Source of the DNA: Microlunatus kandeliicorticis
GTDB taxonomy: Bacteria > Actinomycetota > Actinomycetes > Propionibacteriales > Propionibacteriaceae
Assembly: GCF_014137855.1 (NCBI RefSeq)
Contig: NZ_JACGWT010000003.1
Span: forward strand, 496,001 to 560,000
Reading direction: 5' to 3'
DNA: 64,000 nt
Positions 1 through 64,000 of the stretch are shown here, piece by piece. Under the pieces are notes generated by a model. That model was given only the letters and a program-made list of their open reading frames with translations. It ran no database searches and was not told the origin of the DNA. A program made the translations under genes and the position numbers. Each line of letters starts with the position of its first letter. Position 1 is the stretch's first letter.

Positions 1-709
1 CGGGGAAGAGGTCCTCGACGGTGGTCGGGTTGTCGGCGGGGAGCACCGCGCCGAGGTCGGGGTCGCTGATCCGGAACCGGACGGTGACCCGGCCGGTGAC
101 CTCCTGCTCCTCCGGCTCGAGCTCGAGCGGCGGCTGCTCGTCGGGGAGTCCGCGCGCGAACGCCGCTTGGGCCCGCCAGACCGGCGGCGCGGGTTCGAGG
201 TCGCTGACCCCGAGCAGCCCGACGACGAGCGAGCCGAACGCGTCGGCGTAGTCGTCGGCCCGCTGGCGGGCGTCCTCGACCGCGGCCAGCCGGGCCGAGC
301 GGTACATCGGGTTCTCTCGGCGCAGCGACCAGGCCGGCCCGGTCACCGCGGACTGCTCGACCTCCCCGAGCGCCACCACCAGCGCCCCCAGCTGGGCGAA
401 GTCGTGGACGACCACGGTGCTGGTCACCGACCCCTGGTAGCCGCGCGGCCGCAGCACGCTCCCCCGCTCGAAGGTCGGGCCGACCTGGAGCCCGGTGCTG
501 GCGGTCGACTCGATCGCCCCGGAGAACCGGTCGAGCTCGGTGCGCAGCCGGGCGGAGCGCCGGGCCAGCAGGTCGGTGACCTCGTCGGGACGGCGTCCGT
601 CGGCGCGGATCGTCACGGTCAGGGTGGCCAGGTCGGGCATGCCCCGCAGGGTCGCCTCCCCGCGCACCTCGACCACCGGACCTGCGGTGGGGATCGGGAC
701 CTCGGTCAT
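1..709 (-). CDS. SIMPL-domain (DUF541) protein, C-terminus beyond window
   Basis: Reading leftward from an ATG at 709, the frame stays open to the window edge, giving about 236 residues of an incomplete protein. The N-terminal part (VEVRGEATLRGMPDLATLTV, residues about 13-32) and the middle part with many alternating hydrophobic beta strands match the SIMPL/DUF541 pattern: an early V-x-G-E/A-T strand, a heptad-rich helix and a conserved stretch in which regularly spaced basic residues precede 'A-x-E-D-A-R-x-R-A' (residues about 147-155). No signal peptide is visible, so it is probably cytosolic, as for several actinobacterial members. The family forms beta-rich oligomeric assemblies; its biochemical role is not settled. 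It is followed at about 100 bp by the MFS gene on the same strand. Confidence 0.75.
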   Translation of the reverse strand, partial: MTEVPIPTAGPVVEVRGEATLRGMPDLATLTVTIRADGRRPDEVTDLLARRSARLRTELDRFSGAIESTASTGLQVGPTFERGSVLRPRGYQGSVTSTVVVHDFAQLGALVVALGEVEQSAVTGPAWSLRRENPMYRSARLAAVEDARQRADDYADAFGSLVVGLLGVSDLEPAPPVWRAQAAFARGLPDEQPPLELEPEEQEVTGRVTVRFRISDPDLGAVLPADNPTTVEDLFP

Positions 710-812
710 GCGCGGAGGCTACCGCCGCCGCGCGGTGCCGACGAGGGGTCAGGCGAAGGGCCTGGCGAGGCCGTCAGTCAAGGCCGTCAGTCGAGAGCCT
801 CAGGCGAGAGGG

Positions 813-2210
813 TCAGTCGGCGGTGCGGTGCGGGAGCGCGCTGCGGATCACCACGCCGTTGGCCCGGGCCAGCAGCAGCACCGAGACCACCACCCCGAGC
901 AGGGTCAGCCCGCCGCCACCGATCAGCGTCCAGCGGGCGCCGAAGGTCTGCCCGACCCAGCCGAGCAGCGGGGCGCCGACCGGCGTGCCGCCCATCATCA
1001 CCATCGCGTAGATCGCCATCACCCGGCCCCGGAACTGCGGGTCGACGCCCATCTGGACGCAGGCGTTGGCCGCGGTCAGCGTGGACAGCGAGACCAGCCC
1101 CATGATCGGCAGCGCGGCGGCGTAGCTGACGTAGCTCGGCATCATCCCGACCACCATCTCGACCACCGCGAAGACGCAGGCCATGATCACGATGAACCGG
1201 GCCCGCGGCGGGTGGGTCCGCCGGGCGGCGAGCAGCGCGCCGGCCAGCGAACCGACCGCCATGAAGGTGCCGAGGATGCCGTACTCGGCCGCACCCTTGT
1301 GGAAGACCTGGGTGGCCATCAGCGCCGAGGTCATCTGGAAGTTCATCCCGAAGGTGCCGACGAAGAACACGGTGAACAGCACCACCAGGATGTCCTTGCG
1401 ACCCCAGACGTAGGCCGCGCCCTCGCGGAGCTGGTGGGCCGCCCGCTTGGTCGGGGTGACCAGGTGCAGCCGCCCGGCGTCGATCAGCACCAGCGCCAGG
1501 ATGAAGGCGACGTAGGAGACCGCGTTGCCGAGGATCGCCCAGCCCGAGCCGAACGCGGCGATCACCACTCCGGCCACCGCCGGGCCGATGATCCGGCCGG
1601 CGTTGAAGTTGGCCGAGTTCAGCGCGATCGCGTTGGTCAGCTTCTCCCGGCCGACGATCTCGGACACGAAGCTCTGCCGGGCCGGGTTGTCGAAGGCGGT
1701 GGCCAGACCGAACGCGAAGGCGATCAGGTAGACGTGCCAGGTCTCGGCGTGGCCGGTGATGGCCAGCACGCCGAGCAGGCCGGCGGTGAGGGCCATCCAG
1801 GCCTGGGTGAGCTTGAGGATGAACCGCTTGTCGAACCGGTCGGCCATCAGCCCGCCGTACGGACTGAGCAGCAGCATCGGCAGGAACTGGAGCGCGGTGG
1901 TGATGCCGACCGCGACACCCGAGCCGTGCGACAGCTCGAGCACCAGCCAGTCCTGGGCCACCCGCTGCATCCAGGTGCCGACGTTGGAGACCGCCGCACC
2001 GCCGGCGTAGATCCGGAAGTTGCGCTCGGTCAGCGCCGAGAACATCCCGCCCGAACGCGGCCGGCCCGATCCCCGCCGCCAGGGCAGCCGCGAGGCCCGC
2101 GGCGCGGCGACGGCCTGGTCGACACCGGGCGTCGCGCCCGCGTCGGTGAGGGGATCAGCGATCGTCTCGTGCGTCGTCGACCGAGGGGAGCTCGTCTCCA
2201 CCTGCGTCAC
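813..2210 (-). CDS. MFS exporter, DHA3/EntS-like
   Basis: Integral membrane transporter of 465 residues with about 12 hydrophobic segments beginning near residue 60. It carries the MFS signature between helices 2 and 3 (GGLMADRFDKR) and the family pattern 'WMQRVAQDWLVL' and 'FDNPARQSFVSE', typical of the EntS/transmembrane secretion effector group (MFS_3). Substrate unknown; likely drug or siderophore efflux. The GTG at 2210 is chosen because it overlaps the stop of the upstream marR gene in a GTGA junction, with an AGAAGG motif about 9 nt before it; longer forward extensions are not supported. It should therefore be translated from the marR transcript and be repressed by that regulator. It is clearly paralogous to the exporter at 7622-9025. 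Confidence 0.88.
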   Translation of the reverse strand: MTQVETSSPRSTTHETIADPLTDAGATPGVDQAVAAPRASRLPWRRGSGRPRSGGMFSALTERNFRIYAGGAAVSNVGTWMQRVAQDWLVLELSHGSGVAVGITTALQFLPMLLLSPYGGLMADRFDKRFILKLTQAWMALTAGLLGVLAITGHAETWHVYLIAFAFGLATAFDNPARQSFVSEIVGREKLTNAIALNSANFNAGRIIGPAVAGVVIAAFGSGWAILGNAVSYVAFILALVLIDAGRLHLVTPTKRAAHQLREGAAYVWGRKDILVVLFTVFFVGTFGMNFQMTSALMATQVFHKGAAEYGILGTFMAVGSLAGALLAARRTHPPRARFIVIMACVFAVVEMVVGMMPSYVSYAAALPIMGLVSLSTLTAANACVQMGVDPQFRGRVMAIYAMVMMGGTPVGAPLLGWVGQTFGARWTLIGGGGLTLLGVVVSVLLLARANGVVIRSALPHRTAD

Positions 2211-2686
2211 GCGTGGTTCACCTTCTCGAGGATCGGTACGGCCTGGCGGAGGATGTCCCGCTCCGCCGGGGTGAGCTCGGCCAGCCGGACGGCCAGCCAC
2301 GAGTCGCGGCGGCGGCGGTTGGCGATGATCATGTCGCGGCCCCGGTCGGTCAGCGAGACCAGACTCTGCCGCTTGTCGTGCGGGCCCGGCTGGCGGGTGA
2401 CGTAGCCGCCCTCCTCCAGGTCGTTGACGATCCGGGTCATCGATGGCGGGCGGACCTTCTCGCGCTCCGCGAGCTCCCCCATCAGCTGGTCGCCGTGGTT
2501 GAACAGCACGCTCATCGCCGACAGCTGGTTGCTGTTCAGCTCGGCGGACTCGTCACGCATCTGCCGGAGCCGGCGGGCCAGCCGCAGGATCGAGGGACGC
2601 AGCGCGCTGGCCAGCCCCGGGGTGCTGCGGAGGTTGGGCGCGTGCAGGTCCTTGGTGGACTGCTGGACGACCTCGCGCGTGCTCAC
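2207..2686 (-). CDS. MarR-family transcriptional regulator
   Basis: A 159-residue winged-helix repressor. The core shows the MarR features: helix 'RLRQMRDESAELNSNQLSAM', recognition region 'MTRIVNDLEEGGYVTRQP' and wing 'DKRQSLVSLTDRGRDMI'. It should bind as a dimer to a palindromic operator and release on ligand binding. A GTG at 2710 in the same frame would add 8 residues but lies inside the promoter/operator (2694-2722), so the GTG at 2686, which coincides with the expected transcription start, is preferred. The stop overlaps the start of the MFS gene by 4 nt, so regulator and exporter form one autoregulated unit. Confidence 0.85.
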   Translation of the reverse strand: MSTREVVQQSTKDLHAPNLRSTPGLASALRPSILRLARRLRQMRDESAELNSNQLSAMSVLFNHGDQLMGELAEREKVRPPSMTRIVNDLEEGGYVTRQPGPHDKRQSLVSLTDRGRDMIIANRRRRDSWLAVRLAELTPAERDILRQAVPILEKVNHA

Positions 2687-2693
2687 GTCGGCC

Positions 2694-2722
2694 AGTCTAT
2701 TGTTTAGCACCGCTAATTACAA
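2694..2722 (-). promoter_or_regulatory. marR-MFS promoter, leaderless
   Basis: On the minus strand a -35 hexamer TTGTAA (2717-2722) and a -10 hexamer TAGACT (2694-2699) are separated by exactly 17 bp. The predicted start site falls within one or two bases of the GTG at 2686, so the transcript is probably leaderless. This is an AT-rich island in a very GC-rich sequence. Confidence 0.65.
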
Positions 2723-2730
2723 CTGCTAAA
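2703..2730. promoter_or_regulatory. Probable MarR operator
   Basis: TTAGC-ACC-GCTAA (2704-2716) is a perfect 5-bp-arm inverted repeat placed wholly inside the -35/-10 spacer of the marR promoter. A third half-site GCTAA occurs at 2725-2729, and TTTAGCA (2703-2709) is also mirrored by TGCTAAA (2724-2730). Position and symmetry fit an autoregulatory MarR operator. Confidence 0.6.
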
Positions 2731-2770
2731 TACGTCGTCGAAGGATCGTCCCGGACAGCCTGTCCGAGGT

Positions 2771-3064
2771 GTGCACGGAATGCCGATCGGGTCTGCACCC
2801 AGCGCCGAGACCCGGGCTGCGCGGGCCCGTAACGTTCTCGGTGTCAGGAACGGAGCAGGTGGCCCCCGACACCGAGACCGGACCGGACACACAGCAGGAC
2901 CGACGTGACTCGTGATCCGCCCGGTGGCCCCCGACGCCGAGCACCTCACCCGGACCGTCGACCGACAACCCGTCCCTTCGAACCGTTCACCGTCGAACGC
3001 ACGAGACCGGACCGGCAGCTACGTCCCCAGTCCCCCTGGGTCGCAGACGCCGGTCCGGTTTCTC
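2771..3064 (+). repeat. Intergenic element copy 1 (candidate small RNA)
   Basis: First of three related intergenic elements (others at 22722-23091 and 25660-26053, both reversed). In order it has a stem GTGCA/TGCAC around a conserved GCCGATC loop (2771-2798), a conserved CGCCGAG, a -10-like TAACGT (2830-2835), two copies of GGTGGCCCCCGAC (2868-2880 and 2923-2935) and a long terminal hairpin (3003-3064). The 13-mers encode Val-Ala-Pro-Asp in one frame each, but the two copies are in different frames with a stop between them, which argues against a protein. The left end abuts the marR promoter; the hairpin faces the 3' end of the hydrolase gene. Confidence 0.5.
3003..3064. terminator. Strong hairpin at end of element copy 1
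   Basis: GAGACCGGACCGGC (3003-3016) pairs with GCCGGTCCGGTTTCTC (3049-3064) apart from a one-base T bulge, giving about 14 bp. The plus-strand tail is GTTCCCC. It could end the element's own transcript (plus) or read-through from the hydrolase operon (minus). Confidence 0.5.
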
Positions 3065-3122
3065 GTTCCCCGATGTCGAGGAGGACGCCGAGCCCCCCGC
3101 CCGGCGTCCCCGACAGTGCCGT

Positions 3123-3246
3123 CGGCCCCGTACGTCCACCGGTCCACCGACAGGACCGGCGGTGGACGCCACGGGGCCGACACCCCCGGTGCACCGGTCA
3201 ACCGGGCGCGACGGGTGTCCGTCGAGGTGCCCTGGGAAACCACCTC
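3123..3246. other. Cluster of three hairpins in a 680-bp gene-poor gap
   Basis: Between element copy 1 and the hydrolase gene lie three consecutive inverted repeats: 3123-3131 with 3171-3179 (9 bp) enclosing 3134-3141 with 3160-3167 (8 bp); 3179-3185 with 3213-3219 (7 bp, containing CCGGTGCACCGG); and 3224-3229 with 3241-3246 (6 bp). This is 3' of the hydrolase gene on the minus strand, so they may be serial terminators or a structured RNA. The rest of the gap (3247-3412) shows nothing I can name. Confidence 0.4.
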
Positions 3247-3412
3247 GGCGAAACGGATGTCCCCCAGGGCGGCGTCCCGGGGCCCGTCCGCCTCGGCCAC
3301 CGTGATGACCTCGGCCGACTCCCCCGGTGAAGCACCGCACCCAACCGTTCCGTCGACACCCTCGCCTCCCGTGCTGACGGTTCACCGTGTCACGGGCGCG
3401 TGGGCGATCGCG

Positions 3413-4462
3413 TCACTCCGCGGGGCGATCCGGGTCATCCTGCGGGTGGAGATCGACGCGCAGGTGCGCGTGGGTGCTGTCCACGGCCTCCGCGTGCAGC
3501 GTCCGGCCCCGCTCGATCAGCCGGTCGTCACCCCGGATCACCCCGACGAGCTCGGTCAGCCGGCCCCGGACCGCCGTCCACCGGTGCGCCAGGTCGGTCG
3601 GCGGGACGCCGTCGGGCCGACCCTCGCCGTCGGCGTCCTCGGGCCGGAGCAGCCGCCGGACGTCGACGTCGCCGCGTTCGGGTGCGGGCACCCGGGCGTG
3701 CGCCACACAGAGCCGGGCCACCTCGGTCGCGTGGGCGTACATCACCGAGTGCGCCGCGCCGGGGATCTCCCAGGCCCGGGCCCGGGGCAGGGTGTCGGCC
3801 ACCCGGTCGACCCAGTCGCGCGGGGAGTTGCCGTCGCACTCCCCACGGATCACCAGCGTGCTGGCCCGGACCTCCGGCAACCGGTCCTCGAGCCGGTAGC
3901 TCATCATCTCGGGCAGCACCCGCCAGAACCACCGCGGACCGCACACCAGGTAGGCGCTGAGCGCGAGCGCCTTGACCCGGCCGGGCTCGCGGAGTGCGCA
4001 GCCGAGGAACCGCCAGGCCTGCCGGCCGACCGTGCGCTCGGCGGCGTTGACCACCGGGCCGATCAGGACCAGCGTGCTCAGCCCGGGGCGGCGGGCGGCC
4101 AGGTCGGTGACCACCTGGCTGCCCATCGAGTGCCCGACCAGCACGGGGTCCTCGAGCCCGAGGTCGTCGAGCACCGCGCCGACGAGGTCGGCGAACCGCG
4201 GGATGGTCAGCGTCTCGCCGCCGTGCGGGACGCCCCCGAACCCGGGCAGGTCGAGCGCGTGCACCGGGCCGTACTCGTTGAGGTAGGGCGCGAGCCGCTC
4301 GAAGTAGTTGCTCGAGACCCCGATCCCCGGCACCAGCACGAAGGGGCGGTCGCCGGTGCGGCCGATCGAGCTGACCCTGACCCACAGCCCGCCGCGCCGG
4401 ACCCGCGAGACGGTCACGTCGGTCGAGCGCCGCGCACGGTGGCGGGCGGCTGCGCGGGTCAC
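3413..4462 (-). CDS. Alpha/beta hydrolase
   Basis: A 349-residue soluble hydrolase. The oxyanion region is VLVPGIG (about 43-49), the nucleophile elbow GHSMGS sits near residue 110, the acid is probably the Asp of RGECDG (about 209) and the histidine is in GAAHS (about 236). This is a complete Ser-Asp-His triad. The final 95 or so residues are an Asp/Arg/Pro-rich extension beyond the normal fold with no domain I recognise. It is third in a same-strand run behind DUF3027 and a MarR gene, with about 48 bp to the MarR gene, so it may be that regulator's target. The substrate cannot be told from sequence. Confidence 0.82.
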   Translation of the reverse strand: MTRAAARHRARRSTDVTVSRVRRGGLWVRVSSIGRTGDRPFVLVPGIGVSSNYFERLAPYLNEYGPVHALDLPGFGGVPHGGETLTIPRFADLVGAVLDDLGLEDPVLVGHSMGSQVVTDLAARRPGLSTLVLIGPVVNAAERTVGRQAWRFLGCALREPGRVKALALSAYLVCGPRWFWRVLPEMMSYRLEDRLPEVRASTLVIRGECDGNSPRDWVDRVADTLPRARAWEIPGAAHSVMYAHATEVARLCVAHARVPAPERGDVDVRRLLRPEDADGEGRPDGVPPTDLAHRWTAVRGRLTELVGVIRGDDRLIERGRTLHAEAVDSTHAHLRVDLHPQDDPDRPAE

Positions 4463-4510
4463 CGGCCCGGCCCCGGCCGGCCGGGCGGGTGGCCCGGGAC
4501 GCGCACCGGC

Positions 4511-5020
4511 TCAGCCATCGGACTCGTCGAGTCCCTCGATCACCGTCTCCAGCAGCGAGGCGAGGGCGTCGGTCTGCTCCGGGCTGAGCGAGGCGATCAG
4601 GTCGGCCTCCACCAGGTTCGAGCTCTGGATGACGTCGGCGTAGAGCTGCCAGCCGGCGTCGGTCAGCCGGACCAGCACCCGGGTCCGGTTGTCGGGGTCG
4701 ACGTCGCGGACCACCAAGTCACGGGCGACCAGCCGGTCGAGCCGGTGGGTCATCGAGGACGCGGCCACGTCGGTGGCCTGGGCCAGCTGGCTCGGGGTCA
4801 GCGCCTCGTCGCCGCGGACCCGCGCCAGCTCGCTGAGCACCGCCCACTCGTTGGCCGAGACGTTGAGGTCGGCGAGCTGGGCGTCGTACCACTTCTCCAG
4901 CCGCTTCGAGAGCCGGTGCACCGCGGTCACCACCCGCTGGACCTGCTCATCGGCGCCGGCCGCGACGTAGGCCCGGACGGCGGCGCGGTAGGCCGCGCTC
5001 TCGGTCTGCCGTGCTCGCAT
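4511..5020 (-). CDS. MarR-family transcriptional regulator
   Basis: A 169-residue winged-helix regulator, distinct in sequence from the one at 2207-2686. Helix 'LNVSANEWAVLSELARV' (about 50-66), recognition helix 'ASSMTHRLDRLVARDLV' and wing 'DPDNRTRVLVRLTDAG' follow the MarR/SlyA layout. The ATG at 5020 is chosen because the family homology begins shortly after it; an upstream frame exists but overlaps the end of the DUF3027 gene. It lies between DUF3027 (46 bp upstream) and the hydrolase (48 bp downstream). Confidence 0.83.
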   Translation of the reverse strand: MRARQTESAAYRAAVRAYVAAGADEQVQRVVTAVHRLSKRLEKWYDAQLADLNVSANEWAVLSELARVRGDEALTPSQLAQATDVAASSMTHRLDRLVARDLVVRDVDPDNRTRVLVRLTDAGWQLYADVIQSSNLVEADLIASLSPEQTDALASLLETVIEGLDESDG

Positions 5021-5066
5021 CGGCTGCCCCCGCAGGCTCGGTGTCGGCTGGTCTCGGGCCCGGCCG

Positions 5067-5873
5067 TCAGTCGAACAGGGTGTCCGGCTGGTCCCAGGCG
5101 ATGGTGTCCCACACCGGCGGCGGCAGCTCGCCCGGCTTCTCGTCCGGGGTGACCGAGGAATGGGCGCCACACCCGTGGTCGACGGTCACCACCCGGCCGT
5201 CGGACGGCGAGTAGGCGTTGGCGCAGACGCCGAAGGTGCGGCCGAGACTGCCGCGGATCCGCAGGAAGAAGCCGCAGCTGACGCAGACGCCGGGTGCCTG
5301 CTTGGTCATCTGGTTGTCGGGGCCGCCGTCACCGGCGTCCCACCGCTCGGCGGCCTCGTCGTGGCCGAAGGCCGACAGCACCCGCTCGCGACCCAGACCG
5401 AGCTCGGCGACCACGGCGCGGATCTGGCTGGCCTCGGCCGGATCGGGGTCGGCCGCCTCCTCGCCACCGGTGTAGCCGGGCTCCAGCCGCGGGTCGTCCT
5501 CCGGCGACGGCATCAGCAGGCCGGGCTGGACGTCGCCGGGCTGGATCCGGTCGGCCCACGGGATCCACTCGGCCGAGCGCAGCGCCTCCTCGCCGGGCAG
5601 CAGCACGACCTCGTCGACGGTGGCCTTGCGGGCCCGCGACGCGCGCGCCAGCGTCACCGACCAGCGCCAGCCGACGTAGCCCGGGTGCGGACAGGCGAAC
5701 CAGTGCGAGACCACCCGCTCGCCCTCGGCCTGCACGCCGAGGTGCTCGCCGACGCCCATCACGCCGGCCTCGGCCTCGGCCGCCTCGCGGGCGAGGTCGA
5801 CCGCCTCGGCGCAGATCACGTCGGGCTTGGCGCTCGACCTGGACGTGCGGACGGTGCTGGCCATGGTCTCCAT
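5067..5873 (-). CDS. DUF3027 family protein
   Basis: A 268-residue protein of unknown function confined to actinomycetes. Characteristic stretches are 'HWFACPHPGYVGWRWSVTLA' (about 57-76), 'VLLPGEEAL' and 'WIPWADRIQPGD', followed by a C-terminal metal-binding-like section with CVSCGFF (about 198-204), a further Cys in FGVCANAYSP and the HGCGAHS motif. DUF3027 is commonly encoded next to a cold-shock protein in actinomycetes and is so here, with cspA ending upstream on the same strand. Function unknown; the four Cys and nearby His suggest a zinc ribbon. A second in-frame ATG lies 9 nt downstream. Confidence 0.88.
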   Translation of the reverse strand: METMASTVRTSRSSAKPDVICAEAVDLAREAAEAEAGVMGVGEHLGVQAEGERVVSHWFACPHPGYVGWRWSVTLARASRARKATVDEVVLLPGEEALRSAEWIPWADRIQPGDVQPGLLMPSPEDDPRLEPGYTGGEEAADPDPAEASQIRAVVAELGLGRERVLSAFGHDEAAERWDAGDGGPDNQMTKQAPGVCVSCGFFLRIRGSLGRTFGVCANAYSPSDGRVVTVDHGCGAHSSVTPDEKPGELPPPVWDTIAWDQPDTLFD

Positions 5874-5943
5874 TCTGACAGCGGCGTCACCCGGACGGGG
5901 ACGGTCGCGGGCCGCGGTCGTGACCGCGCCCGGGGGGCTCGGC

Positions 5944-6327
5944 TCAGACGTCGAGCTCGTCGGCGACGGCGCGCAGGACGGTGGCCACCTTCGTGCCGAC
6001 CCGTGCGTCGGGGTGCCGGCCGCGACGGTAGCCGTTGCCGATCCCGTCGAGCATCTTGATCAGGTCCTCGACGATGACGGCCATCTCGTCCGGCGACTTG
6101 CGCGCGGCCTTGGCCAGCGACGGCGGCTGCTCGAGCAGCCGGACCGAGAGCGCCTGCTCACCGCGGCGGCCCTCGACGATCCCGAACTCGACCTGCTGAC
6201 CGGTCTTGAGGCTGGTCACGCCCGGGGGCAGCGCCGAGGAGCGGACGTAGACGTCCCCACCCTCGGTCTTGCTCAGGAATCCGAACCCCTTCTCGGAGTC
6301 GTAGAACCTGACCTTCCCTGTTGGCAC
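5944..6327 (-). CDS. Cold-shock-domain protein with C-terminal extension
   Basis: A 127-residue protein whose first 65 residues are a cold-shock domain with RNP1-like KGFGFL and RNP2-like VYVRSSAL motifs, the single-stranded nucleic-acid binding face. The remaining 60 residues form a basic helical extension seen in the longer actinobacterial CspB-like group. The GTG at 6327 places the canonical VPTGKVRFYDSEKGFGF start at the N-terminus, as in the family. It is the first gene of a possible cspA-DUF3027-marR-hydrolase run, with a 70-bp gap to DUF3027. Upstream, 6328-6536 is an unremarkable intergenic stretch. Confidence 0.9.
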   Translation of the reverse strand: MPTGKVRFYDSEKGFGFLSKTEGGDVYVRSSALPPGVTSLKTGQQVEFGIVEGRRGEQALSVRLLEQPPSLAKAARKSPDEMAVIVEDLIKMLDGIGNGYRRGRHPDARVGTKVATVLRAVADELDV

Positions 6328-6536
6328 CGTGACCTCACTCGACGAACGACTGCGCTGAGCCGCGGACCGGGCCGGTCCGAGCGGCGGGACGGCGTCGAGG
6401 GCCGCACCATCCGGTCCCCGAACACCAAAAGGTCCGGTGCCGTGGAAGCCACCGGACGTCTGCCCCAAGCCTATCCCCGTCCAGCGCAGCGACCCAACCG
6501 GATTCCGCCCGGCCGGGCTCTCGGGCACCGGCGCCG

Positions 6537-7406
6537 CTAGGGGCGGAGCGGGGCCAGCGGCAGGTGCCGGATCGCCCGGGTCAGCGCCTCGACCGGCTCG
6601 CGGGCCGACCGCGCGTTGGCCACCAGCGCCATCTCGACCTGCGGCAGCGGCGGCAGCTGGAACCGCCCGCTGAGCGAGCGGAGGTCGGGCGGGATCCGGC
6701 TCTGGGCGAGCACGCAGATCCCGATCCCGGCCCGGGTGGCGGCCAGCACGCCGTTGATCTCGCGGCTGTTGCAGGTGATCCGCCAGCTGCGACCGGCTGT
6801 GGTCAGCGACTCGATCGCCGCGGTCCGGCTGAAGCTGGGCGCCGGATAGGTGATCAGCGGCACCGGGGCGGTCGGGTCGAGCTGGGCGTTGTCCAGCCCG
6901 ACCCAGGCCAGCCGGTCGCGCCGGACCATCCGACCGCGGTCGCTGCCGGCCTCCTGGTTGATGAAGATGAGGTCGAGACGGTTCGCCTCGAGCCGGCGCA
7001 GCAACGTGCCGCTCTGGGTGACGGTGAGCTCGAGGTTGATCCGCGGGTTGTGCTGACGGAAGTCGCGGAGGATCCGGGGCAGCTCACCGAGCGCGAGCTC
7101 GTCGGCCGCCCCGAACCGGAGCCGGCCGGCCATCGCGGTGCCCCGGAAGTAGGACACGGCCTCGTCGTTGGCGGCCAGGATCGTCCGGGCGAAGCCGGCC
7201 ATCGCCTCCCCGTTGTCGGTGAGGCCGACGTGCCGGGTGTCCCGGCTGACCAGCACCCGTCCGCACGCCTCCTCGAGCCGGCGGACGTGCTGGGAGACGG
7301 TCGGCTGGCTGAGCGACAGCTGTTCGGCGGCGCGGCTGAAGCTGAGCTGGTCGCAGACCGCCAGGAAGGTGCGCAGCAGCACCGGGTCGAACGACTCCGT
7401 CGGCAC
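6537..7406 (-). CDS. LysR-family transcriptional regulator
   Basis: A 289-residue LTTR. The helix-turn-helix is FSRAAEQLSLSQPTVSQHVR (about 23-42), followed by 'LEEACGRVLVSRDTRHVGLT' and a two-lobed periplasmic-binding-like effector domain from about residue 90. It is transcribed divergently from the MFS exporter at 7622, and the 215-bp space between them carries two LTTR-type palindromes (7440-7454 and 7474-7484). By family rule it should activate the exporter with a co-inducer and repress itself. Confidence 0.9.
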   Translation of the reverse strand: MPTESFDPVLLRTFLAVCDQLSFSRAAEQLSLSQPTVSQHVRRLEEACGRVLVSRDTRHVGLTDNGEAMAGFARTILAANDEAVSYFRGTAMAGRLRFGAADELALGELPRILRDFRQHNPRINLELTVTQSGTLLRRLEANRLDLIFINQEAGSDRGRMVRRDRLAWVGLDNAQLDPTAPVPLITYPAPSFSRTAAIESLTTAGRSWRITCNSREINGVLAATRAGIGICVLAQSRIPPDLRSLSGRFQLPPLPQVEMALVANARSAREPVEALTRAIRHLPLAPLRP

Positions 7407-7439
7407 TCGTCACCCCCAGCGGAAGGCTCACGTCGAGTC

Positions 7440-7484
7440 ATTGCGTGGCGCAATGGAACTTATAGACCCCATCTTGCGCGGCAA
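7440..7484. promoter_or_regulatory. LysR-type operator pair
   Basis: ATTGCG-TGG-CGCAAT (7440-7454) is a perfect inverted repeat that satisfies the LTTR T-N11-A rule. TTGC-GCG-GCAA (7474-7484) is a second, related site 30 bp further on (centre to centre about 32 bp, three helical turns). Such a pair matches the recognition and activation sites of a divergent LysR promoter. Confidence 0.65.
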
Positions 7485-7621
7485 TAGCATAGCTCTGCTT
7501 ATGGTTGTCGCGGTCCATCTGTCGCTCCGGGCTCCGGTCCAGCCGGTCACGGGGCGGTGCACACCGCGGTGCCGGTGGACCCGTCTTGTCCGACCACTCC
7601 GCCGAAGCTGGTGTGTTCCTC

Positions 7622-9025
7622 GTGTCCGTGGCGTCCGCCGCCCGTGTCCACCCGCCCGTCACCTCACCGTCCTCCACCGACGACGCCGCGCCCGTCCGCG
7701 CCGAGCGCGTCGGGACCCCGGCCGCCACGATCGCCGAGCCGCCGGTCGCGCGCCGCGGCTGGCCGAAGAGCTTCCGGGCCCTCGAGGTCCGCGACTACCG
7801 CCTCTACCTGAGCTCGCAGGTGGTGGCCACGACCGGGCTCTGGATGCAGCGGATCGCTCAGGACTGGCTGATCCTCCAGCTGACCGGCAAGGTGAGCATG
7901 GTCGGCATCGCGGTCGCCCTGCAGTTCGCGCCGGTGTTGATCTTCGGGCTGTTCGGCGGGGTGATCGCCGACCGCTTCCCCAAGCGCAGGATCCTGATGA
8001 TCACCCAGTCGACCGCGGCGCTGATGGCGATCGCGCTGGGCACCCTCGCGCTCACCCACACCGTCCAGGCCTGGCACGTGCTGGTGATCGCCACCGTCCT
8101 CGGCTTCGTCACCGTGGTGGACAACCCGACCCGGCAGGTGTTCGTCTCCGAGCTGGTCGGCCCGCAGCACATCCGCAACGCGGTCAGCCTCAACTCCTCG
8201 GTCTTCCAGCTCGGCGCGCTCGTCGGCCCGGCGATCTCGGGTGCGCTGATCAGCGCGGTCGGTCAGGGCTGGTCGTTCCTGATCAACGCCGCCTCCTGCC
8301 TGCTGGTGGTGATCATGCTCGCGGTGATCCGGTCGAAGCCGGCCGCCGCGCCCGGCCCGGCCGCCGCGGACACCGTCCCGGTCGAGCGCTGGAGCGAGGG
8401 GCTGCACTTCATCCGCCGTACCCCCGAGGTCGGCTGGACGATCGTGCTGGTCGCCGCGATGGCGTTGTTCGGGCTGAACATGCCGGTGATCCTGTCGGCC
8501 TTCGCCGACCACATCTTCCAGACCGGCGTCGGCGGCTACTCGATCTTCAACTCGATGACCGCCGTCGGGGCCCTGCTCGGCGCCCTGCTGTCGGCCCGCC
8601 GCTCGGGCAAGCTCCGGCTCCGGGCCCTGGTCGGCTTCCTCGCCGGGCTCGGCGCGATGCTGGCGGTCGCCTCGCTGGCGCCGACCGACTGGCTCTTCGC
8701 CGCGGTGCTGGTCAGCGTGGGGCTGTGCACCCTGCTGTTCCTCACCGGCGCCAACTCGCTGGTCCAGATGACCGCCACCCCGCAGCTCCGCGGCCGGGTG
8801 ATGAGCGTCTACCTGCTGGTGCTGCTCGGCGGTCAGTCCGTCGGCGGTCCGCTGGTCGGCCAGCTCGTCGACCTGATCGGCGCCCGCGCCAGCATGGCCG
8901 TCTGCGGGCTGATGGTCCTCGTGGTCTGCGGCGTGGCCGCGATCAAGATGGCGCGCGCCTCGCACCTGCACCTCACCTGGCGCGACCGGCACCACGGCGT
9001 GCTGCCGCACATCGTCCAGCACTGA
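7622..9025 (+). CDS. MFS exporter, DHA3/EntS-like, paralogue
   Basis: About 467 residues and 12 membrane segments. Motifs 'WMQRIAQDWLIL', 'GGVIADRFPKR' and 'VDNPTRQVFVSELVG' mirror those of the exporter at 813-2210, so the two are paralogues of the MFS_3/EntS-like group. The start is uncertain: GTG at 7622 is used, GTG at 7628 is equally possible, and an in-frame TTG at 7505 would place an Arg/Ser/Gly-rich stretch before the family's N-terminus. No clear Shine-Dalgarno is seen. Regulation by the divergent LysR protein is likely. Substrate unknown. Confidence 0.85.
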   Translation: MSVASAARVHPPVTSPSSTDDAAPVRAERVGTPAATIAEPPVARRGWPKSFRALEVRDYRLYLSSQVVATTGLWMQRIAQDWLILQLTGKVSMVGIAVALQFAPVLIFGLFGGVIADRFPKRRILMITQSTAALMAIALGTLALTHTVQAWHVLVIATVLGFVTVVDNPTRQVFVSELVGPQHIRNAVSLNSSVFQLGALVGPAISGALISAVGQGWSFLINAASCLLVVIMLAVIRSKPAAAPGPAAADTVPVERWSEGLHFIRRTPEVGWTIVLVAAMALFGLNMPVILSAFADHIFQTGVGGYSIFNSMTAVGALLGALLSARRSGKLRLRALVGFLAGLGAMLAVASLAPTDWLFAAVLVSVGLCTLLFLTGANSLVQMTATPQLRGRVMSVYLLVLLGGQSVGGPLVGQLVDLIGARASMAVCGLMVLVVCGVAAIKMARASHLHLTWRDRHHGVLPHIVQH

Positions 9026-9089
9026 GCCGGCCGGCACCGACTCGTCCGGCACCGACTCTTCCGGGGCCGTCGGGCGGGATGATGGCGGG

Positions 9090-9458
9090 GTGACCCAGCC
9101 CGATCCCGTCCGGCCGGCGGCGGACGAGTCAGGGCCGGCCGTGCTCGGCCCGGTGGTCGACGACCAGACCCGGTGCGCGCACTGGTCGGGGCCGACCGAC
9201 GTGGTCGCCATCCGGTTCGCCTGCTGCGACACCTTCTATCCCTGCCTCAGCTGCCACGCCGAGACCGCCGTCCACCCGGCGCGACGGTGGCCGCGCGACG
9301 CGTGGGACACGCCGGCGGTCCTCTGCGGCGTCTGCCGCACCGAGCTCACCGTCGCGACCTACCTCGGCCTCGACGCCGACGCGCCGGCCTGCCCGCAGTG
9401 CGGCGCGGCCTTCAACCCGGGCTGTGCGCGGCACCGGCACCACTACTTCGAGGTCTGA
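9090..9458 (+). CDS. CHY-type zinc finger protein
   Basis: A 122-residue protein with the CHY zinc-finger pattern: CAHW (about 29-32), FACCDTFYPCLSCH (about 44-57), VLCGVCRTEL and CPQCGAAFNPGC followed by the tail HRHHYF. Eight or more Cys/His ligands suggest two or three zinc ions. Bacterial stand-alone CHY proteins are of unknown function; eukaryotic relatives are ubiquitin ligases or mitochondrial zinc proteins such as Hot13. It starts with a GTG 64 bp after the MFS gene and may be co-transcribed with it. Confidence 0.85.
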   Translation: MTQPDPVRPAADESGPAVLGPVVDDQTRCAHWSGPTDVVAIRFACCDTFYPCLSCHAETAVHPARRWPRDAWDTPAVLCGVCRTELTVATYLGLDADAPACPQCGAAFNPGCARHRHHYFEV

Positions 9459-9504
9459 GGCCGGTCCCGGGGCGGCTGCCCCCGCCCCGATTAAGCTGAC
9501 GATC

Positions 9505-10455
9505 ATGGCCAGCTGGCAGGACGGACCGGAGTACGCGCCGCTCGAGCGGCCGTCCGCGTTCGACCCGTCCGGGCTCGCCCCGCTCGACCAGGCCCCGCCG
9601 TTCGTCCAGCCGGCCGCCAACGCCCCGGCCGAGCGCCCGCGGTTCGACGGGCCCGGGGTCGCGCTGGCCCCGCTGGCGGCGCTGGTGCCCGCCGAGGAAG
9701 GACCCCGGCGCGACCCGCACGAGCCGTTCGCCGTGGCCAGCAGCACCCTGACCGAGACCACCAGCGCCTGGAGCGCCGCCCGCGGCACCGCCGGATCACT
9801 CGGCGGCGCCCCGACCGCCGCGTCCGCGCCGGGGCAGGCCGGTGCCGTCCAGGCCGGTCCCGTCCAGGCCACCCCCGTCCAGGCCGGCTGGGGTCCGCCC
9901 ACCGGTGACCCGGTGACCGCACCGCCCACGACGGGTTGGCCGCCGCCGGACCAACCGCTGGTGCTCACCTCCGCGGCACCGCCCAGTCAGAACGGCTTCG
10001 CCGCGCCCGGCAGCAACGCCTGGTTCGGCGCGCCCCCGCTGCAGCAGCCGGCCCCCTGGGGTCCCCGCCGGGTCACCGCCGGCGAGGTGTGGCGCGCGGT
10101 GACCCCGGGCGTCTGGGTCACGCTCGGCCTCGGCATCCTCTTCGGGCTGCTCACCTCGATCACCCCGCTCGCCTACGCGATCGCCTGGGTGCTGGCCACC
10201 CGGATCCGGGTCGCCCGGAAGCACATCCTCCGCTCGTTCACGATCGGGCTGGGCGTGATCATCCTGCTCTGGCTGATCTCGCTCGCCCTGAGCAGCGGTT
10301 ACCTCACCGGGTTCGAGATCCTCTCCCGCTGCACGCTCGCCGTGTGCCTCGGGCAGCTCGTCTCGCTCCCGACGCTGGCCTACCTCGGTCTGCGCCGCGG
10401 CGAACAGCCCGCGCCGCCGCCCGGCCAGTACCCGCCGCGCTCGCCGTGGGGGTGA
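9505..10455 (+). CDS. Pro/Ala-rich membrane protein of unknown function
   Basis: A 316-residue protein. Residues 1-190 are low-complexity, rich in Ala, Pro and Gly, with short repeats of the AGPVQATPVQAG type, and are probably disordered and cytosolic. From about residue 200 four hydrophobic segments follow (VWVTLGLGILFGLLTSI, then PLAYAIAWVLAT, then FTIGLGVIILLWLISLAL, then a last near 'CTLAVCLGQLVSLPTLAY'). The tail is again Pro-rich. The ATG at 9505 is preferred to a frame start 81 nt upstream that overlaps the previous gene. It overlaps the next gene by GTGA and so is coupled to it. I do not recognise a family. Confidence 0.75.
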   Translation: MASWQDGPEYAPLERPSAFDPSGLAPLDQAPPFVQPAANAPAERPRFDGPGVALAPLAALVPAEEGPRRDPHEPFAVASSTLTETTSAWSAARGTAGSLGGAPTAASAPGQAGAVQAGPVQATPVQAGWGPPTGDPVTAPPTTGWPPPDQPLVLTSAAPPSQNGFAAPGSNAWFGAPPLQQPAPWGPRRVTAGEVWRAVTPGVWVTLGLGILFGLLTSITPLAYAIAWVLATRIRVARKHILRSFTIGLGVIILLWLISLALSSGYLTGFEILSRCTLAVCLGQLVSLPTLAYLGLRRGEQPAPPPGQYPPRSPWG

Positions 10456-12674
10456 CCCGCACGGGGTCGAGCGCGAGCGCGACGCCGCGGAGCCTGGGTG
10501 AGGCGGTCCGCGGTCTCGACCGCGACGGGCTGGTCGCGCTGCTCCGGGCGCGTCCGGACCTCTCCTATCCGCTGCCGCGCGACCTGACCGAGCTCGCCAC
10601 CCAGGCCGCGACGTCGCCGTCGGTGCGGCGCGCCGTCGACCGTCTGGACGCCTGGCAGCGGCACGTGCTGGAGGCGCTGGCCTGCGGCGACGACCCGTGC
10701 ACCCTCGACGACCTGCTGCCGCTGCTCGCAGGTCCCGGGGTGACCCGCGCGGCGGTGGCCGCGGCGGTCGATGCGCTCCGGACGAGGGCCCTGCTCTGGG
10801 GGCCCGACGACGGGCTCCGGCTGGTCCGTGCGGTCCGCGAACACCTTGGCGCCTATCCCGGCGGGCTGGCCCCGCCGTCGTCGCGGCCGCTGCCCGAGGC
10901 GGAGATCGCCGCGGAGATCGAGGCCGCCGGCGTGGAGGCGGCAGCGGTGCTGCGGCGGCTGCAGTGGGGTCCGCCGACCGGCGCGGTCCGCGACGCCGAG
11001 CGCGCGGTCAGCGTCGCGCAGGCGCGCACCCCGGTCGAGCGGCTGCTGGCCCGGCGGCTGCTGCGACCGCAGGGACCCGACACGGTCGTGCTGCCCCGCG
11101 AGGTCGCCCTGCACCTGCGCGCCCGCGACGGCGGCGGATTGCTGGCCGAGCACCCGCCGGCACCGACGCCGCCGGTGCTGTCCGCCGAGCAGCGCGACGT
11201 CGCCCGGACCGACCGGGCCGCGACCGGGGCCGCGCTGGCCGCGCTGCACGACGTCGACGTGGTCGTGCAGGCGGTCGCCGAGCAGACGCTGTCGCTGCTC
11301 CGGGACGGCCGACTGGCCACCCGCGACCTGACCACCGTCGCCCGCCTGCTCGCGGCCGAGGCCGACTACGCCACCTTCGCGATCGAGCTCGCCGCGGCCG
11401 CCGACCTGATCGAGGGCCGCCCGGGGCTCCGGCTCCAGGCGACCACCGTCTACGACCGCTGGGCCGCCGCCGACGCCCCGACCCGGTGGCGGCGGCTGGC
11501 CGACGCCTGGCTCGGCGCCGACCGCTACTTCCTCGCCGCCGCCGCCGACGGCGGACGTCCGCTCGGCCCCGAGGCCGGGTCGTCCCGGGCCCGCGAGACC
11601 CGTGCTCTGGTGCTCGACTGCGTGGCCACCCTCCCGCCCGGCTCGCTGGTCGACGTCGATCCGGTGGTCGAGCTGGCCCGGTGGCGGCGCCCGGCGCTGG
11701 CCCGGCCCGAGCGGTTGCTCCGCCAGGTGGTCGAGTGGACCTGGCGTGAGGCGGAGTGGCTGGGCTTGAGCGCCCTCGGCGCCACGTCCACGCACTGGTC
11801 GCTGCTGGCCCGCCGGCAGCCGCTGACCGACGCCCTCGCCGGACTGTTCCCGGACCCGATCCGCGAGATCGTCATCCAGTCCGACCTGACCGCGGTCGCG
11901 CCCGGGCCGCTGGCCCACGACGTGGCGACCGACCTGCGGCTGATGGCCGACGAGGAGTCCCGCGGCGGCGGCGCGGTCTACCGGTTCGGGCCGACCTCGA
12001 TCCGGCGCGCCTTCGACGCCGGCTGGGCCGCCCAGCAGCTGCACGCCTGGCTGGCCGAGCACTCGGTGACGCCGGTGCCGCAGCCGCTGAGCTACCTCGT
12101 CGACGACGTCGCTCGGCAGCACGGCAGCATCCGGGTCGGACCCGCCGAGGCCGTGCTCCGGATCGAGGACCCCGCCCAGCAGGCGTCGCTGCTCGGCCAC
12201 CCGGAGGCCGGCGCGCTGCGGCTGCGGGTGCTGGCTCCCGGCGTGCTGGCCAGCGGGGCACCACCCGAGGAGGTCGTCCGGCTGCTCCAGCGGATCGGGC
12301 TGACCCCGATCGCCGAGGACGACGACGGCCGGGTGCTCTCGGCCCGGCCGCCCGAGCGCGCGGTGCTCCGCCGCGAGCAAGCGCCCCGGCTGCCGGAGCC
12401 CGAGGAGGTGGCCGACGCGGTGCTGGCCGCTGACGCGCGGCGCGGCTCGGTGCCCGAGCCCGACACGGCCGGCGCGCTCGAGCTGCTCACCGACGCCGCC
12501 CGCGCCGGACGTCCGGTCCGGATCGGTTGGGTCGACCCCGACGGCGACCGCACCGAGCGGGTGCTCGACGGGCTGAGCCTCTCCCCCGGTCTGGTCCGCG
12601 CCACCGACCCGGCGACCGACGAGACCGTCAGCATCCCGCTGGCCCGGATCTCGGTCGTCCGGCCGACGGACTGA
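10452..12674 (+). CDS. Helicase-associated C3-domain protein, Rv0862c-like
   Basis: A 740-residue protein lacking Walker motifs. The region from about 330 to 620, including 'IVIQSDLTAVAPGPLAHDV' and 'VYRFGPTSIRRAFDAG', matches the helicase-conserved C3 domain (XPB/Ssl2-like) of the mycobacterial Rv0862c group. The N-terminus (about 15-110) looks like paired winged helices, and the last 60 residues ('RPVRIGWVDPDGDRTERVLD' onward) resemble a WYL-type fold. The gene begins with a GTG overlapping the previous stop. As in Mycobacterium, where Rv0862c adjoins ercc3/Rv0861c, it lies close to an XPB gene, which suggests a shared DNA-repair role. Length matches the family (about 750). Confidence 0.85.
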   Translation: MTRTGSSASATPRSLGEAVRGLDRDGLVALLRARPDLSYPLPRDLTELATQAATSPSVRRAVDRLDAWQRHVLEALACGDDPCTLDDLLPLLAGPGVTRAAVAAAVDALRTRALLWGPDDGLRLVRAVREHLGAYPGGLAPPSSRPLPEAEIAAEIEAAGVEAAAVLRRLQWGPPTGAVRDAERAVSVAQARTPVERLLARRLLRPQGPDTVVLPREVALHLRARDGGGLLAEHPPAPTPPVLSAEQRDVARTDRAATGAALAALHDVDVVVQAVAEQTLSLLRDGRLATRDLTTVARLLAAEADYATFAIELAAAADLIEGRPGLRLQATTVYDRWAAADAPTRWRRLADAWLGADRYFLAAAADGGRPLGPEAGSSRARETRALVLDCVATLPPGSLVDVDPVVELARWRRPALARPERLLRQVVEWTWREAEWLGLSALGATSTHWSLLARRQPLTDALAGLFPDPIREIVIQSDLTAVAPGPLAHDVATDLRLMADEESRGGGAVYRFGPTSIRRAFDAGWAAQQLHAWLAEHSVTPVPQPLSYLVDDVARQHGSIRVGPAEAVLRIEDPAQQASLLGHPEAGALRLRVLAPGVLASGAPPEEVVRLLQRIGLTPIAEDDDGRVLSARPPERAVLRREQAPRLPEPEEVADAVLAADARRGSVPEPDTAGALELLTDAARAGRPVRIGWVDPDGDRTERVLDGLSLSPGLVRATDPATDETVSIPLARISVVRPTD

Positions 12675-12729
12675 CCCGGTCCTCTCAACCGGGCCCTGCT
12701 GGACGCGCCGCTCAGCCCCTGCCGTCGGG

Positions 12730-13083
12730 TCAGTTGAGCCGCGAGGTCCAGTCGGCGGGGACGCGGTCGGCCGGGCCCGGAGCCGGCTGGTCGACCGGGT
12801 GCTCGGTCGGGCCGACCAGCTCGGGGCCCTCGAAGGCCACCTCGGTGCGGAAGTCCCAGAACCAGTCCTCGCCCGGCTCGAAGCTGGTCATCACCGGGTG
12901 GCCGGTCTCGCGGTAGTGGCCGGTGGCGTGCTGGGACGGCGAGCTGTCACAGCAGCCGATGTGCCCGCACGCGGCGCAGCGCCGGAGGTGGAACCACCAG
13001 CCGCCACCGGCCTCGCACTCGGCGCAGCCGTGGCCGCTGGGCGGCACGTCCGGATCGATCTCCACGGGCTCTGCGGTCGCCAT
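12730..13083 (-). CDS. UBP-type zinc finger protein
   Basis: A 117-residue protein with a UBP/ZnF-UBP domain: C-A-E-C at about 20-23, 'WFHLRRCAACGHIGCCDSSP' (about 30-49), then HATGHYRETGHPV and a Trp-rich 'EDWFWDF'. The spaced Cys and His residues can hold three zinc ions as in eukaryotic deubiquitinase ZnF-UBP domains. Prokaryotic stand-alone versions have no settled function. It sits on the opposite strand between the Rv0862c-like gene and XPB, interrupting that pair. Confidence 0.88.
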   Translation of the reverse strand: MATAEPVEIDPDVPPSGHGCAECEAGGGWWFHLRRCAACGHIGCCDSSPSQHATGHYRETGHPVMTSFEPGEDWFWDFRTEVAFEGPELVGPTEHPVDQPAPGPADRVPADWTSRLN

Positions 13084-13169
13084 GGGCCGACTCTAGCCAC
13101 GCCGGCCCGGGCCGGTGCAGAGCCGACCTAAGCTGGAGCGATGCCCGCTCGTCCGTCCAAGGAGCACGT

Positions 13170-14816
13170 GTGAACGCAGGTCCTCTGGTCGTCCAGTCCG
13201 ACCGCAGTCTGCTGCTCGAGGTCGACCATCCCGACGCCCCCGCCTGCCGGATCGCCATCGCCCCGTTCGCCGAGCTGGAGCGGGCCCCCGAGCACATCCA
13301 CACCTACCGGCTGACGCCGCTCGGGCTGTGGAACGCCCGCGCCGCCGGGCACGACGCCGAGCAGGTGGTCGACGTGCTGCTCACCTACAGCCGCTACCCG
13401 GTGCCGCCGTCGCTGCTGGTCGACGTCGCCGACACCATGGACCGCTACGGCCGCTTGCGGATCGAGAAGCACCCGACCCACGGTCTGGTGCTGGTCAGCA
13501 CCGACCGCGCGGTGCTCACCGAGGTGCTCAAGAGCGCGCGGGTCAAAGGGCTGCTGGGCAACCGGATCGACGACGACACCGTGGTGGTGCACCCGTCGGA
13601 GCGCGGCCACCTCAAACAGGTCCTGCTCAAGCTGGGCTGGCCCGCCGAGGACCTCGCCGGCTACGTCGACGGCGAGGCGCACGCGATCGACCTGACCGAG
13701 GACGGCTGGTCGCTGCGGCCGTACCAGAAGGAGGCGGCCGAGTCGTTCTGGCACGGTGGGTCCGGCGTGGTCGTGCTGCCCTGCGGCGCGGGCAAGACGA
13801 TCGTCGGCGCGGCCGCCATGGCCGCGGCCCGCGCGACGACGTTGATCCTGGTCACCAACACCGTCTCGGCCCGGCAGTGGCGCGACGAGCTGATCAAGCG
13901 GACCACGCTGACCGCCGACGAGATCGGCGAGTACTCCGGGGCCAAGAAGGAGATCCGCCCGGTCACCATCGCCACCTACCAGGTGATCACCACCAAGCGC
14001 GGCGGGGTGCACCCGCACCTCGAGCTCTTCGACGCCCGCGACTGGGGTCTGATCCTCTACGACGAGGTGCACCTGCTGCCGGCCCCGGTGTTCCGGATGA
14101 CCGCCGACCTGCAGGCCCGGCGTCGGCTCGGGCTGACCGCGACGCTGGTCCGCGAGGACGGCCGCGAGGGCGACGTGTTCAGTCTGATCGGCCCGAAGCG
14201 CTACGACGCGCCGTGGAAGGACATCGAGCAGCAGGGCTACATCGCCCCGGCCGACTGCGTCGAGGTGCGGGTCACGCTGACCGACCACGAGCGGATGACG
14301 TACGCGGTGGCCGAGGAGGACGTCAAGTACCGGCTGGCCGCGACGGCGGACACCAAGACCGACGTGGTCGTCGACCTGGTGGCCAAGCACCGCGGGGTGC
14401 CCACCCTGGTGATCGGCCAGTACGTCGACCAGCTCGACGAGCTGGCCGAACGGCTCGGCGCGCCGTTGATCAAGGGCGAGACCAGCGTCCGGCAGCGGGA
14501 GAAGCTCTACGAGCAGTTCCGGTCGGGCGAGATTGACCTGCTGGTGGTGAGCAAGGTCGCCAACTTCTCGGTCGACCTGCCCACCGCGCAGGTGGCGATC
14601 CAGGTCTCCGGCGCCTTCGGCTCGCGGCAGGAGGAGGCCCAGCGGCTCGGCCGGCTGCTCCGCCCCAAGCAGGACCACACCACCGCCCGCTTCTACGCCG
14701 TGGTCTCGCGCGACACCGTCGACGCCGAGTTCGCCCAGCACCGGCAGCGTTTCCTCGCCGAGCAGGGCTACGGCTACCGGATCATGGACGCCGAGGACGC
14801 GATCGCCGCCGAGTGA
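13170..14816 (+). CDS. DNA repair helicase XPB (ERCC3-like)
   Basis: A 548-residue superfamily 2 helicase, close to the 540-550 residues of actinobacterial XPB. An N-terminal damage-recognition-like domain (about 1-170) precedes helicase domain 1 with Walker A PCGAGKT (about 204-210), the DEVH box (about 297-300), and the XPB-type RED motif in VREDGREGD (about 330). Motif VI reads 'QRLGRLLRPKQ'. It should unwind DNA 3'-5' in an ATP-dependent manner, probably in nucleotide excision repair. The GTG at 13170 follows an AAGGAG site by 5 nt. It lies downstream of its usual partner gene with a small zinc-finger gene between. Confidence 0.93.
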   Translation: MNAGPLVVQSDRSLLLEVDHPDAPACRIAIAPFAELERAPEHIHTYRLTPLGLWNARAAGHDAEQVVDVLLTYSRYPVPPSLLVDVADTMDRYGRLRIEKHPTHGLVLVSTDRAVLTEVLKSARVKGLLGNRIDDDTVVVHPSERGHLKQVLLKLGWPAEDLAGYVDGEAHAIDLTEDGWSLRPYQKEAAESFWHGGSGVVVLPCGAGKTIVGAAAMAAARATTLILVTNTVSARQWRDELIKRTTLTADEIGEYSGAKKEIRPVTIATYQVITTKRGGVHPHLELFDARDWGLILYDEVHLLPAPVFRMTADLQARRRLGLTATLVREDGREGDVFSLIGPKRYDAPWKDIEQQGYIAPADCVEVRVTLTDHERMTYAVAEEDVKYRLAATADTKTDVVVDLVAKHRGVPTLVIGQYVDQLDELAERLGAPLIKGETSVRQREKLYEQFRSGEIDLLVVSKVANFSVDLPTAQVAIQVSGAFGSRQEEAQRLGRLLRPKQDHTTARFYAVVSRDTVDAEFAQHRQRFLAEQGYGYRIMDAEDAIAAE

Positions 14817-14832
14817 TCACCTCACCCCGAGT

Positions 14833-15023
14833 GTCCTGAGCCCGTCGAAGGGCAGCAAACGGAACCCGGACACCCAACCCCTGCACGGTGCCCTGAGCCC
14901 GTCGAGGGGCAGCAAACGGAACCCGGACACCCAACCCCTGCACGGTGCCCTGAGCCTGTCGAAGGGCGAGAACGGCGCCTCAGCAGTGAACTCCTGAACG
15001 GTGCCCTGAGCCTGTCGAAGGGC
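14833..15023 (-). repeat. REP array A, four units, left of the GIY-YIG gene
   Basis: Four copies of the palindrome CCCTGAGCCTGTCGAAGGG and variants, all in one orientation, spaced 57, 57 and 56 bp. The first two units carry almost identical spacers (AGCAAACGGAACCCGGACAC and following). The last ends 90 bp before the GIY-YIG start. The array on the other side of that gene has the opposite orientation. Confidence 0.85.
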
Positions 15024-15035
15024 AGCCGACCCGAG

Positions 15036-15062
15036 CTGTGGACAACCGAGCGTCATCCACAG
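15036..15062. promoter_or_regulatory. Inverted repeat with DnaA-box-like halves upstream of the nuclease gene
   Basis: CTGTGGA (15036-15042) is mirrored by TCCACAG (15056-15062). The left half read on the minus strand gives TTGTCCACA (15037-15045), the actinobacterial DnaA-box consensus; the right half reads CATCCACAG. Could be an operator or DnaA-responsive site. Based on symmetry only. Confidence 0.35.
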
Positions 15063-15112
15063 ATGCGGAACACGCCCGACGATCGCACCGTCCACCGCTC
15101 CACTCTCGAAGC

Positions 15113-15394
15113 GTGCCGTACACCTACATCCTCGAGTGCGCAGACGGGTCGCTCTACGTCGGGAGCACCCGGAACCTCGATCAGCGGGTCAACGAGCACG
15201 CGCTGGGCACAGTCGCCGGGCACACGGCGACCAGACGGCCGGTGAAGCTCGTCTGGTACCAGGAGTCCGAGCGGATCAGTGACGCCTACTGGCTCGAGCA
15301 CCAGCTGAAGCGATGGCGACGGGAGAAGAAGCTCGCGCTGATCGAGGGGCGGGTTCATGATCTCCCTGCGCTTGCGCGTGGTGCGCGGAGATGA
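15113..15394 (+). CDS. GIY-YIG nuclease family protein
   Basis: A 93-residue single-domain protein of the UPF0213/YhbQ-like GIY-YIG group. It has YTYILECADGSLYVGST (about 3-19), where Tyr-Ile-Leu and Tyr-Val-Gly occupy the GIY and YIG positions, then the catalytic Arg of NLDQRVNEH (about 25) and the metal-binding Glu of YWLEHQLKRW (about 69). The family cleaves single- or double-stranded DNA and is related to homing and repair nucleases. The GTG at 15113 puts the motif at the N-terminus as in relatives. A REP palindrome begins 2 nt after its stop codon, and REP arrays in opposite orientation lie on both sides, with no other gene between. Confidence 0.9.
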   Translation: MPYTYILECADGSLYVGSTRNLDQRVNEHALGTVAGHTATRRPVKLVWYQESERISDAYWLEHQLKRWRREKKLALIEGRVHDLPALARGARR

Positions 15395-15396
15395 TG

Positions 15397-15650
15397 GCGC
15401 TTCGACAGGCTCGGGCACCCCTGAAGGGGTTTGCTGCCCGGGTTCCGTTTTCCGCCCTTCGACAGGCTCAGGGCACCTTTCCACCATCCGCCCTTCGACA
15501 GGCTCAGGGCACCTTTCCACCATCCGCCCTTCGCAGGCTCAGGGCACCGTTCTCCCGACCCACACCCGAAGGGCTCAGGGCACCGGTTCCCGGCGCACTG
15601 CCCGTCGACAGGCTCAGGGCACCGTTCACGCCCCTCGACGGGCTCAGGGC
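15397..15650 (+). repeat. REP array B, about seven units, right of the GIY-YIG gene
   Basis: About seven palindromes of the CCCTTCGACAGGCTCAGGG type, mostly in one orientation, opposite to array A. Units near 15460, 15495 and 15530 are separated by near-identical short spacers (ACCTTTCCACCATCC). The first unit starts 2 nt after the nuclease stop codon; the last ends 12 bp before the stop of the GH63-like gene. Some units are degenerate (for example CGAAGGGCTCAGGGC). Confidence 0.85.
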
Positions 15651-15662
15651 GCGGTTCCGGGT

Positions 15663-18308
15663 TCAGGAGACGGGGTCGTCGGCGTGGCGGGTGAGCAGCA
15701 GGTGGGCGACCAGGGCGGTCCAGCCGGTCTGGTGCGAGGCGCCCAGACCGGCGCCGGTGTCGCCGTGGAAGTACTCGGAGAAGGTCGGGTCGGCGTTCCA
15801 GCGGGGGTCGGTGGCGAACCGGGAGCCGGTGTCGGAGGGACGGACCCCGTCGGGGCCGGGGAGGAACAGCCCGGCCAGCCGCCCGGCGAGGTCGTCGGCG
15901 ACGTCGTGCAGCCGGAGCCGACGCCCCGAGCCGGTCGGGTACTCGACGGTGAAGTCGGCCCCGAGCACCTCGTCGTAGCGGCGCAGCGCCTCGACCAGCA
16001 GCACGTTGAGCGGCATCCAGACCGGTCCGCGCCAGTTGGAGTTGCCGCCGAACAGCGCGGTGGTCGACTCCCCCGGTTCGTAGTCCACCCCGGCCGACAC
16101 GCCACCGAGCTCGACCCGGAACGGGTGCTCGCGGTGCCAGGCCGACACCGAGCGGATCCCGTGCGCCGACAGCATCCCGGCCTCGTCGAAGGCCGCGGCC
16201 AGCACCGTCCGCAACCGGTCCGGGTCGACCAGCGCCAGCAGTCGGTGCTCGACGCCGTCGCGCGGGTGCCGCTGCACCGCGCCGGCCAGCTCGGGATGGT
16301 GGTCGGTGAACCAGTCGGCCCGGGCGGTGAAGTCGGGCAGGTCGGCCAACGGCATCTGCTCGAGACTGCTGACCGCAGTGACCGGGATCAGCCCGACCAG
16401 CGACTTCACCCGCAGCGGGACGTCGGTGCCGTCGGTCAGGTGCAGGACGTCGTAGTAGAAGCCGTCCTCGGGGTGCCACAGGCTGGCGTTGTTGGCCGCC
16501 CCGGCGATGGTGAGGAACTGCTCGAAGAACTTGGTCGCCACGTCCTCGTAGCTGCGGTCGCGGCCGCACAACGTGATCGCGATGTCGAGCATGGTCAGCG
16601 CGTAGAACGCCATCCAGGCGGTGGCGTCGGACTGCTCGAGCGTGCCCAGCTCCGGCGGCACCGCCGAGCGGTTCAGCGGGGCGATGTTGTCCAGACCGAG
16701 GAACCCGCCCTCGAAGAGGTTGTTGTCGCCGTGGTCCTTGGTGGCCACCCACCAGGTGAAGTTGATCAAGAGCTTGTGGAACACCCGGGCCAGGAACGCG
16801 GTGTCGCGGCCACCGTCGATCAGGAACACGGTCAGCGCCGCCCAGGCGTGCACCGGCGGGTTGACGTCGGAGAAGTCCCACTCGTACGCCGGCAGCATCC
16901 CGGTCGGGTGCAGGTACCACTCGCGCAGCGCCAGGATCAGCTGGGCCTTGGCCAGCGCCGGGTCGACGTGGGCCAGCGTCACGCAGTGGAACGCCCAGTC
17001 CCAGACCGCGAACCACGGGTACTCCCAGACGTCCGGCATCACGATCACGTCGTGGCAGCTGACCTGGCGCCAGTCACCGTTGCGGACCGCCCCGCGCCGG
17101 GCCGGCGGTCGGGGTTCGGCCGGGTCGCCGTCCAGCCAGGTGGCGACGTCGTAATGGTAGAACTGCTTGCTCCACAGCAGTCCGGACAGCGCGCTGCGGA
17201 CCAGCCGGCCCCGGTCACCGGTGCACCCGGCGCGCTCGGCCAGCTCGGACCAGAAGGCGTCCGCCTCCGCCCGGCGGTCGGTGATCACCTGCGCGAACCC
17301 GTCCCCGAGGTCGACCGCGCCGTGGTCCGACCCCGGGCTCGCCTGCAGCCTGAGCCGGACCGTCCGTCGCTCCCCGGGCCCGACCCGCAACCGGTGGTGC
17401 AGCGCCGCCTTGGTCCCGCTGCGCGACGGGTCCACGGAGTCGGTGCCGTGCAGCACGTGGTCGGCGATGCCGTCCTTCGGGTACCGCGGTCCGTCGGTCG
17501 CCCCGTACAGCCGGGCGGTGTTGGTCTCGTTGGCGCAGAACAGCGGCTCGAACTCGCCGTCGGCGGCCAGCACCAGCCGTCCCGACCGGTCGCTCTCGGC
17601 CACCACCCGGTCACCGGTCCAGCGCAACGACGGCCGCGGTTCCCCCGCGCTGGTCGGGGCGCCCCACGACCACCGGTTGCGGAACCACAGGGTGGGCAGG
17701 ACGTGCAGCTCTGCCGGGTCGGGCCCGGCGTTCTCGACCGTGATCTCCATCAGCAGGTCGTGCGCGGCGGCCTTGGCGTAGGTGACCTCGACCACCCAGT
17801 AGCGGTCGTCGTCGAACACCCCGGTGTCGGCCAGCTCGTACTCGGGGTCGGTCCGCGACCGGGACGCGTTGGTGGCCACCAGGTCGTCGTAGGGGAAGGC
17901 GCGCTGCGGGTAGTGGTAGCGCCAGACGTTCCAGCTGTGCGTCGGGGTGGCGTCGACGTGCCACCAGTACTCCTTGACGTCCTCGCCGTGGTTGCCCTCG
18001 GGTCCACCGAGCCCGAACATCCGCTCCTTGAGGATCGGGTCGGCGCCGTTCCACAGCGCCAGCGCCAGGCACCAGTCCTGCCCGTCGTCACAGAAGCCGG
18101 CCATGCCGTCCTCGTTCCAGCGGTACGCGCGGGAGCGGGCGTGGTCGTGCGGGAAGCTCCGCCAGGCGTCGCCGTCGGCGCTGTAGTCCTCCCGGACGGT
18201 CCCCCAGGCCCGCTCGGCCAGGTAGGGGCCCCAGCCCCGCCAGTCGACGGTCCCGGTGTCGGCCTCGTCCAGTCGCTGCTGTTCCGCACCGCGGCGGTCG
18301 GCGTTCAC
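15663..18308 (-). CDS. MGH1-like glycoside hydrolase (GH63-related glucosidase)
   Basis: An 881-residue protein, the usual length for bacterial proteins annotated as glucosidase of the GH63/MGH1-like type. An N-terminal beta-sandwich-like section begins 'DWRGWGPYLAERAWGTVRED' (about 19-38). An (alpha/alpha)6 barrel covers the second half, with the conserved 'WEYPWFAVWDWAFHCVTLAH' (about 424-443), where the Asp is a likely catalytic acid, then 'GMLPAYEWDFSDVNPPVHAW' and 'NWRGPVWMPLNVLLVEAL' (about 764-781). It probably acts on alpha-glucosides in the cytosol, since no signal peptide is seen. The GTG at 18308 is chosen because family similarity starts about 20 residues later. Confidence 0.87.
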   Translation of the reverse strand: MNADRRGAEQQRLDEADTGTVDWRGWGPYLAERAWGTVREDYSADGDAWRSFPHDHARSRAYRWNEDGMAGFCDDGQDWCLALALWNGADPILKERMFGLGGPEGNHGEDVKEYWWHVDATPTHSWNVWRYHYPQRAFPYDDLVATNASRSRTDPEYELADTGVFDDDRYWVVEVTYAKAAAHDLLMEITVENAGPDPAELHVLPTLWFRNRWSWGAPTSAGEPRPSLRWTGDRVVAESDRSGRLVLAADGEFEPLFCANETNTARLYGATDGPRYPKDGIADHVLHGTDSVDPSRSGTKAALHHRLRVGPGERRTVRLRLQASPGSDHGAVDLGDGFAQVITDRRAEADAFWSELAERAGCTGDRGRLVRSALSGLLWSKQFYHYDVATWLDGDPAEPRPPARRGAVRNGDWRQVSCHDVIVMPDVWEYPWFAVWDWAFHCVTLAHVDPALAKAQLILALREWYLHPTGMLPAYEWDFSDVNPPVHAWAALTVFLIDGGRDTAFLARVFHKLLINFTWWVATKDHGDNNLFEGGFLGLDNIAPLNRSAVPPELGTLEQSDATAWMAFYALTMLDIAITLCGRDRSYEDVATKFFEQFLTIAGAANNASLWHPEDGFYYDVLHLTDGTDVPLRVKSLVGLIPVTAVSSLEQMPLADLPDFTARADWFTDHHPELAGAVQRHPRDGVEHRLLALVDPDRLRTVLAAAFDEAGMLSAHGIRSVSAWHREHPFRVELGGVSAGVDYEPGESTTALFGGNSNWRGPVWMPLNVLLVEALRRYDEVLGADFTVEYPTGSGRRLRLHDVADDLAGRLAGLFLPGPDGVRPSDTGSRFATDPRWNADPTFSEYFHGDTGAGLGASHQTGWTALVAHLLLTRHADDPVS

Positions 18309-18434
18309 CCCGCCATGATCACCGGACGGCAGGTGCCGCACCGCGCCGGGCGGTCCCTTCTCAGCCCGCTCTCGGGCTGGGACGCCGGATCCCTCGCCGC
18401 TGGCGCACAGTAGCGTCGAGGTCGTGAGGCACCG

Positions 18435-19073
18435 GTGACCGCGACCCCGCTGAGCCGGAGCCGGTGGTCCGACCGGCCGGTCGTCCGCAGCGTCCGGCTG
18501 CTCGCCGGGCTGGTGCTCTTCGGGCTCGGTCTGGCGCTGCTGGTCCGCGCGGGCCTCGGCCTCGACCCCTGGACCGTCTTCGCCTCCGGCGTCTCCCAAC
18601 GGTTCCACCTCACCCTGGGCGAGGTGACCGTGATCAGCTCGGCCGGCGTGCTGCTGCTGTGGATCCCGCTCCGCCAGCGCCCGGGACTCGGGACCGTGGC
18701 CAACGCGCTGCTGGTCGGACCGGTCCTCGACCTCGGCGTCGCCCTGCTCCCCACGGCCGGCCCGTTGGCCCTGCAGATCGTCTATCTGGTGCTGGCACTG
18801 CTCTGCATCGCCGTCGGGACCGGTCTTTACGTCGGCGTCGGCTGGGGACCCGGCCCGCGCGACGGCCTGATGACCGGACTCCACCGGCTCGGCGTCCCGA
18901 TCTACCTGGCCCGCATCCTCATCGAGGGCTCGGTGCTGCTGGTCGGCTGGCTCCTCGGCGGCACCGTCGGCGTCGCCACCGTGGTGTTCGCGCTCACCGT
19001 CGGCCCCCTGGTGGGCCGGGCGATGCCGCTGCTGGCCCTCGCCCCGAGCACCGCCGGACCCACCGCGCGCTGA
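18435..19073 (+). CDS. YczE/YitT-like integral membrane protein
   Basis: A 212-residue protein with five or six hydrophobic helices. The arrangement 'GLVLFGLGLALLVRAGLGLD' (about 25-44), followed by 'WTVFASGVSQ' and the later 'YVGVGWGPGPRDGLMTGL' (about 135-152), is typical of the YczE/YyaS/YitT membrane proteins. Role unknown; some members are linked to export or regulation. It is divergent from the GH63-like gene, 126 bp away, and starts with GTG. Confidence 0.82.
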   Translation: MTATPLSRSRWSDRPVVRSVRLLAGLVLFGLGLALLVRAGLGLDPWTVFASGVSQRFHLTLGEVTVISSAGVLLLWIPLRQRPGLGTVANALLVGPVLDLGVALLPTAGPLALQIVYLVLALLCIAVGTGLYVGVGWGPGPRDGLMTGLHRLGVPIYLARILIEGSVLLVGWLLGGTVGVATVVFALTVGPLVGRAMPLLALAPSTAGPTAR

Positions 19074-19118
19074 GCGGACCGTTCGCCCCCGGGCACAGGG
19101 GTTGATCAAGCGGGGGCG

Positions 19119-19391
19119 TCAGTCGTCGATGGTGCGGCGGATCCGGTAGCCGAGGAAGCCGATGAAGCAGGCCGTCGAGGCGAGCAGCAGCGGCCAGACC
19201 AGCAGACCGAGCAGACCGGTCGGGACGTGCAACCCGGTCGAGTCGTACGCCACCCACCACAGGGCGATGTGGATCGCCCCGAAGACCAGCCAGCCGGCCA
19301 GCAGCAACCGCGAACGACGGCGCAACCGACGTCGCCGCAGCGCCTGGTGGAGCATCGGGTTGAGCAGCTCGGGCGCACTCAAGGTCGTCAC
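19119..19391 (-). CDS. Small two-helix membrane protein
   Basis: A 90-residue protein with a basic segment (ALRRRRLRRRSR, about 17-28) followed by two transmembrane helices (about 29-47 and 57-80) and a basic tail. The layout is that of the 2TM-domain family of bacterial membrane proteins, function unknown. The GTG start at 19391 is supported by AGGAGG 5 nt upstream. It converges on the YczE-like gene. Upstream, 19392-19604 holds nothing I can identify. Confidence 0.7.
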   Translation of the reverse strand: MTTLSAPELLNPMLHQALRRRRLRRRSRLLLAGWLVFGAIHIALWWVAYDSTGLHVPTGLLGLLVWPLLLASTACFIGFLGYRIRRTIDD

Positions 19392-19604
19392 GGCGGCCTC
19401 CTGGGGAAGACGAGCGAAGGACTACGGGGAAGACGGCCCGTCGCGCCGCGCGGCCGGGCCTGCGCTCATTGTCGGAGCCGAAGCTGGGACCGCCCTGGCA
19501 GCCGACCGTCGACGCGCCGGGGCCGCGACCCATTCGTGACCTCACCCGACCCGGCGCGCGCTCCCGCGTCGCCCGGCAGCGACCCGTGCCGACCCGGTGA
19601 CCGG

Positions 19605-19865
19605 TCAGCTCGGCTCGACGCCCAGCTTCTGCTGCAGCCGCTCGATGTGCTCGGAGGCCTCCGCCTTGGTGAGATCGGCGCTGATCTGCTCGCCGGCCTG
19701 CCGGGCCAGGCTGTCCAGGTAGCTCTTCTGCGGTCCGGTGGCCGGCTGGTCGCCGGTCACCCACTGCTCCGGGTCACGCTGGGCGCCGCTCTCCGGCTCC
19801 GGCGCGCCGAGCACCTCCGGCTCCTGGGACTCGTCGCCGACGGACGCACGCGGTGATTCGCTCAT
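19605..19865 (-). CDS. DUF3072 family protein
   Basis: An 86-residue acidic protein. Its C-terminal half carries the DUF3072 core: WVTGDQPATGPQKSYLDSLA (about 35-54) and 'ADLTKAEASEHIERLQQKLG' (about 63-82). The family is small, mostly actinobacterial and uncharacterised; the core looks helical and resembles a SAP/LEM-like fold. The N-terminal 30 residues are low-complexity. It follows the NUDIX gene on the same strand by 22 bp. Confidence 0.88.
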   Translation of the reverse strand: MSESPRASVGDESQEPEVLGAPEPESGAQRDPEQWVTGDQPATGPQKSYLDSLARQAGEQISADLTKAEASEHIERLQQKLGVEPS

Positions 19866-19887
19866 GTGTTCGAAGCTACCACGCGGC

Positions 19888-20439
19888 TCAGACGGGCCGG
19901 GTGGACTCCCCCGTCTCGGTGCCGAGGTCGAGCGGCCACCGGTCGGGACGGTGCTCCAGACCGACCAGCTCGACCAGTCGGCTCGGCCAGATCCACTCGG
20001 CGGTACCGGTCAGCTCGGCCAGCGGCCACCAGCGGTGGTCGAGCATGGTGACCTTCTCCTCCTCGGTGAACGCCGACACGTCCACCTCGAACGGGTCGAC
20101 CCGGGCCAGGTAGAAGCACTCCGCCTGCTCGAGCACCTGGTCGGAATAGCCGTGGACGGCCACCCGGCGGGCCACCGGCCCGATCAGCTCCTGCTCGGTG
20201 ATCACCGCCCCGGTCTCCTCCGCGACCTCGCGGACCGCCGCCTGCGCCTCGGTCTCGCCGGGGTCGACGCCACCGCCCGGGGTGACCCACCACCGGTACT
20301 GGGGCAGGCCCGGATCGCTGTCACAGAACAGCAGGACGCGGTCGTCGGGGTCGAGCAGCACCACCCGCGCGGCGGTCCTGGTCCTGCGCGGCCGGTCGGC
20401 CGGGTCCTCGGGGATGGTGAAGCTGCGTTCCGGACTCAC
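19888..20439 (-). CDS. NUDIX hydrolase
   Basis: A 183-residue hydrolase. The Nudix box runs from about residue 55 to 77 as GGVDPGETEAQ...REVAEETGAV, with the conserved REVAEE metal-binding glutamates and an upstream 'WWVTPGGG'. It should hydrolyse a nucleoside diphosphate linked to another moiety; the substrate cannot be inferred. The GTG at 20439 is used; the gene is divergent from helR, and the region 20440-20547 between them holds the helR promoter. DUF3072 lies 22 bp downstream. Confidence 0.9.
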   Translation of the reverse strand: MSPERSFTIPEDPADRPRRTRTAARVVLLDPDDRVLLFCDSDPGLPQYRWWVTPGGGVDPGETEAQAAVREVAEETGAVITEQELIGPVARRVAVHGYSDQVLEQAECFYLARVDPFEVDVSAFTEEEKVTMLDHRWWPLAELTGTAEWIWPSRLVELVGLEHRPDRWPLDLGTETGESTRPV

Positions 20440-20469
20440 GGTGCACAGTCTGGCGGTCCGGAAAAGCCG

Positions 20470-20498
20470 TGGACGCGCAGGCGTCCGGCGGGTAACGT
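20470..20498 (+). promoter_or_regulatory. helR promoter
   Basis: TGGACG (20470-20475) and TAACGT (20493-20498) are separated by exactly 17 bp and lie about 50 bp before the start codon. The spacer contains GACGC-GCAG-GCGTC, an inverted repeat. I looked for a rifamycin-associated element upstream and did not find a convincing one. Confidence 0.55.
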
Positions 20499-20547
20499 CT
20501 CCGCGCCCACACCACCTCGCGAACCGATCTCCATCGGAGGTTCCTGC

Positions 20548-22653
20548 GTGCCCGAGAGCGAGCCCGACCAACCCCGACCCGACCCGTCGCACCCACCCGA
20601 CCCGGCGCTCGCGGCCGAGCAGCAGCACCTGGCCGACTCCCGCGCGGCCCTGGCCCGGATGCGCGCCCACACTGCCGGGCTGACCGCCGTCGGCGGCGAC
20701 CGCGTCTCGACCGAGCACCTCAAGCAGGTGCTCTGGCGCCGGATGCAGGCGCTCGAGGACGACCCCACCGTGCCGCTCTTCTTCGGCCGGCTCGACTACG
20801 ACCCCGCCCTCGGCGCCGAACGCGCGGAGCGGCTCTACATCGGACGACGACACGTCACCGGCGAGGCGGGCGGCGAACCGCTGGTGATCGACTGGCGCGC
20901 GCCGGTCTCGCTGCCGTTCTACCGCGCGACCGCGACCGAACCGATGACCGTCGCGCTGCGCCGCCGGTTCGGGTTCTCCACCGGCCGGCTGACCGCCTAC
21001 GAGGACGAGGACCTGGCCCACGGCGAGGGCACCGCGCCGTCCGAGGGACCCGGCACCGCCTCGGAGATCCTCGCGGCCGAGATCGAGCGGCCTCGCACCG
21101 GCCCGATGCGCGACATCGTGGCCACCATCCAGCCCGAGCAGGACAGCATCGTCCGGGCCGACCTCGCCACCTCGATCTGCGTCCAGGGCGCGCCGGGCAC
21201 CGGCAAGACCGCGGTCGGGCTGCACCGGGCCGCCTACCTGCTCTACGCCTACCGCGAGCAGCTGAGCCGGTCCGGGGTGCTGGTGGTCGGGCCGAACGAC
21301 AGCTTCCTGTCCTACATCGGCGACGTGCTCCCCGCGCTGGGCGAGATCGACGCCACCCAGGCCACCGTGGCGTCCATGATCACCAAGGCGACCGGGGCGG
21401 AGGTCCGGGGTCTCGACGAGGTCGGCGCCGCGCTGGTCAAGGGTGACGCCCGGATGGCCGAGGTGATCCGCCGGGCGGTGTGGGACGGCGTCCGCGAACC
21501 GACCGAACCGCTGGTGGTGCCCCGCGGTGCGCACCAGTGGCGGGTGCCCACCTATCTGGCCGCCGAGATCGTCGCCGAGCTCCGCGGCCGCGGGATCCGC
21601 TACGCGGCCGCCCGCGACATGCTGCCCCAGCGGCTGGCCCACCAGGTGCTGCTGCGGATGGAGGCGGCCGGCGACTCCCCCGACGACCGGGTGCAGAACG
21701 CGGTGGCCCGCAGCAAGCCGGTGAAGAGCTGGGTCGACGCGGTCTGGCCGGCCCTCGACCCGGCGAAGGTGATCCTGCGGCTGCTCACCGAGCCCGCCTT
21801 CCTGGCCACCCACGCCGAGGGGGTGCTCGACCCCGACGAACAGCGGATGATCATGATGCGGAAGCCGGCGCGTTCGGCGCGGGCGGCGCGGTGGAGCCTG
21901 GCCGACGTGGTGCTGATCGACGAGGCCCTCGACCAGCTGCACCGGACGCCGAGCCTCGGTCACGTGATCCTCGACGAGGCGCAGGACCTGTCGGCCATGC
22001 AGCTCCGGGCGGTCGGCCGCCGGGCCAGCACCGGGTCGGTCACCGTGCTCGGCGACCTGGCGCAGGCGACCACGCCGTGGGCGACCCGGTCGTGGGCGGA
22101 GTCGCTGCAGCACCTCGGCCAGTCCGGTGCGCACGTCGAGGAGCTGGTCGCCGGGTTCCGGGTGCCCGCCGCGGTGATCGAGTTCGCGGCCCGGCTGCTG
22201 CCCACCATCGCACCGTCGCTGACCCCGCCGTACGCGATCCGGCGGAGCCGCGGCGACCTGGTGCTCCGCGAGGGCCGGCCGGAGGACGAGCTGGTCACCA
22301 GCGCCCGGCTGGCCCTGGACCGCGAGGGCAGCATCGGCGTGATCGTCCCGGACGCCCGGCTCGACTGGGCCCGCCGGGTGCTGGACGGGGCCGGGATCGG
22401 CTACGGCGTGCTCGGCGAGCAGACCGACCCGCTCGACGAGGAGGTGTTCCGCACCCGGCTCGACCTGGTGCCGGCCTCGATCGCCAAGGGTCTCGAGTTC
22501 GACCACGTGGTGGTGGTGGAACCGGCTGCCGTCGTGGCGGGCGAGGCGGACACGGTCACCGGTCTGCGGCGGCTCTACGTCTGTCTGACCCGCGCCGTCA
22601 CCTCGCTGCAGGTGGTGCACCAGGAGCCGCTGCCCGTCCAGCTCGCCGCCTGA
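20548..22653 (+). CDS. helR: HelR/HelD-like RNA polymerase recycling motor ATPase (UvrD-like)
   Basis: A 701-residue superfamily 1 ATPase of the length and architecture of actinobacterial HelR. An N-terminal charged coiled region (about 20-75) precedes 'FFGRLDYDPALGAERAERLY' and 'WRAPVSLPFYRATATEP', both characteristic of HelD/HelR. Walker A is GAPGTGKT (about 214-221), the DEAQD box is near 475, and the C-terminal motifs are 'AKGLEFDHVVVVEPA' (about 645) and 'LRRLYVCLTRA' (about 675). HelR releases stalled RNA polymerase and in several actinomycetes contributes to rifamycin tolerance. The GTG follows a CGGAGG site by 7 nt. HelD itself cannot be fully excluded. Confidence 0.87.
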   Translation: MPESEPDQPRPDPSHPPDPALAAEQQHLADSRAALARMRAHTAGLTAVGGDRVSTEHLKQVLWRRMQALEDDPTVPLFFGRLDYDPALGAERAERLYIGRRHVTGEAGGEPLVIDWRAPVSLPFYRATATEPMTVALRRRFGFSTGRLTAYEDEDLAHGEGTAPSEGPGTASEILAAEIERPRTGPMRDIVATIQPEQDSIVRADLATSICVQGAPGTGKTAVGLHRAAYLLYAYREQLSRSGVLVVGPNDSFLSYIGDVLPALGEIDATQATVASMITKATGAEVRGLDEVGAALVKGDARMAEVIRRAVWDGVREPTEPLVVPRGAHQWRVPTYLAAEIVAELRGRGIRYAAARDMLPQRLAHQVLLRMEAAGDSPDDRVQNAVARSKPVKSWVDAVWPALDPAKVILRLLTEPAFLATHAEGVLDPDEQRMIMMRKPARSARAARWSLADVVLIDEALDQLHRTPSLGHVILDEAQDLSAMQLRAVGRRASTGSVTVLGDLAQATTPWATRSWAESLQHLGQSGAHVEELVAGFRVPAAVIEFAARLLPTIAPSLTPPYAIRRSRGDLVLREGRPEDELVTSARLALDREGSIGVIVPDARLDWARRVLDGAGIGYGVLGEQTDPLDEEVFRTRLDLVPASIAKGLEFDHVVVVEPAAVVAGEADTVTGLRRLYVCLTRAVTSLQVVHQEPLPVQLAA

Positions 22654-22721
22654 CCCGCCGTTCCGCCGGCCGGCACCGACCGGGTCGCGGGAAGCGGAGG
22701 CGGGAAGAGGGGAGGAAACAC

Positions 22722-22773
22722 GAGGACCGGCGATCGCGACTCCGGGGGATGGGAGACGTCAGCGCCGGTCCTC
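22722..22773. terminator. Hairpin, end of element copy 2 and helR
   Basis: GAGGACCGGCG (22722-22732) pairs perfectly with CGCCGGTCCTC (22763-22773). It is 69 bp after the helR stop. On the minus strand it is followed by GTGTTTCCTCCCCTC, so it could serve as a terminator in either direction. Confidence 0.6.
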
Positions 22774-23091
22774 AGTGCTTGTGGGTCTTCGGTTGTGGGT
22801 GCTGCCGGGGCGTCGGAGGTGCGTCCGTCGCGGCGTCGGGGGCCACCGCGTCGACCTCACCGGGTGACGTCGTGTCGTGCGTGTCCTGCGGTGATCCTGT
22901 CCTCGGGAGCCGGCGTCGGGGGCCACCTGCTCCGGTCGGGTCCGGATCGTCGTCGGTCGTTCCTGATCGTGGTCCGGGGCGTCGGGGGCCACCTCGGGTT
23001 GCGGATCGATTCCTTCCGACACCCAGAACACTACGGACTCCGGTGCCGGTCTTCTCGGCGCTCGGTGCACACCTGGTCGGCAATCCGTGCA
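22722..23091 (-). repeat. Intergenic element copy 2 (candidate small RNA)
   Basis: Lies between two convergent genes. Read on the minus strand it begins with the TGCAC/GTGCA stem (23066-23091), has a -10-like TAGTGT (23028-23033), three GGTGGCCCCCGAC blocks (22981-22993, 22915-22927, 22835-22847; spacing 66 and 80 bp), and ends in a strong hairpin (22722-22773) followed by a pyrimidine-rich tail. The third block is out of frame with the other two for a Val-Ala-Pro-Asp reading, so conservation is of nucleotides rather than protein. A conserved CGACCTCACCGGGTGACGTC (22851-22870) follows the outermost block. Confidence 0.5.
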
Positions 23092-23122
23092 GTCCTCGAT
23101 CCGGCCTCACGAGGCCGTGCGG

Positions 23123-24109
23123 TCAGGGCCTCCGCTCGGCCGCGCGGGCCATCCGGGCGGCCAGCCCGGCCAGGCTGTCGCGGAGCTCGGGCGGGTCTAC
23201 CACGGTGAACTCGACGCCGGTGGAGGCCATCCAGACCGCGATCGCGGCGTGGCTCTCGGTCGCGGCCCGGAACTCGGTGGTGTCGGCGTCGACCGCGGTC
23301 AGCTCACCCCAGCCGGGGTCCATCCAGGCGGCCAGCCGGTCCCGGGGCGCGTGCAGCCGGATCACCACCGGATAGCGCCGGGTGAAGGCCTCGACCCGCT
23401 CGGTGACGAACCTCCCGGCGTCGCCACCGGGGACCGGTCGTGGCTCGAACCGCGGCCCGCCCGGCGTCCGCAGCAGCATCCGGTCGAGCCGGAAGCTCCG
23501 CCAGTCACGGCGGTCGAGGTCCCAGGCCACCAGGTACCAGCGTCCGGCGCGGTGCACCAGCTCGTGCGGCTCGACCCGGCGCGGCCGCTCCACCGGCGGC
23601 GTCGCCCCTCCGGCGGTCCAGGCCGGGCGGTCGTAGTCGAACCGCAGCCCCTCGTGGTCGCGGCACGCCTGGGCCACCGCGATCAGCAGCTCGGGCGGCA
23701 CCCGCGGCCCACCGTCGGGCAGTACGGTCGAGACGCCCTGGACCGCCTCCACCCGGCGCCGCAACCGGGCCGGCAGCAGCGCGACGATCTTGGTGAGCGC
23801 CCGGAGCGCGACCTCCTCCATCCCGCCCAGCGCACCACTCGCGCCGGCGTGCAGGGCCACCGCGACGGCCACCGCCTCGTCGTCGTCGAGCAGCAACGGC
23901 GGCAGCTCGGCCCCGGGTCGCAGCCGGTAGCCGCCGGTCGCCCCGGGCCGGCCGTCGACCGGATAGCCGAGCTCGCGGAGCCGCTCGACGTCGGCGCGCA
24001 CCGTCCGGGTGGACACCCCGAGCCGGACGGCCAGCTGCGGACCGGTCCAGTCCCGCGGGGTCTGCAGCAGCGAGAGCAGCCGCAGCAACCGGGCCGAGGT
24101 GGAGAGCAC
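23123..24109 (-). CDS. WYL-domain transcriptional regulator (YafY-like)
   Basis: A 328-residue regulator. The N-terminal HTH_11 winged helix spans about 3-55 (recognition segment 'VSTRTVRADVERLRELGYPV'). The WYL domain follows at about 140-215 ('EPHELVHRAGRWYLVAWDLD'; the Trp-Tyr-Leu core is WYL at residues about 192-194) and a WCX-type C-terminal domain ends the protein. WYL domains sense nucleic-acid or nucleotide ligands. It is divergent from the MFS transporter at 24220 (110 bp), so that transporter is a plausible target. Confidence 0.88.
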   Translation of the reverse strand: MLSTSARLLRLLSLLQTPRDWTGPQLAVRLGVSTRTVRADVERLRELGYPVDGRPGATGGYRLRPGAELPPLLLDDDEAVAVAVALHAGASGALGGMEEVALRALTKIVALLPARLRRRVEAVQGVSTVLPDGGPRVPPELLIAVAQACRDHEGLRFDYDRPAWTAGGATPPVERPRRVEPHELVHRAGRWYLVAWDLDRRDWRSFRLDRMLLRTPGGPRFEPRPVPGGDAGRFVTERVEAFTRRYPVVIRLHAPRDRLAAWMDPGWGELTAVDADTTEFRAATESHAAIAVWMASTGVEFTVVDPPELRDSLAGLAARMARAAERRP

Positions 24110-24219
24110 GGCCCCGAGTCTGCCGGAGAACGCGGAACCGCTCGTTCCGCATCACGCCGGGAGCGACGCGGGCGCCGGTACGCCGATGAGTTCCGGTCCC
24201 CCGCGGGGTCCCACCCGGC

Positions 24220-25605
24220 ATGAGCGACGTGACCCAGGAGACCACGGCCGCCCGGTTCGGCACCGAGCTGCGCACCGCCGGCGGACGGGTGTTCCTGCAC
24301 CTGCTGATCAGCACGCTGGTCGTCTCGGTGCTCAACTACACCGTCTGGTTCGCGGTCACCTTCTGGGTCTATCTCGAGACCCGGTCGGTGTTCGCCACCG
24401 GCATGATCGCCGGCATCTTCCTGGTCGCCACCGCGAGCACCGGGATCTGGTTCGGCAGTCTGGTCGACGCGCACCACAAGAAGACGATCATGCAGGTCTC
24501 CGCGCTGGTCTCCGGGGTCTTCTACGCCGTCGGGCTGACGCTCTCCCTCGTGCTGCCCGACGCCGCCTTCCGTGATCCCGCCAGCCCGTGGCTGTGGGTG
24601 TTCGTGGTGGTGTTGATGATCGGGGTGATCGCCGGCAACCTGCGGACGATCGCGCTGCCGACCCTGGTCACCTTGTTGATCACCCCGGCGCACCGCGACC
24701 GGGCCAACGGGCTGGTCGGCACCACCACCGGTGTCGCCTTCCTGCTCACCTCGGTGATCAGCGGCGTGCTGGTGGCCCGCAACGGGATGCTCGGGGTGCT
24801 GCTGCTGGCCCTCGGGCTGATCCTGCTGGCCCTGATCCACCTCGCGCCGGTGCGGGTCCCGGAGACCCGGGTGGTCCCCGCGGCCGGGAGCGAGGAGGCC
24901 GCCACCACCGGCCGGGTGGACCTGCGCGGCACCCTGCGGCTGATCCGCGGCGTCCCGGGGCTCGGAGCGTTGATCGTCTTCTCCTGCCTCAACAACTTCC
25001 TCGGCGGCGCCTTCATGGCGCTGATGGACGCCTACGGGCTGTCGCTGGTCCCGGTGCAGACCTGGGGGCTGCTCTGGGGCGTGCTCAGCACCGGCGTGAT
25101 CATCGGTGGGCTCGCGGTGGCCCGCACCGGGCTGGGCACCAACCCGGTCCGGTTGCTGCTGGTGATCAACCTGGTGCTCTGGACGGTCACCATGGCCTTC
25201 CCGCTGCGGTCGTCGGTGGTGCTGCTGGCCGCCGGGATGTACGTCTACATGCTGCTGATCCCCTATGCGGAGGCGGCCGAGCAGACGATCCTGCAGAAGG
25301 TCGTCCCCTACCAGCGCCAGGGCCGGGTGTTCGGCTTCGCGCAGAGCGTGGAGCAGGCTGCCTCGCCGATCACTGCGTTCCTGATCGGCCCGCTGACCCA
25401 GTTCGCGTTCATCCCGTTCATGACCGACGGCTGGGGCGCGCGGACGTTCGGCGGCTGGTTCGGGACCGGGGCGGACCGCGGGATCGCGTTGGTGTTCGTG
25501 CTCACCGGCGTGGTCGGCGCGGTGCTGACCCTGGCCGCGCTGGGCAGCCGCTACTACCGGCAGCTCGCCCACCGTTACCGGGAGCCGGCCGGGGCGACGG
25601 GCTGA
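24220..25605 (+). CDS. MFS transporter
   Basis: A 461-residue membrane protein with about 12 helices, starting at residue 25. 'FGSLVDAHHKKTIMQVSAL' (about 84-102) is a divergent MFS loop 2-3 motif, and 'TILQKVVPYQRQGRVFGFAQ' (about 356-375) is the matching loop 10-11 signature found in macrolide/tetracycline-type efflux MFS_3 proteins. Substrate unknown. It is divergent from a WYL regulator. The stop codon lies inside a 12-bp tandem repeat (25596-25643), so the last residues of the protein may vary between strains. Confidence 0.85.
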   Translation: MSDVTQETTAARFGTELRTAGGRVFLHLLISTLVVSVLNYTVWFAVTFWVYLETRSVFATGMIAGIFLVATASTGIWFGSLVDAHHKKTIMQVSALVSGVFYAVGLTLSLVLPDAAFRDPASPWLWVFVVVLMIGVIAGNLRTIALPTLVTLLITPAHRDRANGLVGTTTGVAFLLTSVISGVLVARNGMLGVLLLALGLILLALIHLAPVRVPETRVVPAAGSEEAATTGRVDLRGTLRLIRGVPGLGALIVFSCLNNFLGGAFMALMDAYGLSLVPVQTWGLLWGVLSTGVIIGGLAVARTGLGTNPVRLLLVINLVLWTVTMAFPLRSSVVLLAAGMYVYMLLIPYAEAAEQTILQKVVPYQRQGRVFGFAQSVEQAASPITAFLIGPLTQFAFIPFMTDGWGARTFGGWFGTGADRGIALVFVLTGVVGAVLTLAALGSRYYRQLAHRYREPAGATG

Positions 25606-25643
25606 ACGACGGGCTGGGCGACGGGCTGAACGGCGGGCTGGAC
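25596..25643 (+). repeat. 12-bp tandem repeat spanning the MFS stop codon
   Basis: Four copies of GACGGGCTGAAC or close variants in a row (25596-25607, 25608-25619, 25620-25631, 25632-25643). The stop TGA of the MFS gene is in the first copy, so a change in repeat number would leave the stop in place but alter the downstream spacing to the hairpin at 25660. Confidence 0.8.
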
Positions 25644-25659
25644 GACGGCCACGACAGCA

Positions 25660-25713
25660 GAGGACCGGCACTCGCGACTCCGTGGGGGAAGGGAGACGTC
25701 AACGCCGGTCCTC
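25660..25713. terminator. Hairpin, end of element copy 3 and MFS gene
   Basis: GAGGACCGGC (25660-25669) pairs with GCCGGTCCTC (25704-25713). The loop keeps CTCGCGACTCCG and GGGAGACGTCAACG, almost as in copy 2, so stem and loop are both conserved. It is 55 bp downstream of the MFS stop. Confidence 0.6.
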
Positions 25714-26053
25714 GTGCTGTGCTGCGTGTGCGGCCGGGCGCTGGGCCAGGCGTTGTGGGTGCTGCGGGGCGTCGGTGGTGAGGGGCGTCGCGGCGTCGGG
25801 GGCCACCGCTCCGACCTCACCGGGGTGACGTCGTGGTCGTGCTCGCGGGTCGTGCTGTCCGGATCTGATTCCGCGGTCGGCGTCGGGGGCCACCGGCCGC
25901 GGTCTGTTCCGGTCCGTCGGCTCGCGGTGCGGGAGCCGGTCGGTGTCGGGGGCCACCGGGCGGTTCCTGCTGCGTGCTGACAACCAGAACGTTACCGACG
26001 CCGCCGCGGGCGGCGCTCGGCGTTGGCTGCACACCTGATCGGCAATCCGTGCA
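25660..26053 (-). repeat. Intergenic element copy 3 (candidate small RNA)
   Basis: Between two convergent genes. On the minus strand it starts with the TGCAC/GTGCA stem (26028-26053), then TAACGT (25989-25994), three GGTGGCCCCCGAC-type blocks (25955-25967, 25882-25894, 25795-25807; spacing 73 and 87 bp) and the terminal hairpin (25660-25713). Each spacing is exactly 7 bp longer than in copy 2. In this copy the three blocks share one open frame giving Val-Ala-Pro-Asp each time, ending at a TGA inside the hairpin, so a short basic Pro-rich peptide cannot be excluded here; copies 1 and 2 do not keep that frame. Confidence 0.5.
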
Positions 26054-26080
26054 GACCCCCGGGTGCGGCCGCGGCACCGG

Positions 26081-27019
26081 TCAGCAGGCCCGCAGCACCG
26101 CCGTCCCGGAGCCGACCCCGAGCCGGACGGCGGCGCCGAGCGGGACGGCGAGGTTGGTGTCCGCGTGGCCGACCGGGGCGGACCGCAGCACCGGCACGCC
26201 GAGGTCGCCGAGCCGTTCGGCGAGCACGGCCTCGACCACCGACGCGTCGTCGACCAGGGTGAAGTCGCCGAGCACGACCCCGGTGACCTGCTCGAACCAT
26301 CCGCTGCGCCGCAGCTGGGTCAGCTGGCGGTCGAGCCGGTAGCTCTCCTCGTCGACGTCCTCGAGGAGCACCACGCTGGGCACCGCCGGGGGCGGCTCGA
26401 TCCCGACGTCGGAGGCGATCAGGCTGAGGTTGCCCCCGATCAGCCGGCCGGTGGCGGTGCCCCGGGCGCTTCCGTCGGCCAGCGGCCGGCCGTCGAGCAG
26501 CGTCGTCCCCGGACCGGCGCCGTCGACCAGCAGCGCCCGGACCCGGTCGGCGTTGACCGCCCGGTCGAGCTGTCGGCTGGTCGCGGTCGGGGCGTGCAGG
26601 GTGACCTGGCCGAGCGCCGCGCCGATCCGCGCGTGCAGCGCGGTGATGTCGGAGAAGCCGAGCAGGTGCTTGGGCCCGGCTGCGCGGAGCGCGTCGAGGT
26701 CGAGCAGGTCGATCATGCGCTGCGCGCCGTAGCCGCCGCGGACGGCCCAGACGGCGGCGACGTCCGGGTCGGTCCAGGCGGCCTGCAGATCGGCCGCACG
26801 GTCGGCGTCGGTCCCGGCCAGATAGCGCAGGCCCGGGTGCCGGTCGACGACGTGCGCGCCGCGGCGGACCCGGAACCCCCACCGGTGCAGCAACGCCTCG
26901 GCGGCGTCGACCGCCTCGACCGCGGACGGGCCGCTGGGCGAGACCAGGGCCACCGTGTCGCCCGGCACCAGGTGTCGCGGCCAGCGACGGCCGAGCGGTT
27001 CGTCCACCTCGACGATCAC
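26081..27019 (-). CDS. LD-carboxypeptidase (peptidase family S66)
   Basis: A 312-residue peptidase of the LdcA/MccF fold. 'DTVALVSPSGP' (about 21-31) and 'RGGYGAQRMIDLLD' (about 94-107) are the family's N-terminal marks, the nucleophile Ser is in LLGFSDITALH (about 118-128), the Glu in LLEDVDEESYRLDRQL (about 218-233) and the His in APVGHADTNLAVPLG (about 285-299). It should cut the L,D-bond of tetrapeptide stems in peptidoglycan recycling, or be an MccF-like self-immunity enzyme. It overlaps the upstream DUF4031 gene by GTGA and is coupled to it. Confidence 0.93.
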   Translation of the reverse strand: MIVEVDEPLGRRWPRHLVPGDTVALVSPSGPSAVEAVDAAEALLHRWGFRVRRGAHVVDRHPGLRYLAGTDADRAADLQAAWTDPDVAAVWAVRGGYGAQRMIDLLDLDALRAAGPKHLLGFSDITALHARIGAALGQVTLHAPTATSRQLDRAVNADRVRALLVDGAGPGTTLLDGRPLADGSARGTATGRLIGGNLSLIASDVGIEPPPAVPSVVLLEDVDEESYRLDRQLTQLRRSGWFEQVTGVVLGDFTLVDDASVVEAVLAERLGDLGVPVLRSAPVGHADTNLAVPLGAAVRLGVGSGTAVLRAC

Positions 27020-27285
27020 CGCGCCAGCCGGGACCGCTTGGGGCGCCGCAGCCCGGCCGCCCGGAGCGCGGCGACCAGCTCGCGCGAGCGGACCACCCGG
27101 GCGCCGGCCGCGACGCAGACCGCGAACCGGTCGGCGACCACGTCGTAGTGATCACGGTCGAACGCCCGCCGCGGGATCCCCACCCGGTTTGCGAAGTCGT
27201 GCAGCTCGTCGACCGAGGTGTCGCTGACCAAGTGGGACCAGAGCCGGCCGTGGCCCGGCCAGTTCGGCTCGTCGATCAAGATCAT
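27016..27285 (-). CDS. DUF4031 family protein
   Basis: An 89-residue protein with the DUF4031 core: MILIDEPNWPGHGRLWSHLV (1-20), 'DELHDFANRVGIPRRAFDRD' and 'HYDVVADRF'. The family is widespread in actinomycetes, small and uncharacterised; the conserved Asp, His and Arg residues hint at an enzyme or nucleotide-binding role. The ATG at 27285 puts the canonical N-terminus first. Its stop overlaps the start of the LD-carboxypeptidase gene by 4 nt. Confidence 0.9.
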   Translation of the reverse strand: MILIDEPNWPGHGRLWSHLVSDTSVDELHDFANRVGIPRRAFDRDHYDVVADRFAVCVAAGARVVRSRELVAALRAAGLRRPKRSRLAR

Positions 27286-27304
27286 CGGGTCGGGTGGTCG
27301 GCGG

Positions 27305-28015
27305 TCAGGCGGTCGGCTCGGGCGGCACCGAGTCGTTGACCAGCTTGCGCCAGCTGCGCACCAGCCCGGCGTCGACGTAGGCCTTCCAGCTGCGGTCCGG
27401 ACGCACCGAACGCCCCAGGTGGTAGGCGCGGACGCCGGCCCGGGCCAGCCAGGGGACGTGCTCGGGCGACAGCCCGCCACCGGCCATGATCATCCGCCGG
27501 GCGAACGGGTCGGCGGTCGCCCGGGCCACCAGGTCGTCGAGGCCCTCGGTCACCGAGCGGGCCGACCCGGCGGTCAGCACCTGGTCGAGCCCGGGCAGCT
27601 GCGGCAGCGTCCGCCAGGCCCGGTCGGTGGAGATACAGGAGTCGATCGCCCGGTGGAAGGTCCAGCCGTGGCCGGGCTGCTCGCCGACGATCGAGAGCAC
27701 CACGTCGACGTCGATCTCGGTGTGGGCGTTGAGGAACCCGAGCACGAGGCCGTCGGCGCCGAGCATCAGGTACTCCTCGGCCAGCCCGCGGAGCCGGACC
27801 ACCTCGCCGCCGTCGGTCCCGAACCCGTCGCGCAGCCGCACCATCACCCGGATCGGCAGGGTGGTGGCCCGCCGGACCTGGCCGACCAGCGCCGGCTCGG
27901 GCGACAGCCCGTCGTAGTCCATGCTGCCGACCAGCTCGATCCGGTCGGCCCCGCCCTCCTGGGCCCGTTCGGCGTCGGCCGGGTGCCGGGCGATCACCTC
28001 GAGCAGCCCGTTCAC
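27305..28015 (-). CDS. cutC: CutC family protein
   Basis: A 236-residue TIM-barrel protein of the CutC family. Marks include '[20 protein letters not shown]' (about 6-25, followed by IELVG), '[14 protein letters not shown]' (about 51-64), 'HRAIDSC' (about 124-130) and '[13 protein letters not shown]' (about 146-158). The family was named for copper tolerance in E. coli, but that role is disputed and its enzymatic function is not known. The GTG overlaps the end of the dipeptidase gene (GTGA), so the two genes form an operon. Confidence 0.9.
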
Positions 28016-29220
28016 GCGTGCACCACCGTCCGGGCGGGAGCGGCCGGCGTCGCCGGTCTCGTCCGGCGGAGCTCGACCGCCCGCTCCTCCACCGCGGCGA
28101 AGGTCCGGCAGACGTTGCCGTGGGCGAGCTTGGTCAGGTCGTCCTGGCTCCAGCCGCGGTCGGCCAGCGCGGCGAACAGTCGCGGGTAGGCGGCGACGTC
28201 GTCGAGCCCGTCGGGCAGGTCGCGGACGCCGTCGAAGTCGCCCCCCAGCCCCAGGTGGTCGATCCCGGCGACCTCGCGAGCGTGCTCGAGGTGCGCGACC
28301 ACGTCGTCCAGACCGGCGCGCGGCTCGGGCTGCGGGTAGCGCGCGGTGAAGGCGGCCATCGCGTCGAGGTCGCGGACGTCGACCCCGGCGGCGGCCGCCG
28401 TCTCCTGCACCCCCAGCTGCCAGCCGCGGACCCGCGGGCTGACGAAGCTGGGCACGAAGGTGATCATGCAGATCCCGCCGTTGCCGGGGAGCTGCTCGAG
28501 GACGTCGTCGGGGACGTTGCGCGGGTGCTCGCAGACGGCCCGGGTCGAGGAGTGGCTGAAGATCACCGGCGCCTCGGTGCAGTCGAGGACGTCGCGCATG
28601 GTGGTCGCCGCGACGTGCGACAGGTCGACCATCATCCCCAACCGGTTCATCTCGGCGACCACGGCACGACCGAAGTCGCCGAGCCCGCCGACCGCCGGCT
28701 CGTCGGTCGCCGAGTCGGCCCAGGCGGTGTTCTCGTTGTGGGTCAGGGTGAGGTAGCGGACGCCGAGCCGGTAGTAGTCGCGCAGCACGCCGAGCGAGTC
28801 GTCGATGCTGTGCCCGCCCTCGGCGCCGAGCAGCGAGGCGATCGGCCGGCGGCCGTCCGGTCGCCGGTCGGCGAGGCTGCGGGCCAGCCCCTCCGCGCTG
28901 GTCACCAGCACCAGGTCGTCCGGATAGCGCTCGACCATCGCGTGCACGGCGTCGATCTGCTCGAGGGTGGCGGTCACGGCCTCGGCCCCGGTGTAGCGAC
29001 AGGGGACGAAGACCGACCAGAACTGCCCGCCGACGCCGCCGGCTCGCAGCCGGGGCAGGTCGGTGTGCAGCTCGGGACGGTGGACGGCGATGTCGCGGGC
29101 GTCGAAGTCGTAGCCGACGCCGCGCATCGCCCACGGCAGGTCGTTGTGCCCGTCGACCACCGCCGGGACCGGCCGGGTCACGCCGTCGGTCCCGTCACGT
29201 TGCGCCCTGTCACGCGGCAC
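28012..29220 (-). CDS. Membrane dipeptidase family (M19, renal dipeptidase-like)
   Basis: A 402-residue zinc metallopeptidase with an amidohydrolase-type barrel. '[10 protein letters not shown]' (about 21-30) gives the His-x-Asp ligands, the bridging Glu is in LLGAEGGHS (about 129-137), and the further His ligands are in '[13 protein letters not shown]' and '[11 protein letters not shown]' (about 200-225). '[10 protein letters not shown]' near residue 320 is the last family motif. It hydrolyses dipeptides, possibly with a D-residue at the C-terminus. It overlaps cutC. No signal peptide is seen, so it is probably cytosolic despite its family name. Confidence 0.93.
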
Positions 29221-29337
29221 ATCCTGTCACCGCCCCGACCGGCGCGCCGGAGCCACACCGACTGGCCTAGGCCACCCCCGCCCGGACGTCCGGGTCGGGC
29301 GGCCGCCACCCGCCGCGCCCAGGCACACCCCGGAACG

Positions 29338-29375
29338 CCGCGAGGCGGCCCCGGTGTCCCGGGACCGCCTCGTGG
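29338..29375 (-). terminator. groEL terminator hairpin
   Basis: CGAGGCGG (29341-29348) pairs with CCGCCTCG (29365-29372), extended by three further pairs on the outside (one G-T), about 11 bp in all, 50-90 bp past the groEL stop. No T-run follows, as is common in high-GC actinomycetes. Confidence 0.55.
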
Positions 29376-29425
29376 TCGTCGTACTGGATCCGGCTCGCGA
29401 GCCGGGTCGTGCGGGGTGCCTGGAC

Positions 29426-31207
<1,782 letters not shown>

Positions 31208-31210
31208 TCA

Positions 31211-31239
31211 GTTTTAGCACTCGACCCCACCGAGTGCAA
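31211..31239 (-). promoter_or_regulatory. groEL promoter
   Basis: Minus-strand TTGCAC (31234-31239) and TAAAAC (31211-31216) with 17-bp spacing, coincident with CIRCE 2. HrcA bound there would block RNA polymerase directly. The implied 5' leader is about 160 nt. Confidence 0.55.
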
Positions 31240-31240
31240 A
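31214..31240. promoter_or_regulatory. CIRCE element 2 (HrcA operator)
   Basis: TTAGCACTC-N9-GAGTGCAAA. Perfect left arm and one mismatch on the right. Seven bp separate it from CIRCE 1. It spans the groEL promoter from -35 to -10. Confidence 0.88.
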
Positions 31241-31326
31241 GGGGGGACGGGCTGCGAGCGGCGGTCGGACCGCGCCCGGAAGCACAGCCCGGGAATATTG
31301 TCGGCTCCGGGTGGTTGGCTCAGTCC

Positions 31327-32799
31327 GTGGCCCAGCAGCAGGTGACCCCGGCGAAGGTCAGCCGACGCGACGTCGGCTTGCGCTCCGAGCGGGGGCCGGT
31401 GCTGCTCTCGGTGATGATGAGCGTGGCCCTGGTGGCCATAGACGCGACCATCCTCTCCACGGCGGTCCCCTCGATCGTCCGCCAGCTCGGCGGCTTCGCC
31501 CAGTTCCCCTGGTTGTTCTCGGTCTACCTGCTGGCCCAGGCCGTCTCGGTGCCGATCTACGGCAAGCTCAGCGACCAGTTCGGCCGCAAGCCGATCATGC
31601 TGATCGGTGTCGGGCTGTTCGTGCTCGGTTCGGTGCTCTGCGGGGTGGCCTGGAACATGGGCGCGCTGATCGCCTTCCGCGCCGTGCAGGGCCTGGGGGC
31701 CGGCGCGGTCCAGCCGATCAGCATGACGATCATCGGCGACCTCTACTCGGTGGCCGAGCGAGCCACCGTCCAGGGTTACGTGGCCAGCGTCTGGGGCGTC
31801 GCCTCGGTGATCGGCCCGACCCTCGGTGGCGTGTTCAGCGACTTCCTCAGCTGGCGCTGGATCTTCTTCGTCAACGTCCCGGTCGGCGCGGTCGCGGCCT
31901 GGCTGCTCGCCCGCCGCTTCCGCGAGGAGGTGACCCCGAGCAAGCACCGGATCGACTTCGCCGGCTCCGCCCTGCTCACCGTCGGGGCCAGCCTGCTGAT
32001 CCTCGGCCTGCTCGAGGGCGGCGTGGTCTGGAGCTGGACGTCGCCGGTCAGCATCGCGGTCTTCGCGGTCGGTGTGGTGCTGCTGGTCGGCTTCGGACTC
32101 AACGAGCGCCGTGCCGCCGAGCCGATCCTGCCGGGCTGGGTGTTCCGCCGACGGATCCTCAACGGCACCAACCTGACCAGCCTGACCGTCGGCATGCTGC
32201 TGATCGGTCTGACCTCCTACATCCCGCTGTTCGTGCAGAACGTGCTGGGCGCCAACGCGCTGATCGCCGGCTTCGCGGTGGCCGCGCTCAGCCTCGGCTG
32301 GCCGATCGCCGCCTCGCAGGCCGGTCGGCTGTATCTGCGGATCGGCTTCCGCAACACCGCGCTGATCGGGTCGGTGCTGGTGGTGGTCGGCACCGCGCTG
32401 CTGTTGCTGCTCGACCGGACCAGCTCGGTGTTCCAGGTCGGCGCCACCTGCTTCGTGATCGGACTCGGCATGGGGCTGGTGGCCAGCCCCACCCTGGTCG
32501 CCGCCCAGTCCACCGTCGACTGGCGCAGTCGCGGCGTGGTGACCGGGACCAACATGTTCGCCCGGTCGATGGGCAGCGCTGTCGGCATCGCCGTGTTCGG
32601 CGCGATCGCCAACGCCACCATCGCCCGGGCCGGGGGCAGCGGGACGGTGGTCGCGCACTCCGGGTCGGCGACCGGCGTCCCGGTGGCGGCGCTCGAGAGC
32701 GCGGTGCACGACGTCTACGTCGGCAGTGCCGTGATCGCGGTGCTGATGGTGGTGGCCGTGCTGCTGGTGCCTCGGCACGTCGGTGACGAGCAGCGCTGA
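31327..32799 (+). CDS. MFS exporter, DHA2 (EmrB/QacA) family
   Basis: About 490 residues with 14 predicted membrane helices. 'VALVAIDATILSTAVPSIVR' (about 34-53) and 'GKLSDQFGRKPIMLIG' (about 78-93) are DHA2 hallmarks; 'LGAGAVQPISMTIIGDLY' (about 122-139) is motif C-like. It should export drugs by proton antiport. The GTG at 31327 starts the protein 30 residues before helix 1, as in relatives. It is divergent from groEL, and a -10-like TATTGT sits at 31296-31301. No adjacent regulator gene is visible. Confidence 0.9.
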   Translation: MAQQQVTPAKVSRRDVGLRSERGPVLLSVMMSVALVAIDATILSTAVPSIVRQLGGFAQFPWLFSVYLLAQAVSVPIYGKLSDQFGRKPIMLIGVGLFVLGSVLCGVAWNMGALIAFRAVQGLGAGAVQPISMTIIGDLYSVAERATVQGYVASVWGVASVIGPTLGGVFSDFLSWRWIFFVNVPVGAVAAWLLARRFREEVTPSKHRIDFAGSALLTVGASLLILGLLEGGVVWSWTSPVSIAVFAVGVVLLVGFGLNERRAAEPILPGWVFRRRILNGTNLTSLTVGMLLIGLTSYIPLFVQNVLGANALIAGFAVAALSLGWPIAASQAGRLYLRIGFRNTALIGSVLVVVGTALLLLLDRTSSVFQVGATCFVIGLGMGLVASPTLVAAQSTVDWRSRGVVTGTNMFARSMGSAVGIAVFGAIANATIARAGGSGTVVAHSGSATGVPVAALESAVHDVYVGSAVIAVLMVVAVLLVPRHVGDEQR

Positions 32800-32898
32800 G
32801 CAGCGCCGAGCGGCCACCGAGCCTCCGAGCGGCACTGAACACCGCCGGTCGGCGTCGGATCGTGCCCGGGGCCTGCACGCCGGTTCTAGATTGACCGG

Positions 32899-34308
32899 GT
32901 GCGCACCCGGCGCCGGCCCGTCGTCGAGCCGGTCGTTCTCCGGTCCCGGCGTCTCTCCCCGTCGGCGGGACGAGCGGGTGGCCTGCGCACGCTCCTCGGC
33001 GCCCCTGTCGCGCTGCTGGTGAGTCTGGTGGTGGCGCTGCTGCCCGCGGGCTGCAGCTGGTCGAGCCAGGAGCCCGGGCTGTTCCGCACCCCGGCGCCCG
33101 GACCCATCGACCCGACCCCGACGCCGACCGCGGTCTGGACGCCGAGCGACAACCCGCGGTTGCCCGTCCTCGGCGCGTGGGTCTGGGCCAGCGCCGACGG
33201 GACGGGGACCCGCTACCGGATCGCCGTCCACGCCGTCCGCCGGGTGGTCGCCGCCACCGTCCTCGACTGGTCGGTCACCCCGCTGACCGGACCCGGCGAC
33301 CGCGTCGGCGCCGTGCTGCCCGACGTCCCCGACCTCGGCCTGACCCGGTTCAGCGAGGGCAACCTCAACGTGGTGCTGCTCGACCGAAGCCACGACGCCG
33401 CGCTCCGCCCGCTCACCGCCGTCGGCCAGGGCAGCCAGCAGCACTGTCTGTGCACGCCACCGTGGGTGGTGCAGCGGGTGCTCCGGTTCGGGGTGACCAC
33501 GCTGCTCCAGGCCGCTTTCCCGGCGCTGCCCCGCGGCGTCGACCGGGTCGACGTCGACATCACCACGCTGCCGGTGTTCCCCGACGTCCCGGTCACCCCC
33601 GAGGGCGAGGCGCCGTTCGGGACCGACGCCACGGCCGCGGCCGCACTGGCCCGACCGGGCACCCCCGCCGGACCGGTGGTCCGCACCCCCGACTTCGCCT
33701 ACCCCTCCCCACCGGGCCAACGGCTCCGGCTCGGTGTGGTGTCGGTCCTCGCCGGCCCGGGCACCACCTCGGTCTCGTGGACGATCGAGAGCCGCAGCGA
33801 CGGGAACGAGATCACCGGGATCACGGTGCCGCCGCTGGTGGCGACCGACCACGACCAGCGCTACGGCTACGCCGGTGGGTACGCCAGCGCCCCGTCGGTG
33901 GTCGCCGTCGACGGCCGCCGGCGCTCGCCGCTGGTCGCCCGGAGCCTGACCACCGACCTGTCCGGACTCCACCAGCAGGAGTGCCTGTGCACCGACCTGC
34001 GGCTGTGGACCAAGGGGCTGGTCCGGGCCGGCACGACCGCGACGGTGGTGACCGACCTGCCGGCGCTGCCCCGCGGCGCCCGCACCGTCGACATCGCCTT
34101 CCCGGGCCTGCCGGTGCTCCGCGACATCCCGGTGCACCGGATCACCGCGCCGACGGTCGCGGCGGTCACAGAGCCCGCACCGGTACGCACCTGGACCTTC
34201 CGGATGGAGGATCCGCAGGCCGGCTGGCCGGTCGACCAGTGGCCGACACCGGTGCCCAACCCGCGCCAGCTGGGTGGTTACCAGGCCACCGTGGACCGGC
34301 TTCGCTGA
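32899..34308 (+). CDS. Lipoprotein with internal duplication
   Basis: A 469-residue secreted lipoprotein. A basic N-terminus and a hydrophobic stretch lead to the lipobox LPAGC (Cys about 52). A Pro/Thr linker follows, then two related halves. Each half ends in a Cys-Leu-Cys-Thr motif (HCLCTPPW about 182 and ECLCTDLR about 357) followed about 30 residues later by 'LPALPRG...VD' and a 'LPV..D.PV' strand. The CxC pairs may form disulfides or bind metal. Domain family not recognised. It lies between the DHA2 exporter and a second small lipoprotein on the same strand. Confidence 0.72.
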   Translation: MRTRRRPVVEPVVLRSRRLSPSAGRAGGLRTLLGAPVALLVSLVVALLPAGCSWSSQEPGLFRTPAPGPIDPTPTPTAVWTPSDNPRLPVLGAWVWASADGTGTRYRIAVHAVRRVVAATVLDWSVTPLTGPGDRVGAVLPDVPDLGLTRFSEGNLNVVLLDRSHDAALRPLTAVGQGSQQHCLCTPPWVVQRVLRFGVTTLLQAAFPALPRGVDRVDVDITTLPVFPDVPVTPEGEAPFGTDATAAAALARPGTPAGPVVRTPDFAYPSPPGQRLRLGVVSVLAGPGTTSVSWTIESRSDGNEITGITVPPLVATDHDQRYGYAGGYASAPSVVAVDGRRRSPLVARSLTTDLSGLHQQECLCTDLRLWTKGLVRAGTTATVVTDLPALPRGARTVDIAFPGLPVLRDIPVHRITAPTVAAVTEPAPVRTWTFRMEDPQAGWPVDQWPTPVPNPRQLGGYQATVDRLR

Positions 34309-34344
34309 CCCGGACGTCTTGACGTCCCGCCGTACCCTGTGGAC

Positions 34345-34644
34345 ATGAGGACGAGGACGCCGGTGATCGGCGCGGTGGCGGTGCTGGTCGCGGCTGGGCT
34401 GCTGGCTGCCTGCTCCGGGCCGGCCAGCCCGAGCGCGGGCGAGCCCCGGTCCTCCGAGAAGAGCAGCACCACCCCGGCCGGGAAGACGCCGTCGCAGCAG
34501 CCGGGCGCACCGCGCACCGGCAAGCCCGCCGACGACCGGATCCGTGAGGCCCGCTCGGACACCCAGCCCACCGGAGGCTTCACCATCCGGCACCTCGAGG
34601 ACGGCAAGATCAAGCAGATCGACGTCCCCGACTTCAAGCACTGA
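34345..34644 (+). CDS. Small lipoprotein
   Basis: A 99-residue protein with a lipobox LLAAC ending at Cys about 23 after an N-terminal hydrophobic helix. The mature part is low-complexity Ser/Pro/Lys up to about 60 and ends in a short conserved-looking 'GGFTIRHLEDGKIKQIDVPD'. An in-frame GTG 6 nt upstream is an alternative start. It follows the larger lipoprotein by 36 bp and may be co-transcribed. I do not know its function. Confidence 0.7.
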   Translation: MRTRTPVIGAVAVLVAAGLLAACSGPASPSAGEPRSSEKSSTTPAGKTPSQQPGAPRTGKPADDRIREARSDTQPTGGFTIRHLEDGKIKQIDVPDFKH

Positions 34645-34652
34645 CCAGCACG

Positions 34653-34704
34653 GCGCCCTTCGACGTGCTCAGGACGGCGCCCTTCGGCAGGCTCAGGACG
34701 GCGC
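34653..34704. repeat. REP pair overlapping the end of the HAD gene
   Basis: Two degenerate type-A palindromes (GCGCCCTTCGACGTGCTCAGG, split here as arms GCGCCC and CAGG, and a second at 34679-34697). The HAD gene's stop codon (34693-34695) and final few residues are encoded by the second REP, showing that the repeat has entered the gene end. Confidence 0.7.
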
Positions 34705-35529
34705 CCAGCGCTCGACCAGGTCGACCAGGTCGGCCACCGAGTCGACGATCTGGCTGGGGCGGTAGGGGAACCGGCTGATCCGCTCCACCGAGGTCGACCC
34801 GGTCAGCACCAGGAACGTCCGCAGCCCCGCTTCGATCCCGGCGATCACGTCGGTGTCCATCCGGTCCCCCACCATCACCGTGGTCTCGGAGTGCGCGTGG
34901 ATCCGGTTGAGCGCCGATCGCATCATCAGCGGGTTCGGCTTGCCGACGTAGTAGGGCTCGAGCCCGGTGGCCCGGGTGATCAGCGCGGCCACCGACCCGG
35001 TGGCCGGCAGCGACCCCTCGGCCGACGGGCCGGTCGCGTCGGGGTTGGTGGCGATGAACCGCGAACCGCGCTCGAGGTAGCGGATCGCCTTGGTGATGGC
35101 CTCGAAGGAGTAGGTGCGGGTCTCGCCGAGCACCACGTAGTCGGGGTCGGTCTCGGTCATCACGAACCCCGCCTCGTGCAGCGCGGTGGTCAGTCCGGTC
35201 TCGCCGATCACGTACACCGAGGCGCCGGGGCTCTGCTCGGCCAGGAACTGCGCGGTGGCCAGCGCGGACGTCCAGATGCAGTCCTCCGGGACGTCGATCC
35301 CGCTGGCCAGCAGCCGGGCGCGCAGGTCGCGCGCGGTGAAGATCGAGTTGTTGGTCAGCACCAGGAACCGGAGCCCCGAGCGCTGCAGAGCGGCGATGAA
35401 CTCGGCCGCCCCGGGGATGGCGCGCTGCTCGTGGACCAGCACCCCGTCCATGTCGGTGAGCCAGCAGGCGACGGGCCGGTGCTCGCTGCTGATCGGCTCG
35501 TCGTCCTGGTTCGCACCCGTGTCGCTCAC
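34693..35529 (-). CDS. HAD-IIA family hydrolase (NagD-like phosphatase)
   Basis: A 278-residue phosphatase. Motif I is 'WLTDMDGVLV' (about 22-31), motif II 'FLVLTNNS' (about 54-61), motif III Lys in 'YYVGKPNPLMM' (about 191-201) and motif IV 'TVMVGDRMDTDVIAGIEAG' (about 215-233). The cap domain between motifs II and III is the type IIA cap of NagD/pNPPase. It should remove phosphate from a small molecule. The GTG at 35529 is used because it is closest to the family N-terminus and leaves a normal length. The C-terminal residues come from a REP palindrome. Confidence 0.9.
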   Translation of the reverse strand: MSDTGANQDDEPISSEHRPVACWLTDMDGVLVHEQRAIPGAAEFIAALQRSGLRFLVLTNNSIFTARDLRARLLASGIDVPEDCIWTSALATAQFLAEQSPGASVYVIGETGLTTALHEAGFVMTETDPDYVVLGETRTYSFEAITKAIRYLERGSRFIATNPDATGPSAEGSLPATGSVAALITRATGLEPYYVGKPNPLMMRSALNRIHAHSETTVMVGDRMDTDVIAGIEAGLRTFLVLTGSTSVERISRFPYRPSQIVDSVADLVDLVERWAPS

Positions 35530-35587
35530 ACCGGCACGGTAGCGACCCGCGCCGACCGGGTGGTCCCCGCCGGGGCACACTGACCCG

Positions 35588-36964
35588 GTGAGCGCCACCG
35601 TCGTCGACGACCTGCGCCGGGTGCTCCCGGCCGAGGTGCTGGTCACCGACCCCGACGTGATCGCCGGCTACAGCCACGACGACGCCGAGTGGGCACCCTG
35701 GCAGCCGGCGGCCGCGGTGGTGCGGCCGCGCGACGCCGCGCAGGTGCAGGCGGTGGTCCGGGCGTGCCTGGCCACCGGGACGCCGGTGGTCCCGCGCGGG
35801 GCGGGCACCGGGCTGTCCGGTGCCGCGAACGCGACCGCAGGCAGCGTGGTCGTCGCCTTCGACGCGATGGACGCCATCCTCCGGATCGACCCGGCCGAGC
35901 GGCTCGCCGTCGTCCAGCCCGGCGTGGTCAACGACCGGCTGCGGGCCGCGTGCGCCGAGCAGGGCCTCTGGTATCCCCCGGACCCGGCGAGCTCGCCCTG
36001 GTCGACGATCGGCGGCAACGTGGCCACCAACGCCGGCGGCGTCTGCTGCGTGAAGTACGGCGTCACCCGCGACTACGTGCTCGCCCTCGAGCTGGTCAAC
36101 GGTCTCGGCGAGCTGGTCCGGGTGGGCCGGACCACCGCGAAGGGGGTCGCCGGCTACGACCTGTGCTCGCTGCTGGTGGGCGCCGAGGGCACCCTCGGCG
36201 TGGTCACCGAGGTCACCGTCCGGCTCCGGCCGGCGCGGGCGCCCGAGCACACCGTGGTCGGCTACTTCGACTCGGTGACCGCGGCCGGGGCTGCGGTGGC
36301 CGAGGTCGGCCGGGCCGGTGTCACCCCGTCCGCGCTCGAGCTGGTCGACCGCCGCTGCCTGGAGGCCGTCGACGCCTGGAAGAACATGGGTCTGACCGCC
36401 GAGGCCGAGGTGCTGCTGCTGGGCCGGGTGGACGCCCCGGGCGCCGCGGGCGAGGCCGAGGCGGACGCACTGGTCGGCTGCTTCGAGCGCGGCGGCGCGA
36501 GCTGGGCGGCACGGTCGGCCGACGCCGAGGAGGCGGACGCCCTGTTCGCGGCCCGACGGTTGGCCTACCCGGCGCTCGAACGCCTCGGCCCGGTGCTCAC
36601 CGAGGACGTCTGCGTCCCGGTGGGCGCGGTGCCCGAGATGCTGACCCGGATCACCGCGATCGCGGCCCGGCACCACACCGTGGTGGCCAACATCGCCCAC
36701 GCCGGTGACGGCAACCTGCACCCGTTGTTGATCACGCCCGCCGGTGACGAGGCCGCCCGGAACCGGGCGCAGGCGGCGTTCGCCGAGATCATCGACGGCT
36801 GTCTCGAGCTCGGCGGCACGGTGAGCGGCGAGCACGGCGTCGGCCTGCTCAAGCTGCCCGGGCTGGCGCGCGAGCAGAGCCCCGCGGTGCAGGCGATGCA
36901 GCGGGCGGTCAAGCAGGCGCTGGATCCGCACGGGATCCTCAACCCGGGGAAGGCGATCGTGTGA
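35588..36964 (+). CDS. FAD-linked oxidase, GlcD/D-lactate dehydrogenase type
   Basis: A 458-residue flavoprotein. The FAD-binding_4 domain (about 40-180) contains 'VVPRGAGTGLSGAANATAGS' (about 67-86) and 'STIGGNVATNAGGVCCVKYG' (about 139-158). The C-terminal FAD-oxidase_C domain has 'NIAHAGDGNLHPLL' (about 370-383), 'GTVSGEHGVGLLK' (about 410-422) and 'DPHGILNPGK'. It should oxidise a 2-hydroxyacid such as glycolate or D-lactate. Without glcE/glcF it may work as a single-subunit dehydrogenase. It ends in a GTGA overlap with a carboxylesterase gene, implying co-translation. Confidence 0.92.
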   Translation: MSATVVDDLRRVLPAEVLVTDPDVIAGYSHDDAEWAPWQPAAAVVRPRDAAQVQAVVRACLATGTPVVPRGAGTGLSGAANATAGSVVVAFDAMDAILRIDPAERLAVVQPGVVNDRLRAACAEQGLWYPPDPASSPWSTIGGNVATNAGGVCCVKYGVTRDYVLALELVNGLGELVRVGRTTAKGVAGYDLCSLLVGAEGTLGVVTEVTVRLRPARAPEHTVVGYFDSVTAAGAAVAEVGRAGVTPSALELVDRRCLEAVDAWKNMGLTAEAEVLLLGRVDAPGAAGEAEADALVGCFERGGASWAARSADAEEADALFAARRLAYPALERLGPVLTEDVCVPVGAVPEMLTRITAIAARHHTVVANIAHAGDGNLHPLLITPAGDEAARNRAQAAFAEIIDGCLELGGTVSGEHGVGLLKLPGLAREQSPAVQAMQRAVKQALDPHGILNPGKAIV

Positions 36965-38484
36965 GCGGACGGCAGACGGCGGCGGGCGACCCGACGGTCG
37001 AGCTCGACGAGGGGGTGCTGACCGGACGCCGGATCGAGACCCCGGACGGCGACGAGCCGCTTGCGTTCTTCGGCGGCATCCCGTACGCGGCCCCGCCGGT
37101 GGGCGCCCTGCGGTTCGCGCACCCGGCGCCGCCGACCTGGTCGGGTCCGCGGGACGCCCGGGCGTTCGGACCGAGCGCGCCGCAGTTCCGGGTGGACGGG
37201 GCGCCGTTCGACCTGCGGTGCATCGGCGCGCCCGCCGAACCGGTCGGCGAGGACTACCTCGCCCTCAACGTCTGGACCCCGTTCGCGGCGCTCGACGGCG
37301 GTGAGCCCCGGCCGGTGATCGTCTACGTCCACGGCGGGGCGTTCACCGGCGGGTCCGGCTCGGCGCCCGCCTACGACGCGCAGGCCTTCGCCCGGTCCGG
37401 GCTGGTCGCCGTCACGATCAACTACCGGCTCGGGGTGCCCGGGTTCGCCCACCTGCCCGGGGCACCGGACAACCGCGGGTTGCTCGACCAGCTGGCGGCG
37501 CTGCGCTGGGTGCGCGAGCACGCCGCCGCGTTCGGCGGCGACCCGGAGCGGGTGACGATCTTCGGTGAGTCGGCCGGGTCGATCAGCGTCTGCGCCCTCG
37601 CCGCGGCCGCCCCGCCGGGACTGTTCGGCCGGGTGATCAGCCAGAGCGGCGGCAGCCACGGGCTGAGCGTCGAGCAGGCCGCCGTCGCGTCGCGACTGGT
37701 GGCCGAGCGGCTCGGCGCGGAGCCGACCGTGACCGGGTTCGCCGCGGTGTCCGACGACGTGCTGGCCGCGACGCTGACCCAGTGCGTGCTGGCCGGGATC
37801 GACCTCGCGGTCGGTGGCGCGACCGACCCGACCATGCGGTTGTCGCCCTTCGGTCCGGTGATCGACGACGAGCTGCTGACCGACACCCCGGCGGCGATGA
37901 TCACAGCCGGGTCCGGCCCCGACGTCGACCTGCTGGTGGGCAGCAACACCGAGGAGCTCAACCTCTACACGGTGCTGCTCGGCGCCGGCGTGCCCGACGA
38001 CGCCGCGCTCCGCGCGGTGGTGGCCCGGCTGCACCCGGAGCCCGACGCGCTGATCGCCGGCTACCGCGAGGCCGGTCGGGCGAGCACGCCGAACGAGCTG
38101 TTCGCCGCCATCGGCACCGACCGGGTCTTCGCCGTCCCGACTCTGCGGATGGCCGAGGCCCAGCTGGCCCGCGCCGGCCGGGTCTGGTGGTACGAGTTCG
38201 GCTGGCGCTCACCCGCCCGCGGCGGCGCGCTCGGGGCCTGCCACGGCATCGAGCTGCCGTTCGTCTTCGACGGCGTCGGCCGGGTCGACTACGGCGACCT
38301 CGGCGTCCGCGACGACACACCGACCCGCGCGCTGGCCGCCGACGTCCATGCCCGCTGGGTCGGGTTCGCCCGGGACGGCGACCCCGGCTGGCCCGCCTCC
38401 ACCGACCTCGCCGGCCCGCAGCCGCTCGGGGTCGACGCCGTGGCCGACCACCCCGAACGCGACCTCTGGACCGGCGTCATCTGA
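36961..38484 (+). CDS. Carboxylesterase type B
   Basis: A 507-residue alpha/beta hydrolase of the type B carboxylesterase family. 'FFGGIPYAAPPVGALRFAHP' (about 36-55) and 'VIVYVHGGAFTGGSGSAPAY' (about 120-139, oxyanion hole) precede the nucleophile FGESAGSI (about 201-208). The acid is likely in SNTEEL (about 328) and the histidine in 'GACHGIELPFVF' (about 426-437). All family landmarks are present. It overlaps the GlcD-like gene by 4 nt, and may hydrolyse an ester whose hydroxyacid product feeds the oxidase; that link is inferred from position only. Confidence 0.93.
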   Translation: MSGRQTAAGDPTVELDEGVLTGRRIETPDGDEPLAFFGGIPYAAPPVGALRFAHPAPPTWSGPRDARAFGPSAPQFRVDGAPFDLRCIGAPAEPVGEDYLALNVWTPFAALDGGEPRPVIVYVHGGAFTGGSGSAPAYDAQAFARSGLVAVTINYRLGVPGFAHLPGAPDNRGLLDQLAALRWVREHAAAFGGDPERVTIFGESAGSISVCALAAAAPPGLFGRVISQSGGSHGLSVEQAAVASRLVAERLGAEPTVTGFAAVSDDVLAATLTQCVLAGIDLAVGGATDPTMRLSPFGPVIDDELLTDTPAAMITAGSGPDVDLLVGSNTEELNLYTVLLGAGVPDDAALRAVVARLHPEPDALIAGYREAGRASTPNELFAAIGTDRVFAVPTLRMAEAQLARAGRVWWYEFGWRSPARGGALGACHGIELPFVFDGVGRVDYGDLGVRDDTPTRALAADVHARWVGFARDGDPGWPASTDLAGPQPLGVDAVADHPERDLWTGVI

Positions 38485-38517
38485 CCGCTGGGTCCGCGCC
38501 CTGAGTCAAGCCCCGTG

Positions 38518-38836
38518 CCCTGAGCCTGTCGAAGGGCCTCCGGCGCGAAGGAGCGCGCTTCGACAAGCTCAGCGCACGTGCTCCCACGCGCCCTGACCCC
38601 CTCCCGCGCCCTGAGCCTGTCGAAGGGCCTCTGGTGCGAAGGAGGAGCGCTTCGACAAGCTCAGCGCACGTGCTCCCACGGTGCGCTGAGCCAACCCTCC
38701 CGTGCCCTGAGTTTGTCGAAGGGCCTCTGGTGCGAAGGAACGCGCTTCGACAAGCTCAGCGCACGTGCTCCCCCCGCGCTCTGAGCCCATCCGTTCCCTG
38801 AGCCTGTCGAAGGGGACCCCGACCAGCTCAGCGCAC
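38518..38836. repeat. REP array, alternating type A and B (inverted pairs)
   Basis: Four type-A palindromes (CCCTGAGCCTGTCGAAGGG at about 38518, 38609, 38705, 38796) alternate with type-B palindromes in reverse orientation (GCGCTTCGACAAGCTCAGCGC class), joined by conserved 'CCTCTGGTGCGAAGGA' spacers and 'ACGTGCTCCCAC' tails. Unit spacing is 91, 96 and 91 bp. The array fills the gap between the esterase and GH92 stop codons, which converge on it. Confidence 0.85.
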
Positions 38837-38855
38837 AGGACCTTCGGCACGAGCC

Positions 38856-41800
38856 TCAGCGGGTGAGCAGCTCCAGCTGCGCGAGCGCACCGCCCCGCAG
38901 CGCGGTGAACCGGAACCGCTCGGCGGCGACCGGCGGGTCGAGCAGGAACGGCCGGGTCTGCCGGTCCCAGACGAACGCCTCCTCGGTCCGCTCGTCGACC
39001 GTGCGCCAGTCGTCGCCGTCGGAGGCCTCGAGCCGCCACCCGGTCACCGCGGTGTCGGTCGAGGCCGTCACGGTGTAGATCTCGACCGGCGCGCCCGCAT
39101 CACCCGGCAGCACGACCGACCAGCCCGAATCGACCGCCACCGGCACGTCGCTCCGGTCGGCGACCAGGGCCGCCGTCTCGCCGGGCAGCGTCGCGCCCCG
39201 GGTCAGGTCGCGCCAGGGGCGCGGTCGCTCACCGGCCGGGGTCAGCGACGGCGGCACGGCGTCGGCTCCGGTGCCCCACGCCCCGGGCTCGGTGCCGAGG
39301 TCGACCTCGATCCGGGCGCCCCGCCGGAGCCGGGCGATGTCGATCGAGGTCTGGGCCCAGCTCTCGCCGTCCACCCGCACCGCGTGGACGTAGCAGGCCG
39401 CCGGGTCGTCGCGGTGCGCCTCGATCACCAGCTCCGCGCCGTCCTCGAGGGTGATCACGGTGCGGTCGAACCGCGGCGCGGTGATCACGTAGCGCCCCGA
39501 CCCCGGGACCAACGGATAGAGACCCAGGGCGGCGAAGACCCACCAGGCCGACATCTCGCCGTTGTCCTCGTCGCCCGGGTAGCCCTGCCCGAGCTCGGAA
39601 CCGAGGAACAACCGGTCGACGCACTCGCGCAGCACCCGCTGCGCCTTGGCCGGCGCCTGCGCGTACAGGTACATGAACGGGATGTGGTGCGCCGGCTGGT
39701 TGGAGAGCCCGAGCATCCCCATCCGTACGTTGCGGGCCTCGGTCATCTCGTGGATGGCGTGCCCGTAACTGCCCTTGAACCGGGGGCTGCCGGTCTCGGG
39801 CTCGGCGAAGAACTCGTCGAGGGCGGTCTCGAGTCCCGCGCGGCCGCCGAACAACGCGGCCAGCCCCTCGCCGTCGTGCGGCACGGTGAACCGCATCCCC
39901 CAGGCGTTGGTCTCGGTGTAGTCGCCGCCCCACTCGCGCGGGTCGAACGCGTCGGCGCTGAACCGGAAGCCGCCGTCGGGACGGACCCCGGCGAAGAACC
40001 GGGTGGCCGGGTCGAAGTGGTTCGCGTAGTGCCGGGCGCGACCGTCGAAGTAGACCGCGCAGGCGGCCAGCTCGGCGGCCCGCGGGTGGTCCGGCTCGCG
40101 CTCGAGCAGCGCCGACGCGAGCCGGCTCACGCCGTAGTCGTTGAGCGCGTTGTCCATCGACCAGGACAGGCCCTCGTCGGTGTCGGTGTCGGTGACCCCG
40201 GTGAACACGCCGACGTCGAGGCCCTTGCGGCCGACGTGCGGGTCGGTGGCCGGCACGGTCGCGTTGCGGAGCGCGGAGTCGAAGGCATCCCACAGGTCGA
40301 AACCGTCGACCCCGGCGGCGAGGACGTCGGCGAAGACGATGTCGGAGCTGGTCCCCACCATGCAGTCGCAGTAGCCGGGGGCCGACCAGCGCGGCGTCCA
40401 CCCGGAGTCGCGGTAGTGCTGGACGAACCCGTCGGCCAGCGCGGCGGTGCGGGTGGGCGCCAGCAGCGCGAGCAGCGGCCAGGCGGTCCGGTAGGTGTCC
40501 CAGAAGCCGTTGTTCACCGCGATCTCGCCGTCCATGATCACCGCGCCGGTGTGCTCGGTGGTGTGCGCGGATCGCAACGGGGACAGGAAACTGGCGTACT
40601 GCGGCCGCGGTGCGTCGGCGCTGCCGGTGTTCTCGGCGGCGTCGTTGGGATAGCTGAAGAGGCGGTAGAGGTTGGAGTAGAGGCTGGTCTGCTGGTCCTC
40701 GGTGGCCCCCTCGACCCGCACCCGGCCGAGCAGTGCGTCCCAGGCCTGCTTCGACCGGTCCGCGACGGTGTCGAAGCCGGCCTCGCCGACCTCGAGCTCG
40801 ACGTTGCGCCGGGCCTGGTCGACGGACACGAACGAGGTGCCGAGGGCGATCGTCACGGTGCCGCTGCTCGGTCGCACCCAGCAGCCCATGCCGGGACGGT
40901 CGGAGCCGGGGAACCGGCCGTGCTCACTGACCGGCCCGTCGGTCCGGGCCCAGACGAACATCCGCAATTGCTCCTCGCCGCGCGCCCACGGCCCGTCGGT
41001 CCAGCCGGTCAGCACCCCGCGGCCCTGCGCGTCGGTGTCCCAGCTCAGCTCGCCGTGGTCGTCGATGCCGTCGGCGATCACCGTGGCCCCGTCGGGCTGC
41101 CGCAGCCGCAGCACCAGGACGTGACTGGTGGTGGTCAGCTCGGCGGTGCTGCCGTCGGTGAACGCCACCCGGTAGAGGTGCGGGTGCGCGGTCTCGTCGG
41201 CGTGCCGGAACGTCCGGGCCCGGGCCCCCCGGTCGAGCGCGGGCTCGGCCCCGCCGGGGGCGAGCTGGACGACGCTGCGGTCGGCCATCCACGGGCTGGC
41301 GATGTGGCTGACCGCGAACCCCTGCAGCGCGGACAGCCCGGGGGCGACGTCGTGCTCGCTCCACGCGTACGGCCAGCGGTTGGTGCCGGCGTCGGTGACC
41401 GGGATCGCGAACGCGGCCCCGTGCGGGACGGTGGTCAGCGGAGCGTTGTTGCCGCGGGAGAAGCGGCCGCTGGCGTGGGTGCCGCGGGTGGTCAGCACCC
41501 ACTCGGCGGGGCTGCGCTCCGGAGCCGGCGCGGCGACCTCGACGGCGAGCCCGTCGATCCAGCCGACCGCCGGGCGGTCGTCGGACGCGGACAGCGCCGG
41601 GTCGAGGACGACCTCGGCGGCGACCACCCGTCGCCCGGCCAGCGCGGTCAGGTCGACCCGCTTGAGCGTCCACTGGTCGGCGCAGACGGTCTTGGACGCG
41701 GTCTGCGCGCCGATCTCGGCGACCACGCCGTGGTGGTCGGCCAGACCGTGCTCGGACAGCCGGCTCCCGTCGTCGAGGACCAGGTCGACGGCGACCGCGG

Positions 41801-42047
41801 TGGCACCCCAGCCGCCGTGCGGGTCGCGGTCGTTCCCGCCGAACTCGGCGTAGACGGCGTACTGCAGGGTGCTCCGCGGCTCGATCGTCACGTCGAGCGC
41901 GGTCAGCGGCTCCCGCAGCGGGGCCCCGTCCGCCTGACCGGCCGGGTCGGACCCGAGCGCGTACCGCCACGGGGTCGCCGTGAACAGCCCCGACCGGGGC
42001 CGTGCGCTGAGCGGGGCCTCCGGCCCGTCGTCGACCGTCACCGACAT
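38856..42047 (-). CDS. GH92 family alpha-mannosidase
   Basis: A 1063-residue protein. Residues about 1-190 are an extra N-terminal beta-rich section (NPCBM-like in appearance), then the GH92 N-terminal domain starts at 'WVLTTRGTHASGRFSRGN'. The catalytic (alpha/alpha)6 domain shows 'FWDTYRTAWPLLALLAPT' (about 513-530), 'SAPGYCDCMVGTSSDIVFAD' (about 552-571), 'IPFMYLYAQAPAKAQ' and 'GYPGDEDNGEMSAWWVFAAL' (about 822-841), whose Glu is the expected acid. GH92 enzymes are calcium-dependent exo-alpha-mannosidases. No signal peptide is seen, so it may be cytosolic. The ATG at 42047 is preferred over a GTG 15 nt upstream. Confidence 0.93.
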   Translation of the reverse strand: MSVTVDDGPEAPLSARPRSGLFTATPWRYALGSDPAGQADGAPLREPLTALDVTIEPRSTLQYAVYAEFGGNDRDPHGGWGATAVAVDLVLDDGSRLSEHGLADHHGVVAEIGAQTASKTVCADQWTLKRVDLTALAGRRVVAAEVVLDPALSASDDRPAVGWIDGLAVEVAAPAPERSPAEWVLTTRGTHASGRFSRGNNAPLTTVPHGAAFAIPVTDAGTNRWPYAWSEHDVAPGLSALQGFAVSHIASPWMADRSVVQLAPGGAEPALDRGARARTFRHADETAHPHLYRVAFTDGSTAELTTTSHVLVLRLRQPDGATVIADGIDDHGELSWDTDAQGRGVLTGWTDGPWARGEEQLRMFVWARTDGPVSEHGRFPGSDRPGMGCWVRPSSGTVTIALGTSFVSVDQARRNVELEVGEAGFDTVADRSKQAWDALLGRVRVEGATEDQQTSLYSNLYRLFSYPNDAAENTGSADAPRPQYASFLSPLRSAHTTEHTGAVIMDGEIAVNNGFWDTYRTAWPLLALLAPTRTAALADGFVQHYRDSGWTPRWSAPGYCDCMVGTSSDIVFADVLAAGVDGFDLWDAFDSALRNATVPATDPHVGRKGLDVGVFTGVTDTDTDEGLSWSMDNALNDYGVSRLASALLEREPDHPRAAELAACAVYFDGRARHYANHFDPATRFFAGVRPDGGFRFSADAFDPREWGGDYTETNAWGMRFTVPHDGEGLAALFGGRAGLETALDEFFAEPETGSPRFKGSYGHAIHEMTEARNVRMGMLGLSNQPAHHIPFMYLYAQAPAKAQRVLRECVDRLFLGSELGQGYPGDEDNGEMSAWWVFAALGLYPLVPGSGRYVITAPRFDRTVITLEDGAELVIEAHRDDPAACYVHAVRVDGESWAQTSIDIARLRRGARIEVDLGTEPGAWGTGADAVPPSLTPAGERPRPWRDLTRGATLPGETAALVADRSDVPVAVDSGWSVVLPGDAGAPVEIYTVTASTDTAVTGWRLEASDGDDWRTVDERTEEAFVWDRQTRPFLLDPPVAAERFRFTALRGGALAQLELLTR

Positions 42048-42105
42048 CGTGTAACCGGGCACGGTCGGCCACGCTAGTCCACCCGCTGGAGGAAGTCCCC
42101 GACGG

Positions 42106-43338
42106 TCAGACCCGGTCGAGCTCCTCGACCACCACCTCGATCGCCCGGGCGACCTCGGCGAAGCGCGTGGTCAGCGGCGAGAGCCCGAGCCGGATGCCGT
42201 CCGGGCGCCGGAAGTCCGGGATCACCCCGCGCGCCCACAGGCGCGGGGTCAGCTCCTCGAAGCCGGTGCGGCTGATCGTCAGGTGGCCACCGCGATGATC
42301 ATGGTCGCGCGGCGAGCCGAGCCGGACGCCGCGAGGCACCAGCAGCTCGTCGATCATGCTCAGGGCGAAGTCGGTCAGCGCCAGCGACTTGGTGCGGACC
42401 GCCTCGATGCCCGCCTCGGCGACGTCACCGATCCCCAGCCGGAGCGGCACCATCGCGAGGATCGGCGGAGTGCCGGTGACGAAGCCGCGGATCCCGGCGG
42501 CCGGCCGGTAGCCCGGGCCCATCACGAAGGGCTCCGCGTGCCCCATCCAGCCCTGCAGCGGCTGCCGGGCGTGATCATGGTGGCGCGCGGCCACGTAGCC
42601 GAAGGCGGGGGCACCCGGACCGCCGTTGAGGTACTTGTAGCCGCAGCCGACCGCGAAGTCGACCTCCCAGGCGTCGAGCATGATCGGGACCGAGCCGACC
42701 GAGTGGCTGCAGTCCCAGAGCACCGGGGCGCCGGCGTCGTGGGCGACAGCGGTGATCGCCGCCGCCTCGGCCAGGTAGCCGGAGCGGTAGGCGACGTGGC
42801 TGGCCAGCACCAGCGCGGTCCGCTCCCCGACCACCTCGGCGACGAGCTCGGGCGTGACCCCGAGCTCCGGGTCGGTCTCGATCCAGCGGAGGACCCGGCC
42901 GGTCTCCGCGGCGATCCCCTCGAGCAGGTAGCGGTCGGTCGGGAAGTTGTGGGCGTCGAGCACGATCTCGTCGCGCTCCGGCCCGCTCAGCGACAGCGCG
43001 GCGCGGGCCAGCTTGTAGATCAGCACCGAGGTCGAGTCGGCGATGATCGTCTGCCCGGCGGCCGCACCGAGCGCCGCAGCGGCCAGCTCGTCACCGACCA
43101 GCAGCGGCCAGTCCATCCACGGCTCGTCACCCTCGCTCCAGCCCCGGATCAGCCGGTCGGCCCAGGGCCCGCGGACGAAGGCGTCGAGCGCAGCCGGCAG
43201 GTCGCGGGGCGGGCGGCCGAGCGAGTTGCCGTCGAGGTAGGCCACCAGGTCGTCGCCAGCGGGGACGAAGCGTCCCGGCCAGTGGCCCAGCGGGTCCGCG
43301 GCGTCGAGATCGGCGGCGGTCGCGGCGAAGTCGGTCAC
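42106..43338 (-). CDS. kynU: Kynureninase
   Basis: A 410-residue PLP enzyme of fold type I. 'LVAYLDGNSLGRPPRDLP' (about 31-48) is the kynureninase signature, 'GWMGHAEPFVMGPGYRPAAG' (about 262-281) lines the substrate site, and the PLP lysine is in 'FAVGCGYKYLNGGPGAP' (about residue 233). It cleaves kynurenine to anthranilate and alanine. No kynA or other tryptophan-pathway gene is adjacent, which is unusual; the rest of the pathway must lie elsewhere. It converges on the GH92 gene and is divergent from the next gene. Confidence 0.95.
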   Translation of the reverse strand: MTDFAATAADLDAADPLGHWPGRFVPAGDDLVAYLDGNSLGRPPRDLPAALDAFVRGPWADRLIRGWSEGDEPWMDWPLLVGDELAAAALGAAAGQTIIADSTSVLIYKLARAALSLSGPERDEIVLDAHNFPTDRYLLEGIAAETGRVLRWIETDPELGVTPELVAEVVGERTALVLASHVAYRSGYLAEAAAITAVAHDAGAPVLWDCSHSVGSVPIMLDAWEVDFAVGCGYKYLNGGPGAPAFGYVAARHHDHARQPLQGWMGHAEPFVMGPGYRPAAGIRGFVTGTPPILAMVPLRLGIGDVAEAGIEAVRTKSLALTDFALSMIDELLVPRGVRLGSPRDHDHRGGHLTISRTGFEELTPRLWARGVIPDFRRPDGIRLGLSPLTTRFAEVARAIEVVVEELDRV

Positions 43339-43457
43339 CGCTGCAGGGTAGGCAGTCGCGCTCCTCGGCGGGTGAGCGCGGGTGAGCGCGGGTGTGGGGG
43401 CGGGTGGGGCGTCAGGGGTGACCTCGGGACGCGGAGCGGGCCTGCCAGACTGCGGCG

Positions 43458-45038
43458 ATGGCCGACCCGCTCCCCGATCCGGCCCTGCTCGTCCTGATCG
43501 GGGCGTCCGGGTCGGGCAAGACCACCTGGGCCCGTGCGCACTACCGCGAGGTCGAGATCGTCGGTTCCGACGCGCTGCGGGCGGTCGTGGGCAGCGGCGA
43601 GAACGACCTCGACGCCACCCGGGACGCCTTCGACCTGCTCGACCGGATCGTCGAGGCCCGGCTCCGTCGCGGGCTCACGGTGGTGGTCGACACCCTGGGA
43701 ACCGACCGGGCTCGGCGCCGCCGCTGGCGCGAGACCGCGGAGGCGGCCGGGCTGCCCGCGGTCGCGGTGCTGTTCGACACTCCGGCGGCGCTCTGCCGGT
43801 CCCGGAACCGCGAGCGCGCCCGGCCGGTACCGGCTGCCGTGCTCGCCGCGCAGCTCCGCGGCCTGCGCGAGACGGTCGCCGAGCTCGACGACGAGCCCTG
43901 GGCCCGGGTCGAGTCCGTGGCGCCGCCGGCGGAGCCCGCGACCCCGCCCGCCGACCCGACGGCCGGGGTGGCCGCCGCGGCACGGCCACGGTCGGGCACC
44001 GGGCCGAGCGGGACGGCGGCCGCGGCGCCAGTCAGCGCCCAGGCGGTGAGCGGCCGTTCGGACGGCACGCCGGTCGCGTCGGCGGCGAGCCTGGAGGTCG
44101 TCCTGCAGCTGTCGCGCTTTCCCTGGGGCGAGGACCCGGTGCGGTGGCTGACCGGGATCGCTCGCGAGGCCGACCGGGTCGGGATCACCGGGATCGCGCT
44201 GATGGATCACCTGATCCAGATCCCGCAGGTCGGCCGGGTCTGGGAGCCGATCCCCGAGCCGTGGGTCACGCTGGGTCTGCTGGCCGGGCTCGACACCTCC
44301 CTGCGGCTCGGCACGCTGGTCTCGCCGGTCACCTTCCGTCCGCCCGGGGTCACCGCCAAGGCGGCCGCCACGCTGGACGCCCTGAGTGACGGACGCGCCT
44401 TCCTCGGCTTGGGTGCCGGCTGGTGGGACCGCGAGCACGCCGGTTTCGGGCTGCCCTTCCCTCCGGCGCGGGAGCGGCTCGACGCGCTCGAGAGCGGGAT
44501 CGAGCTGATCCGCGCGCTGTGGTCGCCGGGAACCAAGCCGCACCGCAGCGGCCGGGTCGACCTGCCCGAGACGGTCAGCTATCCGCGACCGGTCGGACGC
44601 CTGCCGATCGTGGTCGGTGGCTCGGGCGAACGCCGGACCCTGCAGATCGCCGCCCGGCTCGGCGACGCCTGCAACCTGCCGAGCGATCCTGACCTGCTCG
44701 CGTACAAGATCGCGATCCTCCGCGATCACTGTGTGGTCGCCGGACGTGACCCGGCGGACGTCGCGATCACCGTGCTCGACCTCCCGGTCGTTGGGACCGA
44801 CCGCGAGGACGCTGCCCACCGGGTGGAACGGCTCCGTGGCCGGACGCCCGCGACCACCTTCGCCGCCCGCCACCACGCGGGGACACCGGAACAGACGGCC
44901 GAGCGCTACCGGAGGCTGGCCGACCTGGGCGTCAGCACGGTGTTCTGCGCGCTGCCGGACCTCGTCGAGCCCGGCGATCTCGACCGGCTCGCCGCGGTGG
45001 TGGAGGCGCTGCGCGGCACGCAGGGTCAGCCCGCTTGA
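43458..45038 (+). CDS. Fusion of P-loop kinase-like domain and F420-dependent LLM oxidoreductase
   Basis: A 526-residue two-domain protein. Residues about 8-155 form a P-loop domain with Walker A GASGSGKTTW (about 14-23) and 'TVVVDTLGTDRARRRRW', like the kinase half of polynucleotide kinase-type enzymes. An Ala/Pro-rich linker (about 156-210) follows. The C-terminus is a luciferase-like barrel: 'LSRFPWGEDPVRWLTGIARE', 'LDALSDGRAFLGLGAGWWDR' and 'PIVVGGSGERRTLQIAARLG' are typical of F420-dependent LLM class proteins. The fusion is intact (single frame). Substrates of both halves are unknown. Confidence 0.85.
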   Translation: MADPLPDPALLVLIGASGSGKTTWARAHYREVEIVGSDALRAVVGSGENDLDATRDAFDLLDRIVEARLRRGLTVVVDTLGTDRARRRRWRETAEAAGLPAVAVLFDTPAALCRSRNRERARPVPAAVLAAQLRGLRETVAELDDEPWARVESVAPPAEPATPPADPTAGVAAAARPRSGTGPSGTAAAAPVSAQAVSGRSDGTPVASAASLEVVLQLSRFPWGEDPVRWLTGIAREADRVGITGIALMDHLIQIPQVGRVWEPIPEPWVTLGLLAGLDTSLRLGTLVSPVTFRPPGVTAKAAATLDALSDGRAFLGLGAGWWDREHAGFGLPFPPARERLDALESGIELIRALWSPGTKPHRSGRVDLPETVSYPRPVGRLPIVVGGSGERRTLQIAARLGDACNLPSDPDLLAYKIAILRDHCVVAGRDPADVAITVLDLPVVGTDREDAAHRVERLRGRTPATTFAARHHAGTPEQTAERYRRLADLGVSTVFCALPDLVEPGDLDRLAAVVEALRGTQGQPA

Positions 45039-45042
45039 CCGT

Positions 45043-45306
45043 GCGCTGAGCCTGCGGAAGCGCAGGAGCCGCGCACCCTCGCTCCAAGCCCTTCGACAGG
45101 CTCAGGGCACCGTTGGACCCGAGCGCTGAGCTTGTCGAAGCGCAGGAGCCGCGCACCCTCGCTCCAAGCCCTTTGACGAGCTCAGGGCACCGTGAGTCCG
45201 TCCCGCACCCGCGCGCTGGGCACCGTGGGTCCGTTGCCCGATCCGTGCGCCGAGCCTGTCGAAGCGCGCGCACCCAATCGCCAGCCCTTCGACAGGCTCA
45301 GGGCGC
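45043..45306. repeat. REP array, alternating type B and A
   Basis: Type-B (GCGCTGAGCTTGTCGAAGCGC class, at about 45043, 45123, 45247) and type-A (about 45090, 45170, 45284) palindromes alternate in opposite orientation. The first two B-A units are tandem copies 80 bp apart with the same spacer 'AGGAGCCGCGCACCCTCGCT'. A third, more divergent B-A pair completes the array. It occupies the gap between the fusion gene and a small membrane protein gene. Confidence 0.85.
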
Positions 45307-45358
45307 CGTGCTGGCGTTCCCGCACCCGGCGCAGGACACCGGATCAATGGTTCAACGC

Positions 45359-45553
45359 TCAGGAACGACCCGCGGCGACGCGGCGACCGACCATGGTGGC
45401 GATCGCGATGGTGATCGCTCCGGTACCGACGAGGCACAGCAGGCCGCCGACGATCACCGGTGCTCTGCCCAGACCGACCGCGGTGGCGATCATCATCCAG
45501 ATGACGGCGGAGAGCAGGCCGCCGACCACTCCACTGCGTACGTTCATGCTCAT
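45359..45553 (-). CDS. Small membrane protein
   Basis: A 64-residue protein with two hydrophobic helices (about 8-28 and 31-54) and a basic tail VGRRVAAGRS. No family recognised. The ATG start is supported by GGAGGGG about 5 nt upstream; a second in-frame ATG is two codons later. It lies downstream of recQ on the same strand with 109 bp between, and a REP array follows. Confidence 0.6.
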   Translation of the reverse strand: MSMNVRSGVVGGLLSAVIWMMIATAVGLGRAPVIVGGLLCLVGTGAITIAIATMVGRRVAAGRS

Positions 45554-45662
45554 GCTCGTCCCCCTCCAGGATCGATGACTCGATCACTGTCGCCCGCGAG
45601 GGAGGTCCGGCGCGATGACGGACGTCACCGCTTGGCGCTGTCGATCGTCAGGCGCCTCCTGA

Positions 45663-47717
45663 TCAGGGCAGTTGGTGGATGGACAGAGGCAGCACCGCCT
45701 GGGCGCCCACCGTGCCGAGCAGCTCGGCGGCGACGGTCGAGGTCCACCGGGACCGGATGGTGTCGTCGACCAGCAGGACCGGCCCGTCGAGCTGGATGCT
45801 GTCACGGACGCGGGTGGTGGCCAGCAGGTCCGTCACCCGGGTGATCGACGAGGCGTTCTCGGCGGGGCGTCGACCGCTGACCTCGAGCGCCTCGACCACG
45901 GGCAGCCGACCGACCCGCCCGAGGTGGTCGGCGACCGAGCGGATCAGGGTCGGATAGCGCCGCGACGGCATCGGGACGATCGCCGTCGGCCGGAACCAGG
46001 TGCGCGACCAGCGCTTGAGCACCTCGACCATGCCGTCGAGCACGGCCGGCGGCGCCTCGGCGTCCCGGCGCCAGAGGGTGGTCAACACCTCCTGCCAGGC
46101 CGGGTCGTCGGCGAACGCGAGCGCGCGCCCCTCGGTGACGACCTTCAGCTTGCCCTTGTGGCCCGGGGTCCCGGTCGGCCACAGCTTGCGGGGCTCGACC
46201 CGGACCTCCTGACCGCGGAAGAACCGCTGGGCCGCCGCCACCGTCTCCGCGGCCGGCGCGGCGCCGGGCGCGGGCAGCCGTCCGTCGCACACCGAACACC
46301 GTCCGCAGGGCTGCGGATCGGGATCGTCGAGCGCCTGCTGGAGGAACTGCATCAGGCAGCCCTCGCCGTGCGCGTAGCGACGCATGAGGTCGGCCTCGTC
46401 GGCGCGGACCTTCTTGAGCGCGTCCCACTTGGCGGTGTCGTAGAACCACTTCTTGCCGGTGGCCACCCAGGTGCTGCGTTCGCGGGCCACCACGTCGTCG
46501 ACGGCCAGCAGCTTGAGCAGCCCGTCGAGCCGGGTCCGGCGGAGCCCGGTCGCGCTCTCGAGATCGGCGACCGTGCGCGGGCCGTCGCGGAGCGCGTCGA
46601 GGATCCGTTCCACCTGGTCGTCGTCGGGGATGCCCGCGGTGGCGAAGTAGTCCCAGATCCGCTCGTCGGACTCGGAGGGCACCAGCACGGCGGTGGCGTC
46701 GTCGAGCGCCCGCCCGGCCCGGCCGACCTGCTGGTAGTAGGCGACCGGCGAGGCGGGCGACCCGAGGTGCACGCAGAACGCGAGATCCGGTTTGTCGTAG
46801 CCCATGCCGAGCGCCGAGGTGGCCACCAGGGCCTTGACCTCGTTGCGTCGCAGCCGGTCCTCGAGCTCCTCGCGGTTCTCGGTCTGGCCCGAATAGGCCG
46901 CGACGTCGAGCCCCTGCTCGCGGAGGAAGCCGGCGACGCGCTCGGTCTCGGCGACCGTGAGGACGTAGACGATGCCCGAGCCCGCGAGCTGGTGCAGGGC
47001 GTCGGCGACCCAGGCGTACCGCTCGAGCGGGGTCAGCTGCGGCACGACGGCGAGCCGCAGCGAGGACCGGGCCAGCGAGCCGCGGAGGGTCAGGGTGTCG
47101 TCCCCGAACTGGCGTGCGACGTCGGCGGTGACGCGTTCGTTGGCGGTCGCGGTGGTCGCCAGCACCGGGGTGTCGTCGCCGAGCTGGAGCAGCGTGCGGG
47201 TGAGCCGCTGGTAGTCGGGACGGAAGTCGAAGCCCCAGTCGCTGACGCAGTGGGCCTCGTCGATCACCAGCAGGCCGGTCGAGCCGAGCAGCCGCGGGAG
47301 CCGGTCGGCGAAGTTGGGGTTGGCCAGCCGCTCGGGGGAGATCAGCAGGACGTCGAGCGAGCCGTCGGCGATCGAGGCGAAGACGGAGTCCCACTCGTCG
47401 AGGTTGGTGGAGTTGATGGTCGCGGCGCGGAGCCCGGCTCGCTGCGCGGCGGCGATCTGGTCACGCATCAGCGCGAGCAGCGGCGAGACCACCAGGGTCG
47501 GTCCGGCGCCGGCCGCGCGGAACGCCGCGGTGGCGCCCCAGTAGACCGCCGACTTGCCCCACCCGGTGGCCTGGACGACGAGCACCCGGCGCCGGTCGGT
47601 GACCAGGGCCTCGACCGCGGCCACCTGGTCGGCGCGCGGCGTGGCCTCGGGACCGGCCACCGCGCGGATGGTCGCCGCGAGGTGCTCGGCCGGGGTCAGG
47701 GCGGTGCTGGCTGGCAT
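45663..47717 (-). CDS. RecQ-family helicase with C-terminal phosphoribosyltransferase-like domain
   Basis: A 684-residue helicase. Walker A is ATGWGKSAV (about 50-58), DEAH box VIDEAHCVSDWGFD (about 153-166), the aromatic loop follows, and the zinc-binding Cys pattern lies in 'HGEGCLMQFLQQ...CGRCSVCDG' (about 445-475). No HRDC domain is found. Instead, from about 600 the sequence has 'IVPMPSRRYPTLIRSVADHL' and the PRPP-loop-like 'VLLVDDTIRSRWT' (about 642), i.e. a type I phosphoribosyltransferase/ComF-like fold. The ATG at 47717 is chosen; the upstream frame encodes only REP-derived sequence (ALSLSKG). Confidence 0.9.
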   Translation of the reverse strand: MPASTALTPAEHLAATIRAVAGPEATPRADQVAAVEALVTDRRRVLVVQATGWGKSAVYWGATAAFRAAGAGPTLVVSPLLALMRDQIAAAQRAGLRAATINSTNLDEWDSVFASIADGSLDVLLISPERLANPNFADRLPRLLGSTGLLVIDEAHCVSDWGFDFRPDYQRLTRTLLQLGDDTPVLATTATANERVTADVARQFGDDTLTLRGSLARSSLRLAVVPQLTPLERYAWVADALHQLAGSGIVYVLTVAETERVAGFLREQGLDVAAYSGQTENREELEDRLRRNEVKALVATSALGMGYDKPDLAFCVHLGSPASPVAYYQQVGRAGRALDDATAVLVPSESDERIWDYFATAGIPDDDQVERILDALRDGPRTVADLESATGLRRTRLDGLLKLLAVDDVVARERSTWVATGKKWFYDTAKWDALKKVRADEADLMRRYAHGEGCLMQFLQQALDDPDPQPCGRCSVCDGRLPAPGAAPAAETVAAAQRFFRGQEVRVEPRKLWPTGTPGHKGKLKVVTEGRALAFADDPAWQEVLTTLWRRDAEAPPAVLDGMVEVLKRWSRTWFRPTAIVPMPSRRYPTLIRSVADHLGRVGRLPVVEALEVSGRRPAENASSITRVTDLLATTRVRDSIQLDGPVLLVDDTIRSRWTSTVAAELLGTVGAQAVLPLSIHQLP

Positions 47718-47819
47718 GTCCCCATCCTGCCCGGGCGGTCCGACAGGATCGGTCCCGGTGGCGCGGGGCTGTGGACGGGGCTCCGGAGTCGGTGCGGGCC
47801 GTGGACGGGCGCCGGTGCT

Positions 47820-48024
47820 GCCCTTCGACAGGCTCAGGGCACGTAGTGGAGGCGGCTCAGGGCACGTTGGCACGCCACTCGACAGGCTCAGGACACGTCA
47901 TGGAGACGGCTCAGGGCACGTCGGGCCGCCCTTCGACAGGCTCAGGGCCCGTGGTGGAGGCGGCTCGGGACACGTGGGTGGGGGGCTCAGGGCACGTTGG
48001 TGCGCCCTTCGACAGGCTCAGGGC
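47820..48024. repeat. REP array with partial units
   Basis: Three or four type-A palindromes (47820, 47877, 47929, 48004 region) alternate with half-units that keep only GGCTCAGGGCACGT, spaced about 55-75 bp. The array lies between recQ and the aminotransferase gene and ends 20 bp before the latter's stop codon. Confidence 0.75.
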
Positions 48025-48043
48025 GCGGGGTACCCCGGGCACC

Positions 48044-48943
48044 TCAGACGACGACGGTGCCCTCGGTGGCGGTGAGGTCGGCGTAGGCGGCCCGGAGGCG
48101 GGCGGTGAGCGGGCCGGGGTCGCCGGCGCCGATCGGACGTCCGTCGATCTCCAGCACCGGGGTCAGGCCGCCCATGGTGCCGGTGACGAAGGCCTCGTCG
48201 GCGGTGTAGAGATCGGTCAGGCTGAAGTCGCCGACGGCGGTCGGGATGCCCTGCCGGTCGCAGAGCTCGAGCACGGTCTCGCGGGTGATCCCCTCGGGGC
48301 AGGCGCGGGTGGTCGAGGTGCGCAGCACGCCACCGGCGGCGTGGAACACGTGCGTCGCGTTGGTCTCGGCGACGAAGCCCTGGTCGTCGAGCATGATCGC
48401 GTCGTCGGCACCGGCCACGTTGGCCTCGATCTTGGCCAGGATCGAGGTCAGCAGGTTGTTGTGGTGGATCTTGGGGTCGAGCGAGTCGGCCCGGTGCCGG
48501 CGCACCGACGAGGTGACCAGGGTGATGCCGCCGGCGTCGTAGACCGGTCGCTTGAACTCGGCGAGGACGATCAGCGTCGGGCCCGCCTGGTTGAGCCGCG
48601 GGTCCATCCCGCTGGTGATCTTGACCCCACGGGTCAGGGTCAGCCGCACGTGCACCTCGTCGGTCATCGCGTTGGCGGCCAGGGTGCGTCGCAGCTCCTC
48701 GATGATCTTCGCGTCGTCGGGGATCTCGGTGAAGGCCAGCGCCTGCGCCGAGCGCCGCAGCCGGGCCAGGTGCTCGGTCAGCTTGAAGATCCGGCCACCG
48801 AACAGCCGCAACCCCTCCCAGACGGCGTCCCCGCCCTGGACCACCGAGTCGAACGGACTGACCCCTGCCTGGTCGCGGTGCACCAGGGTCCCGTTGATGT
48901 TGATCATGAGATCGGCGTTGCGCGGGTCGAACGTCTGCAGCAC
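48044..48943 (-). CDS. Class IV aminotransferase (branched-chain/D-amino-acid type)
   Basis: A 299-residue PLP enzyme of fold type IV. 'HRDQAGVSPFDSVVQGGDAV' (about 22-41), the PLP lysine in 'DSLDPKIHHNNLLTSILAKI' (about residue 157) and 'LTDLYTADEAFVTGTMGGL' (about 250-268) define the class. It could be a branched-chain aminotransferase, 4-amino-4-deoxychorismate lyase or D-amino acid aminotransferase; the Arg/Lys pattern is not decisive. Its GTG start lies 3 nt after the stop of the sulfotransferase gene, so the two are translationally coupled. Confidence 0.85.
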   Translation of the reverse strand: MLQTFDPRNADLMININGTLVHRDQAGVSPFDSVVQGGDAVWEGLRLFGGRIFKLTEHLARLRRSAQALAFTEIPDDAKIIEELRRTLAANAMTDEVHVRLTLTRGVKITSGMDPRLNQAGPTLIVLAEFKRPVYDAGGITLVTSSVRRHRADSLDPKIHHNNLLTSILAKIEANVAGADDAIMLDDQGFVAETNATHVFHAAGGVLRTSTTRACPEGITRETVLELCDRQGIPTAVGDFSLTDLYTADEAFVTGTMGGLTPVLEIDGRPIGAGDPGPLTARLRAAYADLTATEGTVVV

Positions 48944-48946
48944 GGG

Positions 48947-49669
48947 TCAGCCTTCCGCCCGCAGCCGGTGGGCCGCGAGCCGTTCGTAAAAGGGGCGGCA
49001 CTGCTCGAGCAGCGGGAGCAGCCGGTCGGGCAGCGGGTCCGAGGAGCCCGGGCTGTGGGCCGCGAACCCGGTCGAGGCCTCCACCCCGGCGTACCAGTGC
49101 GGGGCCCAGACGCCGTCGCTGTCCCGGGGGCCGGCCGGCCAGGACAGCATCGCCGGGTCGAAGGCGAGGCCGAGCGCCGCGCACAGCCGACGCAACACCC
49201 CCTCGGGTGCGGCCAGCAGGTCCGCCGCGTCGACCACCGGGCCGCCGAACCGCTCGAAGATCTCGACCTGTTGCGGCAGCCCGAGGTCGGCCAGCGTCGG
49301 CTCGTCTCGCACCTTGCTGTAGCTCACCAGCACCCGCTCGGGGTCGCGGATCAGGAACGCGTGCTGCAACCCGGCGAGCGCGCCGCGATCGACCGCGGGG
49401 AGCAGGTGGTGGGTCATGTGCTTCTGGTACTGCACCGGCGTCGCGACCGGCCCGGAGGTGATCGCCGCGACCACGCTCGGCCAGTCCTGCGGCTGGCTGG
49501 CCAGGACGTCCTCGCGACCGGGGTGGTCGAGCCCCGTCTCGGCGAGGTAGTACGCATAGAGCGGCTCGTCGACGACCGAGCAGTCGGCCCGGTTCTCGAA
49601 GCTGCGCATCAGCGCCGTGGACAGGTTGCGCGGGCCGGACCACATGGCGATCCGGACCGGCTGGCTCAT
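48947..49669 (-). CDS. Sulfotransferase-like protein
   Basis: A 240-residue protein with a 5'-phosphosulfate-loop-like AMWSGPRNLSTALMRSF (about 8-24) and a 3'-phosphate-binding-like 'LIRDPERVLVSYSKV' (about 119-133), the two landmarks of PAPS-dependent sulfotransferases. Length is short for the superfamily but normal for this bacterial clade, which is often encoded next to a class IV aminotransferase, as here. Acceptor unknown. The ATG at 49669 is chosen. Confidence 0.82.
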   Translation of the reverse strand: MSQPVRIAMWSGPRNLSTALMRSFENRADCSVVDEPLYAYYLAETGLDHPGREDVLASQPQDWPSVVAAITSGPVATPVQYQKHMTHHLLPAVDRGALAGLQHAFLIRDPERVLVSYSKVRDEPTLADLGLPQQVEIFERFGGPVVDAADLLAAPEGVLRRLCAALGLAFDPAMLSWPAGPRDSDGVWAPHWYAGVEASTGFAAHSPGSSDPLPDRLLPLLEQCRPFYERLAAHRLRAEG

Positions 49670-49798
49670 CACGCGGCACAACCTACCGGGCAGCCCGCCA
49701 CCGCCGGTCGGGCACGATCGCCGTCGCGCGGGGACGTCCTCGGACTGCACTCAGCCAACCGCAGCAGGATGAGACCCCTCCCGAAGGAGTTGCTGTCG

Positions 49799-50752
49799 AT
49801 GGACGATCGTCCTCCGCGCCCGACCCGCCCGCGCTGGCCGCGGAGCGCCCGGGTGACCTGCGCCGTGCTCGCCGCCGCCGTCGTCGTCCTCGGCGCGTCG
49901 CTCTCCGCCTCGGCCGTGATGGCGAAGCGCTCGGCCGTCGCCGGGATGTCGATCGCCGGCCCGAGCACGTCCGCGACGGGCACACCGGGGCCGTCCGCGG
50001 GGCGCACCCCGGGACCGGTGCAGTCCGGCGACGTCCGCGCGAGCGCCCGACCGGTGCCGACGGTCGACGCCGAGCAGGCGATGGTCGGGCCCCTGTTCCC
50101 GAACGGCCTCAGCGGCAGCCACTCCTGCACCGGAACCGTGGTCGCCTCGAGCCAGGGGGACACGGTGCTCACCGCCGCGCACTGCATCTCGGGGTCGGCC
50201 CGCGGCTGGCTGTTCGCCCCCGGCTACGAGAAGGGCGAGACCCCGAACGGCACCTGGACGGTGACCGGCCAGTACGTGACCAGCGCCTGGATGCACGACC
50301 AGTCGGCCGACGACGACTTCGCGGTGCTGACCGTCGCGCCCCGGACGATCGACGGCCGGAGCACCACGATCGCGACGGCTGTCGGTGCCGCGCAGGTGTC
50401 GGCGACGCCGTCAGCGCGCACGCTGATCCGGGTCATCGGCTACAACGCCGGCCGTGACGACGCGGCCACCACCTGCACGGTGCCGTTGCTCCGGAGCCGG
50501 GCCGGGAACCCGACCTTCTTCTGCCACGGTTTCGTCGGTGGCAGCAGCGGCAGCCCGTGGCTGCTGGCGAACGCCGCGACCCGGACGATCGTCGGGGTGA
50601 TCGGCGGCCGGCACCAGGGCGGCTGCACCGAGTACACCTCGCACTCCGCGGTGTTCGGCAGCGCGGTCACCGCCCTGGTGGAACGCGCCTCGGACGGCGG
50701 CACGCCCGACGACGTCCCCGGCGCCGGCAGCGACAACTGCCCGACGACCTGA
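49799..50752 (+). CDS. Secreted trypsin-like serine protease
   Basis: A 317-residue protein with one N-terminal membrane/signal helix (about 17-40, 'VTCAVLAAAVVVLGASLSAS'). A Thr/Pro-rich stretch follows. The chymotrypsin-fold domain has His in VLTAAHCIS (about 128), Asp in 'SADDDFAVLTVAP' (about 172) and Ser in 'FVGGSSGSPWLL' (about 249), the complete triad, plus Cys pairs that may form disulfides. It resembles V8/glutamyl endopeptidase-type bacterial proteases. The ATG at 49799 follows AAGGAG by 10 nt; an upstream ATG at 49769 is in frame but lies before that site. Confidence 0.87.
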   Translation: MDDRPPRPTRPRWPRSARVTCAVLAAAVVVLGASLSASAVMAKRSAVAGMSIAGPSTSATGTPGPSAGRTPGPVQSGDVRASARPVPTVDAEQAMVGPLFPNGLSGSHSCTGTVVASSQGDTVLTAAHCISGSARGWLFAPGYEKGETPNGTWTVTGQYVTSAWMHDQSADDDFAVLTVAPRTIDGRSTTIATAVGAAQVSATPSARTLIRVIGYNAGRDDAATTCTVPLLRSRAGNPTFFCHGFVGGSSGSPWLLANAATRTIVGVIGGRHQGGCTEYTSHSAVFGSAVTALVERASDGGTPDDVPGAGSDNCPTT

Positions 50753-50769
50753 CCGCGATCGGCTCGGGG

Positions 50770-51387
50770 TCACGGTCGCGTGCGACCGGTCCAGTTGGCC
50801 AGCTGCTCGGTGGGTCCGGCGTCGGCCGCCGGGGTCACCGGCTCGGCGAACGGGAAGTCCTCCCGACCCTCCGCGGGCAGCGCCCGGCGCATCACGCCGA
50901 GCGCGATGCCGGCCAGCTGCGGGTCGGCCTCGCACGGCTGCCCGGTGGCGACCGCCAGGTCCCAGCCGTGCGTCAGGTGCTCGGACAGGTAGACCCCGGC
51001 CACCAGCGCGGCCGGCGCCGGCCCCCAGGGCGCCTCGACCGTCCGACCGAGCGACGCGTCGTCGGACCAGGCCCGGCGGGCAGTGGCGGTCCGCTCACGG
51101 AACGCGCCGGCGAGGTCCTCGGGCAGCGCGTCGACGTACGCCGGGACCGAGACCGGATCGCGCCCCTCCCCCACCGCCACGGTGCGGTCCGCGACGCCGT
51201 AGAGGTGGCTGAGCAGGCCCGCGACGTCGAACTCGGCACACGGGGTCGGGTGGTCGAGCTGCTCGAGGCGGACACCCTCGATCAACCCGGCCAGCCACTC
51301 CTGCGCGGCGAACAGCGGCGCGCGGAGATCGGGCAGTGCTTGCGGCGCATCGGTCATGTCGGCGGGTCGGGCGGTCTGGCTCGTCAT
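50770..51387 (-). CDS. TIGR03086-type DinB-like metal-binding protein
   Basis: A 205-residue protein of the mycothiol-dependent DinB/maleylpyruvate isomerase superfamily. 'QLDHPTPCAEFDVAGLLSHL' (about 43-62) with the metal-ligand His, 'LSEHLTHGWDLAVATGQPCE' (about 134-153) with the other His ligands, and the C-terminal 'QLANWTGR' match TIGR03086. It probably coordinates a divalent metal and may act on a mycothiol-linked substrate. The ATG at 51387 has GGAG 5 nt upstream. It is divergent from the WYL regulator at 51487. Confidence 0.88.
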   Translation of the reverse strand: MTSQTARPADMTDAPQALPDLRAPLFAAQEWLAGLIEGVRLEQLDHPTPCAEFDVAGLLSHLYGVADRTVAVGEGRDPVSVPAYVDALPEDLAGAFRERTATARRAWSDDASLGRTVEAPWGPAPAALVAGVYLSEHLTHGWDLAVATGQPCEADPQLAGIALGVMRRALPAEGREDFPFAEPVTPAADAGPTEQLANWTGRTRP

Positions 51388-51447
51388 GATCACTCCGTTC
51401 GTCGGCTCGGGCGGATCCCGTGCTCGGAGCGAGCCTGACGCTCATAC

Positions 51448-51476
51448 CTGACATCTCGTGTCGTGTATTTCTGACA
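51448..51476. promoter_or_regulatory. Possible operator between DinB-like and WYL genes
   Basis: CTGACA occurs twice as a direct repeat (51448-51453 and 51471-51476, 23 bp apart), and GACA-TCTCG-TGTC (51450-51462) is an inverted repeat. The 99-bp divergent region is the AT-richest in the neighbourhood. I could not assign a convincing -35/-10 pair. Confidence 0.35.
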
Positions 51477-51486
51477 GGATCAGGAG

Positions 51487-52440
51487 GTGCGTGCGGACCG
51501 TTTGCTGCAGATCACCACGCTGCTCCGCGTCCACGGCCGGATGACCGCGACCGAGCTCGCCGAGCGGCTCGAGGTGACTCCGCGCACGGTGCTGCGGGAC
51601 ATGGAGGCGCTGTCGGCGGCCGGCGTCCCGCTCTACGCCGAACGCGGCCGGCACGGCGGGTTCGCGCTGCTACCCGGCTACCGCCCGGCGACCGAGGACC
51701 TCACGGCCGTCGAGATCCAGGCGCTGCTGCTCTCGAACACCGGCGCGATCGGCGGGATCGGGCTCGACGCACCGCTCCGCACGGCGCTCCGCAAGGTCTC
51801 GACCCGGCTCGCGCCCGACCTGGTGGACGCCGCCGAGCGAGCCGCCGAGCGGATCCTGGTCGACCAGGCCGGCTGGTTCGGCCGCGGCGACGACGCCATG
51901 CCCTGCTTCGACACGGTGCGCCGGGCCGCGCTCGGTGACCACCGGCTCCGGCTGGGATACCGGCCGCGGAACGCCACCCGCGCCAGCACGCGGACCGTCG
52001 ACCCCTACGGCCTGCTCCAGGCCGGCCGGTCCTGGTATCTGATCGCCGCGCACCGCGGGCGGCCGCACACCTACCGGGTGGACCGGATCGAGCGCGCGGA
52101 GCCGCTGTACGAGCCGAGTGCCCGGCCGGCCGACCTCGACCTGGTCGCGGTCTGGGAGCGGCTGCGGGGCGAGTGGAGCCGCCCACCCGAGCTCACCGTG
52201 CGGGTCGAGGTCACCGACGGCCGGCCGAACGAGGCGTTGATCATGCTCGGCAGCGTCGGCTCGTCGGTGCCGCGGATCACCCCGGGGCCGCCGATGATCA
52301 TGGAGCTCGAGGTGCTGTCGGTGCGGACGGCGGTGGCGGCGCTCGCCGGGCTCGGCACGCGGGTGCGGGTGCTCGACCCGCCCGAGCTGATCATCCGGCT
52401 GCACACGACCCTGACCGAGACCGCGGCCCTCTACGCCTGA
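51487..52440 (+). CDS. WYL-domain transcriptional regulator
   Basis: A 317-residue regulator: HTH_11 winged helix (about 3-55, 'VTPRTVLRDMEALSAAGVPL'), WYL domain ('LLQAGRSWYLIAAHRGRPHT', about 178-197; WYL core about 185-187) and a WCX domain. It resembles the regulator at 23123-24109 in architecture but is a separate paralogue. The GTG at 51487 overlaps the AGGAGG, so either the start is slightly downstream or the message is near-leaderless. It is divergent from the DinB-like gene, its likely target. Its last 10 bp overlap the convergent hydrolase gene. Confidence 0.88.
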   Translation: MRADRLLQITTLLRVHGRMTATELAERLEVTPRTVLRDMEALSAAGVPLYAERGRHGGFALLPGYRPATEDLTAVEIQALLLSNTGAIGGIGLDAPLRTALRKVSTRLAPDLVDAAERAAERILVDQAGWFGRGDDAMPCFDTVRRAALGDHRLRLGYRPRNATRASTRTVDPYGLLQAGRSWYLIAAHRGRPHTYRVDRIERAEPLYEPSARPADLDLVAVWERLRGEWSRPPELTVRVEVTDGRPNEALIMLGSVGSSVPRITPGPPMIMELEVLSVRTAVAALAGLGTRVRVLDPPELIIRLHTTLTETAALYA

Positions 52441-53021
52441 GCGGTCCGCGGCGGCCAGACCACGGTGTCACAGAACTCCTCGACCGCCGTGGTCAGCCGG
52501 GCCAGGTTGGCCACCGAGTCGGCCAGCGGTCCCGGCACGAAGAGGCCGTGGTCGGCGCCAGGAAGCTCGCACACCAGGGGCGACAGAGCGCGCGCGACCT
52601 GGCCGTCCCAGAGCGGGTCACCGGTGCCGCCGACCAGCAGCACGGGAGCCCGGGCGGCCCGCAACGGCTCCACCACCTCCGCGGCCCGGAGCAGCGGCGT
52701 GACCAGCACCAGCGGGAGTGCGGCCTCGACCAGCAGCCGGGCGGCGCAGGTGCCGAGCGACTTGGCCACCACCAGGGTGCGGCCCGGATCGAGACCGGTC
52801 AGCACCGGTCGCACCCTGGCCTCCACCTGCGCGACCATCGTCGGCATCTCGGAGGAGGGGACGTCGTCACCCCACTCGAGCGCGACCAGCTCGGCGCCCC
52901 GGCGGACCGCGGCCATCGCCGGGAGGAAGACCTGCGGCACGTACGGACCGAACGCGCGTCCGGGCAGCACCAGGACGCGACGACCGCTCGCCGGCGGAGG
53001 GCCGGACGACGGGTCGGTCAC
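52431..53021 (-). CDS. Small alpha/beta hydrolase-like protein
   Basis: A 196-residue protein. 'RVLVLPGRAFGPYVP' (about 15-29), the nucleophile-elbow-like 'VVAKSLGTCAARLL' (Ser about 87), 'LLVGGTGDPLWDG' (Asp about 134) and 'LPGADHGLFVPG' (His about 159) give a plausible minimal triad without a lid. Function unknown. It ends inside the 3' end of the WYL gene (10-bp convergent overlap) and lies 14 bp downstream of the CysO-like gene, so it is probably in the SAM-riboswitch-controlled transcript. Confidence 0.78.
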   Translation of the reverse strand: MTDPSSGPPPASGRRVLVLPGRAFGPYVPQVFLPAMAAVRRGAELVALEWGDDVPSSEMPTMVAQVEARVRPVLTGLDPGRTLVVAKSLGTCAARLLVEAALPLVLVTPLLRAAEVVEPLRAARAPVLLVGGTGDPLWDGQVARALSPLVCELPGADHGLFVPGPLADSVANLARLTTAVEEFCDTVVWPPRTAQA

Positions 53022-53035
53022 CGCGGGAACGGCCT

Positions 53036-53311
53036 TCAGCCGCCGGCGACGGCGGGGATGATCGAGACCTTGGCGCCGTCGGGCACCTCGGCGGCCAACC
53101 CGCCGACGAACCGGACGTCCTCGTCGCCGACGTAGACGTTGACGAAACGCCGCAGGTCGCCGCTGTCGTCGACGATCCGACCCTTGATGCCGGGGTGGTC
53201 GTTCTCCAGCGCGTCGAGCAGCTCGGCCAGCGTGCCGCCCTCGGCGGTCACCTCGTTGGCGCCGCCGGTGTAGCTGCGCAGGATGGTGGGGATGCGGACG
53301 GAGGCGGTCAT
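53036..53311 (-). CDS. MoaD/ThiS-family sulfur carrier, CysO/MetO-like
   Basis: A 91-residue beta-grasp protein ending in the di-glycine tail AVAGG, which is thiocarboxylated in active carriers. 'VRIPTILRSYTGG' (about 5-17) and 'RRFVNVYVGDEDVRFVGGLA' (about 54-73) closely match mycobacterial CysO. In M. tuberculosis CysO supplies sulfur to CysM for cysteine, but here the partner gene is threonine-synthase-like and neither cysM nor the mec protease is adjacent. It overlaps that gene by ATGA and shares its SAM riboswitch, suggesting it delivers sulfur for homocysteine. Confidence 0.9.
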   Translation of the reverse strand: MTASVRIPTILRSYTGGANEVTAEGGTLAELLDALENDHPGIKGRIVDDSGDLRRFVNVYVGDEDVRFVGGLAAEVPDGAKVSIIPAVAGG

Positions 53312-54600
53312 GCCTCGAGCCCCTTCCAGAAGTCGGCGAACTGCTCGTAGCTCGGCCGGATGGTGGTCTTCGGACCGACCTGGCCGGCCACGGCGTCGAG
53401 GGTCTTGAGGCCGTCGCCGGAGTTGATCATGACCGTCTCGGCGTCGGGGTCGAGGTCGCCGTCGGCGATCAGCTTGGCCACGCAGCCGAGGGTGACCCCG
53501 CCGGCGGTCTCACCGAAGATCCCCTCGGTCCGCGCCAGCCGGCGGATGTTGGCGACCACCGTCTCGTCGTCGACGTCGACGATCCGGCCACCGGTGCGGC
53601 GGGCGACGTCGAGCACGTAGGGCCCGTCGGCCGGGTTGCCGATGGCCAGGCTCTTGGCGATGGTGTCGGGCTTGACCGGCCGGACCACGTCGTAGCCGTC
53701 GCGGTAGGCCTGCGAGACCGGCGAGCAGCCGGTCGCCTGCGCGCCGAAGATCCGCACCGGCTTCTCCTCGACCAACCCGAGCTTGATCAGCTCGGTGATG
53801 CCCTTGTCGATCTTGGTCAGCTGGGAGCCAGAGGCCACCGGGACCACGATCTGGTCGGGCAGCCGCCAGCCGAGCTGCTCGGCGATCTCGAAGGCCAGCG
53901 TCTTCGAGCCCTCGGCGTAGTAGGGGCGGACGTTGACGTTGACGAACGCCCAGCCCTCCTCCTCACCGGCGATCTCGCTGGCCAGCTTGTTGACGTCGTC
54001 GTAGTTGCCCTCGATGGCGATCAGCGTGGTGTCGTAGACCGCCGAGGCGAGGATCTTCTGCTGCTCGAGGTTGCTCGGCACCAGCACCACCGAGCGGATG
54101 CCGGCGCGGGCGGCGGCCGCGGCGACGGCGTTGGCCAGGTTGCCGGTCGACGGACAGGCCAGCACCTGCAGTCCGAGCTCGCGGGCCGCGGACAGCGCGA
54201 CGGCCACCACCCGGTCCTTGAACGAGTGGGTCGGGTTGCCCGAGTCGTCCTTGACGTGGAACTTGCGCAACCCGAGCTCGGCGGCCAGGTTGCCGGCGTC
54301 GACCAACCGGGTGAAACCGGGGTCGGTGGAGCGGAAGCTCGCGATGTCGGCGGGCACCGGGAGCAACGGCTGGTAGCGCCAGATGCTCTTCGGGCCGGCC
54401 TCGATCTGGGCCCGGGTGATCGTCGGGAAGTCGTAGCCCACCTCGAGCGGGCCGAAGCACTCCATGCAGGCGTAGAAGGGGCCGAGCGGGCTCTGTGCGC
54501 CACAGGCGCGACAGACGAGGTGGCTGGCGTTCCCGAACGCGCCCTCGCGGGGCGTGCCCGTGGTCGCGTGGGTCGGATCGGTGCCGATCACGGCGGTCAT
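53308..54600 (-). CDS. Threonine-synthase-family PLP enzyme, possible homocysteine synthase (MetM-like)
   Basis: A 430-residue fold type II PLP enzyme. An N-terminal zinc-ribbon-like CRAC/CMEC (about 30-48) is followed by the PLP lysine in 'GNPTHSFKDRVVAVALSAA' (about residue 126), a phosphate cradle near 'SGSQL' (about 256) and 'MINSGDGLKT' near the C-terminus. By homology this is threonine synthase (ThrC) acting on O-phosphohomoserine. The context points elsewhere: a SAM-I riboswitch lies just upstream, a CysO-like sulfur carrier overlaps downstream, and hom/thrB are not nearby. In Streptomyces a ThrC-like enzyme (MetM) with such a carrier makes homocysteine from the same substrate. I favour that role but cannot exclude ThrC. 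Confidence 0.9.
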   Translation of the reverse strand: MTAVIGTDPTHATTGTPREGAFGNASHLVCRACGAQSPLGPFYACMECFGPLEVGYDFPTITRAQIEAGPKSIWRYQPLLPVPADIASFRSTDPGFTRLVDAGNLAAELGLRKFHVKDDSGNPTHSFKDRVVAVALSAARELGLQVLACPSTGNLANAVAAAAARAGIRSVVLVPSNLEQQKILASAVYDTTLIAIEGNYDDVNKLASEIAGEEEGWAFVNVNVRPYYAEGSKTLAFEIAEQLGWRLPDQIVVPVASGSQLTKIDKGITELIKLGLVEEKPVRIFGAQATGCSPVSQAYRDGYDVVRPVKPDTIAKSLAIGNPADGPYVLDVARRTGGRIVDVDDETVVANIRRLARTEGIFGETAGGVTLGCVAKLIADGDLDPDAETVMINSGDGLKTLDAVAGQVGPKTTIRPSYEQFADFWKGLEA

Positions 54601-54622
54601 GAAGACTAAGTCCTTCGTTCGT

Positions 54623-54752
54623 CATCTGTCCCGGCCGACGTTCGGCCGAGTCGGACTTGGCACCGTGTCCGCCCGGAACGCCCCAGTCGGAGCGCTCGGC
54701 CAGCCGGTTGCCGGAGGGTCATCGGGCCGAATCCCTCGCCCCCTCTGGATGC
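54623..54752 (-). promoter_or_regulatory. SAM-I (S-box) riboswitch
   Basis: Read on the minus strand the leader contains CATCCAGAG, GAGGGATTCGGCCCGATGA, CCGGCAACC and then GGTGCCAAGTCC, in the order and spacing of the S-box aptamer. The P4-like stem CGGCCGA-ACG-TCGGCCG and a closing GATG that can pair with the opening CATC complete the fold. The Shine-Dalgarno AAGGAC follows within about 10 nt, and its GGACTT can pair with the aptamer's AAGTCC, so translational control is likely. It sits 23 bp before the ThrC-like start. Confidence 0.92.
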
Positions 54753-54855
54753 ACCTTGCGCGGGCCAGCCTACGGTCGGGCCGGCCGGACGCGCACAACG
54801 CCTTCTCGCCATCCGGGACGCGAGTCCATCATGCGAGACCAGCCCTGTCTCGGAC

Positions 54856-55650
54856 TCAACGCTCCTCGGTCGGCGACCCGATCCGGGTGCCGACCACCGA
54901 CGCCAGACCGGTGACCATGGGTTCGTCGAGGTCGACGGTCACGCTCTCCAGCCCGCGCCGGAGCGCGACCAGCGCCCGGCCGACGGCCTCCGGCTCGATC
55001 GCCACGGGGTGGCTCTCCCCCATCCAGGCCGGCACCGGACGGTCGGCGTTCTGCACGCTGACCGCCCCGAACAGCGGGTAGTCGACACCCTCGCGGGCCG
55101 CCAGCAACCGCCAGACCTGCCGCCGCGCCTCCTCCAGCGAGGTCACCGCCCGCCAGAGCGACCCGCGGCGCAGGTGCTTGGCCGCGTCACCCAGCTCCCA
55201 CCAGGCCAGGAAGGCCCACTCGCGGAGGGCGTCGGGGTCGGCGCGCAACACGCTCGGCGCGAAGTCGACGGTCAACCGGCCGCTGCGGTCGAGCACGGCC
55301 ACCGACCCCCGGGCCAGGCCGGGCCGAGCGGTCGCGGGCATCACGGCCAGGCTGAGCTGGCGACCGTCGGCGTACTGGATGGCGTGGTGGGTGCCGGTGC
55401 GGCCGAACGGCGTGCTCAGGTGACCGGCGACCGGGCCGAACCGGAGGGCGGCGCAGAGGGCGGCCTCGGCGGCCCGGCTGACCTCGCCGTCCGGGCTGAC
55501 GCCGGCACCCGCGTCGACGTCGGAGGCCTCGTCACCCGCACCGCGACCGAGCGAGCCTGCCACCTCGAGCCACGCACACCACGAGGTCGAGGCCAGGTAG
55601 TCACGGAGCGCCCCGACCAGGGCCCACGGCCCCGTCGGCGTCCGTCCCAC
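54856..55650 (-). CDS. Nucleotidyltransferase-domain protein
   Basis: A 264-residue protein. 'WLEVAGSLGRGAGDEASDVD' (about 27-46) contains the GS motif (32-33) and the catalytic Asp-x-Asp (44 and 46) of the Pol-beta nucleotidyltransferase superfamily. The C-terminal helical part ('EWAFLAWWELGDAAKHLRRG', about 150-169) resembles the KNTase-C/aminoglycoside-adenylyltransferase helical domain. It may modify a small molecule or RNA. The GTG at 55650 has GGAGGGG about 7 nt upstream. It is divergent from the metalloprotein-like gene at 55745. Confidence 0.78.
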   Translation of the reverse strand: MGRTPTGPWALVGALRDYLASTSWCAWLEVAGSLGRGAGDEASDVDAGAGVSPDGEVSRAAEAALCAALRFGPVAGHLSTPFGRTGTHHAIQYADGRQLSLAVMPATARPGLARGSVAVLDRSGRLTVDFAPSVLRADPDALREWAFLAWWELGDAAKHLRRGSLWRAVTSLEEARRQVWRLLAAREGVDYPLFGAVSVQNADRPVPAWMGESHPVAIEPEAVGRALVALRRGLESVTVDLDEPMVTGLASVVGTRIGSPTEER

Positions 55651-55744
55651 CGCTGCTCCCCTCCGTTCCGTCGAGCCCGTCCCCCGACCGGCTCCGCGCC
55701 GACCCGTCCGCGCGTGGCTAGCATCCGCGAAAGGAGGTCTGCCC

Positions 55745-56215
55745 GTGCCCGTCCCGTCGTCCGAACCGTCTGCGCCGTACGCACCGTCCGGGGTGCCGCT
55801 GCCGACCCGCGGCTGGCGGTTCCGCCGGCTGGCGAACGCCGTCAATCTCAGCACGCCGCTCGGGCTGGCGACAGCCCGGCTCGGACGGGCGGTGCCGCGC
55901 CGCGGACCGGTCGGGCTGTGGCTGGCCGAGGGGTATCGGCTGGGCTTCCCGGTCGCGTCCGCCTTCACCGTCGGCAACGTGGTGATCACCGCGCACCGGT
56001 TCGACGACCTGCTGACGGCCAACCCGCGGCTGCTGCTGCACGAACAGCGGCACAGCTGGCAGTACGTGGCCTGTGGTGGTCTGCCGATGCTGCCGCTCTA
56101 CGCGCTGGCGATGGGATGGTCGTGGCTGCGGACGCGCGACCGCTGGTCGGCCAACGTCTTCGAGCGGCGAGCCGGACTGGCCGACGGCGGCTACCGGTCG
56201 CCCGCGACCGACTGA
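55745..56215 (+). CDS. Putative zinc-metallopeptidase-like membrane-associated protein
   Basis: A 156-residue protein. 'RLLLHEQRHSWQYVACGG' (about 95-112) contains an HExxH motif (HEQRH, 99-103), and a Glu in 'ANVFERRAG' (about 140) is placed as the third gluzincin ligand. A hydrophobic stretch (about 110-122) lies between. The N-terminal third is basic and disordered. Length and layout resemble DUF4157-like proteins, but I cannot name the family. A strong AGGAGG 7 nt before the GTG supports the start. It overlaps the convergent kinase-like gene by 25 bp. Confidence 0.72.
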   Translation: MPVPSSEPSAPYAPSGVPLPTRGWRFRRLANAVNLSTPLGLATARLGRAVPRRGPVGLWLAEGYRLGFPVASAFTVGNVVITAHRFDDLLTANPRLLLHEQRHSWQYVACGGLPMLPLYALAMGWSWLRTRDRWSANVFERRAGLADGGYRSPATD

Positions 56216-57279
56216 TCGACCGGCTCTCCCGTGCTGATCCGGGAAGGCGGTCCGGAGCCGTCGAGGAGAGCGGCGAGCTGTCGGACCGGGTGGTCGGGAG
56301 CGGGGTCCGGACCCGGCTCGGGCCAGGAGAACAGCGCACGCAGCTGGTACGCCGTGCGGACGTAGCGGATCCGTTGGTCGAGCCGGTCGACCCGGAGCTC
56401 GGGCGCGTGGTGGAGCAGCCGGTCGAGGAACTCGGCGTGCTGGTCGAGCCCCTCCACGGCGTCCTCGGCCAGGTTGTCCGCGACCCGGGCGAGGTCGAGC
56501 CAGCCCGGGCCGAGCCGTACCCACTCGAGGTCGAGCAGCCCTCGGACCGCGGCGGTCGTGTCGTCCCACCAGACGTTGTGCAGGTGCAGGTCTCCGTGGG
56601 TGACCTCGAGGCCCGGCCGGTCGAGGTCGGGAGCCAGGTCGGGATGACCGGCCAGCCATTCGAGGGCCGCGTCGACGAGGGCGGCATCCACTCCCGGGCG
56701 GGTGCGCGCGGCGGCGGCGAGCACCCGGACCCGCGGGAGCGGCAGCGGGTTGAGGGTCGCACCGAAGACCCCGACCGGGTCGGTGCGGCGAGGCCAGGAC
56801 AGCAGGCGGTCGGTGAGGTAGGCGGAGGGACGCCACCGGTGCAGCGCTCGCAACCGGGTGGCCACCGCGGCACTGGCCCGGTCGCGGGCTGCGGGGTCGA
56901 GCTCGTCCCAGACGTCGCCGAGCGAACGCCCCGGCCACCGCCGGGTGAGCGACCAGGTCAGGTCCAGGGCGTCGCGGGTGCAGCCGAAGCCGAGGACCTG
57001 CGGGACGCCGACCGAGGCGGGCGCGGCCCGACCGACCCGGGACTCGGTGATCAACCGTCCGGGGTCACCGCGCCAGCAGATCCGCAGCACACACGCGCCG
57101 CGTGCCGGGTCGTCGAACAGCCAGGTGTCGTTGGACCAGCTAGGCACCCGGACCGGCGGGCTGGTCCACCGGACCGCGGCCAGGTCGGCGATGACCGCGA
57201 GGCGCTGCTCGGCGGTGGTGGCCTCCCGCGGGTCGGGCCGGGCGGTCTCCCGGGTCGCGGTGGTCACGTCCGGCGACAC
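56191..57279 (-). CDS. Aminoglycoside phosphotransferase (APH)-family kinase
   Basis: A 362-residue kinase-fold protein. The catalytic loop is 'VTHGDLHLHNVWWDD' (about 222-236), and 'LLDLEWVRLGPGWLDLARV' (about 244-262) holds the magnesium-binding Asp and the substrate Asp/Arg of APH-type enzymes. The N-lobe lacks a classical Gly-rich loop, as is common in this family. Substrate unknown (aminoglycoside, choline or fructosamine-like are possible). No adjacent resistance or transport genes. It overlaps the previous gene convergently by 25 bp. Confidence 0.83.
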   Translation of the reverse strand: MSPDVTTATRETARPDPREATTAEQRLAVIADLAAVRWTSPPVRVPSWSNDTWLFDDPARGACVLRICWRGDPGRLITESRVGRAAPASVGVPQVLGFGCTRDALDLTWSLTRRWPGRSLGDVWDELDPAARDRASAAVATRLRALHRWRPSAYLTDRLLSWPRRTDPVGVFGATLNPLPLPRVRVLAAAARTRPGVDAALVDAALEWLAGHPDLAPDLDRPGLEVTHGDLHLHNVWWDDTTAAVRGLLDLEWVRLGPGWLDLARVADNLAEDAVEGLDQHAEFLDRLLHHAPELRVDRLDQRIRYVRTAYQLRALFSWPEPGPDPAPDHPVRQLAALLDGSGPPSRISTGEPVDQSVAGDR

Positions 57280-57326
57280 TACCCGGCGCCTCGGCGCCGA
57301 TCCCGGTGCTTTCCCGGGACGGCTCA

Positions 57327-57386
57327 GCGCTTCGACGAGCCCAGCGCGCGGAACCCGCCCACCGTGCCCTGAGCCTGTCGAAGGGC
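57327..57386. repeat. REP inverted pair (type B + type A)
   Basis: GCGCTTCGACGAGCCCAGCGC-class type-B palindrome (57327-57347) and an inverted type-A CCCTGAGCCTGTCGAAGGG (57367-57386) make one B-A doublet between the APH-like and ureD genes. Confidence 0.8.
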
Positions 57387-57395
57387 GAGCGCCGC

Positions 57396-58127
57396 TCAGC
57401 GGACCGGGAGCCGGTGCAGCGGCGAGGAGGCGACGTCGTCACCGATCCAGCGGATCAGGGCCCCGGCGTCGTCGAGCAGCGGGTAGGCGGTGGCGCCGGG
57501 CGGGGTCGCGGGCGCGGCCGCGCCGACCACGGTGAGCACGTCGACCACCCGGTGCGTCCCCAGCAGCCCCGGGAGCTCGCGGAGCCCCGGCACCAGGTGC
57601 TGGTCCTCACGGAGCAGCGGCACACCGGCGTGGTCGATCGCGGTCCGGCTGACCAGCCGGCCGCCGAGCTCGCCGGTCCGGCCGAGCACCGTGGTCTCGC
57701 GGACGGTGACCCGGGCCCCGGCGGCGACGTCGAGCCGCAGCGTCCGGACGACGTCGGCGCCGTCGGCGACCACGAACGGCTCGCCGGCCAGCACCAGCTC
57801 ACCGCCGGCCTCGACGGTGGCGGTCACCGACCAGGCGCAGGCCCGGCCGCGACCGTGGTACGCGACCGTGCCGGCCACCTCGAACGCCTCCAGCCGGGCC
57901 CCCGCCTCGACGTGGAGGTCGAGGTGGACCTCGTCTCCGCCGAGCAGCAGCGCGGTGTTGGCGATCAGCGCGACCCGGCCCCAGCCCGGGCGCGCGTGCA
58001 CCTGCTGAGCGCGGAGCGGCCCGGAGGTCAGCCGCAGCCAGGGCCTCCCGTCGGTCACGCCGGCGACCACGCCGGTCCGGCCGACCACCCCTGCCGCTGC
58101 GGACACGGTCGATGCCCGGGTGATCAC
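57396..58127 (-). CDS. ureD: Urease accessory protein UreD
   Basis: A 243-residue beta-rich scaffold protein. '[20 protein letters not shown]' (about 34-53), '[20 protein letters not shown]' (about 61-80) and '[18 protein letters not shown]' (about 108-125) match UreD/UreH. It binds apo-urease and passes nickel from UreG through a tunnel in the UreD-UreF-UreG complex. It is the last gene of the urease operon and overlaps ureG (ATGA-type, 58124-58127). Confidence 0.92.
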
Positions 58128-58897
58128 CGCCCCACGGACTGGTGCCCGTGATCATGGTCGTGTTCACGGGCGTGATCATGGTCGTGGCTGTGCACGGCCC
58201 CGTCGGCGTGAACGTGCGGCGCCATCGGACCGGGGTCCTGCGGCACCAGCGACCCGTCCCGGAGCGCGGCGATCCGGCCGAGCACCCAGTCGACCAGCGC
58301 CTGCACCGAGTCCCGGTCGTGCTTGCTCAGGGCCAGCACCGGACGGCCGTCCCGGGCGCGCTCCGCGTCGGCGACCATCCGCTCGACGTCGACGCCGACA
58401 TAGGGCGCGAGGTCGGTCTTGTTGACCAGCAGCAGGTCGGCCCGCCCGATCCCGGGACCGCCTTTGCGGGCCACGTCGCCACCGCCGGCGACGTCGAGTA
58501 CGAAGAGCTGCGCGTCGATCAGTGCGGGCGAGAAGGTCGCCGTGAGGTTGTCGCCGCCGGACTCGACCAGCACCAGGTCGAGCGGCGCGAAGTCCGCCTC
58601 GAGGTCCTCGACGGCCAGCAGGTTCTGGGTGACGTCGTCGCGGATCGCGGTGTGCGGGCAGGCACCGGTCTCCACCGCCCGGATCCGTTCCGGGGCGAGC
58701 ACGCCGGCCGAGCGCAGGAAGCGGGCGTCCTCGTCGGTGTAGATGTCGTTGGTGATCACGCCGACGCTGATCCGGGTGCCGAGCTCGGCGCACAGGGTGG
58801 CGATCACCGAGCTCTTGCCGACGCCGACGGGCCCGGCCACGCCGAGCCGCAGCGATGTACGGGCAGCTCCGGGTGTCTGATGATCATGAGTCGTCAC
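58124..58897 (-). CDS. ureG: Urease accessory GTPase UreG with His-rich C-terminal tail
   Basis: A 257-residue GTPase. The P-loop [10 protein letters not shown] (about 22-31), the metal-binding Cys-Pro-His in '[15 protein letters not shown]' (about 75-89), '[18 protein letters not shown]' (about 109-126) and '[20 protein letters not shown]' (about 155-174) are all present. Unusually, the last 30 residues form a tail of alternating His and Asp ([20 protein letters not shown] onward), a metal-storage type segment more often found in UreE or at the N-terminus. The operon has no ureE, so the tail may supply that role. Confidence 0.95.
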
Positions 58898-58942
58898 GCG
58901 ACGTCCTCTCCTCGTGGTTCGGTCCGGTCCGGGGTCGGACGG

Positions 58943-59653
58943 TCAGGCACGGAACAGCCGCCGTTCCTCGGTCTCGTGGGCCTGCGCCCACTGCTCCATC
59001 AGCGGGGCGCCGACGGCGGGCAGGTCGTCGGCGCGGGTGCAGCCGGACACCCGCGCGACCATCGCCTCGACCCCGGCCCCCGCCTCGGCCACCCAGCGGG
59101 TGGCCAGCACCGGGTCGAACGGGTCGAGCTTGAGGGTGGCGGCGACGACGGTCTGGACGTCCTCGTAGCCCAGCACCCGGGCCACCGCGGCGGCCGACAG
59201 CCCGGCGGCCGCGCCGACGCTCCCGATCACCACCGCCCGGCACCACGGGTGTCCGGTGGCCAGGCCGAGGTCCCACAGCGCAGCGGTGGTGCGGAGGTAG
59301 CCGCGGCCGAGCAGGTCGGCGGCCGCCCGCATCGCCGCCGCGGGCGTCCGGACCCGCCAGGCCCGGTCGACGACGTCGAGGGCCGTGGTCCGGTCGGTCG
59401 GCTCCGCGGCCAGCCACACGTGCCGGGCCACCACCGCCGCCGCGGCCTCGGTCTCGGTCACGGTGGCCAGCCGGGCGCGCAGGTAGTCCGGGACCTGGGC
59501 CGACCTCATCCCGTTCCGCAGCGCCGGCTCGAGCCCGGCCGACTGGGTGTGCGCGCCGGTGGGCAGCCGGGCGTCGGCCAGCAACAGCGCGACGTACTCG
59601 GCCGGCACCGTCGCCGTGCTCCCGGCGGCCTGGGTCAGCTCAGAAGAGGGCAT
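58943..59653 (-). CDS. ureF: Urease accessory protein UreF
   Basis: A 236-residue helical protein. '[20 protein letters not shown]' (about 23-42) and '[20 protein letters not shown]' (about 131-150) are typical of UreF. It acts as a GTPase-coupling partner of UreG and part of the UreDFG activation complex. Its ATG lies inside the end of ureC (14-nt overlap). Starting at 59653 gives the normal length for the family. Confidence 0.9.
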
Positions 59654-61343
59654 AGAGCTGGGCCAGCGGGAGCTCGGTGGCCGGGTCGGGGGTGATCAGG
59701 TCGCCGTCGACGGTGATCGCGAAAGACTCCGGGTCGATGACGATCTCCGGCAGGTGGTCGTTGTTGATCATGTCGGCCTTGGTCACCTGGCGGGTCGGGG
59801 CGACCGCGACCGGCTGGTGCACCAGCCCGAGCTCGGCGGCCAGCCCGGCCTCGACCGCGGCCGGCGCCAGATAGGCCTGCGAGAGCGCCGCGCCGGCGTC
59901 GTGGTAGAGGGCCGGACGCATCAACACCGGTTGCGGGGTGGGGATCGAGGCGTTCGGGTCGCCGAGCGCGCCGATCACGATCGCCCCGCCCTTGATCACC
60001 ACGTCGGGTCGGTAGCCGAAGAACCGCGGGTCCCAGAGCACCAGGTCGGCCAGCTTGCCGATCTCCACCGAGCCGATCTCGTGGTCGACGCCGTGGGCGA
60101 TCGCCGGGTTGATCGTGTACTTGGCCACGTACCTGCGGGCCCGGTGGTTGTCGGCGGGCAGCCCGCCGGCCATCGCGCCGCGGACGTGCTTCATCACGTG
60201 CGCGACCTGCCAGGTGCGGGTGATCACCTCACCGATCCGGCCCATCGCCTGCGCGTCGCTGGAGGTGATCGACAGCGCGCCGAGGTCGTGCAGGTGGTCC
60301 TCGGCGGCGATCGTCGTGGCCCGGATCCGGGACTCGGCGAAGGCCAGGTCCTCCGGCACCGCGGGGTTGAGGTGGTGGCAGACCATCAGCATGTCGAGGT
60401 GCTCGTCGACGGTGTTGACCGTGTGCGGCAGCGTCGGGTTGGTCGAGCTGGGCAGCACGTTGGGGTGGCTCGCCACCGTGAGGATGTCCGGCGCGTGCCC
60501 GCCGCCCGCCCCTTCGGAGTGGAAGGTGTGGATGGTGCGACCGGCGATCGCGTCGAGCGTGCTGGCCACGAAGCCGGCCTCGTTGAGCGAGTCGGAGTGC
60601 AACGCGACCTGGAGGCCCCACTCCTCCGCGCCCCGGAGGGCGGCGTCGAGCGCGGCGGGCGTGGAGCCCCAGTCCTCGTGCACCTTGTAGCCGCCGGCGC
60701 CCCCGAGCGCCTGCTCGGCGAACGCGCCCGGGCTCACCGTGTTGCCCTTGCCGAGCAGCAGGTAGTTGACGGGCAGCGGGTCGAGCGCCTGGTGGGCGCG
60801 GGCCAGGTGCCAGGCGCCGGGGGTCACGGTGGTGGCCTTCGACCCCTCGGACGGCCCGGTGCCGCCACCCCCGATCGTGGTCAGCCCGGTGGCCAACGCC
60901 TCGTGCAGCTGCGAGGGCGACAGCAGGTGCACGTGGGTGTCGAACCCGCCGGCGGTGAGGATCCGGCCCTCGCCGGAGATCACGTCCGTGCCCGGCCCGA
61001 TGACCAGCGCCGGGTCGACGCCGTCGGCGATGTCGGGATTGCCGCTGCGGCCGATCCCGACGATCCGGCCGGCCCGGATGCCGACGTCGGCGCGGACGAT
61101 CCCCCAGTGGTCGAGGATGATCACGTTGGTGATGACGGTGTCGAGCGCGCCCTCGGCCGAGAGCACGCCGGACTGGTTCATCGACTCGCGGATCGACTTG
61201 CCGCCGCCGAAGACGCTCTCCTCGCCGCCGACCGTGCGGTCCTCCTCCACTTCGATCCACAGGTCGGTGTCGCCGAGCCGGATCTGGTCGCCGGCCGTCG
61301 GTCCGAAGATCGCCGCGTAGTCGGCGCGCGGGATGCGGGTCAT
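59640..61343 (-). CDS. ureC: Urease alpha subunit UreC
   Basis: A 567-residue catalytic subunit, full family length. The nickel-ligand His-x-His is in '[13 protein letters not shown]' (about 132-144), the carbamylated Lys in '[15 protein letters not shown]' (about 215-229), further His ligands in '[13 protein letters not shown]' (about 242-254) and '[20 protein letters not shown]' (about 266-285), the catalytic-flap His in '[20 protein letters not shown]' (about 316-335) and a conserved Asp near 359. It hydrolyses urea to ammonia and carbamate with two nickel ions. The gene starts 10 nt after ureB. Confidence 0.97.
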
Positions 61344-61353
61344 CGGTGCTCCC

Positions 61354-61737
61354 TCACTCCTCGTCCTCGACCGGGTCGGCGCGGCGCGCCTCGAGGTCGG
61401 CGTGCCGGGCGTTGCCCGGCTGGATGCCCGGCACCCGGCGGGCGCCGCGGAGAGCCACCACCGGCACGGTCCGCGAGGCGCCCGGCTCGAACCGCACCGA
61501 GGTGCCGGCGGCGATGTCGAGCCGGAAGCCGTAGGCCCGCTCGCGGTCGAAGGCCAGCCCGGGGTTCACGTCGGCCAGGTGGATGTGCGAGCCGATCTGG
61601 ATGGGTCGGTCGGCGGTGTTGGTGAAGGTCAGCACGTCACGCTCGTCGTCGCCGCGGTCGGCGTTGATCTCGACGTCGCCCTCGCCGAGCCGGATCGCCC
61701 CGGGCCCGGTGCTGCTGGTGCCGGCCACCTCAACCAC
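61354..61737 (-). CDS. ureB: Urease beta subunit UreB
   Basis: A 127-residue beta-sheet subunit. '[20 protein letters not shown]' (about 36-55) and '[20 protein letters not shown]' (about 68-87), followed by '[20 protein letters not shown]', match the beta subunit. The acidic C-terminal 15 residues are a lineage extension. It overlaps ureA by 8 nt. Confidence 0.95.
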
Positions 61738-62035
61738 CGATCGGGTGGTGGAGGGTGACCAGCTTGCGGCCGTCGGGGAAGGTCGCCTCGACCTGCACCT
61801 CGGTCAGCATCTCGGCGACGCCCGCCATCACCTGGTCGCGGCGCAGCACCTCCCGACCGGTGGTCATCAGCTCGGCCACGGTGTGCCCGTCCCGGGCCCG
61901 CTCGATCACCCAGGTGGCCAGCAGCGCCACCGACTCGGGGTAGTTGAGCTTCACCCCGCGGTCCAGCCGGTCCCGGGCGACCATGCCCGCCACCGCCTGC
62001 AGCAGCTTCTCGGTCTCCGACGGTGCCAGGTGCAC
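61730..62035 (-). CDS. ureA: Urease gamma subunit UreA
   Basis: A 101-residue subunit: '[20 protein letters not shown]' (1-20), '[20 protein letters not shown]' (about 29-48), '[18 protein letters not shown]' and the C-terminal '[14 protein letters not shown]' are the complete UreA landmarks. It is the first gene of ureABCFGD, all on the minus strand and overlapping or within 50 bp, so probably one transcript. A GTG start follows AGGAGG by 4 nt. The 167-bp gap upstream (62036-62202) separates it from a divergent membrane protein gene and shows no promoter I can assign with confidence. Confidence 0.95.
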
Positions 62036-62202
62036 GGCGCCTCCTCGCTCCGGCTCGGCCGCGGCCCGGCGACCGCGGCGGACGTCCCGGCGGGACCGGG
62101 CCCGCGAGCGACACTAGTGCGGTCCGTGTTTCGGGCGGGTTTCGTCGGCTGAGCGGGTGCCGACGACGACGGCTGCGGGCGGCGTCAGGGTCGCGGGATA
62201 GC

Positions 62203-62979
62203 GTGACGGACGTGTCGGGGAACCACGTCGCGCGCCGGTCGCACCGGTTCGGGACCGCCGCCGTGCTCGCCGCCACGACCGTGCTGGTCGGGCTGGGGCT
62301 GGTCGCCGCCGCCGTCCGCCCGGGGTGGCAGGTCCGCTACCGGACCTTCGACCTGCCGCGTCCGACGCCGCGGTTCACCCCACCGCCGCCCCCGTCGTTC
62401 ACCGCCGTCCCGGCGCCGCCGCGCGAGACCAGCACGGCCGGCCAGACCGTGGTCGCGGTGCTGCTCGTCGTGCTGATCGCCGTCGGCGTCGCGGTGGTCG
62501 GGCTGCTGGTCTTCGTGCTGGTCCGGTGGCTCCGGCGCCGGCTGGCCGCGGTCGAGGTGACCGAGCTCGAGGACCGCGAGACCCGGCCGCAGCTGCCGGT
62601 GCTGCGCCGAGGCGCCGAGGAGGCCGAGCGCCGGCTGCTCCGCGGCGGCGACCCGACCGACGCCATCCTCACCGCCTGGCTGGCGCTCGAGGAGGCGGCC
62701 AGCAGCTCGGGGGTGCCTCGACAGCCGAGCGAGACCCCGACCGAGTTCACCGTGGCGGTGGTGGAGCGCACCGGGATCGACCCGACCCCGATCCGCGAGC
62801 TGCTCCGGCTCTATCACCGGGCCCGGTTCACCGCCGCCGGGGCACCCGCCGGCGACATCGAGACCGCTCGCCGGTGCGTCGCCGAGATCGCCGCTGCCTG
62901 GCGGGCGTTCGATCTGGACGCCGACACCGGCGCCACGGCCGGTTCGGCCGGCTCGCGGACCACCGAGGAGCGCTCGTGA
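62203..62979 (+). CDS. DUF4129-domain membrane protein
   Basis: About 258 residues. A first hydrophobic segment (about 18-36) is followed by a Pro-rich external stretch (about 55-80) and a long transmembrane segment (about 85-113). The C-terminal cytosolic part has 'RLLRGGDPTDAILTAWLALE' (about 147-166) and 'RELLRLYHRARFTAAGAPAG' (about 203-222), marks of DUF4129, the domain usually encoded with MoxR and transglutaminase-like genes. The GTG at 62203 is used; a GTG 9 nt downstream is also possible. It overlaps the next gene (GTGA). Confidence 0.82.
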   Translation: MTDVSGNHVARRSHRFGTAAVLAATTVLVGLGLVAAAVRPGWQVRYRTFDLPRPTPRFTPPPPPSFTAVPAPPRETSTAGQTVVAVLLVVLIAVGVAVVGLLVFVLVRWLRRRLAAVEVTELEDRETRPQLPVLRRGAEEAERRLLRGGDPTDAILTAWLALEEAASSSGVPRQPSETPTEFTVAVVERTGIDPTPIRELLRLYHRARFTAAGAPAGDIETARRCVAEIAAAWRAFDLDADTGATAGSAGSRTTEERS

Positions 62980-63533
62980 GCGGCGCGTACGTCCCGCCGC
63001 CGCGGCTGAGCGAGCGGTCGAGCACCGTGCTGACCCTGGTGCTCACCCTCGTGGTGGTGCCGGTCGCCGCCTGGCTGTTCGGGGTCGCCCTGCTCCAGTG
63101 CGTGCTGGTCGCCGCGATCGGCGTCACCATCGGCCTGGCGATCCGGTTCCGGCCGCGCGGCGAGGAGTCGGTGTGGTCGCCCGAGACCGTCGACCTGGCC
63201 CGCGACCGCGGCGCCCGCCGGGACGTGGCCCGGTTGTCCTGGAGCGTCGGCGACGACCAGGTCGGGCGTGCCCTGCGGATCCGGCTGTACGAGCTGGCCG
63301 AACGCCGGCTCGCCACCCGCGGGCTCGACCTCGACGAGCCCGGCGACCGCGAGGCGATCGAGACCCTGCTCGGCCGCGACGCCGTCCGGGTGCTCGACGC
63401 CGAGCTCGGCCGGGCCGTCCCCGCCCACGCCTTCGAGCGGGCGGTGGCCGCGCTCGAGCGGCTCGACCAGCCCGACCCGACCACGACGACCACCCCGGTC
63501 ACCCCGACCGGGACCCACGAAGGAGTGCGATGA
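62976..63533 (+). CDS. Membrane protein in MoxR operon
   Basis: A 185-residue protein with two membrane helices near the N-terminus (about 20-36 and 38-55) and a soluble charged C-terminal helical part from about 65. It has no catalytic motif I can see. It overlaps both the DUF4129 gene (GTGA) and the moxR gene (ATGA), so all three are translationally coupled. It could be an accessory or anchor for the MoxR ATPase. Confidence 0.75.
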   Translation: MSGAYVPPPRLSERSSTVLTLVLTLVVVPVAAWLFGVALLQCVLVAAIGVTIGLAIRFRPRGEESVWSPETVDLARDRGARRDVARLSWSVGDDQVGRALRIRLYELAERRLATRGLDLDEPGDREAIETLLGRDAVRVLDAELGRAVPAHAFERAVAALERLDQPDPTTTTTPVTPTGTHEGVR

Positions 63534-64000
63534 GCGCCGGCGAGAACCGCCCCGAGACCGAACCCCGACCGGGCGCCGACGTGGCGCCGCTGCCGGTGGA
63601 GGACGTCGCCCGGTTGTGCCGCGAGGTGCTCGCCGAGGTCGGCACCGTGGTGGTCGGGATGAGCGAGGCGCTGCGGACGGCGCTGGCCGCGGTGCTGGCC
63701 GGCGGGCACGTGCTGTTCGAGGACGTTCCTGGCCTGGGCAAGACGCTCGCCGCGCGCAGCCTGGCCTCCGCGCTCGGGCTCGACTTCCGCCGGCTGCAGT
63801 GCACCCCGGACCTGCTGCCGGCCGACATCACCGGCTCCTACGTCTTCGACCCGGCGACCTCGTCCTTCGCCTTCCGGCCGGGCCCGCTGTTCACCGGGCT
63901 GTTCCTGGCCGACGAGATCAACCGGACCGCACCGAAGACGCAGTCGGCGCTGCTCGAGGCGATGGCCGAGCGCCAGGTGACCGTCGAGGGCACCAGCTTC
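63530..64000 (+). CDS. MoxR-family AAA ATPase, partial (C-terminus beyond window)
   Basis: The first 157 residues of an AAA+ ATPase. Walker A is 'FEDVPGLGKTLAARSLASAL' (about 64-83) and Walker B 'LFLADEINRTAPKTQSALLE' (about 124-143), with the MoxR-type 'LQCTPDLLPADITGSYVFDP' between. MoxR proteins act as chaperones that help fold or activate metal- and VWA-domain proteins, often with a DUF58 protein encoded next. AGGAG lies 4 nt before the ATG. The gene runs off the right edge. Confidence 0.92.
   Translation, partial: MSAGENRPETEPRPGADVAPLPVEDVARLCREVLAEVGTVVVGMSEALRTALAAVLAGGHVLFEDVPGLGKTLAARSLASALGLDFRRLQCTPDLLPADITGSYVFDPATSSFAFRPGPLFTGLFLADEINRTAPKTQSALLEAMAERQVTVEGTSF

Follow-up and report, generated by a model that had tools for sequence, protein, structure and literature searches.

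What keeps the gene for a very small nuclease between two arrays of repetitive extragenic palindromic (REP) sequences that point towards it? The question is raised by a locus of Microlunatus kandeliicorticis within the 64,000-nt stretch of DNA analysed here (the window), in which a GIY-YIG gene (Pfam PF01541, E = 1.9e-18) is the sole recognised gene between an XPB/ERCC3-like helicase and an MGH1/GH63-like glycosidase (Table 1). The original prediction described a lone 93-residue GIY-YIG gene between two REP arrays, with four units on the left, about seven in the opposite orientation on the right, and the first of the latter 2 nt past the stop codon. The locus reads accordingly: the gene is complete, four plus-strand units lie on its left, five minus-strand units at up to three mismatches and two damaged ones recognised by eye lie on its right, and 2-3 nt separate the stop codon from the first right unit. 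The inverted match between the two boxes is not confined to the 19-mer that was used to find the units but runs over 81 nt, at 83% complementarity. At up to three mismatches, the 19-mer occurs 28 times in the window against 0.04 occurrences expected by chance, and the window genome (G000; 4.30 Mb) holds 597 matches at up to two mismatches as well as 600 exact REP cores, CTGAGCNTGTCGAAG, with none of either in the reversed controls. One dispersed array of the window alternates units of two arm classes, CCCT and CGCT, which are the arm classes that go with this genome's two nuclease paralogs.

Table 1. Positions of the nuclease gene, its neighbours and REP sequences in the window.
Feature	Position	Strand	Remarks
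XPB/ERCC3-like helicase	13170-14816	+	
Left REP array, 4 units	14834-15022	+	Towards gene; 14834-14852, 14891-14909, 14948-14966, 15004-15022
Left half of 81-nt inverted repeat, longer than REP core	14887-14967	+	83% complementary to 15397-15477
Inverted pair of TCCACA motifs upstream of nuclease start	15037-15061		15037-15045 (-), 15053-15061 (+)
93-aa single-domain GIY-YIG nuclease gene, GTG start, TGA stop	15113-15394	+	Pfam, alignment, AlphaFold, fold search
Right half of 81-nt inverted repeat	15397-15477	-	83% complementary to 14887-14967
Right REP array, about 7 units	15398-15649	-	Towards gene; 15398 (degenerate), 15455, 15491, ~15527-15544 (damaged, 1-nt deletion), ~15565-15580 (damaged), 15601, 15631
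MGH1/GH63-like glycosidase	ORF ends at 15663	-	
Dispersed REPs, same family	34656-34698	-	Two diverged units
Dispersed REP array	38518-38814	both	CCCT-arm (+) and CGCT-arm (-) units alternating
Dispersed REP array	45089-45303		Both arm classes
Dispersed REP array	47821-48023	-	
Single dispersed REP	57367-57385	+	

The gene encodes a complete nuclease domain. The catalytic set of the GIY-YIG superfamily consists of two tyrosines, an arginine and a glutamate, all of which are present as Y5, Y15, R25 and E62, and in a 32-member alignment across phyla Y5, Y15, H29 and E62 are invariant and R25 is at least 90% conserved. The AlphaFold model forms one compact domain (pLDDT 91.6), its nearest solved folds being UPF0213 proteins (E = 8.5e-6 and 7.8e-4), followed weakly by Slx1 (E = 7e-3). 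A search of the defence systems of PADLOC gave no match and one of NCBIfam gave nothing above cut-off, with grpIintron_endo matching weakly below it; in plasmid records, relatives are annotated as 'GIY-YIG nuclease family protein', 'excinuclease ABC subunit C' or 'hypothetical protein', or not at all. We infer that the nuclease cuts REP structures. Upstream of its start stands an inverted pair of TCCACA motifs, which we take to be DnaA-box-like. Of 80 nuclease loci, 42 have this motif in the 150 bp upstream and 4 have it downstream, compared with 64 of 1,327 random windows; it often lies near -60 on the plus strand or -47 on the minus strand, mainly in actinobacterial loci, and could tie expression of the nuclease to replication.

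The pairing of this nuclease clade with REP palindromes extends well beyond the window. A profile (A1) of 15 proteins from the order Propionibacteriales confirmed at least 552 relatives in species genomes, and the best 80 of these span about ten phyla, with members in Actinomycetota, Alpha- and Betaproteobacteria, Bacteroidota, Ignavibacteria-type bacteria, Chloroflexota, Cyanobacteriota, Nitrospirota, Fibrobacterota, Neomarinimicrobiota and Termititenax. The motif searched for beside them (a four-base arm, GAG, up to 60 nt, TCGA and the complementary arm) had been fixed after inspection of loci of the genus and order, and a few of the best 80 duplicate those motif-finding loci (for example, L033 is the G017 locus and L099 is L027). 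It lies within 500 bp of the nuclease in 76 of these best 80 loci, one of which (L097, the same locus as L314) probably matches by chance, and the four misses (L046, L069, L092 and L094) have, by eye, palindromes of the same plan without TCGA. The density of the palindrome is 4.30 per kb near the nuclease and 0.28 per kb beyond 1.5 kb.

Because REPs are intergenic, genes were compared with genes. Palindromes lie within 250 bp on both sides of 57 of 73 nucleases, seven of the 80 loci having been dropped at contig ends, compared with 1 of 270 other ORFs with a length of 150 aa or more; on any side, the counts are 69 of 73 and 33 of 270. General REP richness or an intergenic bias as the cause of boxing is rejected by this control, and both-side palindromes are found at none of 36 other ORFs of the window. 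Among loci of the order, 25 of 26 are boxed on both sides (2 of 28 dropped at contig ends, and several also present in A1 or the motif finding). The idea that all GIY-YIG loci are alike is also rejected: among distant GIY-YIG loci of the phylum search, some of which lie in long frames and are not all small genes, only 1 of 25 has palindromes on both sides, and such palindromes are absent from all five Bacillota loci of the plasmid collection. The nearest units point towards the gene (plus on the left, minus on the right) in 40 of 62 two-sided loci, the remainder being plus-plus (11), minus-plus (6) and minus-minus (5).

Within Propionibacteriales, the nuclease and REPs also occur together at the level of whole genomes. 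The clade was found at E <= 1e-28 in 47 of 147 genomes, and genomes were counted as REP-rich, over three REP patterns, if the GGTY pattern reached 8 per Mb or one of the others 3 per Mb. By this measure, 45 of 47 nuclease-positive and 18 of 100 nuclease-negative genomes are REP-rich (Fisher p ~ 1e-20, a statistic that ignores phylogeny), and thresholds of 6, 10 and 15 give 45 of 47 versus 22 of 100, 44 of 47 versus 17 of 100, and 41 of 47 versus 13 of 100. Of the 100 negatives, 46 belong to two families that have neither the gene nor the REPs; in the two families that are mixed, positives and negatives are REP-rich in 12 of 13 versus 10 of 37 and in 33 of 34 versus 8 of 17. Two of the 47 positives are REP-poor by these patterns. 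Some of the 18 REP-rich negatives may hold diverged nucleases missed by the E cut-off; such genomes, Microlunatus G009 among them, imply that REPs can persist or spread without the nuclease. The correlation between nuclease clade and REP family, set beforehand as the test of the original prediction, is strong, as seen in co-occurrence, class matching and both-side boxing.

REP sequences have known partners in the RAYT transposases (PMC3733652 and PMC8266576, as far as the available parts of these papers go), and the prediction that no RAYT accompanies the window locus is borne out. Pfam Y1_Tnp (PF01797), which served as the RAYT test and matches 5 of 14 control genomes, is found in none of 40 genomes, that of the window included. 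Across the order it turns up in 6 of 147 genomes, and G499 is the one among these six that has the nuclease as well. Flanking REPs read by eye have no GTAG foot, and the GAGTAG of the TA class sits inside the hairpin. On the Y1_Tnp searches, a RAYT is rejected as the cause of the REPs in the genus Microlunatus, and the independence of the pairing from RAYT is well supported.

Likewise well supported is the match of REP class to nuclease, which extends to paralogs within the same genome. Flanks were read in 22 of 33 genomes with a single nuclease copy. The four with TA-type flanks (GAGTAG...CGTATCGA), G025, G405, G455 and G470, hold 263, 42, 96 and 86 TA-type REPs, compared with 0-4 in the 18 others, and the five with CCCT short-type flanks (G002, G010, G017, G018 and G499) hold 102-426 copies of CTGAGCYYGTCGAAG, with none of the other 17 exceeding 20. 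Nearest-relative nucleases have a common REP class in 68 of 91 comparisons (shuffled mean 24.8, maximum 45) and a common arm in 49 of 91 (shuffled mean 16.2, maximum 31), numbers that include two identical pairs and to whose sharing host phylogeny also contributes. Paralogs that share a genome are free of this confound, and in 9 of the 14 multi-copy genomes each paralog has a class or arm of its own, including all five copies in G411, all three in G408 and G031, and both in G000, G028, G401, G425, G431 and G513. G490 is mixed, the three copies of G500 (96-98% identical) have one class, and in three genomes (G492, G498 and G437) the second copy lacks a REP of this kind.

One correction to the original prediction is that the partner is a superfamily of palindromes with variable arms and inner stems, and not a single REP 19-mer. 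Among 506 distinct windows of the short class, four arm positions pair in 60-66% of cases as against shuffled means of 34-41%, with pairing at the fifth position (135) not above the shuffled maximum (137). Of 72 cases with paired arms, 34 have GA/GA as the dinucleotides beside the arms, and the next pair of dinucleotides has 3; a de novo tally of inner dinucleotides gives a modest GA/GA excess only, which is weak and contaminated by N runs, so that more weight is given to the gene-by-gene comparison and to arm covariation. Since the arms covary while the non-Watson-Crick GA...GA stays, the conserved non-pair is a plausible recognition feature of the REP. TnpA-REP of E. coli likewise requires a mismatch bulge (PMC8266576, from the available part of that paper).

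A CGTC-type tag stands before many of the REPs that flank proteobacterial nucleases. In the accessible portions of their survey, Di Nocera et al. (2013; PMC3733652) divide REPs into GTAG repeats, accompanied by RAYTs, and CGTC repeats. The latter 'apparently lack a dedicated transposase' and occur mainly in alphaproteobacteria; they carry CGTC, TGTC or CCTC as a tag, and their stems are AT-first and 8-9 bp long, with loops of 4-5 nt and a CCA tail. Palindromes at alphaproteobacterial nucleases are preceded by CCTCA in 21 of 37 cases and CGTCA in 6 of 37, with GCTCA in 6 more, and one of the three tags is found at 11 of 15 Pseudomonadota nuclease loci of the plasmid collection, the background of the CGTC finder being 0.21 per kb. 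TGTCA occurs in 5 of 24 cases in the Bacteroidota/Chlorobi/Neomarinimicrobiota group, and a tag in 1 of 12 in the Beta/Nitrospira group and 0 of 9 in Chloroflexota. Units beside proteobacterial nucleases read, for example, CGTC-ATTCCCGC-GCAG-GCGGGAAT-C(C/T)A and CGTC-ATCCTCGGG-CTTGA-CCCGAGGAT-CCA. The REPs of the window have no CGTC-type tag, their units reading ...GGTGCCCTGAG.

Relatives on mobile replicons are few (39 of 72,556 plasmid and 21 of 50,697 phage records), and plasmid or phage cargo is rejected as the main home of the family, all such matches having less than 60% identity. From 21 of the 39 plasmid records, which were fetched, come the 15 Pseudomonadota loci; palindromes lie within 400 bp in 13 of them (11 CGTC-type, 2 GA-type), on both sides in 11 of the 13, and are absent within that distance at the Sphingomonas paeninsulae and Acidiphilium loci. 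In Planktothrix, TGTC-ATTCTGAG...GAAGAAT stands on both sides of the nuclease and was missed by the palindrome finders used for plasmid loci; on this plasmid (L325) the REP-boxed gene has a gene for an MmeI-type restriction enzyme on one side and a DISARM helicase gene on the other. The best phage match has no such palindrome, and the sole relative on a viral contig (L163) is flanked by GA palindromes. Four relatives (L290, L292, L332 and L333) stand in apparent core operons, of the orders nrdR-GIY-methyltransferase, rnc-GIY-era and tRNA methyltransferase-yazA-rsmI, which suggests domestication.

Among 20 Microlunatus genomes, lone small GIY-YIG genes occur twice in G000, once each in G002, G003, G014, G017 and G018, and in decayed form in G010. 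All eight lie among REPs, mostly with plus units on the left and minus units on the right; the exceptions are two additional minus units on the left in G002 and plus units on the right of the second G000 copy (contig C6), the flanks of which belong to another, CGCT-arm class, GCGCTGAG...CGAAGCGC. Judged by neighbouring genes, the eight occupy six positions. In 17 other species in which the 3' end of XPB was located, the 900 bp downstream of it hold neither a nuclease nor short-class REPs, and no cleaner empty site for the window insertion was found, the downstream neighbours differing in other Microlunatus species. The decayed copy (L023; G010, contig C1, ~4503337) has a stop and a frame shift with REPs still around it, and at the same position G018 is intact. 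Four genomes without the gene are REP-rich (G009, 423 cores; G008, 253; G011, 180; G005, 142).

Short units that carry the ends of the nuclease element may point to movement. Among neighbours within 150 bp of each other, the 90 cores of G014 form 12 plus-minus pairs, 1 minus-plus, 4 plus-plus and 4 minus-minus. The ends of its nuclease element, ACGCTCCCTGAGC...GGCC and GGCC...GCTCAGGGAGCG, are both present on 9 of the 12 plus-minus units, with one end on 2 and neither on 1 (L150), and the inner GTTGGC/GCCAAC also agrees by eye; G014 thus has short units whose inverted ends are also those of a coding element, as in REPINs and MITEs. A composite REP unit, folded as one strand, reaches -45 kcal/mol (z = -10.5). 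For the genus of G275, the search covered 60 genomes, and 30 loci were read over 1.5 kb beside a conserved flank; the nuclease is present in 3 of the 30 (G275, G372 and G363). At the site of the G275 nuclease, G341 has a single REP, two direct copies of which enclose the nuclease in G275, and the other loci have other REP types or none. Over about 200 kb in each genome, REPs are TA-type in G275 (11 of 11) and mostly GA-type in G341 (13 of 16). Orthologous sites in this genus differ in whether a plus-minus unit is present, and one of them has the GA type in G341 where G337 and G376 have the TA type, which suggests overwriting in place. No target-site duplication or clean excision product was recognised at the loci compared. 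The three near-identical copies of G500 (L301-L303) were considered as proof of transposition and rejected, since their flanks are homologous: the REP stretches are 98-100% identical and the flanks 83-93%. The homologous stretches presumably belong to DUF222/HNH (13E12) genes.

The original prediction had given the nuclease the part that a RAYT plays elsewhere. As far as a dedicated partner is concerned this stands, through the correlation and the lack of a RAYT. For mobilisation the support is indirect, and consists of ends common to the nuclease element and the short units in one genome, differing chromosomal positions of the gene in related species, and presence or absence at orthologous sites.

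The reading that we prefer, at a probability of roughly two in three, is that the nuclease is a dedicated partner that would recognise, cut and spread its own REP class. It would recognise the hairpin or cruciform of that class through paired arms around the conserved GA...GA non-pair, with arms and inner stem specific to the class, and would nick or cut a REP exposed at replication in extruded or single-stranded form. Through repair, or through exchange of strands with a further copy, REPs could then be spread, replaced and homogenised. Inverted REP pairs would be the short mobile unit and the REP-nuclease-REP segment the long, self-coding one, in a working that may be likened to that of RAYT and the REPtron with an unrelated enzyme. 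On a wider proposal our opinion is evenly balanced: class-specific GIY-YIG nucleases may constitute a second, RAYT-independent machine that propagates a CGTC/GA superfamily of REPs in many phyla, in which hairpins would be cut and templated repair would insert or overwrite copies in a homing-like manner, with no HUH strand transfer.

GIY-YIG is a classic homing-endonuclease fold, and a free-standing homing endonuclease might copy itself into REP sites while the REPs spread by other means. Such a parasite would suit the G275 nuclease, enclosed by two direct copies of the single REP of G341, and the REP richness of 45 of 47 hosts, but it sits poorly with REP classes that track nuclease classes, with REPs of the TA type only in G275 (11 of 11) when G341, which has no nuclease at that site, is 13 of 16 GA-type, and with a search of the 40 nearest genomes that yielded no RAYT to move the REPs instead; we consider it unlikely. 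Somewhat less probable again is a housekeeping, structure-selective resolvase of the host that trims REP hairpins or cruciforms and lies near REPs by autoregulation or chance. The nearest folds, UPF0213 and Slx1, and the Bacillota relatives (yazA) that stand in an operon without REPs are in keeping with it, yet there is no need for a housekeeping gene to be enclosed by its substrate or to shift its position between related species, and paralogs with different REP classes would be hard to explain.

REPs often act as terminators or insulators downstream of genes. The right array, which begins just past the stop codon, would fit arrays that insulate or terminate a harmful nuclease gene with no relation of enzyme to substrate; this we hold to be improbable, as boxing is near-exclusive to the nuclease (57 of 73 versus 1 of 270) and class matching across paralogs is not predicted by it. 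Scarcely credible is that a RAYT drives the REPs and the nuclease is a coincidental neighbour: RAYTs are the known REP partners according to the accessible parts of PMC3733652 and PMC8266576, but Y1_Tnp is found in 0 of 40 relatives and in 6 of 147 genomes of the order, one of them nuclease-positive, the REPs read lack a GTAG foot, and the pairing recurs in about ten phyla. For this group, the Y1_Tnp searches and the both-side boxing control contradict such a role.

In the open-access literature (5.39 million papers), with most subscription papers and all bioRxiv preprints outside this scope, no report was found that links GIY-YIG to repetitive extragenic palindromic repeats, nor was there one among the matches listed for related subjects; the parts available of open-access papers on CGTC repeats, including PMC12306157, likewise hold no link to a nuclease. 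REP strings of 12 to 15 nt retrieved nothing related by title from open-access papers. Three apparent matches were discarded on the parts of the records that were available, two of GIY-YIG with 'rayt', which was an author name only, and one of GIY-YIG with 'extragenic palindrom', which was unrelated. One gene family adjoins both CGTC-type repeats and their actinobacterial counterparts, and an open question about very common dispersed bacterial repeats becomes testable at the bench, the materials being a short oligonucleotide and a protein of 93 residues. If true, the proposal of a second machine answers what moves the 'orphan' CGTC REPs. If class-specific, the protein would be a nuclease of very small size that reads structure and comes in natural variants of specificity; to our knowledge, it would also be the first dedicated enzyme of a non-RAYT REP system.

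The enzyme shares a minimal fold with UPF0213/COG2827 (1zg2, 1ywl and YazA of B. subtilis; profile E = 6e-21 to 1zg2), from whose YazA-type Bacillota members, as far as they were read here, it differs in having such REPs. Slx1, the closest characterised fold, although weakly matched (E = 0.007), is a branched-DNA nuclease and a much larger protein. With GIY-YIG homing endonucleases of the I-TevI type it has the catalytic domain in common, and the mobility of these through DNA breaks is a precedent; unlike them, it is a 93-aa single domain between two genes, with no intron, intein or separate DNA-binding domain recognised, and its target would be a dispersed family of palindromes. The REPs, in turn, can be set beside the CGTC superfamily as given in the accessible text of PMC3733652. 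Many REPs flanking proteobacterial nucleases have the CGTC, TGTC or CCTC tag, and those of the plasmid collection also have AT- or AC-first stems of 8-9 bp, loops of 4-5 nt and often a CCA tail, so that many would appear to belong to this superfamily. REPs of the window, of Chloroflexota and of most Bacteroidota lack the tag, and the window REPs lack the combination of stem, loop and tail seen in the proteobacterial relatives. In Caulobacter crescentus, a listed CGTC species (PMC3733652), three small COG2827 genes are known, one of which carries an SOS box (PMC1839093, again from partial text), and the text available of PMC3733652 gives no transposase gene associated with CGTC repeats. The closest parallel is the REPtron, in which a RAYT/TnpA-REP tyrosine transposase goes with GTAG REPs and REPINs. 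The enzyme here is a GIY-YIG nuclease and not an HUH/Y1 protein, the REPs have no GTAG foot and the genome has no Y1_Tnp; in both systems, a low-copy gene lies between inverted cognate REPs, REPs are scattered as singles, inverted pairs and tandem arrays, gene and REP are paired by class, and the REPs may outlive the gene.
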